Of a DNA stretch of 32,021 bases, positions 1 to 32,021 are shown piece after piece; position 1 is the first letter of the stretch, and every line of letters starts with the position of its first letter. The notes below the pieces were generated by a model. The model saw only the letters and a list, made by a program, of their open reading frames with translations, did not search any database and was not told the DNA's origin. This stretch comes from Patescibacteria group bacterium (GTDB lineage: Bacteria > Patescibacteriota > Patescibacteriia > UBA9934 > GWF2-40-263). The translations under genes and the position numbers were made by a program. The stretch is from the NCBI GenBank assembly GCA_018814025.1, contig JAHJAM010000018.1:1-32021 (forward strand). Direction: 5' to 3'.

Positions 1-86
1 CGCGACTGGTCGCGCGGTTCCACGGACGCCTGGGCAATCAGCTCTGGCGGCAAATGATAATCAAATAATTTCACTGAAATAGGCAT
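1..86 (-). CDS. queA: QueA N-terminus (tRNA preQ1(34) S-adenosylmethionine ribosyltransferase-isomerase), cut by window edge
   Basis: Minus-strand reading frame from an ATG at 86-84 that runs off the left edge. Its 28 visible codons begin MPISVKLFDYHLPPELIAQA and continue VEPRDQS. This matches the usual QueA start (a D-F/Y-x-L-P-x-x-L-I-A-x-x-P-x-x-x-R pattern). QueA transfers and isomerises the ribosyl part of SAM onto preQ1 at tRNA position 34 during queuosine synthesis. Only the N-terminus is visible, so catalytic residues cannot be checked. The gene diverges from rpmE and has its own promoter; the ATG lies 12 nt after the -10 box. The alternative, an unrelated protein sharing this short motif, is less likely but possible with so few residues. 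Confidence 0.75.
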   Translation of the reverse strand, partial: MPISVKLFDYHLPPELIAQASVEPRDQS

Positions 87-98
87 AAAATCTGATTC

Positions 99-127
99 AG
101 ATTCTCATTTTTTCTGGCATCTGTCAA
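99..127 (-). promoter_or_regulatory. Promoter of queA
   Basis: On the minus strand TTGACA (127-122) is followed after 17 nt by GAATCT (104-99). The expected RNA start is about 92, only a few bases before the ATG at 86, so the transcript would be nearly leaderless. Confidence 0.55.
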
Positions 128-145
128 TCATATTAGCCTGATTTA

Positions 146-174
146 TTGACTTATTTCAGCCCAAATGTTAATCT
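146..174 (+). promoter_or_regulatory. Promoter of rpmE
   Basis: TTGACT (146-151), 17 nt, TAATCT (169-174). The RNA should start near 181. This rules out an in-frame ATG at 165 as the translation start and favours the ATG at 195. It lies back to back with the queA promoter. Confidence 0.6.
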
Positions 175-194
175 TTGCCCGTTATCAAACCCAT

Positions 195-482
195 ATGAAA
201 AAAGAAATCCATCCAGAATATTTCCCCAAAGCCCAGTTGATCTGCGCTTGCGGCGCCAAATATGAAATCGGCTCGACTCGCGAAGAAATTTCCATTGAGC
301 TTTGTTCCGCTTGCCATCCTTTTTATACTGGCAAACAAAAAATCATGGATACGGCTCGTCGCGTGGAGAAATTCCAAGAGCGCGTTGCCAAAAAAACCGA
401 TCAGACTACTGGCAAAAAAGCCAAACGCGCCAAACGCGCCACCAAGAAACAAGCGAGCGACAAGAAAGAAACCGAAAAATAG
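195..482 (+). CDS. rpmE: 50S ribosomal protein bL31
   Basis: Encodes 95 residues from MKKEIHPEYF. bL31 bridges the subunits near the central protuberance. The N-terminal part is a typical zinc-type L31: MKKxIHP start, a C-x-C pair (CAC), then C-S-A-C-H-P-F-Y-T-G-K. The last ~35 residues are a Lys/Arg/Thr-rich, probably disordered tail, making the protein longer than the usual ~70 residues. The ATG at 165 lies upstream of the -10 box, so 195 is chosen. There is no SD. A strong terminator follows, so it is a single-gene transcript ahead of prfA. Confidence 0.93.
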   Translation: MKKEIHPEYFPKAQLICACGAKYEIGSTREEISIELCSACHPFYTGKQKIMDTARRVEKFQERVAKKTDQTTGKKAKRAKRATKKQASDKKETEK

Positions 483-490
483 CTATTTAA

Positions 491-525
491 AAAAAGATGT
501 CCTGTTTCGGGCATCTTTTTGTTTT
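491..525 (+). terminator. Rho-independent terminator of rpmE
   Basis: Stem AAGATGTCC / GGGCATCTT (with G-U) around a short loop at 494-518, followed by a T-rich tail (TTTTTGTTTT). Confidence 0.8.
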
Positions 526-539
526 ATCAAATTTCCCCC

Positions 540-568
540 TTCTGCATCCCTAAAGAAAGCGGTACACT
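540..568 (+). promoter_or_regulatory. Probable promoter of prfA
   Basis: TACACT (563-568) is a reasonable -10 box, with a weak TTCTGC -35 (540-545) 17 nt upstream. The ATG of prfA (579) begins 10 nt after the -10 box, so the message would be leaderless. Confidence 0.4.
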
Positions 569-578
569 TTATAAACAT

Positions 579-1631
579 ATGGACTTACTGAAAGAAATCA
601 AAGAAAAAAATAACTTATTCAAAGAACTCGAAGCTCAATTATCTGATCCCGAGGTGCTTTCTGATCCCAAAAAAATTCGCACGATTAATGAAGCATATTC
701 CGGACTGAAAGAACTCGTCGATCTGGGACAAGCATACCAATCTGCGCTCGCCAACTTGAAAAGCGCGGAATTTGAACTCAAATCCGCTGAAGATCCGGAA
801 CTCAAAGAGTTGGCGCAGGCAGAAATTGACGATCTGCAAGCTCGATTGCCGGCTCTGGAAGAAAAAGTTAGCTTGGCTCTCATTCCCCCCGATCCTCTGG
901 ATAAGAAAAACATCATTGTGGAAATTCGGGCCGGCACCGGCGGCGATGAAGCCGCTTTATTCGCGGCTAATCTTTTTCGCATGTATACCCGCTTTGCCGA
1001 AAGACAAAATTGGAAAACGAATTTGGTTTCACAAAGCCGCAATGATGTCGGCGGTTTCAAAGAAGTGATTTTTTCCATTGCCGGCACTAATGTCTACGGC
1101 CAGCTTAAATATGAAAGCGGTGTGCATCGAGTCCAAAGGGTCCCGGAAACCGAAAAGCAAGGCCGGGTTCACACCTCAACGGCCACGGTGGCAATTTTAC
1201 CTGAGGCCGAAGAGATTGATGTGCAAATCGATCCTCAGGATTTAAAAATTGAAGCCAACACTTCCCAAGGCGCCGGCGGTCAAAGCGTTAATACCACTTA
1301 TTCGGCCATTCGCATCACCCACCTGCCCACTGGCTTGGTGGTCAATTGCCAAGACGAGCGCTCCCAACAGCAAAATAAGGAAAAAGCCTTACAAATCATC
1401 CGCGCTCGTGTTTTTGCTCTTGAACAAGAAAAAGCCCGTCAAGAATTGGAAGATGCCCGCCGCGGCCAAATCGGGACCGGCGAACGCTCGGAAAAAATCC
1501 GCACCTACAATTTCCCGCAAGATCGCATCACCGACCACAGAACCAAAGAAAATTATCATGATTTGCCCGGCATCATGGACGGCGATCTCGCGCAACTGAT
1601 TAACGATCTGAAAAAAGCGGATCGTGGATAA
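579..1631 (+). CDS. prfA: Peptide chain release factor 1
   Basis: 350-residue class I release factor, which reads UAA and UAG and triggers peptidyl-tRNA hydrolysis. The catalytic GGQ lies in [17 protein letters not shown]. The codon-reading loop is in [20 protein letters not shown], where the P-x-T tripeptide of RF1 is PET. An N-terminal coiled coil precedes the core, and length is normal. An in-frame ATG at 519 exists, but it lies in the rpmE terminator and before the likely -10 box; [10 protein letters not shown] (579) fits the family N-terminus. In many bacteria prmC, which methylates the GGQ glutamine, follows directly; here a 1.5 kb RNA gene separates them. Confidence 0.96.
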
Positions 1632-1640
1632 TCAATCACA

Positions 1641-1666
1641 AAAATCCAACCTCAAGGTTGGATTTT
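1641..1666 (+). terminator. Terminator of prfA
   Basis: Perfect 11-bp stem AAAATCCAACC / GGTTGGATTTT with a TCAA loop. The T run lies in the stem's 3' arm, then GTATTTATT. The near-symmetric A/T flanks could also stop minus-strand transcription. Confidence 0.8.
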
Positions 1667-1734
1667 GTATTTATTATCCACCAAACTGTGGATAACTTTC
1701 TCTCCAAACCAAAAATTTTGCTAAGTTACGATGC

Positions 1735-1762
1735 TTGACTAAAATATTTAAGCGAGTACTAT
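1735..1762 (+). promoter_or_regulatory. Promoter of the large structured RNA
   Basis: TTGACT (1735-1740), 16 nt, TACTAT (1757-1762), predicting a start near 1769. The box pair lies between the prfA terminator and the structured region, with no start codon just downstream, unlike the gene promoters in this window. Confidence 0.65.
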
Positions 1763-1768
1763 AGACAT

Positions 1769-3250
1769 CACCCTCGCAGAGGAGAAACGGTCGATCCGTC
1801 GATCGCATCCCCCTTGTGAGCGGTCTTTCAAAAAATCACAAAGCGTCAACTTCAGAAACTTCAGAGGAATACAAAGCCTAATTCCTTCGGGAGTCTGGCC
1901 TCTTCACTCAGAAACGAAGAAGTTGATGTTTCGAAACTGATCAATTCTCTCTTGAGTCTGGTTGGGCCTCAAAACCTAACCTGACTTGTGTGTCAAAATG
2001 CACGGGCCTTCAGGATTCGGTTCGCCGGGTCTTGAACGTACCAGCACAGTGCTTGAGGAAAACCTGCCTGTCCCTACAGGAAAGGAATCCACAACTTCGG
2101 TTGTTCGCCATCCTTCGGGAAAAGCGATCAAGTAATGGAACCGCAAGGTTCGACACAAAAGAAGAATTGATTAGTATGAAAACCATTGTTCCTTCGGGAA
2201 AATGGTTGGCCAAAGCTCAGTTGAAACTACGTCAGGGTTCACCCCCTCACAAAGTCGAAGCTAAGCTGAAGCCCTTAATCACTTCGGTGATTGAGTTCAT
2301 TCGGGTGGTCAAAATGGTGGTCAATGCCTTTCGATCCTTCGATCGTCAAAGTACGTAGCGACTTCGGTCAAAACGGACTTGATCGGTTGATTGATTGGCC
2401 TCTTGGCTGAGTGAAAAGGAGCAATCCTAATCACTCTCGGTCCAACTAGTAACGGCGGCCCTACTCCTCCCTGACAGCTCATGGCGGTCACCGACCGCAC
2501 ACACCAATAAGGCGTTCGCGTCTTGCCGGTGGAGCTCGTCATAGGTTTAAAGGGTTAGGTATCGAAGGCTTGTTCCCAAAGCTGGCTTCAAAACCAGACA
2601 AAGAACATGAGACTTCGGTCCATACACCGTGAAGGTTGAAAATAGCCTAAAACAATTGGCTATTGAGTCGAGATCACTAACAGGTAACGCTGAGTACAGA
2701 TCAAAACTCCCCTACCGTCGAGATCAGTGGATCATCGGGTTACCCGAAGGATCCACTAAACGAACTTGATTACGATGCTTCGGCAGAAAATCAAGCAAAG
2801 CCTTAACCGGCTCTTTCGTTTCCCATTCGAAACATGTTCAATTTTTCTCAAAACCACAGGGAATCTTCAAAGGCGTTAAAACCCGCGGAGATGGTCAAGA
2901 GAAAAAAAGAACAATCTGGCAACAGATAACGCTTGTGTCCGGGAAAAATCCTTGACTAAATCGTCGGTTCGCAAGAACCAACTTCGCAGAAGCCTCAAAA
3001 ACTTCAGCGTTGTATTCCTTCATGGAAGCGATTTTCAAGGATGGACTTGAAACTTCGGTTGATAGTTCTCCCGGTTCGCGAGGCAGGTGTGCATCTGGTC
3101 GATGATGAAGTGGACTCATGCTCTCGGCGTCAAACGTCGAAGTACCACAGATTTGTCTCCAGATCTCACCTTGCCTTTCGAAAACCATCTCACTAGCCAC
3201 GGCTAGTTTATCTCTTGACCCTCTTGCTTCGGCAGAGGGTCTTTCTTTTT
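1769..3250 (+). ncRNA. Giant structured non-coding RNA, ~1.48 kb, family not recognised
   Basis: No ORF here looks protein-like: the longest in-frame runs are ~120-170 codons on opposite strands, overlap hairpins and have no family features. The plus strand holds ten C(TTCG)G motifs (cttcgg starts 1885, 2095, 2113, 2192, 2282, 2362, 2613, 2778, 3053, 3227) but only one reverse-complement CCGAAG, so structure is on the plus-strand RNA. Helices seen by eye: 1845-1853/1919-1927; 1956-1966/1975-1985; a 12-bp UUCG hairpin 2009-2036; GCAA hairpins 2138-2151, 2417-2428, 2966-2979; 2181-2207; an 8-bp UUCG hairpin 2275-2294; a three-way junction closed by 2472-2480/2532-2540 holding 2484-2498 and 2502-2531; 2641-2647/2658-2664; 2726-2733/2750-2757; 2765-2795; 3192-3207. 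I saw no RNase P, tmRNA, rRNA or group I/II intron signature. Size and style resemble ornate RNAs such as GOLLD, ROOL and OLE, but I cannot assign it to any. Confidence 0.8.
3217..3250 (+). terminator. Terminator of the large RNA
   Basis: GACCCTC-T-TGC (3217-3227), TTCG loop, GCA-GAGGGTC (3232-3241), one bulged T, then TTTCTTTTT. A strong intrinsic terminator that fixes the 3' end near 3250. The 5' ACCCTC at 1770-1775 could pair with GAGGGT of the 3' arm, so the RNA ends might compete with or close onto the terminator. Confidence 0.9.
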
Positions 3251-3274
3251 GTCTAATCGAGAAAGTGCTACAGT
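3246..3274 (+). promoter_or_regulatory. Possible promoter of prmC
   Basis: TACAGT (3269-3274) lies 8 nt before the ATG at 3283. A poor TTTTTG (3246-3251) lies 17 nt upstream, inside the T tail of the preceding terminator. Gene spacing suggests a leaderless message. Confidence 0.35.
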
Positions 3275-3282
3275 AAATTCGT

Positions 3283-4182
3283 ATGATGATTCTTGAAGCC
3301 CTGAAATGGGCCAACGAACAACTTAAAATTGATGATGGACCAGCAACTTCACCCATGCTTGATGCTGAAGTTTTGTTAGCCGCGGCTTTAGGCATGCCCA
3401 AAACCTGGTTGTTCTCACATTTTTCCTACGAGTTAAAAGGTGAGGAGGAAGAAAAATTTCAGGCTTTCATAAAACGCCGACTCAACCACGAACCAGTGGC
3501 TTACATCATTGGCTGGCATGAATTTTACGGCCGCAAATTTCGGGTCAACGCCCACACCCTGATTCCTCGTCCCGCCACGGAAACTTTAATCGATGAGGTG
3601 ATCAAGCTGACCAAAGATCACGATCCGACCAAAACTCTGTTAATCGATATCGGCACTGGCTCTGGCGCGATTGCCGTCACCTTGGCGGCGACTACCAAAA
3701 TCCCGGTTATTGCGACAGACATCAGTCAAGAAAGTTTGGAGATTGCCAAAAACAATGCCCAAGATCATCAAGTCGACGAATTGATTGATTTTCGACTCGG
3801 TGACACTTTGAAACCGATTATTAAAATCTTCACTCAACTTCAAAAAAACAAGCATGAGATTCCGGAACATATCATCTTGTGTGCCAATCTCCCCTATCTG
3901 ACCCAATATCAATGGCTATCCAGCCAGCCGGAAATTGCCAACTTTGAACCCAAAGGCGCTTTAGTGGCCGGTCAAGACGGTCTCGACGCCTATTGGCAGC
4001 TTTTTCGAGAATTGCACCAACACCGCAATTTATTCCCTCCTGATCTAATCACCCTGATCGAGATTGACCCGGAACAAGACAAACGCATTCAAAGTGTGAT
4101 TCGCCACGATTTCCCCAACAGTCAACCAGAGATTATTAAAGATCTGGAGGGTTATAACCGAATAGTAAAATCAGAGCTCTAA
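3283..4182 (+). CDS. prmC: Release factor glutamine methyltransferase PrmC (HemK family)
   Basis: 299-residue SAM-dependent methyltransferase that methylates the GGQ glutamine of release factors. An N-terminal helical domain (residues ~1-75) is followed by the Rossmann core. The SAM-binding loop DIGTGSG is at 122-128. The substrate motif, usually NPPY, reads NLPY at 202-205. The preceding IPRPATE (95-100) differs from the common IPRPxTE by Ala. There is no SD; ATGs at 3283 and 3286 are both possible. It sits on the same strand as prfA, its expected substrate gene, but downstream of the large RNA. Confidence 0.93.
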   Translation: MMILEALKWANEQLKIDDGPATSPMLDAEVLLAAALGMPKTWLFSHFSYELKGEEEEKFQAFIKRRLNHEPVAYIIGWHEFYGRKFRVNAHTLIPRPATETLIDEVIKLTKDHDPTKTLLIDIGTGSGAIAVTLAATTKIPVIATDISQESLEIAKNNAQDHQVDELIDFRLGDTLKPIIKIFTQLQKNKHEIPEHIILCANLPYLTQYQWLSSQPEIANFEPKGALVAGQDGLDAYWQLFRELHQHRNLFPPDLITLIEIDPEQDKRIQSVIRHDFPNSQPEIIKDLEGYNRIVKSEL

Positions 4183-4194
4183 AAGCTCTGATTT
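4168..4194 (+). terminator. Terminator-like hairpin at the end of prmC
   Basis: Stem AAATCAGAGCT (4168-4178) / AGCTCTGATTT (4184-4194), with the stop codon TAA in the loop. The T tail is short (TTTGCCTT), and its TTGCCT doubles as the -35 box of upp. Confidence 0.6.
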
Positions 4195-4221
4195 GCCTTA
4201 TCGATCTTTTTCGTTTAGTAT
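4193..4221 (+). promoter_or_regulatory. Promoter of upp
   Basis: TTGCCT (4193-4198), 17 nt, TAGTAT (4216-4221). It leaves a leader of roughly 28 nt that holds a full SD. Confidence 0.6.
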
Positions 4222-4255
4222 CCCTGCAGGCCTTTAGAACATTCAGGAGGTAATC

Positions 4256-4924
4256 GTGAGTCTCTCTCCGTTTCGTGACTACTCCAATGTCTTTGTGGTC
4301 GACCATCCGCTGGTTCAGGTCTACCTATCTGAAATCCGAGACCGGAACGCGGAGAAATCGCGCTTCCAGAAAGTCACCCGCAAACTGACCAGCTTCCTGG
4401 TCGACCGGGTCACAGCCGACCTGGAGATTGAAGGCGGTTTCACGGTGGAGACTCCGCTTGACGTCCAGGCTCCGGCCTTCCGGCTCAAGGGTCGGGTGGC
4501 CATGGTGCCGATCCTGCGCGCGGCTCTGCGCATGATGGAAGCGGCCGAAGATCTGCTGCCGCGCGACACGCCGATTTGGTTCTATGGAGCCAAGCGCGAC
4601 GAGCACACGTTTCGCGCTGACCGCTACTACGATGATCACATCCCCAACCCCATCCCCAATGACTTTCAGATGGTCATTGTGGCTGACCCCATGCTCGCTA
4701 CCGGTGGCACAGCCGGTGACGCCTGCACTTTCTTCAAGGAGCGCGGAGCCAAGCGTTTGGCCTACATCGGCCTGATCGCCGCGCCCGAAGGCATCAAGCA
4801 CATGCAGGAACGGCACCCGGACGTATCCGTCTACGTCTGCGCCGTGGATGAGTGCCTGAATGACCGGGCCTACATCGTACCCGGACTAGGCGACGCCGGC
4901 GACCGCGGCTTCAATACCGACTAA
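4256..4924 (+). CDS. upp: Uracil phosphoribosyltransferase
   Basis: 222 residues. Converts uracil and PRPP to UMP (pyrimidine salvage). N-terminal VVDHPLVQVYLSEIRD and TADLEIE match the UPRT start. The PRPP loop is VADPMLATGGTAGDA, and the C-terminus GLGDAGDRGFNTD carries the conserved GDxGxRxF-x-T pattern. It starts with GTG at 4256, with a perfect AGGAGG (4245-4250) 5 nt upstream, unusual in this window where most genes lack an SD. The sequence is visibly richer in G/C third positions than prmC, which may mean recent transfer. It has its own promoter and terminator. Confidence 0.95.
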   Translation: MSLSPFRDYSNVFVVDHPLVQVYLSEIRDRNAEKSRFQKVTRKLTSFLVDRVTADLEIEGGFTVETPLDVQAPAFRLKGRVAMVPILRAALRMMEAAEDLLPRDTPIWFYGAKRDEHTFRADRYYDDHIPNPIPNDFQMVIVADPMLATGGTAGDACTFFKERGAKRLAYIGLIAAPEGIKHMQERHPDVSVYVCAVDECLNDRAYIVPGLGDAGDRGFNTD

Positions 4925-4939
4925 AGGATCGAGTCTCTC

Positions 4940-4968
4940 AAACCGTACTCCTTCAAGTGCGGTTTTTT
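4940..4968 (+). terminator. Terminator of upp
   Basis: AAACCGTAC / GTGCGGTTT stem with one G-U pair (4940-4948, 4957-4965) followed by a T run. Confidence 0.8.
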
Positions 4969-4974
4969 GGTACC

Positions 4975-5001
4975 AAAAAACCGCCTCGTCGGGCGGTCTT
5001 T
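4975..5001 (-). terminator. Terminator of the DUF3048 gene
   Basis: ACCGCC / GGCGGT stem around 4979-4997 with A6 on the left. On the minus strand it reads as a stem followed by TTTTTT, just after the stop codon of the gene at 5002. Confidence 0.75.
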
Positions 5002-6090
5002 TTATTTGCTGAACTCAAGTTTGTCGTATCCATCAATCACCTCAATCCAGGTCGTACCCGGATTCAATTTAATTTCCTGGCCATCCAAAGTAATAAATCG
5101 CAAACGCTGGCTAGCGGACGGCTTAACCCATTTTCCCTCAATCACCTTGCCGTCTCGGAAAACATAAGCGTCGCCTCGGCCCGTGGTTCGGATCTCCTTG
5201 CGCCCTACCCCATCGATCACTTCTACATCAGTAATCATCACCGCGATGTTATTGGCCCAAATATCTTCATCAGTTTCGGTCTGAAAAGCATAATTGCCCT
5301 GCCAGCGCTGATACTTTTGCGCTTCAGCATCAAAAACCCATTTGGCGGTATAGGTGCTGCCGGAGGTGAATTGAATTATTGGATCAGCCGTTTCCCAATT
5401 GCTGATATCTTCTGATTCATCAGCAAATTCCCAAACACCGTAAACCAATTCCTGATTGCGCTCTTCGGCTTGGGTTTTCTCCAAAGCCTTACCTAACAAC
5501 TCAGTCGAGGTATAAACATTATGCGGGGCATAGCGTGTGTCATTATCGCGCCAAAATGACTGACCGTTCCAAAACTGATTCAAATCAAATGTTCCGTTAT
5601 TATCAATCAGCTCCAAGGCTTGATTTGATCCGCCCACGTGCACATACATGGCATCCAGTTCATTCGCCCAATCCACAAAATACGGCCGAGCTGAACGCAC
5701 CGGTCCAATTTTATCCACTTCTTGACCTTGATAAAAAAACGCTTCCAAACGCGGAATACCAGCCTCAACCGGCGCTTCTATGACTAAAAAGGCTTGATTG
5801 ATGCCGGCTTGAGGCCAAGCATCGGCCGAATGGTCAATCATGACAGCGTAAACTTGGGGTAAATCTTCTCGTTCCATCGTTGGCAAGCCGGTTAAGGGAT
5901 GGCGCCATTGTTCAGTTGGTTCATTTTGTTCGGATGATGGTTGATCAGGCACCTCCGATTTCGGAAAAAGCACGCCGCGGAATGCATACCCGCCAAGCAA
6001 GAGTGCCAAAACAAGCGCCCCAAATAGAACGCTTGTCAGGATCATCCGTTCTTTCATCCCATTGATGATTTTTTTAATTTTATTTTTCAT
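5002..6090 (-). CDS. DUF3048 family membrane-anchored extracytoplasmic protein (YerB-like)
   Basis: 362 residues from MKNKIKKIINGMKERM. One N-terminal membrane segment (about residues 17-36, ILTSVLFGALVLALLLGGYAF) anchors an exported domain. The features HPLTGLP, YAVMIDHSADAWPQAGINQA, IPRLEAFFYQ, KIGPVRSARPYFVDWANELDA, HVGGSNQAL and the C-terminal GRGDAYVFRDGKVIEGKW with ITLDGQEIKLNPGTTWIEVI match the DUF3048 N and C domains of B. subtilis YerB. Molecular function is unknown. No lipobox cysteine is seen. A longer frame reaches back to 6243 but overlaps rplY; the ATG at 6090 lies 7 nt after the rplY stop, fitting an operon. Confidence 0.85.
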   Translation of the reverse strand: MKNKIKKIINGMKERMILTSVLFGALVLALLLGGYAFRGVLFPKSEVPDQPSSEQNEPTEQWRHPLTGLPTMEREDLPQVYAVMIDHSADAWPQAGINQAFLVIEAPVEAGIPRLEAFFYQGQEVDKIGPVRSARPYFVDWANELDAMYVHVGGSNQALELIDNNGTFDLNQFWNGQSFWRDNDTRYAPHNVYTSTELLGKALEKTQAEERNQELVYGVWEFADESEDISNWETADPIIQFTSGSTYTAKWVFDAEAQKYQRWQGNYAFQTETDEDIWANNIAVMITDVEVIDGVGRKEIRTTGRGDAYVFRDGKVIEGKWVKPSASQRLRFITLDGQEIKLNPGTTWIEVIDGYDKLEFSK

Positions 6091-6097
6091 GTGTTGC

Positions 6098-6802
6098 TTA
6101 CTCAGTTTTTGCCGGCTCATCCTTCTTCTCGCCTTCTGTAGTCGAAACTTCAGCCCCCTCTTCACCTTCCTTCTTCTCGCCTTCAACTTTGACTGCACTG
6201 ACATCGGCTTCCACCGCCTTATCCAAGCTGGCCATTTCTTCATCTGAACGAGGCGGTGCCACCAAAGCTAAGGTGCTATTCGGTTCCTCTAGAACTTCAA
6301 CCCCCTCGGGAAGCACTAATTCACTAACTCGCACAGCGTCATCAAAAGTGACTAATTTACTCAAATCGATTTCAATGACTGACATCAAATCTTTTGGCAA
6401 AGCTCTGATCAGCAAAGACTCCATCGGTCGAACCAAAGTTCCACCCAAAACCTTGACGGCCGGCGCTTCGCCGATAAATTTCAGTTTTACTTCGGCTTCA
6501 ATCGGCTTATTCATGTCCACCGCTCGAAAATCAGCGTGAATGATATCCTCTCGCAACGGATCTTTTTGAATATCTTGAATCAAAACATTTAAAGTTTTTC
6601 CGCCTTCGATCTGCATTTCCACCAAAGTACTTTCTCCGGCAGTGCGAAATAATTTCGCTAAAGTGTTGTGATCCACAGCGATATTCAAAGGCGTGGTTCC
6701 GGCTCCGTAGACTACGCCCGGCACCCGGCCTTCATTACGCAAAATATAATTCTTACGTCCCTGTAATTCACGAGTTGTTGCTTGAAGTTTTGGCATTTCC
6801 AT
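6098..6802 (-). CDS. rplY: 50S ribosomal protein bL25 (Ctc/TL5 form)
   Basis: 234 residues. bL25 binds 5S rRNA. The N-terminal L25 domain (LQATTRELQGRKNYILRNEGRVPGVVYG) is followed by a TL5-like C-terminal beta domain (IEAEVKLKFIGEAPAVKVLGGTLVRPMESLLIRALPKDL...IEIDLSKL). The final ~45 residues are a Glu/Lys-rich tail. Start is ATG 6802 or 6796 (MEMPKLQ); neither has an SD. It is the first gene of a two-gene unit with the DUF3048 gene. Confidence 0.93.
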   Translation of the reverse strand: MEMPKLQATTRELQGRKNYILRNEGRVPGVVYGAGTTPLNIAVDHNTLAKLFRTAGESTLVEMQIEGGKTLNVLIQDIQKDPLREDIIHADFRAVDMNKPIEAEVKLKFIGEAPAVKVLGGTLVRPMESLLIRALPKDLMSVIEIDLSKLVTFDDAVRVSELVLPEGVEVLEEPNSTLALVAPPRSDEEMASLDKAVEADVSAVKVEGEKKEGEEGAEVSTTEGEKKDEPAKTE

Positions 6803-6832
6803 ATTCTTTTTTATGAAGTCTGAATGGTCGAT

Positions 6833-6861
6833 ATTTTGCCTTTTTAAGCGAAAATTGTCAA
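6833..6861 (-). promoter_or_regulatory. Probable promoter of rplY
   Basis: Minus-strand TTGACA (6861-6856) with an A/T-rich -10 (AAAATAT region near 6838-6832) about 17-18 nt downstream, leaving a leader of roughly 25-30 nt. Confidence 0.45.
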
Positions 6862-6891
6862 GTTTTTTACCTTATGACCCAAAAACTCAGC

Positions 6892-8004
6892 TTAAGTCGT
6901 ACTGATCCGGGCCCGAATAGCCGCGCTTTCAACGATTCCAAGCATTATCAAGGTAAACAATAATGAACTGCCGCCATAACTCACCAGAGGCAAAGTTACT
7001 CCGGTTACGGGCATCATCCCCAAATTCATGCCCACATTCACTAGAAATTGCACAAATAATAAGCCACCGATTGCGATAACCAAAAAACTCGTAAAATCAT
7101 CCTTGGTCTTGGAAGCTAACAAGTACATTCTAAAAAACAACAAGGCAAAGGCGACCAAAAGCAGACTCACCCCAAAAAAACCCAATTCCTCGGCCACCAC
7201 GGCAAAAATGAAGTCTGTTTGGCTTTCCGGCAAAAATTTCAGCTGGCTTTGAGAACCAAAACCTAAACCACTGCCAAACCAGCCACCAGACCCAACCGCA
7301 ATCGTGGCTTGAGTGATGTTATATCCCTGCCCCAGCGGATCTATCTCAGGATGCAAAAAAGTGGTCAAACGTGCCTTTTGGTAATCCACTAATACAAAAT
7401 TCCACCCCAACAAGGCCAACACTGTAAATGCTAAAACCAAAATCAAAATGAATCTTTTTCTGATACCGGCAAAAAAAATCACCACTAGCCACATGCCGAC
7501 CATCAACATTGCCGATCCAAAATCCGGCTGCAGATAAGTCAGCCCGGCCGGGACCATCACGATCGCTCCGCTTTCAAAAAATTCACGCCACCTCAATTCA
7601 CGTCTGGCTCGCTGGCTGAAATAGCTGGCCAAGGCCACGGCCACGGCGACTTTCATAAATTCCACGGGTTGGAAACGCACAATTCCGAAATCAAACCAGC
7701 CGGTCGTGCCCCTGACTTTAATGCCCAAAATTAAAACTCCAACCATTAACAACATTCCCGCGACATAAATCACCGCTGAATAATTTCGCAGCAATTTATG
7801 ATTGGATGAGGCGATCAGCAAAAACGCCGCTAATCCCACCCCTAAAGCCACGAGTTGCTTTTTGACATTCAAAAATTCCGATGCTTCGCTGGATAACTCC
7901 ACGGAATAGATGGCCGCCAAGCCAAAAGCCACCAGGGTCAAAAAAGTCACCAGCATCACCCAATCGGCAGAAGCCAGATTGCGCCAATAATTTCTAATTT
8001 GCAT
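6892..8004 (-). CDS. rodA: RodA, SEDS-family peptidoglycan glycosyltransferase
   Basis: 370 residues from MQIRNYWRNLASADWVML. A ten-helix-type membrane protein that polymerises lipid II for the side wall with a class B PBP. SEDS features: GTTGWFDFGIVRFQPVEFMKV, YLQPDFGSAMLM, the large extracytoplasmic stretch GQGYNITQATIAVGSGGWFGSGLGFGSQSQL..LPESQTDFIFAVVAEELGF, and GMMPVTGVTLPLVSYGGSS. Wording of these motifs favours RodA over FtsW. A frame start at 8043 exists but lies inside the -35 box; ATG 8004 begins 10 nt after the -10 box. No PBP gene is nearby. Confidence 0.93.
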   Translation of the reverse strand: MQIRNYWRNLASADWVMLVTFLTLVAFGLAAIYSVELSSEASEFLNVKKQLVALGVGLAAFLLIASSNHKLLRNYSAVIYVAGMLLMVGVLILGIKVRGTTGWFDFGIVRFQPVEFMKVAVAVALASYFSQRARRELRWREFFESGAIVMVPAGLTYLQPDFGSAMLMVGMWLVVIFFAGIRKRFILILVLAFTVLALLGWNFVLVDYQKARLTTFLHPEIDPLGQGYNITQATIAVGSGGWFGSGLGFGSQSQLKFLPESQTDFIFAVVAEELGFFGVSLLLVAFALLFFRMYLLASKTKDDFTSFLVIAIGGLLFVQFLVNVGMNLGMMPVTGVTLPLVSYGGSSLLFTLIMLGIVESAAIRARISTT

Positions 8005-8014
8005 AAGTAGCTTC

Positions 8015-8043
8015 AGCTTAATCAAATCACCCTCTGAAAGCAA
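8015..8043 (-). promoter_or_regulatory. Promoter of rodA
   Basis: TTGCTT (8043-8038), 17 nt, TAAGCT (8020-8015), then 10 nt to ATG 8004. It decides the start codon and predicts a leaderless mRNA. The -35 box lies in the T tail of the upstream gene's terminator. Confidence 0.5.
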
Positions 8044-8068
8044 GAAAAAAGGGGCATCTACCCCTTTT
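8041..8068 (-). terminator. Terminator of the 8091-9014 gene
   Basis: Minus-strand AAAAGGGG / CCCCTTTT stem (8068-8061 with 8054-8047) with a short loop, followed by a T-rich run. Confidence 0.75.
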
Positions 8069-8090
8069 ACTCGACCTAAGATTTCTCAAT

Positions 8091-9014
8091 TTACTCTAAA
8101 ATTTTATACACGCGCTGATCAAACAGATTGATATTGGGCAGAATTTCCACCTTGCTGCTGGCCGGCATGGAATCAAACCAATTGGCCACGACATTCTGAG
8201 TTTCGCCGGCTGCCAATGATGATAAAGTAATGCTGTTCACCCCGACCACGCTGGTCCCGCGTCTCAACAGGATAATAAACTCCGGATCATAAAAACTGTA
8301 AGCCCCGCGATTCTCCACGGTAAAACTGACCCGATTGATCATTTTTGTATCCACTTCAAGATCTTTTTCCACGGCCAGATCCCGGATCTCAAAAGACATC
8401 CGATCTCGATACCAAAGATCATAGTTCCCCACCGCGTGCCGATCCACTCGATGCCAATTCACTTCCACCAGTTCAAAATTCACGGACCGCGGCGCGGTTG
8501 TCATCAGCTGGGCAAAAACAATAATCGGCTTTTCTTCGCCCGGCAAAATGAAGCCGCGCTGTTCTTCGGTCTCGAAAGCCGTCGCCGTAAACTTGTAAAC
8601 CACTTCCGCCCACCATTCAGGGTTAGGATTGTTCAGAGCCGCATAAAAATCATAGCGTCCGGCTCCGGCCGCCAGCGCACCGGTACCGCTGAAAGTCAAA
8701 GGCTGGGCCGCGTGCGCCACCGTATAAGTATTCAAATCCGACTGGCCAAAAGCGACCATCTCTCCCACCGACCTTTGTTCCTGGCCATAGCTCACCAAAA
8801 AACTGTCGATCATGGTCCACAAAACAAACAATATCAACCCTCCTTCTGCCGCAATCGCCAAACCGTAAGCAATCTTTTTCAATTTCTCCTTATTATTTAC
8901 CCACCAAAGCGAAAACTTATAAAACTGTTTAAACTCGGCTTCCGCCTCCTGCAAGCCGGTCTCGGCCTGCTGAATCAATTCTGGTTGGGCTGGTTGTAAT
9001 CCTTCCTCCGCCAT
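8091..9014 (-). CDS. Single-pass membrane protein of unknown function
   Basis: 307 residues, not recognised. Residues ~1-45 are a Gln/Glu-rich cytoplasmic segment. One membrane helix follows at ~48-72 (IAYGLAIAAEGGLILFVLWTMI), then a ~230-residue outer region rich in beta-type sequence with two immunoglobulin-like-looking stretches (FSGTGALAAGAGRYDFYAALNNPNPEWWAEVVYKF and INRVSFTVENRGAYSFYDPEFIILLRRGTSVVGVNSITLSSLAAGETQNVVANWF). The second stretch reads like a CARDB/Ig-type domain, by inference only. It lies upstream of rodA on the same strand but has its own promoter and terminator, so it may work at the envelope. Confidence 0.8.
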   Translation of the reverse strand: MAEEGLQPAQPELIQQAETGLQEAEAEFKQFYKFSLWWVNNKEKLKKIAYGLAIAAEGGLILFVLWTMIDSFLVSYGQEQRSVGEMVAFGQSDLNTYTVAHAAQPLTFSGTGALAAGAGRYDFYAALNNPNPEWWAEVVYKFTATAFETEEQRGFILPGEEKPIIVFAQLMTTAPRSVNFELVEVNWHRVDRHAVGNYDLWYRDRMSFEIRDLAVEKDLEVDTKMINRVSFTVENRGAYSFYDPEFIILLRRGTSVVGVNSITLSSLAAGETQNVVANWFDSMPASSKVEILPNINLFDQRVYKILE

Positions 9015-9016
9015 AG

Positions 9017-11293
<2,277 letters not shown>

Positions 11294-11300
11294 GAAAAAA

Positions 11301-11323
11301 GACCCGGCTCAAAGCGCCGGGTC
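11301..11323 (+). terminator. Terminator of gyrB
   Basis: GACCCGGC (11301-11308) / GCCGGGTC (11316-11323), with upstream A6 and a T-rich downstream stretch. Confidence 0.8.
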
Positions 11324-11331
11324 TTAAAATA

Positions 11332-11360
11332 TTGCCTTTTTTATCTATTTATACTATTAT
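11332..11360 (+). promoter_or_regulatory. Promoter of the secE-nusG-rplK-rplA cluster
   Basis: TTGCCT (11332-11337), 17 nt, TATTAT (11355-11360). RNA start near 11367, giving a ~45-nt leader with a hairpin. Confidence 0.55.
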
Positions 11361-11370
11361 ATCTTCATAC

Positions 11371-11386
11371 AACCCCGCGAGGGGTT
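11371..11386 (+). promoter_or_regulatory. Hairpin in the secE leader
   Basis: AACCCC-GCGA-GGGGTT, a GNRA-capped 6-bp hairpin just after the predicted RNA start and followed by TTTTAAAAT. It could act as a 5' stabiliser or a weak attenuator; a terminator role is uncertain. Confidence 0.5.
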
Positions 11387-11412
11387 TTAAAATACCCTTA
11401 ACTTAGGGAAAT

Positions 11413-11634
11413 ATGTACAGTTCTACTCGTCCCAGCAACCCTCTTGCCTGGTTTGCGCGCTATCTGCGCGACGCCAAAGAGGAGTTGGGCAAAGTCACTT
11501 GGCCCTCCAAACAGGACACAATCCGATACTCAGTCGTGGTGATCGCGATCAGCGTCTTCGTCGCCGCTTTCTTTGGCGGCTTGGACTGGGTCTTTAATCT
11601 CGGTTTAGAAGAGCTCATTAAGCTCGCCGCTTAA
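11413..11634 (+). CDS. secE: Preprotein translocase subunit SecE
   Basis: 73-residue single-helix SecE, the clamp subunit of SecYEG. The cytoplasmic amphipathic helix RYLRDAKEELGKVTWPSKQDTIRYS has the conserved E-x-x-K-V-x-W-P motif and precedes the membrane helix VVVIAISVFVAAFFGGLDWVFN. It lies directly before nusG, as in most bacteria. The SD is poor (TTAGGG). Confidence 0.95.
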   Translation: MYSSTRPSNPLAWFARYLRDAKEELGKVTWPSKQDTIRYSVVVIAISVFVAAFFGGLDWVFNLGLEELIKLAA

Positions 11635-11648
11635 TCACTAGGAGGTTT

Positions 11649-12194
11649 ATGGCCAAACAAGAATCAAAACACGGCCGTCGTTGGTACGCCATCCACACCT
11701 ATTCCGGTTATGAGGAAAATGTGGCCGGCAACCTGCGCCAGCGCGTGGAAAACTACGGCATGGAAGACAAAATCTTCTCTGTCCTTGTTCCCAAAGAGAA
11801 AAAAATTAAAATCAGAAGCGGCAAGCGCAAAACGGTTGAGGAAAAGATTTTCCCCGGCTATGTCCTGGTTGAGATGATCGTCACGGACGATTCCTGGTAC
11901 GTAGTCCGCAACACGCCAAACGTCACCGGCTTCATCGGTGCCGGCACCATTCCGACCCCGGTGGCGGCCGAAGAAATGGAAGCTTTGCAAAAACGCATGG
12001 GCGTGGACGAACCCGAATATACCCTGGATGTTGAACCCGGCTCGCCGGTTCAAATCACGGACGGGCCGTTTAAGAACCACGAAGGTAAAGTCTCAGAAAT
12101 CGACCACGAACGCGGCAAAATCAAAGTCTTGGTTTCCATGTTCGGTCGTGAAACTCCGGTGGAACTGGATTTTCTCCAAGTTAAAAAAATATAA
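11649..12194 (+). CDS. nusG: Transcription termination/antitermination factor NusG
   Basis: 181 residues. The NGN domain (RRWYAIHTYSGYEENVAGNLRQRVE, KIFPGYVLVEMIVTDDSWYVVRNTPNVTGFIG) binds RNA polymerase. The KOW domain follows (VQITDGPFKNHEGKVSEIDHERGKIKVLVSMFGRETPVELDFLQVKKI). A good SD (AGGAGG ending 3 bases before the ATG) is present, one of few in the window. It starts 14 nt after secE. Confidence 0.97.
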   Translation: MAKQESKHGRRWYAIHTYSGYEENVAGNLRQRVENYGMEDKIFSVLVPKEKKIKIRSGKRKTVEEKIFPGYVLVEMIVTDDSWYVVRNTPNVTGFIGAGTIPTPVAAEEMEALQKRMGVDEPEYTLDVEPGSPVQITDGPFKNHEGKVSEIDHERGKIKVLVSMFGRETPVELDFLQVKKI

Positions 12195-12215
12195 CTAACT
12201 AACCTAGCATGGTGG

Positions 12216-12230
12216 CCCGCCTCTGGCGGG
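12216..12230 (+). promoter_or_regulatory. Small GC hairpin between nusG and rplK
   Basis: CCCGCC-TCT-GGCGGG in the 56-nt gap. No T tail follows, so it is not a terminator. It may be an RNA-processing or regulatory hairpin, or a repeat remnant. Confidence 0.4.
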
Positions 12231-12250
12231 AATCCATTCAACAAATCGCT

Positions 12251-12673
12251 ATGGCAAAAAAATTAGTCACGCAAATTAAACTTCAAATCCCCGGCGGCGC
12301 GGCCACTCCAGCCCCGCCAACCGGCCCGGCCCTGGGTCAGCACGGCGTCAATATTCAAGACTTCGTCGCGCAATTCAACAGCCGGACTGAAGATAAACGC
12401 GGTGAAATCGTCCCGGTGGTGATCAATGTCTATGAGGATCGCTCCTTTGACTTCATCACCAAAGTCGCCCCGGCTTCCGAATTAATTAAAAAAGCCGCTG
12501 GGCTGAAAAAAGGCTCAGGCAAACCTTTAACCGAAAAAGTCGCCAAGATCTCCCAAGATCAATTGCGCGAAATCGCGGAAAAGAAAATGCCGGACCTCAA
12601 CGCCAACGACATCGAAGCGGCCATGAAAATCATCGCCGGCACGGCCCGCCAAATGGGAGTCGAAATTAAATAA
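12251..12673 (+). CDS. rplK: 50S ribosomal protein uL11
   Basis: 140 residues from [16 protein letters not shown]. Forms the GTPase-associated centre with 23S rRNA. Hallmarks: [43 protein letters not shown] and the C-terminal RNA-binding [36 protein letters not shown] longer frame from 12209 (MVARLWRES) would translate the upstream hairpin and is rejected. There is no SD. Confidence 0.97.
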
Positions 12674-12681
12674 ATTATTCA

Positions 12682-12710
12682 GTGGGAGCTCGAAAGAGCG
12701 CCATGACCAC
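12682..12710 (+). promoter_or_regulatory. Candidate L1-binding (autoregulatory) hairpin before rplA
   Basis: Outer GTGG (12682-12685) pairs with CCAC (12707-12710). Inner GCTC-GAAA-GAGC forms a GNRA-capped stem, with an asymmetric internal loop between GA and the GCCATGA side. The GTGGGAG and CATG..C elements resemble the L1 site of 23S rRNA (GGUGGGAG...GCAUGGAGC). Known L1 feedback sites lie in L11-L1 operon mRNAs. The assignment is an inference. Confidence 0.4.
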
Positions 12711-12718
12711 ACAAACAT

Positions 12719-13399
12719 ATGCGCAGTAAAAGATATCAGGAGGCTCAAACTAAAATCGACGCTAAAAAAACTTATCCGATTCAGGAAGCGATCAAGCTCG
12801 CCAAAGAAGCTTCAAATGAAAAATTTGATGCCGCGGTCGAACTCCACCTAAACTTAGGCATCGACCCGTCAAAAGGCGAACAGCAAGTGCGCGGCACCAT
12901 TGCCCTGCCGCATGGCGTGGGCGGTAAAACCAAAAAAGTTGCGGCTTTCGTGGAACCGGCTAAAGAAGAAGAAGCCAAAAAAGCTGGAGCTGATTTAATC
13001 GGTAATCAAGAGCTGATCGATAAAATCTCCCAAACCGGCGCCATCGAATTCGACGTGGCCGTGGCCACCCCGACCATGATGCCGAAACTGGCCAAGTTGG
13101 CTAAACTGCTTGGTCCCAAAGGCATGATGCCCAACCCCAAAACCGATACCGTGGGCGCTAACGTGGCCAAAATGATCGAAGAACAAAAAGCCGGCAAACA
13201 GAGTTTCAAAAACGACGGCACATCAAATATTCATCAGGTTTTCGGCCGAGTTTCCTTCACCGAAGCTCAGCTCGTCGACAATCTCACCGCCCTCATGAAT
13301 GCCATCAATAAACTCAAGCCGTCTTCCTCAAAAGGAATATTTATCAAGAGCGCCTCGATCTCATCGACTATGGGACCAGGCATCAAACTCGAAGTCTAA
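12719..13399 (+). CDS. rplA: 50S ribosomal protein uL1
   Basis: 226 residues. Builds the L1 stalk that helps E-site tRNA leave. Typical features: YPIQEAIKLAKEASNEKFDAAVELHLNLGIDPSKGEQQVRGTIALPHGVGGK, TPTMMPKLAKLAKLLGPKGMMPNPKTDTV and the C-terminal SSSKGIFIKSASISSTMGPGIKLEV. Its presence argues against the L1-lacking Parcubacteria subgroup. No SD. It ends the cluster; rplJ-rplL-rpoBC do not follow here. Confidence 0.97.
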   Translation: MRSKRYQEAQTKIDAKKTYPIQEAIKLAKEASNEKFDAAVELHLNLGIDPSKGEQQVRGTIALPHGVGGKTKKVAAFVEPAKEEEAKKAGADLIGNQELIDKISQTGAIEFDVAVATPTMMPKLAKLAKLLGPKGMMPNPKTDTVGANVAKMIEEQKAGKQSFKNDGTSNIHQVFGRVSFTEAQLVDNLTALMNAINKLKPSSSKGIFIKSASISSTMGPGIKLEV

Positions 13400-13402
13400 T
13401 AG

Positions 13403-13429
13403 AAACACCCCGCCTCGCGCGGGGTGTTT
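13403..13429 (+). terminator. Terminator of the secE-rplA cluster
   Basis: Perfect 11-bp stem AAACACCCCGC / GCGGGGTGTTT (13403-13413, 13419-13429) followed by GATTTTC. Confidence 0.85.
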
Positions 13430-13446
13430 GATTTTCTCCACGTTTG

Positions 13447-13528
13447 GTGTCATCCTGAGCAATAGCGAAGGATCTCCAAAATATTCAGAAAATCCTCCAC
13501 TTGATAAATTACTCGTTCAGAATGACAC
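13447..13528 (+). repeat. Intergenic repeat, family 2 (GTGTCATCCTGAG..)
   Basis: Begins GTGTCATCCTGAGC, contains GCGAAGGATCT and ends GTTCAGAATGACAC, so the ends are imperfect inverted repeats. It fills the gap between the rplA terminator and the DCD-like gene. Similar to 20876-20948 and to the segment in gyrB. Confidence 0.65.
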
Positions 13529-13538
13529 AAACTTTCCT

Positions 13539-14195
13539 ATGGCCGTCTTAACCAAAAAAGAAATTCTGCAACGACTCCGTGCAGGTGACCTCAAGTTCAA
13601 CCCAAAAATTGACGCTTTTCAGCTCCAGCCTCACGCCATTGACCTGCGTCTGGGCTACAAATTCCTAATTCCCAAAAACTGGGTCATGACCGATCGCGGC
13701 CGCAGCGCCATCAAAATTTCCATTGATGACACGGCCATTCACCGCGAACAGTTCGATGAAGTGATTCTCCAGCCCGGCCAATACTTCGAACTCTTGCCCA
13801 ACGAATTCGTGATTGCCACCTCGCTGGAAACCATTGAGATGAACGCGTCTGATCTGATGGCCATCCTTTTTCCGCGCACTTCCACCAACCGCCGCGGCGT
13901 GAACCTATCCCTCTCCGGCATCATCGACTGCGGTTACAAAGGGACGCTGATTTTCCCCATGAAAAACGAAGCCGGCAACCAAGTCTTGCGAATTTATCCG
14001 GGCGAGCGCGTCTGCCAGGTAATCCTCCAAGATTTACAATCTAATCTCAGTCCCGAAGAAGCTAAGCTGCACGGCGCTCAAGCCGCCAAATACACTGAAA
14101 GTCAGGATAATGGCTATCAATTAGATAAAGATGCTGAACGCGAGCTCCTGATTGACGGACAATTAGAAGAACTAAAAAACCGCTTCGGCATCTAG
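13539..14195 (+). CDS. dCTP deaminase/dUTPase superfamily protein (DCD-like)
   Basis: 218 residues from MAVLTKKEILQRLRAGDLKF. Motifs of the trimeric DCD/dUTPase fold: LQPHAIDLRLGYKF, LLPNEFVIATSLE, a nucleotide-binding FPRTSTNRRGVNLSLSGIIDCGYKG, and YPGERVCQVILQDL. By alignment to DCD enzymes the catalytic Glu (I-x-x-E five residues after G-x-x-G) falls on the Pro of TLIFPMKN. Deamination as in E. coli Dcd is therefore doubtful, and a dUTPase-like role is possible. A long frame back to 13299 runs through rplA and the repeat and is rejected. No SD. It opens the deoxypyrimidine block. Confidence 0.8.
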   Translation: MAVLTKKEILQRLRAGDLKFNPKIDAFQLQPHAIDLRLGYKFLIPKNWVMTDRGRSAIKISIDDTAIHREQFDEVILQPGQYFELLPNEFVIATSLETIEMNASDLMAILFPRTSTNRRGVNLSLSGIIDCGYKGTLIFPMKNEAGNQVLRIYPGERVCQVILQDLQSNLSPEEAKLHGAQAAKYTESQDNGYQLDKDAERELLIDGQLEELKNRFGI

Positions 14196-14212
14196 CCTGA
14201 AGCGGTTGTTAT
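14178..14212 (+). terminator. Terminator of the DCD-like gene
   Basis: AACCGCTTC (14178-14186) / GAAGCGGTT (14199-14207), with the stop codon inside the loop and a modest T-rich tail (GTTATT..CTCTTTT). Confidence 0.6.
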
Positions 14213-14256
14213 TAGCTCTTTTAGCTCCCGTATTCGTCAGGTTAGCTCCTCTACCC

Positions 14257-14763
14257 CTACATCTGCCTTAAAATCAGCGGCAGTTTATGGATCGCCTCCG
14301 CCCGCGTTTCGTAAACTAGATGATAGACCACGGCCGGATTGCCCGTGGCAAAGCGCGAAACCTTCGCGCCTTTTTTTGACAGCAACACGATGGGCATATT
14401 CTCTTTTTGCGCCAAAATTAATTCTCCGCCAACCCCAAGCGATGGATACGATACTTCAGCCACCAGGACATCATGATCAAGCAAGGTTTTAACATCCTTC
14501 TCATAAACTTCGCGTGCCGGAATATCCGCATGCTTCACCGGATCCGTGTGCAAATGAGGTAGATAATATTCAAGTCCAATACTTTCAACCGCGCGCCCCA
14601 AATCTTCATAAAACGACTTGATTGAAAGCATCTCGTCTTCCGGCAAATTCGTCAGCGCTTCAGAAATATAAACTTTCTTGATTGATGGGGTCAGCACTTC
14701 CACCTGAACCTTATCGCGATGAAACACCTGATCCGCGTCCTCAACCAGATAAACATCGCGCAC
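14257..14763 (-). CDS. Nucleoside 2-deoxyribosyltransferase-like domain, downstream half of a split deaminase-NDT gene
   Basis: 168 residues if started at GTG 14763. From ~residue 29 it looks like the nucleoside 2-deoxyribosyltransferase fold: KKVYISEALTN, FYEDLGRAVESIGLEYYLPH, VYEKDVKTLLDHDVLVAEVSYPSLGVGGELILAQKENMPIVLLSKKG. This family moves deoxyribose between bases or hydrolyses deoxynucleotides. The first ~28 residues (RDVYLVEDADQVFHRDKVQVEVL) instead look like the C-terminal strand and helix of the dCMP deaminase upstream. The two ORFs are in one frame, separated by a single TAA at 14772-14770. Either the gene is a broken fusion, or translation restarts at the GTG (AAGGCGGA upstream), or the stop is an assembly error. 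Confidence 0.7.
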   Translation of the reverse strand: MRDVYLVEDADQVFHRDKVQVEVLTPSIKKVYISEALTNLPEDEMLSIKSFYEDLGRAVESIGLEYYLPHLHTDPVKHADIPAREVYEKDVKTLLDHDVLVAEVSYPSLGVGGELILAQKENMPIVLLSKKGAKVSRFATGNPAVVYHLVYETRAEAIHKLPLILRQM

Positions 14764-14769
14764 TCCGCC

Positions 14770-15162
14770 TTAAATCATGGCCTGCCAGCACGGCTCACAG
14801 CACCACCAATGACCGCACAAATAAACATCCGCGCCATTAGTATCAATCCCCTGCCCACGCGCGACTTGCATCAGCATGTTTTCCGCGTGCCCGGGTGCAT
14901 CATGCAAACCGCACAAATCATAACCGGTGCCGCTCGGACATCCTTCCACCACGCGCGGACAAATATGCAATTTGTCCGAGCCTTGATTAAACCCATTGCC
15001 GGCTCGACACAAAACCTCGCCGCCGCGTACCAAAACCGCGCCCACCGGATACAAAGTATCGCCCGAGCATTCCTGCCGAGCGATTTTGGCTTGCGCCATC
15101 AACTCATTGTCTAGGGCGACATATTTAATTTCTCGTCCTTCTGGCAGATATGGTAATTCCAT
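14770..15162 (-). CDS. dCMP/cytidine deaminase-like zinc enzyme, N-terminal part, ended by in-frame TAA
   Basis: 130 residues. Zinc-dependent deaminase: YPVGAVLVRGGEVLCRAGNG, the H-A-E motif at 92-94 (GHAENML), and the second zinc motif CCEPCWQAMI, where C122 and C125 fit P-C-x-x-C-x-x-A-I with the Pro replaced by Cys. dCMP deaminase makes dUMP for thymidylate synthesis. The protein stops right after the second zinc motif, about 25-30 residues short. The missing end (GGVRDVYLVEDAD) continues in frame after the TAA, leading into the NDT-like domain. Downstream of folA and thyA on the minus strand. Confidence 0.75.
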   Translation of the reverse strand: MELPYLPEGREIKYVALDNELMAQAKIARQECSGDTLYPVGAVLVRGGEVLCRAGNGFNQGSDKLHICPRVVEGCPSGTGYDLCGLHDAPGHAENMLMQVARGQGIDTNGADVYLCGHWWCCEPCWQAMI

Positions 15163-15168
15163 ACTGAT

Positions 15169-15253
15169 CTCCCCCTCCTTACCAAGGAGGGAGCTGGGGG
15201 GAGGTCTGGCGATTCAAGACCCCCTCCTAACCTCCCCCTTGGTAAGGGGGAGG
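15169..15253 (+). repeat. Intergenic repeat, family 3 (CTCCCCCTCC..), two inverted halves
   Basis: CTCCCCCTCCTTACCAAGG with GGGGGGAGGT, a short spacer, then GACCCCCTCC with CTCCCCCTTGGTAAGGGG. The halves are inverted copies. The same unit occurs at 26247-26344 in the opposite arrangement, and a diverged copy lies in miaB. It fills the gap between the deaminase and DHFR genes. Confidence 0.75.
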
Positions 15254-15258
15254 AAAAC

Positions 15259-15768
15259 TTACTTCTTAACCCGATAATGCATCAAAACGCTCTGCTCACC
15301 CAACAACACGCTGTCAATCAAATCCAAATCAATCCGGTCAAAACCCGAGGCCAAGGGAATCCCTTTGCCAAACAAAACCGGCTCCACGGTCAAATACAAA
15401 TCATCCACCAATCCCTGCTGCAAAAACGCGCTGTACACGCTGGCTCCGCCGCAAAGCGCGACTTTGTCATAACCGCGCTTGGCCAAACTTTCGATAATTT
15501 CCACGGGCGAATCACTGGTCCATTCCAAAACACCGGGCTCGCTTTCCCGCCCATCCAAATCGCGCGTCATAATCACATTTAGTCGATCTTTAAGAGGCCG
15601 GCCAATGGTTTCATAAGTATTTCGCCCCATGATCACCACCCCGATTTCCTTGGTCTTCTTAACAAAAAAACCCGTGTCCTCTTTGCTGGTCCAATCCAAA
15701 GACACCTGATCTTTTTCCTCGGCAATTTTCCCATCCGCACTCATGGCGGCAATCAAAGTCACTTGCAT
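15259..15768 (-). CDS. folA: Dihydrofolate reductase family protein
   Basis: 169 residues. Reduces dihydrofolate with NADPH, regenerating the folate used by thymidylate synthase. N-terminal VTLIAAMSADGKIAEE, then VVIMGRNTYETIGRPLKDRLNVIMTR (the M-G-R-x-T-x-E-x-x-G-R-P-L motif), and CGGASVYSAFLQQGLVDDLYLTVEPVLFGKGIPL. The last segment is also RibD-C-like, so a pyrimidine reductase activity cannot be excluded, but the thyA context favours DHFR. It starts 1 nt after the thyA stop (TAAtATG), indicating translational coupling. The 3' end abuts a repeat. Confidence 0.85.
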   Translation of the reverse strand: MQVTLIAAMSADGKIAEEKDQVSLDWTSKEDTGFFVKKTKEIGVVIMGRNTYETIGRPLKDRLNVIMTRDLDGRESEPGVLEWTSDSPVEIIESLAKRGYDKVALCGGASVYSAFLQQGLVDDLYLTVEPVLFGKGIPLASGFDRIDLDLIDSVLLGEQSVLMHYRVKK

Positions 15769-15769
15769 A

Positions 15770-16603
15770 TTAAACCGCGATCTTCATCTTCTCCAGCGGC
15801 GGCTGGGGCTTATATTGCTCTTTAAACATGCGGAATAATTCCTCAACCAACTCCGGATCACCTTCTAATCCCCTTTTAAATGAGTTCGGAGGCAACTGAC
15901 AATTAATCTCTATATGTTCGTGATTATCACGCGTCAACAACTCCTCAACCTGCGGATAATGGTTTTCGTAAATATGCGCATGCGAAATTGAGACCGTCAG
16001 CTTCCCCACCGCGGTTCCGAGCTCCTGCGCAAGCATGGATTGCAGGAGCGCGAAACCGGCCACATCATGTGGATTGCCCAACATCATGTCGTTCGACCGG
16101 ATAATTAAGTGCAGGTTCAGTTTGTTGTTGATAATGTTGATGACCCAAGTAAACGGACAAGGAACATTTTTCTTTTTGGGTGCGGTTAAACCATCAGAAG
16201 CCGGATCCCACATCACAATCACTGCTTGGCGGCTTGATGGTTCATCTTTTAAATGCTGAACAGCGTCTAAAAGTTGATCACGGCCAAAGTGATGTCGCCA
16301 ACGATAACCATAAGCCGTTTCCATAGTGCCATCTTCTTCGGCAAAATCATCCCAAATTTTCGTAAACTGCTGCATGAAGTCTAAATTCTTCGATCCGGTC
16401 AGCATCCACACCACTTCCGCGCAGAAAATCTTGATCGGAATCTTGCGCAAGGTCAAAAGTGGAAATCCCTGTTTAGGAAAAACCTCAAAGGTCATACCCG
16501 GAATCGCCTTGGTGCTCAAACCCGTGCGTTCGCTGTAAATATCCTCGCCCTCTTGGTAGATGCGGCGGATATTTTCCAAGTATTGACCGTCGAAATTCGT
16601 CAT
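15770..16603 (-). CDS. thyA: Thymidylate synthase family enzyme (ThyA-like) with Asn-to-Asp at the base-reading position
   Basis: 277 residues. Catalytic Cys149 (KKKNVPCPFTW), the dUMP-binding RSNDMMLGNPHDVAGFALL (169-187), HAHIY (208-212) and a C-terminal MKIAV all fit ThyA. Conserved R-x-x-D-x-x-L-G-x-P-F-N reads LGNPHD here, so the Asn that reads uracil is Asp180. In L. casei TS that Asn-to-Asp change shifts preference to dCMP, and T4 dCMP hydroxymethylase has Asp there. The enzyme may thus act on dCMP, yet the DHFR, deaminase and tmk neighbours also fit dTMP synthesis. A weak SD (AAGGTGA) lies 7 nt before the ATG. Confidence 0.85.
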   Translation of the reverse strand: MTNFDGQYLENIRRIYQEGEDIYSERTGLSTKAIPGMTFEVFPKQGFPLLTLRKIPIKIFCAEVVWMLTGSKNLDFMQQFTKIWDDFAEEDGTMETAYGYRWRHHFGRDQLLDAVQHLKDEPSSRQAVIVMWDPASDGLTAPKKKNVPCPFTWVINIINNKLNLHLIIRSNDMMLGNPHDVAGFALLQSMLAQELGTAVGKLTVSISHAHIYENHYPQVEELLTRDNHEHIEINCQLPPNSFKRGLEGDPELVEELFRMFKEQYKPQPPLEKMKIAV

Positions 16604-16666
16604 ATTGAAATCACCTTAGCAGACGCTTGTGAACCTTTGAAGGGGATAACTTAAAACAAAAATTTT

Positions 16667-16675
16667 TGCTATAAT
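16667..16675 (+). promoter_or_regulatory. Extended -10 promoter reading into the element before tmk
   Basis: TGCTATAAT is a perfect extended -10 box, followed after 6 nt by ATG 16682, the first copy of the duplicated CATG. The 27620 gene has the same arrangement (TGCTATAAT, 6 nt, ATG). It was presumably the original leaderless promoter of tmk. Confidence 0.65.
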
Positions 16676-16680
16676 AGGCG

Positions 16681-16838
16681 CATGTCCAGTAGTACAACTT
16701 CGATGAAGTTGCATTTTTACCCACGCTGGGTTGAGACTAAACGTTTTTTAATTAAACCAATATATTTAGATTTTAAATCATAACGCAACTTCGTCAGTAA
16801 TATCACGTAAAAATATCGAAGTTGTACTACTGGACATG
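16681..16838 (+). mobile_element. MITE-like element, copy A, inserted at the tmk start codon
   Basis: A 150-bp body (16685-16834) with perfect 20-bp terminal inverted repeats (TCCAGTAGTACAACTTCGAT and its complement) is flanked by CATG at 16681-16684 and 16835-16838. The right CATG contains the tmk ATG. Inside the left end CAACTTC-GAT-GAAGTTG forms a local hairpin, and the right half has GCAACTTC..GAAGTTG, so local and long-range pairings compete. Copy B (23258-23411) shares both ends (GATGAAGTTGC, ACGTAAAAAT..CGAAGTTGTACTAC) but not the centre. No transposase is encoded. A leaderless 33-codon ORF (16682-16783) starts at the upstream ATG. Confidence 0.8.
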
Positions 16839-17498
16839 GAAAAAACCGGAAAACTCATTGTGATTGACGGCACGGACGGCTCGGGTAAGGCTACTCAGAC
16901 CAAACTTTTGGTTGAACGCTTGCAAAAAGACGGGCAGCGCGTCCAGACTTTGTCTTTTCCCCAATACGGCCAAAAAAGTGCGGCTTTAGTTGAGGAATAT
17001 TTGGCCGGCCGCTACGGATCGGCCGAACAAGTCGGGCCTCAAGCCGCTTCCATCTTTTATGCCGTGGATCGTTTCGCGGCCCGCGGCCAAATCAAGGACT
17101 GGTTGAACCAAGGCCAATGGGTAGTGACTGATCGCTTTGTCTCTTCCAACATGGGCCACCAAGGCGGCAAGATTCATGACACCGAAAAACGCAAAGAATT
17201 CTTTCAATGGGAAGACGAACTCGAACACGGCATCTTTAATCTCCCCCGCCCGGACAAAATCATCTTTCTGCACGTGGCAGCGGCCATCGGCCAGCAGCTC
17301 ACCGCCCAGCGCGACGCCATTCAGGACATCCATCAGCAAGACCTGAACCATCTCAAAGACGCGGAAGCCGCTTATCAGCAAATGGCCGAAATTCTGCCCA
17401 ACTTTGAAAGAATCGAATGCGTCCAAGACGGCAATTTACTTCCCATTGAACAAATCCACGAGCGCGTCTTCGCACTCGTTAAGCCTCTTATCACTTAA
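16836..17498 (+). CDS. tmk: Thymidylate kinase
   Basis: 220 residues. Phosphorylates dTMP to dTDP. P-loop DGTDGSGKAT (11-20), the base/sugar site FPQYGQKSAALVEEYLAGRYG, the D-R-x motif VVTDRFVSSNMGHQ, and a C-terminal helical part. Its ATG is the right-hand copy of the CATG duplication flanking element A. There is no SD, so translation of the present mRNA, with ~150 nt of structured leader, is puzzling unless a promoter lies in the element end. It diverges from thyA and completes the dTTP block. Confidence 0.93.
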   Translation: MEKTGKLIVIDGTDGSGKATQTKLLVERLQKDGQRVQTLSFPQYGQKSAALVEEYLAGRYGSAEQVGPQAASIFYAVDRFAARGQIKDWLNQGQWVVTDRFVSSNMGHQGGKIHDTEKRKEFFQWEDELEHGIFNLPRPDKIIFLHVAAAIGQQLTAQRDAIQDIHQQDLNHLKDAEAAYQQMAEILPNFERIECVQDGNLLPIEQIHERVFALVKPLIT

Positions 17499-17502
17499 CT
17501 TT

Positions 17503-18405
17503 ATGAATCAACTCATTACCGTCGGACAGCTGCTGGACCAAACCTGGGACCATTACCGGGACAATTTTAAGGAACTGATGACCGTTTCCGCCTGGATCCT
17601 GATCCTGGCCGTCATTGATGTTTTGGCCCTGTCCTTTTACCCCTCGGCCAGCGAACTGGCCTTGGGCGCAACTTTAACCGGTTCGGAAATATTCGGCGTC
17701 ATCTTGGCCTTTATTTCTTCCGGAATTTTGGCTCCGCTTCTGGGTCTTTGGCTGCTCATTGCCCTGTCTCGCTTAGTCCGATTCCAATTGACCGGCCGCA
17801 AAAACGATGTCAAATCCGGCAAAGCCGGATCCGGCTCTGCCGGAAAAGCCATGTTGGAAGGTTTTCAATACTACTGGTCCGGCTTCTACATCAGCCTCTT
17901 GATTTTACTCGTGCTCTTGGCTGGTTTGGTTATTGGTCTGGGACCGGCCTTCATCTTAGCCGCCATCATGCAAGTGGCCAGCGGTGGCGCCCTAATCATT
18001 CTCTTTAATCTGTTCTTGGTGCTCGGCATCATAGCCGCTTTTGTTTTAGTCTTCACCTGGGGCGTGCAATTCATCCTGGCCCCGTTCGCGCTGTTCATGG
18101 AAGATCAGCGCGGCCTCAATGCCCTCAAGCGCAGCCGCGAATTAATCAAAGGCCGCTTCTGGAGCGTGGTTTTGCGCATCGTGATCCCAAAATTAATTTT
18201 CATGGCCGTGGGCGTATTGCTGCTGGCCATCATCGAATACGTAATTGGCTTGGGCATCACCGGCGTGTCCGGACTGAACTTGGATCTCCAACTGCGCTTA
18301 GGTTCCCTGACCCGAGCCGCCTTCCCTATTCTTATCGTGGCCTTGCTTAACCCGCTTATGGTCATTGCCGATCTCGTCCTCTATCGGGACTTGATGAAAA
18401 AATAA
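17503..18405 (+). CDS. Multi-pass membrane protein, paralog of the next gene
   Basis: 300 residues with about six hydrophobic segments (roughly 23-43, 60-90, 128-160, 170-200, 230-255, 270-290). Function not recognised. The motif FALFMEDQRGLNALKRSRELIKGRFWSVVLRI, with an aromatic-rich N-terminus (LLDQTWDHYRDNFKELM), resembles glycerophosphodiester phosphodiesterase membrane-domain/YciC-like families. A loop after segment two holds an in-frame 30-bp palindrome (SGKAGSGSAG) that the paralog lacks. The start is MNQLITV at 17503, 4 nt after tmk; a longer frame from 17404 overlaps tmk. Confidence 0.8.
   Translation: MNQLITVGQLLDQTWDHYRDNFKELMTVSAWILILAVIDVLALSFYPSASELALGATLTGSEIFGVILAFISSGILAPLLGLWLLIALSRLVRFQLTGRKNDVKSGKAGSGSAGKAMLEGFQYYWSGFYISLLILLVLLAGLVIGLGPAFILAAIMQVASGGALIILFNLFLVLGIIAAFVLVFTWGVQFILAPFALFMEDQRGLNALKRSRELIKGRFWSVVLRIVIPKLIFMAVGVLLLAIIEYVIGLGITGVSGLNLDLQLRLGSLTRAAFPILIVALLNPLMVIADLVLYRDLMKK
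17815..17844 (+). repeat. 30-bp palindrome inserted in frame (family 1, copy 2)
   Basis: TCCGGCAAAGCCGGA then TCCGGCTCTGCCGGA, one mismatch from perfect symmetry and one base from the gyrB copy. Read as SGKAGSGSAG in a hydrophilic loop of the membrane protein. Confidence 0.9.
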
Positions 18406-18408
18406 TCT

Positions 18409-19176
18409 ATGCCCAAACCAACTTCGCTGTCCAAAATTCCCAACGTTTTTCAATTGCTGCAAACCAGCTTGGCCGTGTACCGAGATAATTTTTTAACTAT
18501 CGCCGGCTATGTCACTTGGCTCTTAATTCCATATCTAGGTTTGATCCTGCTGGATCTGGCGCCGGCTGATCATTGGGGCGTCATCACCAGCCAGTTGTTG
18601 CTCAACTTCATCCAAGCCCTGCTCTGGCTGTGGATCATCATCATCTTGGTCACTCTAATCCGCGGTTGGATCAACAAAAAACCCACGTCCGATGAACAGG
18701 TCATGGTTGACGCCTGGCGTTTGATTATCCCCTTGGCCGTCATCGCTTTCATTCAATCCCTAATCATTGTCGGCGGCTTAATCTTCTTTGTCATTCCCGG
18801 CCTGATCTTCTTTGTTTGGTATTCTTTTTCTCAGTTGTCCGTAATTTTAGACAAGCAGCGCGATCTCAAAGCCTTGGCTTTCAGCCGCGAACTCAGCCGC
18901 GGCCGCTTTTGGCTCGTGGCCTGGCAGCTCGCGGGCGGCCCGCTGATCTTCTTAACCTTGTTCTCCTTGATCTTGGGTTTAATCACCGCGACCCTGACTC
19001 CATTGTTTGGCCTGGATCCGGTGGCTTTGGATTTAGCCATTCAAGCCGGCCATACCCCGATTTGGATGTCCGTAATCAGCACCTTAAGCGAAACCTTCAT
19101 CGTGGCGCCCATCCTGCTGATTTATGTCACTCTCTTGTATGAATATTTGAAGAAGGGTAAGGTCGTAAAAAAGTAG
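18409..19176 (+). CDS. Multi-pass membrane protein, paralog of the previous gene
   Basis: 255 residues, about six hydrophobic segments. It shares with its neighbour the N-terminal pattern LLQTSLAVYRDNFLTIAGYV and the central LDKQRDLKALAFSRELSRGRFWLVAWQL. The region matching the neighbour's palindrome loop is shorter here (RGWINKKPTSDEQVMVDAWRL), which shows the insertion is recent in the paralog. It starts 3 nt after the previous stop, so the two form one operon, perhaps with tmk. Function unknown. Confidence 0.8.
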   Translation: MPKPTSLSKIPNVFQLLQTSLAVYRDNFLTIAGYVTWLLIPYLGLILLDLAPADHWGVITSQLLLNFIQALLWLWIIIILVTLIRGWINKKPTSDEQVMVDAWRLIIPLAVIAFIQSLIIVGGLIFFVIPGLIFFVWYSFSQLSVILDKQRDLKALAFSRELSRGRFWLVAWQLAGGPLIFLTLFSLILGLITATLTPLFGLDPVALDLAIQAGHTPIWMSVISTLSETFIVAPILLIYVTLLYEYLKKGKVVKK

Positions 19177-19276
19177 AAAAGAAAATCGCTCGCGTTGCTC
19201 GCTGTAGAAAGGAGCAAGAATGCCTAATCTACAAACGAGTCCACTTTCTACCTTCTCCTATCTACTTTCTACCTTT
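19172..19276 (+). repeat. GTAGAAA / CTTTCTAC-type repeat before gatB
   Basis: GTAGAAA (19172 and 19203) faces CTACTTTCTACC (19261-19273), with GCTCGCGTTGCTCGC between. The same TACTTTC unit is tandemly repeated at 27711-27806. The repeat supplies an AAAGGAG followed 5 nt later by an in-frame ATG (19220), giving an alternative gatB start. Confidence 0.5.
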
Positions 19277-20845
19277 ATGCCGACACTCGAACCGGTCATC
19301 GGACTGGAAATTCACATTCAATTGAAAACCAAATCTAAAATGTTCTGCGGTTGCGCCACCCACGACAGTGCGGTTGCGCCCAACACCAACATTTGTCCGA
19401 TTTGCCTGGGCCATCCCGGCACTTTGCCGGTCCCCAATGAACAAGCGGTTCGCTCCGCGATTTTGATTGGCTTGGCTTTGAATTGCGAAATCGCCAGCCA
19501 TTCCAAATTCGATCGCAAAAATTATTTCTATCCTGATCTGCCCAAAGGCTATCAGATTTCCCAGTTTGATTTGCCCGTGGCCGCCCACGGCCATTTAACC
19601 GTCTCCGTGCCCGGCCCCGGTGGCCGTACCAGTGTGCGCATCGACATCACTCGCGCCCATTTGGAAGAAGACGCGGCCAAAAACCTGCATCACGCCGAGA
19701 CCGGCAAAACTTATGTTGATTACAATCGCGGCGGCACGCCGTTAGTGGAAATCGTGACTGAACCGGACTTTACTTCCCCGGCCCAAGCCAAAGCTTTTTT
19801 GCAGGAACTGCGCTTAATCGCTCGCTACTTAAACATCAGCGACGCGGACATGGAAAAAGGCCACTTGCGCTGCGACGCCAATATCTCCATGCGCCAGCGC
19901 GATGCGGCCGGCGCCATCGTGGGTCCGCGTTTTCATCCCAAAACTGAAATCAAAAATTTAAACTCGTTCAAGCATGTCGAACGGGCTTTGGAATATGAGA
20001 TCCAGCGCCAAACCAAACTTTGGGAGTCTGATGCCCCGCCCGCCGAATCCACCACTCGAGGCTGGGATGATGTGAAGCAAAAAACTGTCGAACAGCGCAC
20101 CAAAGAAGGCTCGGCTGATTATCGCTATTTTCCCGAACCTGATATTCCGCCTTTGGAACTGACGGCCCTGGCTGAAGAATTGCGTTCGCAAATCCCGGAA
20201 TTGCCCGCGGCCCGCCGCGCCCGCTTCATCGATGAGTATGGCTTGCGCCCGGAAGATGCGGCGCAAATCTGCGAAGACAAAGCTTTGTCTGAATTCACGG
20301 AACAGGCTTTCTCCGAACTGCACGCTTGGCTCAAGGCCTTGCCCGAACTGGATGACGTGCAGGATGAAATCATGGACAAGGAAAAAACCCGCATCGCCAA
20401 GCTGTTCGCGGGCTGGCTCCTGTCCAAACTCGGCGGCTTATTGGCTGATCGCGGGATGGCTTATAAAATTATGATGCCCGGCAAAGCCGGGTCCGGCTAC
20501 GCCGGAAAAATCACCCCGGAAAACTTCGCCGAATTCATCACCTTAATCGCCACCGGCAAATTATCATCCAAATCCGGGCTCGCGGTCTTGGGCAAAATGC
20601 TGGATGACGGCGACGACCCCTCGCATATCATGGAAGATCTGAAACTGGGCAAGATGGAAGATGCTGGCGCCTTGGCCGATATCATCGACCGCTTGCTCGC
20701 TAATCACCCCGAAGAAGTGGCCCGCTACCAAGCCGGCAAAACCGAATTGCTCCAGCTCTTCATCGGCCTGGTCTTGAAAGAAACCGAGGGTACGGCCGAT
20801 CCCAAACTCACGGCCAACATCCTGAAAGTAAAACTGGAAAGCTAA
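19277..20845 (+). CDS. gatB: Aspartyl/glutamyl-tRNA amidotransferase subunit B
   Basis: 522 residues from MPTLEPVIGLEIHIQL. Kinase/transamidase subunit that amidates misacylated Glu-tRNA(Gln) or Asp-tRNA(Asn). Motifs: CGCATH..NTNICPICLGHPGTLPVPN (zinc site), YFYPDLPKGYQISQFDLPVA, HLEEDAAK, VDYNRGGTPLVEIVTEPD, and the C-terminal YqeY-like helical domain. Between the cradle and helical domains a 30-bp palindrome copy encodes PGKAGSGYAG. An in-frame ATG at 19220 with AAAGGAG would add 19 residues (LSTFSYLLSTF) encoded by the upstream repeat; family alignment favours 19277. gatA and gatC are not in view. Confidence 0.95.
   Translation: MPTLEPVIGLEIHIQLKTKSKMFCGCATHDSAVAPNTNICPICLGHPGTLPVPNEQAVRSAILIGLALNCEIASHSKFDRKNYFYPDLPKGYQISQFDLPVAAHGHLTVSVPGPGGRTSVRIDITRAHLEEDAAKNLHHAETGKTYVDYNRGGTPLVEIVTEPDFTSPAQAKAFLQELRLIARYLNISDADMEKGHLRCDANISMRQRDAAGAIVGPRFHPKTEIKNLNSFKHVERALEYEIQRQTKLWESDAPPAESTTRGWDDVKQKTVEQRTKEGSADYRYFPEPDIPPLELTALAEELRSQIPELPAARRARFIDEYGLRPEDAAQICEDKALSEFTEQAFSELHAWLKALPELDDVQDEIMDKEKTRIAKLFAGWLLSKLGGLLADRGMAYKIMMPGKAGSGYAGKITPENFAEFITLIATGKLSSKSGLAVLGKMLDDGDDPSHIMEDLKLGKMEDAGALADIIDRLLANHPEEVARYQAGKTELLQLFIGLVLKETEGTADPKLTANILKVKLES
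20477..20506 (+). repeat. 30-bp palindrome inserted in frame in gatB (family 1, copy 3)
   Basis: CCCGGCAAAGCCGGG then TCCGGCTACGCCGGA, a more diverged copy with the same reading frame (PGKAGSGYAG) as in gyrB and the 17503 gene. Confidence 0.85.
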
Positions 20846-20870
20846 AAACCAGGCCCGCGGGCCTGGTTTT
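20845..20870 (+). terminator. Terminator of gatB
   Basis: AAAACCAGGCC / GGCCTGGTTTT (20845-20855, 20860-20870), 11 bp with a CGCG loop. Symmetric, so it may also serve miaA on the other strand. Confidence 0.8.
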
Positions 20871-20875
20871 ACATC

Positions 20876-20948
20876 GTGTCATTCCGAGGAACGAAGTGAC
20901 GAGGAATCTTTCGTTAACTTGAGACCCTTCACTCCGTTCGGGATGACA
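20876..20948 (+). repeat. Intergenic repeat, family 2, overlapping the 3' end of miaA
   Basis: Starts GTGTCATTCCGAGGAACG, contains GACGAGGAATCT, and ends CCGTTCGGGATGACA. On the minus strand its end is translated as the last residues of MiaA (MSSRTE) and supplies the TGA stop. Confidence 0.65.
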
Positions 20949-21894
20949 TAAATTTGTTTACCAATCCGATCGCTTGCTCCTGATCCGCCACCCACTTAAT
21001 CCGCTCATCCCGCTTAAACCAAGTCATTTGACGCTTCGCATAATTGCGAGTGTCTTTTTTTATTTCTTCGATCGCCTCTTTCAGGCTGACTTCACCATCT
21101 AAAAACTTGCAGATCTGCCGATACCCGATTCCACTCATTGAAGGAATCTCGCACCCATATTTTTCTTTCAGTCCCCTGACCTCATTCACCAGCCCGCGTG
21201 CGATCATTTCCTCGACTCGATTATTAATCCGCTCATTCAATGACTCGCGGTCCGCTTGCACGCCAATTTGTAAAACATCATATTTGAATTCGCCTTTAAT
21301 CATTTGCCGCGAAAACGGCCGGCCCGTCTTTTTGCACACTTCCAGCGCCCGCACCAGCCGGCGCTTATTTTGTTTATCGATCACTTCCGCGCCTTCGGGA
21401 TCGAGCTGTTTAAATTCATGAAACAAATCGCCCAACGTCCGTTTTTCTAACTCGGCGCGCAATTCCGGATCCGGCGGCACTTCCGTTAAACTCATATTAT
21501 CGATAACTGCCGAAAGCCACATGCCGGTTCCGCCCGCTAAAATCGGCAATTTGCCGCGCTTTAAAATCTCCTGAATTTTTTCTTCAGCATAGCGCTTAAA
21601 ATCCGCGGCCGAATACTCCTGGTCCGGATTAACCAAATCAATCCCCCAATGAGGAATCCCATCCACCACCAAATACTTACTTTCCCCAAACAAAGCTCCA
21701 ATCTGGCCCTTGACCTGGCCCTGATTCCATTCCCCTTCAACCTTAGCCGTACCAACATCCATTCCCTTGTAAATCTGTCGGGAATCAACCGAAATCACTT
21801 CCCCGCCAAATTTTTTGGCAATCGCAATCCCCAGCCCGGTTTTCCCGGCCGCGGTCGGCCCGACGATGGCGATGATTTTAGGCAGTTTGGACAT
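20929..21894 (-). CDS. miaA: tRNA dimethylallyltransferase
   Basis: 321 residues from MSKLPKIIAIVGPTAAGKTG. Adds a dimethylallyl group to A37 of tRNAs reading UNN codons. P-loop GPTAAGKT (12-19), SVDSRQIYKGMDVGTAK, the HWGIDLVNPDQEYSAADF region, LAGGTGMWLSAV and KRRLVRALEV are all typical. It overlaps the 3' end of miaB by 17 nt, and the two enzymes act in sequence (MiaA makes i6A, MiaB converts it to ms2i6A). The last five residues and the TGA stop come from an intergenic repeat. A frame back to 21939 lies inside miaB. Confidence 0.95.
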   Translation of the reverse strand: MSKLPKIIAIVGPTAAGKTGLGIAIAKKFGGEVISVDSRQIYKGMDVGTAKVEGEWNQGQVKGQIGALFGESKYLVVDGIPHWGIDLVNPDQEYSAADFKRYAEEKIQEILKRGKLPILAGGTGMWLSAVIDNMSLTEVPPDPELRAELEKRTLGDLFHEFKQLDPEGAEVIDKQNKRRLVRALEVCKKTGRPFSRQMIKGEFKYDVLQIGVQADRESLNERINNRVEEMIARGLVNEVRGLKEKYGCEIPSMSGIGYRQICKFLDGEVSLKEAIEEIKKDTRNYAKRQMTWFKRDERIKWVADQEQAIGLVNKFMSSRTE

Positions 21895-23260
21895 ATTCAC
21901 CTTCAAGCAGCCACTTATCAGCTTTGTTAATCTTAACATCTACAATCTTCCCCACCAAACTCTCATCACCTGGGAAACGAGACAGTTTTAGTTCTCGAGA
22001 AAAACCATAACACATCTTTTCAGCTTTCTCATGATGAATCGCCTCTTCGCACCGCTCCACCAGCACACTCACACTCTGCCCCACATATTTCTGATTTAAC
22101 TCCAAAACCGTCTTAATCAACAACTCTTGAATCACGTCCCAGCGCCGGCGTTTTTCCTCGGGACTGACATCGTCTTTGAAAGCTTTGGCCGCGGCCGTGC
22201 CGCTTCTTTGCGAGTACATGGCGTGATAGCTCATGTCGAATTTTACGCGTTGAAACAACTTCACGGTCTTTTCAAACTGCTCCGGCGTTTCCCCGCAAAA
22301 ACCCACGATTAAATCCGTACCCAAAGCGATATTTGGGATTTTCTCTCGCACCCGACGAATTGCATCCTCAAAATCCTCGACCGTATGCTTGCGATTCATC
22401 CGACGCAAAACTTCATTATCTCCGCTTTGCACTGGCAAATGCAGGAAATTTAGATGCGCGGGCAACGCCATGGCCTCAATCACTTCATCATCAAACTCGC
22501 GCGGATGCGGGGCCGTGAAATGCAAGCGCTTAATGCCCGGCACTTGATTCACTTCCCAAAGCAAGGCCGCAAAATGATTTTTGAAAGGATTATGCGCTGA
22601 AAAATTTTCCGCATCCGGCGCCTGATAGCTGTTCACGGTCTGGCCCAGCAAAATGATCTCCACCGCGCCGGCCCGAGCCCGCTCGCGCACATCGCTCATG
22701 ATATCCGCCGTTGGCCGATTCTTTTCCAGACCCCGCGCAAACGGCACCACGCAATAAGTGCAAAAATTATTGCACCCGGTTTGAATCGGAATATATGCCT
22801 GGAAATTATTGCCATAACTGGGCGTGATTTTGAGATAATCCGCGTACTCCTCCCCCTTTCCAACGGAAAGATCAGCAGTGGGTCCTTGCAGCTCCGGCCG
22901 TAAACCGAATATCCAGCGTGGCAATTGCACCATCTCATGAATCGGAAAATAGAAATCCACGGTTGCCGGCAATTTCTTTTTGATGGCCCCATCTTTGTCC
23001 CGGCCCGGCAAACAGCCGGTAATTCCCACCATTAAACCTGGCTTTCTTTCTTTAATTTTGGCTAATTTACGCAATAAGCCCCAAACTCGGTCTTCAGCGG
23101 TCTGACGCACCGAACAGGTATTAATCAACACCAAATCAGCGGAATCGGTCTTGTCTGTTTCCGCAAATCCAATGGACTGCAAAAGTGCGGCCAAACGCTC
23201 GGAATCGCTTTTATTCATCTGGCAGCCGAAAGTGATGATTTGATATTTGGGCTGACTCAT
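21878..23260 (-). CDS. miaB: tRNA-2-methylthio-N6-dimethylallyladenosine synthase
   Basis: 460 residues. Radical-SAM methylthiotransferase acting on i6A37. The N-terminal MTTase domain has cluster-binding C13, C49 and C83. The radical-SAM motif is C163-x3-C167-x2-C170 (GCNNFCTYCVVPFARG), and a C-terminal TRAM domain follows (NQKYVGQSVSVLVERCEE..VDVKINKADKWLLEGEYV). The linker (residues ~126-140, GPTADLSVGKGEEYA) is encoded by a diverged copy of intergenic repeat family 3. The ATG at 23260 belongs to the TATG duplication next to element B, with no SD. Forms a unit with miaA. Confidence 0.95.
   Translation of the reverse strand: MSQPKYQIITFGCQMNKSDSERLAALLQSIGFAETDKTDSADLVLINTCSVRQTAEDRVWGLLRKLAKIKERKPGLMVGITGCLPGRDKDGAIKKKLPATVDFYFPIHEMVQLPRWIFGLRPELQGPTADLSVGKGEEYADYLKITPSYGNNFQAYIPIQTGCNNFCTYCVVPFARGLEKNRPTADIMSDVRERARAGAVEIILLGQTVNSYQAPDAENFSAHNPFKNHFAALLWEVNQVPGIKRLHFTAPHPREFDDEVIEAMALPAHLNFLHLPVQSGDNEVLRRMNRKHTVEDFEDAIRRVREKIPNIALGTDLIVGFCGETPEQFEKTVKLFQRVKFDMSYHAMYSQRSGTAAAKAFKDDVSPEEKRRRWDVIQELLIKTVLELNQKYVGQSVSVLVERCEEAIHHEKAEKMCYGFSRELKLSRFPGDESLVGKIVDVKINKADKWLLEGEYVQTA
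22847..22885 (+). repeat. Diverged family 3 repeat inside miaB
   Basis: Plus strand CTCCTCCCCCTTTCCAACGG then AAAGATCAGCAGTGGGTCC aligns with the repeat at 26247 (reverse complement CTCCTCCCCCTTGCCAAGGG then GGAGGTCGGGAGGGGGTCT), with about nine differences over 39 bases. It is read in frame as GPTADLSVGKGEE. Confidence 0.65.
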
Positions 23261-23411
23261 ACCCGGTAGTACAACTTCGATTTTTACGTGTATTTATTAT
23301 GGAAGTTGCATCCTGATTAATGTTTATTACTGCTCGGTATCTACCAACCTTCTCGTTTAAACCGAAGGTGTGGGAAAAAGCAACTTCATCGAAGTTGTCC
23401 TACCGGGCATA
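23258..23411 (-). mobile_element. MITE-like element, copy B, inserted at the miaB start codon
   Basis: A 146-bp body (23262-23407) has 20-bp terminal inverted repeats (CCCGGTAGTACAACTTCGAT at one end, one mismatch at the other). It is flanked by direct TATG copies in miaB orientation (23411-23408 and 23261-23258); the second holds the miaB ATG. Ends match copy A in the same orientation relative to the downstream gene. The outer TIR bases differ from copy A at two positions, and both arms changed together (TCCAGTAG to CCCGGTAG). An ORF of 17 codons (MPGRTTSMKLLFPTPSV) starts at the promoter-side ATG. Confidence 0.8.
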
Positions 23412-23419
23412 ATGTGCGG

Positions 23420-23448
23420 ATATTACTTGACAAAATGCATAAAATCAA
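23420..23448 (-). promoter_or_regulatory. Promoter reading through element B to miaB-miaA
   Basis: TTGATT (23448-23443), 17 nt, TAATAT (23425-23420), then 9 nt to the upstream ATG copy (23410). It interleaves with the plus-strand promoter of the 23479 gene, so the two should compete. Confidence 0.6.
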
Positions 23449-23455
23449 GTATTCT
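23427..23455 (+). promoter_or_regulatory. Strong promoter of the 23479-23949 gene
   Basis: TTGACA (23427-23432), 17 nt, TATTCT (23450-23455): a consensus -35, optimal spacing and a good -10 box. Leader ~17 nt, with an AAGGAGGAA ribosome-binding site just before the ATG. Confidence 0.75.
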
Positions 23456-23478
23456 CCCTGGTTAGTTAAGGAGGAAGC

Positions 23479-23949
23479 ATGGCTCAGATCATTAAGCTCT
23501 TCGATAACCCGATCACTGACAAGCTGTTCTTTGACCAGATTAAGGAGATCAAAGCCGTGCTGGTGCGCGACAATCAATTGCGCGTCCGCATGCTCACGGC
23601 GCCGGTGCCCCGGACCCAGCCCGACACCCGCGACCTTTTTGACCTGTGCGCGCCCTCCCGCCTGAACGCCGAAGCAGGCCGATTGGTCTCGCCGCCCGAG
23701 CATTGCGCGGAGAAACTCTGGTGCAACATGTGGCTGCCCGGCCACAAAGAATCCGAGATCAAAGTCCGATTCGCCAAGGTTGAGCGCAGCGGACACGATC
23801 TGATCCTGATCAGCAAGGACATTCGAGGCGGCATCAGCGATCTCCTCCTGCTTTCCAAAAGCACCATGCTCTGGATTCACGGTCCGGATAACCGTTCCTG
23901 GCTGGCCAATTTCTCGGAAATCAGCACCGGCAACACGCTTTTCATCTGA
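23479..23949 (+). CDS. Orphan 156-residue protein of unknown function
   Basis: Not recognised. No signal peptide or membrane helix. A mixed alpha/beta soluble protein: N-terminal MAQIIKLFDNPITDKLFFDQIKEIKAVLVRDNQLRVRMLTAPVP, a central DTRDLFDLCAPSRLNAEAGRL, then beta-rich KLWCNMWLPGHKESEIKVRFAKVERSGHDLILISKD. It has a near-consensus promoter, a full AAGGAGG site and its own terminator, and ends with TGA. Like upp, it has strong initiation signals and a C/G-rich third position unlike most neighbours, suggesting high expression or a foreign origin. Diverges from miaB across element B. Confidence 0.75.
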   Translation: MAQIIKLFDNPITDKLFFDQIKEIKAVLVRDNQLRVRMLTAPVPRTQPDTRDLFDLCAPSRLNAEAGRLVSPPEHCAEKLWCNMWLPGHKESEIKVRFAKVERSGHDLILISKDIRGGISDLLLLSKSTMLWIHGPDNRSWLANFSEISTGNTLFI

Positions 23950-23965
23950 ACACATATCTTACTCA

Positions 23966-23990
23966 GCCACCACTCTTGTGGTGGCTTTCT
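23966..23990 (+). terminator. Terminator of the 23479-23949 gene
   Basis: GCCACCAC-TCTT-GTGGTGGC (23966-23985) followed by TTTCTT. Confidence 0.85.
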
Positions 23991-24024
23991 TGTGTACAAA
24001 ATTTATTGACTTAATAATGGTTAG

Positions 24025-24054
24025 TTGAGAAGATTCGACTACTAAACCAATAAT
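24025..24054 (+). promoter_or_regulatory. Possible promoter of the 24065-24355 gene
   Basis: TTGAGA (24025-24030), 18 nt, AATAAT (24049-24054), ending 10 nt before ATG 24065, consistent with a leaderless message. An alternative TTGACT at 24006 has no good -10 box. Confidence 0.4.
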
Positions 24055-24064
24055 CCATTAATCT

Positions 24065-24355
24065 ATGGAAAATCCAGAGATGGCACCCATGGCTCCTCAG
24101 GACACCGCGTCAATGGAAATGCCTCCCCAAGAGACCAACCGCGAGGAAACAACAACCCCGGAAGATGTTGTTGAATCAACTGCTAACTCAGCTTCGGAAT
24201 CGGAAATTGAAGAACAAATCGAAAGCGTCTATGATCAAATTGAATCAGCTAATAAACCGGATTTAACGGTCATGGAAATGACACCGGAAGCCGACACGCA
24301 AACGAAAGATGCTTCCACCAGCATCTGGAGCAAAATCACCGGCATCTTCAAATAA
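24065..24355 (+). CDS. Small acidic, probably disordered protein
   Basis: 96 residues, not recognised. Residues 1-45 are rich in Met, Pro, Glu and Thr (MENPEMAPMAPQDTASMEMP). The middle is an acidic, helix-prone stretch (SESEIEEQIESVYDQIESA), and the end is a short amphipathic SIWSKITGIFK that could touch membranes or a partner. No SD. It is supported by the ATG position after a -10 box and by a terminator 12 nt after the stop. Convergent with thrS. Confidence 0.6.
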   Translation: MENPEMAPMAPQDTASMEMPPQETNREETTTPEDVVESTANSASESEIEEQIESVYDQIESANKPDLTVMEMTPEADTQTKDASTSIWSKITGIFK

Positions 24356-24366
24356 CTTCTAAACTA

Positions 24367-24396
24367 AAAACACCCCAGCCAATGCTGGGGTGTTTT
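24367..24396. terminator. Bidirectional terminator between the small acidic gene and thrS
   Basis: AAAACACCCCAGC (24367-24379) / GCTGGGGTGTTTT (24384-24396), a 13-bp perfect stem that works on both strands. Confidence 0.85.
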
Positions 24397-24403
24397 GATT
24401 TTC

Positions 24404-26191
24404 TTACGACGGCCTTTGCGTGGCTTCAAGCAAAGTGGCAATTAACTGATCTCGGGCCACGACTAAATCTTCATCTTGGCCAAACACGTTAATCTTGAAA
24501 TCTCCGCCTTCGGCTTCCTTGCTCCCGATCACAATGGTCCAAGGCACTTTCGCCATGGCCGCGGCGCGAATCTTCTTGCCTACCTTTTCATCCGAATCAT
24601 CCAACTCCGCACGCAAACCGGCCGCCACTAATTCAGTGCCCAACTGCTCGGCAAACGGCACAAAATCCTGGCTAACCGTGGCGATGCGCACTTGCACGGG
24701 CGCGAGCCAAGCCGGAAAAGCGCCCGCCGTATGTTCGATTAAAACCGCTAAAAAACGCTCAATTGAACCCATAATCGCGGCATGAATCATCACGATTCGT
24801 TCATCCTCGCTGTGTTCGTTCACACAGTGCAAGCCAAAGCGCTCCGGCATGTTGCGGTCCACTTGAATCGTGGCCACCTGCCATTCGCGGCCCAAAGAAT
24901 CATGGGCCATGAAATCAAGCTTGGGTCCGTAAAAAGCCGCTTCCCCCAACCCCATTCGGTATGGCAGGCCCTTTTCTTCCAGCCAGGACTTTAACTCGGC
25001 CACATAACCATCCCACTGCTCAACCGTGCCCAAATACGGCTTCATGTTAGCCGGATCATGGGTTGATAAACGAACTTCCAGTTCAAAACCAAAGGCCGCA
25101 TAAAATCGCTCAATGATATCCCAAATTTTATACGCCTCTTCTTTGACTTGCGTCTCGCGACAGAAAACATGCGCGTCATCTTGGGTGATGGAGCGCACGC
25201 GGGTCAAACCCGACAACTCCCCGGTTTGCTCATCGCGATAAACCATGGTGGTTTCCGCATAGCGCTGCGGCAGATCCCGATAGCTGCGCTTTTCGCAGTC
25301 GAAAATTTGCGTGTGGTGCGGGCAGTTCATGGGCTTCATCACAAACTCATGGCCTTCGCGCGTGGTGATGCGAAACAGATCATCTTTAAACTTTTCCCAA
25401 TGCCCGCTGGTTTCATACAAATCTTTCTTAGTGATGTGCGGGATGGTGACTTTTTGATAGCCGTACTCGCGGCGCATTTGCCAAACGAAATCATCCAAAA
25501 TATTTCGCAACAAAGTGCCTTTTGGCGTCCAAAGCGGCAAGCCCGCGCCCACTAATTCAGAAAAGGTATACAAACCCATTTCCTTGCCCAGCTTGCGGTG
25601 ATCGCGGCGCTTGGCTTCCTCCAGCATCACCAAATATTCTTCCAGCTGCTGTTCCGTCTCAAAAGCCACGCCGTAAATGCGCTGCATTTGCGGATTTCCA
25701 TCCCGACCGCGCCAATACGCACCCGCCAGCTTGGTCAGTTTAAACACGCCGATTTGCCCCGCGTGCTGCACGTGCGGACCGCGGCACAAATCCACAAACT
25801 CGCCCGTACGGTAAAGCGAAGCCGTGTCCGGCCGATCCCCCACGTCCGCCAGTTCTTCCACGGAAATTTTCGTGGTGCCCTTTTCTTTCAAATCCTTCAA
25901 CAGTTCGACTTTGAAATCTTGATGGCGCTCGCGGAAAAAATCGATCGCTTGATCCAGGCCAATCTCCTCGCGATCAAAAGTCGTAGCCTTAGCAATAATC
26001 TCATGCATCTTCTCTTCGATCTTTACTAAGTCTTCCTCAGTTACTGGGGTTGGAGTTAAAACATCATAATAAAAACCTTGATCCACCACCGGACCCACTC
26101 CGAGTTTAACCCCCGGATACAGCTCAGTTACGGCCGCGGCCAAAATATGAGCACAGCTATGTCGCATGATTTTCAGTTGTTCTTCATCCAT
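24404..26191 (-). CDS. thrS: Threonyl-tRNA synthetase without the N-terminal TGS domain
   Basis: 595 residues. The protein begins directly with the editing domain: RHSCAHILAAAV (H11-x3-H15), GFYYD, and CRGPHV (C136, H140). The class II core has MKPMNCPHH (zinc ligand C290), TTMVYRDEQTGELSGLTRVRSITQDDAHVFC, GEAAFYGPKLDFM and MIHAAIMGSIERFLAVLIEH. A C-terminal anticodon-binding domain ends the protein. E. coli ThrRS has ~640 residues with a TGS domain, missing here as in many reduced genomes. A plausible -10 (TAACTA) lies 6 nt before the ATG. Confidence 0.96.
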   Translation of the reverse strand: MDEEQLKIMRHSCAHILAAAVTELYPGVKLGVGPVVDQGFYYDVLTPTPVTEEDLVKIEEKMHEIIAKATTFDREEIGLDQAIDFFRERHQDFKVELLKDLKEKGTTKISVEELADVGDRPDTASLYRTGEFVDLCRGPHVQHAGQIGVFKLTKLAGAYWRGRDGNPQMQRIYGVAFETEQQLEEYLVMLEEAKRRDHRKLGKEMGLYTFSELVGAGLPLWTPKGTLLRNILDDFVWQMRREYGYQKVTIPHITKKDLYETSGHWEKFKDDLFRITTREGHEFVMKPMNCPHHTQIFDCEKRSYRDLPQRYAETTMVYRDEQTGELSGLTRVRSITQDDAHVFCRETQVKEEAYKIWDIIERFYAAFGFELEVRLSTHDPANMKPYLGTVEQWDGYVAELKSWLEEKGLPYRMGLGEAAFYGPKLDFMAHDSLGREWQVATIQVDRNMPERFGLHCVNEHSEDERIVMIHAAIMGSIERFLAVLIEHTAGAFPAWLAPVQVRIATVSQDFVPFAEQLGTELVAAGLRAELDDSDEKVGKKIRAAAMAKVPWTIVIGSKEAEGGDFKINVFGQDEDLVVARDQLIATLLEATQRPS

Positions 26192-26246
26192 AAAATATAG
26201 TTACTAATGCGCCTAGATTACCAAAATTATGCTGCCCTGTCGAGTA

Positions 26247-26344
26247 GACCCCCTCCCGACCTCCCCCTTGGCAAGGGGGAGGAGAACGCGCCATATCCTT
26301 TCGAACTCCCCCTCCTTACGAAGGAGGGGGTCGGGGGGAGGTTT
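26247..26344 (+). repeat. Intergenic repeat, family 3, two inverted halves
   Basis: GACCCCCTCCCGACCTCCCC with TTGGCAAGGGGGAGGAG, a ~22-bp spacer, then ACTCCCCCTCCTTACGAAGG with GGGTCGGGGGGAGGT. It fills most of the gap between thrS and the 26418 gene. The remaining 26345-26417 shows nothing clear. Confidence 0.75.
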
Positions 26345-26417
26345 TACAAATCAAAAAGACGAGCATGTAGCCCGTCCCCTTATAAACCCTACCTACTATT
26401 CCCCTACCTACCCCCTC

Positions 26418-27620
26418 CTACTCTATCTCAATATACACGTGATCCCGCAGCCGCGGCACGCTACCCACCCAAAACGGGAAAAAATCCACTTGCACGTTTT
26501 GCGCCACGCCCTCGCTCAATAACAGCTGGCGCACCTGGCCTTCGTTCATGCCCACGAACCGCCCCGGATCCAAAGCCGTACTGGTGGCTGAAGGAATCGT
26601 CACCCCGTCCAAATAAACCCGCACGTTGGCCATTTCATCTTCCACGTCCGCTTTTTCAATCGTGCTTTGCAAACCCTCGGTATTAACTCGAGCGAATTCT
26701 TTGCCGCGCGTCAAAGAGTCATAAAGCTTGCGCGTGGCGATTTCTTCCAAAGCCGTGCGGTCGTAGAATACGCCCACCACTTTGATGGTCATGGCCATGG
26801 CGAAAGCCGCTGATTCCTCGCCGGCCGCGGCCGTACTGGTCTGATCCACGATCGTGGTTAAGAAAGTTTCCCCATCATAAGAATCCCCCACCTCATCTCG
26901 CAACATGGTTTGTGCCTCGGCTTCCAGTTCCGATTTCAGCTGCGCGGCCGCGTTTACGATGTCTTGATCCGAAACCACGGAAACCACGGCCAACCCGCCT
27001 TTCATTTCTCCGGTGCTTGCCGCGTAAATTTGTTTTTGCTTGGCCTCATTCAAACCCGGAATCGTAAACTGGCTCGGCCCGATATCGCCGGTGTGGCCGG
27101 CTTGATCCGCATAAGCGTTAACCTTAACGCTGCCGCCGGCCGGCACTTCTACGTCATTCTCGATTCGAAACAGCACTCCGCTCTCGGTTAAAAGCCGCGT
27201 GGTTTTCACCAAAGGCTGATTGGCGCCGGATTTATTGTAAATCGTCACCTCCCCTTTGGCCACGCCGGTCACTTCTTTCTTACCCAGGCCGCTGGGTGCA
27301 AAATCCGCGCTCTTGCCAATCGTGCCCGCCACCACTCGGCCGCGAATTTCGCTTTCCAAGGTCGGATTCTTCACAATGTCTAAAATCATTTCCGCTTTGA
27401 TGGTTTCTTCCACCGGCTGGATGCGAATCGTGGCCTGCGTGGTAGAGATATAAATCACAATCAGCAAAATTGCCGCCACCACCAAAACAAAACCCACGGC
27501 AATTCGCCGGTAGATCTTCAAAGTCACCTGATTAGTGGCCAGCTCTTGCTTCGGAGTCAGCGTAGGCTTGCTTTTCACAGGTTTTTCTTCAATTGGTTTA
27601 ATCGGTCGCGGTAAGGGCAT
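26418..27620 (-). CDS. Membrane-anchored baseplate J/gp47-like protein
   Basis: 400 residues. A Pro/Lys-rich cytoplasmic N-terminus (1-38) and one membrane helix (~39-60, IAVGFVLVVAAILLIVIYIS) lead to a long outer region. Residues ~125-190 (GEVTIYNKSGANQPLVKTTRLLTESGVLFRI..VPAGGSVKVNAYADQAGHTGDIGPSQFTIPGL) match the baseplate-J core pattern of phage tails and contractile systems. Proteins of this type, annotated baseplate J, are common in CPR genomes without other phage genes; none are seen here, and their role is unknown. The promoter TGCTATAAT ends 6 nt before the ATG. Confidence 0.75.
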   Translation of the reverse strand: MPLPRPIKPIEEKPVKSKPTLTPKQELATNQVTLKIYRRIAVGFVLVVAAILLIVIYISTTQATIRIQPVEETIKAEMILDIVKNPTLESEIRGRVVAGTIGKSADFAPSGLGKKEVTGVAKGEVTIYNKSGANQPLVKTTRLLTESGVLFRIENDVEVPAGGSVKVNAYADQAGHTGDIGPSQFTIPGLNEAKQKQIYAASTGEMKGGLAVVSVVSDQDIVNAAAQLKSELEAEAQTMLRDEVGDSYDGETFLTTIVDQTSTAAAGEESAAFAMAMTIKVVGVFYDRTALEEIATRKLYDSLTRGKEFARVNTEGLQSTIEKADVEDEMANVRVYLDGVTIPSATSTALDPGRFVGMNEGQVRQLLLSEGVAQNVQVDFFPFWVGSVPRLRDHVYIEIE

Positions 27621-27626
27621 GGGGTT

Positions 27627-27635
27627 ATTATAGCA
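27627..27635 (-). promoter_or_regulatory. Extended -10 promoter of the baseplate J-like gene
   Basis: Minus-strand TGCTATAAT (TATAAT at 27632-27627), then 6 nt to ATG 27620. Identical in layout to the box before tmk element A. Predicts a leaderless mRNA independent of dnaE. Confidence 0.65.
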
Positions 27636-27708
27636 AAAAGGAAGAAAGGTAGAAAGTAGAAGTTAGAGAGTGGACGAAATTGAAAACTCCCCAAGGAAAA
27701 CCTTAAAG

Positions 27709-31363
<3,655 letters not shown>

Positions 31364-31397
31364 ATCTCCCCGACTTTACCACAAGCTCCCCAAATCA

Positions 31398-31426
31398 AAA
31401 ACACCCCGGCCAAGGCGGGGTGTTTT
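31398..31426. terminator. Terminator between the ABC permease and dnaE
   Basis: AAAACACCCCG (31398-31408) / CGGGGTGTTTT (31416-31426) with T runs on both strands. It ends the upstream permease transcript before the dnaE promoter. Confidence 0.8.
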
Positions 31427-31436
31427 TGATATTTTT

Positions 31437-32021
31437 CTACACCTGAATCTTGGAAAAAAAGTACCCGCCCAAGGCGATGCTGGCGGCCGTGGCCAGACTC
31501 AGCACGGCTAAATCCAAGGGCAGGCCAAAGTGCGCGCTGCCCAAAAGCAAAACTCGAAAAGCATCCACGCTATAGGACAAAGGATCGAAGCGCGCCACCC
31601 AAACCAAAGCCGTGGGCAAACCCTCCAATGGGAATAAGGCCCCGGACAGGAAAAACAAGGGCATGATCAGAAAGTTCATAATCAGCTGAAACCCGTGCAT
31701 GTCCTCCATAAAGGAGGCAATCAAAGTGCCCAAAGCCGTAAACAACAGCGCGGTCAAGAACATCACCAACAACAGGGCGGGCAAAGCCGCCAGGCTGTGC
31801 GGCCGAAAGCCGGGAATGAGGGCGATTAAGAAAACCACCACGCCCTGCAGCGTGGCCACCGTGGCCCCGCCCAAAGTCCGGCCCAGCATGATATTGAAGC
31901 GCGACACCGGCGCCACCAAAGTCTCTTTCAAAAAACCGAACTGCCGGTCCCAAATTACTTCAATCCCGAAAAACACGCTCGTGAACAAAATGCTCATGGC
32001 AATAATGCCCGGCGCCAAAAA
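31437..32021 (-). CDS. ABC-2 type transporter permease, C-terminal part (cut by window edge)
   Basis: About 194 residues, open at the window edge: codons continue upstream (FLAPGIIAMS) without a start, so the listed 5' end is not real. Four to five membrane segments are seen (LFTSVFFGIEVIW, VVVFLIALIPGF, LLLVMFLTALLFTALGTLIASF, MNFLIMPLFFLSGALFPLEGLP, LAVLSLATAASIALGGYFF). ERQFGFLKETLVAPVSR-type wording (DRQFGFLKETLVAPVSRFNIMLGRTLGG) and FLSGALFPLEGLP..LSYSVDAFR are typical of the DrrB/NodJ ABC-2 family that exports drugs, lipids or polysaccharides. The ATPase partner should lie upstream, outside the window. Confidence 0.9.
   Translation of the reverse strand, partial: FLAPGIIAMSILFTSVFFGIEVIWDRQFGFLKETLVAPVSRFNIMLGRTLGGATVATLQGVVVFLIALIPGFRPHSLAALPALLLVMFLTALLFTALGTLIASFMEDMHGFQLIMNFLIMPLFFLSGALFPLEGLPTALVWVARFDPLSYSVDAFRVLLLGSAHFGLPLDLAVLSLATAASIALGGYFFSKIQV

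Follow-up and report, generated by a model that had tools for sequence, protein, structure and literature searches.

A predicted large structured noncoding RNA encoded between prfA and prmC in a family of Patescibacteria

The region between prfA and prmC described here is very probably an autonomous gene for a highly structured, non-translated RNA of about 1.48 kb, the longest known member of an undescribed, fast-evolving prfA-prmC RNA family common to most genomes of the host's taxonomic family. Comparison with relatives showed a fixed location, a common promoter and start, a DnaA-type box, a terminator, and selection on base pairing in the relatives' RNAs. The window, by which we mean the whole 32,021-nucleotide stretch of DNA that was analysed, belongs to a host genome of 978 kb (98.9% complete), in which the RNA is present as a single copy. 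The size and gene content of this genome point to the candidate phyla radiation. To our knowledge, bacterial RNA classes of comparable size and complexity are few, and the functions of the majority are obscure.

Results

Extent and predicted fold of the window RNA

The gene order in the window is L31, prfA, RNA, prmC, UPRT, and the features of the locus are listed in Table 1. As the initial annotation had proposed, a promoter and a strong terminator bracket the RNA region. Its size estimate of about 1.48 kb also agrees with the predicted unit, with a small correction to the end points, for which 1768-3246 is likelier than 1769-3250. The reading of this segment as a separate transcription unit for a predicted large structured noncoding RNA thus appears largely right.

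Within 1766-3250 the plus strand carries ten copies of CTTCGG and a single copy of the reverse complement, CCGAAG, as had been noted; the chance expectation here is indeed low, at about 0.5, judging from the 10 copies in the remaining 30.5 kb of the window. The C(UUCG)G loops claimed at all ten sites held for nine, which are possible UUCG loops in the predicted fold, but in this fold the copy at 2613 forms one strand of a helix. The three GCAA loops were confirmed, each closed by a perfect stem. The many helices that had been read by eye were matched by the predicted fold of 1768-3250, in which 67 helices of 4 bp or more had a mean probability above 0.8, and 386 of the 503 predicted pairs had a probability above 0.9. 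Long-range helices, for example 1926-1935/2826-2835, were predicted as well. When minimum free energies (MFE) were compared with those of dinucleotide shuffles, the z score was -9.7 for the sense strand and -6.9 for the antisense strand; the neighbouring genes that were tested gave -0.8 to -3.4.

The region had been described as lacking a protein signal, and neither of the two longest overlapping open reading frames matched Pfam or PHROGs at E<=1. A reading frame conserved through the region was looked for among relatives and none was found, so the noncoding reading was kept.

Because an extended -10 box lies 8 nt before its ATG, prmC is probably transcribed separately from its own promoter, as a leaderless mRNA. 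A fair proportion of the relatives also have a TGnTAnnnT box shortly before prmC. With a terminator-like hairpin after prfA and a promoter belonging to prmC, the RNA would be an independent unit and no leader.

Table 1. Positions of the features of the prfA-prmC locus within the window
Feature	Position	Strand	Basis
prfA (peptide chain release factor 1), upstream neighbour	519..1631	+	Pfam PCRF 8e-73, RF-1 1.5e-40
Intrinsic-terminator-like hairpin AAAATCCAACCTCAAGGTTGGATTTT, putatively closing the prfA transcript	1641..1666	+	sequence
Second DnaA-type box TTATCCACC, one mismatch	1674..1682	+	sequence
DnaA-type box, exact TTATCCACA on minus strand; sole exact one in window	1687..1695	-	sequence; same place in relatives
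Sigma70-type promoter TTGACT-16-TACTAT of RNA unit	1735..1762	+	sequence; TTGAC-type promoter at same place in relatives
RNA start, conserved: AGACATCACCCTC in window, e.g. AGACGTTACCGTC in relative L039	1764..1776	+	comparison with relatives
Predicted large structured noncoding RNA	1768..3246	+	MFE z -9.7, 503 predicted pairs, without Rfam or protein family
5' hairpin domain (CTCGCAG/TTGTGAG; inner CGGTCGA-TCCG-TCGATCG)	1773..1820	+	pair probabilities 0.94-0.97
Central domain, subdomains 1936-2175 and 2307-2725, closing long-range helix 1926-1935/2826-2835	1926..2835	+	pair probabilities 0.86-0.99
Long imperfect 3' hairpin, overall shape as 3' domain of several relatives	3075..3182	+	independent MFE folds
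Intrinsic terminator GACCCTCT-TGCTTCGGC-AGAGGGTC	hairpin 3217-3241, T-run to ~3245	+	sequence
Extended -10 promoter TGCTACAGT, 8 nt upstream of prmC ATG	3266..3274	+	sequence
prmC (release-factor methyltransferase), downstream neighbour	3283..4182	+	Pfam PrmC_N 1.3e-19

Units at prfA-prmC in relatives and in sister families

The initial annotation had put forward a DNA search as the route to homologues. Across 43 family genomes such a search matched the window itself and nothing else acceptable; a weak match in G019 was rejected, as it sits in a coding gene (fusA by sequence). Relatives were found instead through synteny, by examining the region downstream of prfA, between prfA (or an open reading frame of about 220 aa right after it) and prmC. 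By our own tally, 29 of the 43 genomes, representing 14 of 19 genera, carry a noncoding unit at this place, a count that includes two copies (L196 and L199) recovered beside prmC where the contigs are broken. Eleven genomes have no unit at the locus, and the remaining 3 have contig ends there. Because it is absent from the locus in 11 genomes, the unit has either been lost or moved within the chromosome in some genomes, or is dispensable there.

The units of the relatives are preceded by a TTGAC-type promoter of their own, and a terminator can usually be recognised. Unit lengths range from 537 to 1481 nt (about 0.54-1.5 kb), the longest being that of the window. Most units share the promoter, a UUACCGUC-like start and the DnaA-type box. 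The start downstream of the -10 element reads (A/G)NCGUUACCGUC or a close variant in most units (AGACAUCACCCUC in the window), and a few, such as L046 and L053, depart from this consensus. Two tandem units are present in L053, with a terminator on each. A different element with inverted ends, CTGTTCG(C/CA)GACATCCGCAG...AAGAACAGA, was seen beside the RNA unit in two loci, where it follows the RNA (L039) or precedes it (L044); it may be a short repeat or mobile element.

For the three other families of the order, the prfA-prmC gap was measured in 27 cases in which a single contig holds both genes, and it came to 20-407 nt in 26 of them. The exceptional gap, L189, is 1063 nt long and contains long open reading frames and no such promoter. 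Since the gaps of sister families are nearly empty, the unit at prfA-prmC is an innovation of a single family.

Base pairing is under selection in the relatives

Within genera, the RNAs could be aligned at 59-81% identity. For the covariation test, a structure was derived from two congeners and tested on a third, with shuffles that kept the per-base substitution among paired columns. Covariation among homologues, on which the initial annotation had staked the reading, was found in syntenic relatives (genera g7, g8 and g18), but the window's own RNA had no alignable relative in the genomes searched. For g8, 12 compensatory pairs were counted against 2.6+-1.5 expected, and 16 broken pairs against 34.9+-2.7; the results for g7 and g18 resemble these. 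The compensatory count was reached by at most 2 of 500 shuffles in eight of nine tests, and by 83 of 500 in the ninth (L070+L199 structure on L068). The fold of the relatives' RNAs is under selection: pairings are kept while the sequence changes, which is therefore the behaviour expected of a functional RNA.

Fold z scores of relatives or paralogs ran from -1.7 to -13.2, lying below -2 in 8 of 9 in one set and between -2.3 and -9.1 in another. The L043 fold was weakly better than shuffles (z -1.7).

Homology across genera and occurrence beyond the family

Sequence matches across genera were confined to short stretches. Independent folds of the 3' ends of L037, L041, L052, L060, L068, L069, L070 and L199 gave a similar long imperfect hairpin, as did 3075-3182 of the window. 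A covariance model of this 3' domain built from five relatives (R1) found L069 at E 0.016 and, weakly, L041 at E 0.26; the window copy (3075-3182) went undetected in the R1 search. A strong homology claim for the window copy is weakened because R1 missed it, and its membership, which stands below that of a demonstrated homologue, rests on its position, DnaA-type box, promoter and start. The window unit shows the signature of the new family, namely a promoter, a DnaA-type box and a start at the prfA-prmC junction, followed by a terminator. Elsewhere in the window, at 27627-27770, tandem GTAGAAA repeats (TAGAAAGTAGAAAGTAG...) able to self-fold gave a spurious covariance-model match.

Searching the family with the promoter and start pattern gave matches in 9 genomes, compared with 3 in a reversed control. 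One genome, G021, holds an unlinked paralog (L201) in addition to two tandem units at prfA-prmC. A further candidate, L193, was set aside as probably due to chance.

The same pattern, applied to 381 genomes of the class, gave six matches outside the family and none in the control. Five of the six look like chance matches, being in or beside genes and having no box. The other, L207, from another family of the class, is an 816-nt unit with a terminator, upstream of a GAPDH-like gene (gapA); it has a fold z of -11.4, a one-mismatch box and no Rfam match. L207 is a probable relative, so that the RNA may have an earlier origin and a wider distribution, at differing loci.

DnaA-type boxes upstream of the RNAs

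An exact TTATCCACA box, on either strand, lies just upstream of the -35 element in 28 of 30 family RNAs (25 of 27, plus three further copies), at 40-95 nt upstream of the RNA. Boxes with at most one mismatch reached 8.1 per kb upstream of the RNAs against a background of 0.2 per kb, and none was present in family loci without the RNA or in the prfA-prmC gaps of sister families. The host genome has 22 exact boxes; genes that follow an intergenic box include a class II ribonucleotide reductase gene, mraZ and a LytR-CpsA-Psr gene. Placement before ribonucleotide reductase and mraZ is consistent with a DnaA-type regulon, in which DnaA would be the putative binder.

Exact boxes numbered 17-28 per genome in the host genome and six other family genomes, compared with 0-6 per strand in a reversed control, and many were intergenic and lay immediately before a promoter (nrd, mraZ, LCP, giant RNA). 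The possibility that the RNA locus is a replication origin was rejected, as exact boxes are scattered over these genomes, a pair of boxes in tandem, 31 bp apart, sits away from the RNA (in G002, at 721 kb as against 409 kb), and GC skew in the window keeps its sign across the RNA.

Two further loci of the host genome were recorded. L214 1245-1415 (G000:C25, about 17344-17514, plus strand) is a tRNA-like RNA with a GGGCUGG/CCAGCCU acceptor and a UACGGGUUCGAGUUCCGU T-arm, in which a large structured insertion takes the place of the anticodon arm; it lies behind an exact DnaA-type box, has a fold z of -5.0 and received no ARAGORN or Rfam call. L221, about 1236-1530 (G000:C53), is a noncoding unit of about 290 nt with an exact DnaA-type box, a promoter, a terminator and no Rfam match.

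Comparison with known RNA families

The claim that the RNA belongs to no recognised family was upheld: no Rfam family reached the gathering threshold anywhere in the window, and nothing credible appeared at E<=10 in 1600-3350. GOLLD, ROOL and OLE in particular were absent from cmscan searches of the window (gathering), of 1600-3350 (E<=10) and of 13 relatives' loci (E<=2). Likewise, the window RNA had no Rfam match to RNase P, tmRNA, rRNA or group I or group II introns, as had been stated. Neither tRNA nor tmRNA was found in the window, the relatives' units had no Rfam match, the RNA region matched nothing in a phage collection, and a literature search found no description of a prfA-prmC RNA.

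Like the window RNA, GOLLD RNAs are very large (many >800 nt), ornate and protein-free, with a conserved 3' region and a variable remainder (PMC12286853). GOLLD is encoded in phages or prophages near tRNA islands (PMC12286853), whereas the window RNA is a chromosomal unit in the prfA-prmC interval, carries a DnaA-type box and matched no Rfam family. ROOL (Rumen-Originating, Ornate, Large), which may act as RNA only (PMC12286853), is similarly large, intricate and without a known protein partner; it differs in being borne by phages or prophages near tRNA islands, neither of which applies to the window RNA, and in being an Rfam family. OLE (Ornate, Large, Extremophilic) shares with the window RNA a chromosomal location, large size, complexity and single copy. 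However, OLE is about 600 nt long and extensively conserved in sequence (PMC9723947, PMC11332333), whereas sequences of the prfA-prmC RNA family can hardly be aligned from one genus to another, and no Rfam match was obtained. The raiA-motif RNA and HEARO also belong to the large, structured RNAs of bacteria, and their functions too are uncertain, but they are smaller (343 nt for HEARO; PMC12286853) and recognised by Rfam.

Among housekeeping RNAs, the RNase P RNA (RF00010) of the host genome is at G000:C10:16476-16972, and separate tmRNA genes were found in 33 of 42 relatives. A genome-wide search of the host found no tmRNA above the Rfam cut-off. Neither RF00169 nor RF01854 detected an SRP RNA above cut-off in 20 genomes from the order of the host, and no Ffh M domain (PF02978) was over cut-off in them, compared with its presence in 14 of 14 control genomes. 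The order thus appears to lack the signal recognition particle. Identification of the window RNA as SRP RNA was rejected, as Ffh is missing too and the S-domain motif is absent from the RNAs.

Discussion

An RNA that directly precedes prmC in the same orientation and ends, like attenuators, in a terminator could be a giant cis-acting, riboswitch-like leader controlling that gene. We hold this to be very improbable: the extended -10 box of prmC lies downstream of the terminator, likewise in a good part of the relatives; there is an unlinked copy in G021 and a likely relative upstream of gapA in another family; and 0.5-1.5 kb is an unusual length for a leader. Still less credible is a divergent form of a housekeeping RNA (RNase P, tmRNA, SRP RNA, 6S or an rRNA fragment). 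That SRP RNA is recognised nowhere in the order and tmRNA falls below cut-off in the host genome would suit such a reading, but RNase P RNA is encoded elsewhere in the host genome, tmRNA elsewhere in most relatives that have the prfA-prmC RNA, and the absence of Ffh indicates that SRP is missing as a whole, so that no RNA is needed. The lack of an S-domain motif in the RNAs and of any credible Rfam match at E<=10 also speaks against it.

The presence/absence polymorphism within genera g14 and g19, the extra copies in G021 and the large size variation are what might be seen if a mobile-element or phage-derived RNA (an intron, a retroelement or a ROOL/GOLLD-like RNA) had been inserted in the family ancestor and were decaying at different rates. 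This origin is improbable, given that no intron or other Rfam match, phage-collection match or associated protein was found and that the RNA is single copy in its own genome; the clear selection on base pairing argues against decay. Several shorter RNAs, co-transcribed or processed from one precursor, might instead take the place of one 1.48-kb molecule, in keeping with the tandem units with their own terminators in L053 and a threefold variation in unit length. We think this unlikely, since an internal terminator was looked for in the window unit and none was found, and the helix 1926-1935/2826-2835, with a predicted probability of 0.88, spans the unit.

For the autonomous RNA gene that we favour, the following course can be proposed. 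RNA polymerase would start near 1768, controlled by DnaA or some other factor that recognises the TTATCCACA box immediately 5' of -35; transcription would end at 3245, and prmC would restart from its own promoter. If transcription is modulated through the box, it would hence probably be coupled to replication or growth state. We tentatively suggest that the product may be a stable structural RNA, such as a particle or RNP scaffold, made in step with replication and growth, and no guide, leader or mRNA. A broader and slightly more doubtful proposal is that of a class-wide, replication-linked giant RNA, controlled by DnaA boxes in many families at differing loci and forming an RNA or RNP particle in cells without a signal recognition particle, which sequence divergence would have hidden from catalogues.

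If the favoured reading is true, the prfA-prmC RNAs would constitute a new class of large noncoding RNA, and an RNA gene of 0.5-1.5 kb would be a costly one for genomes of about 1 Mb. It would combine near-complete turnover of sequence with preserved pairing, at one spot in most members of a family. Because of this rapid divergence, Rfam-style searches miss prfA-prmC RNAs, and synteny together with promoter signatures may offer a route to more such RNAs. The DnaA-type box would provide a testable handle on the timing of RNA synthesis.
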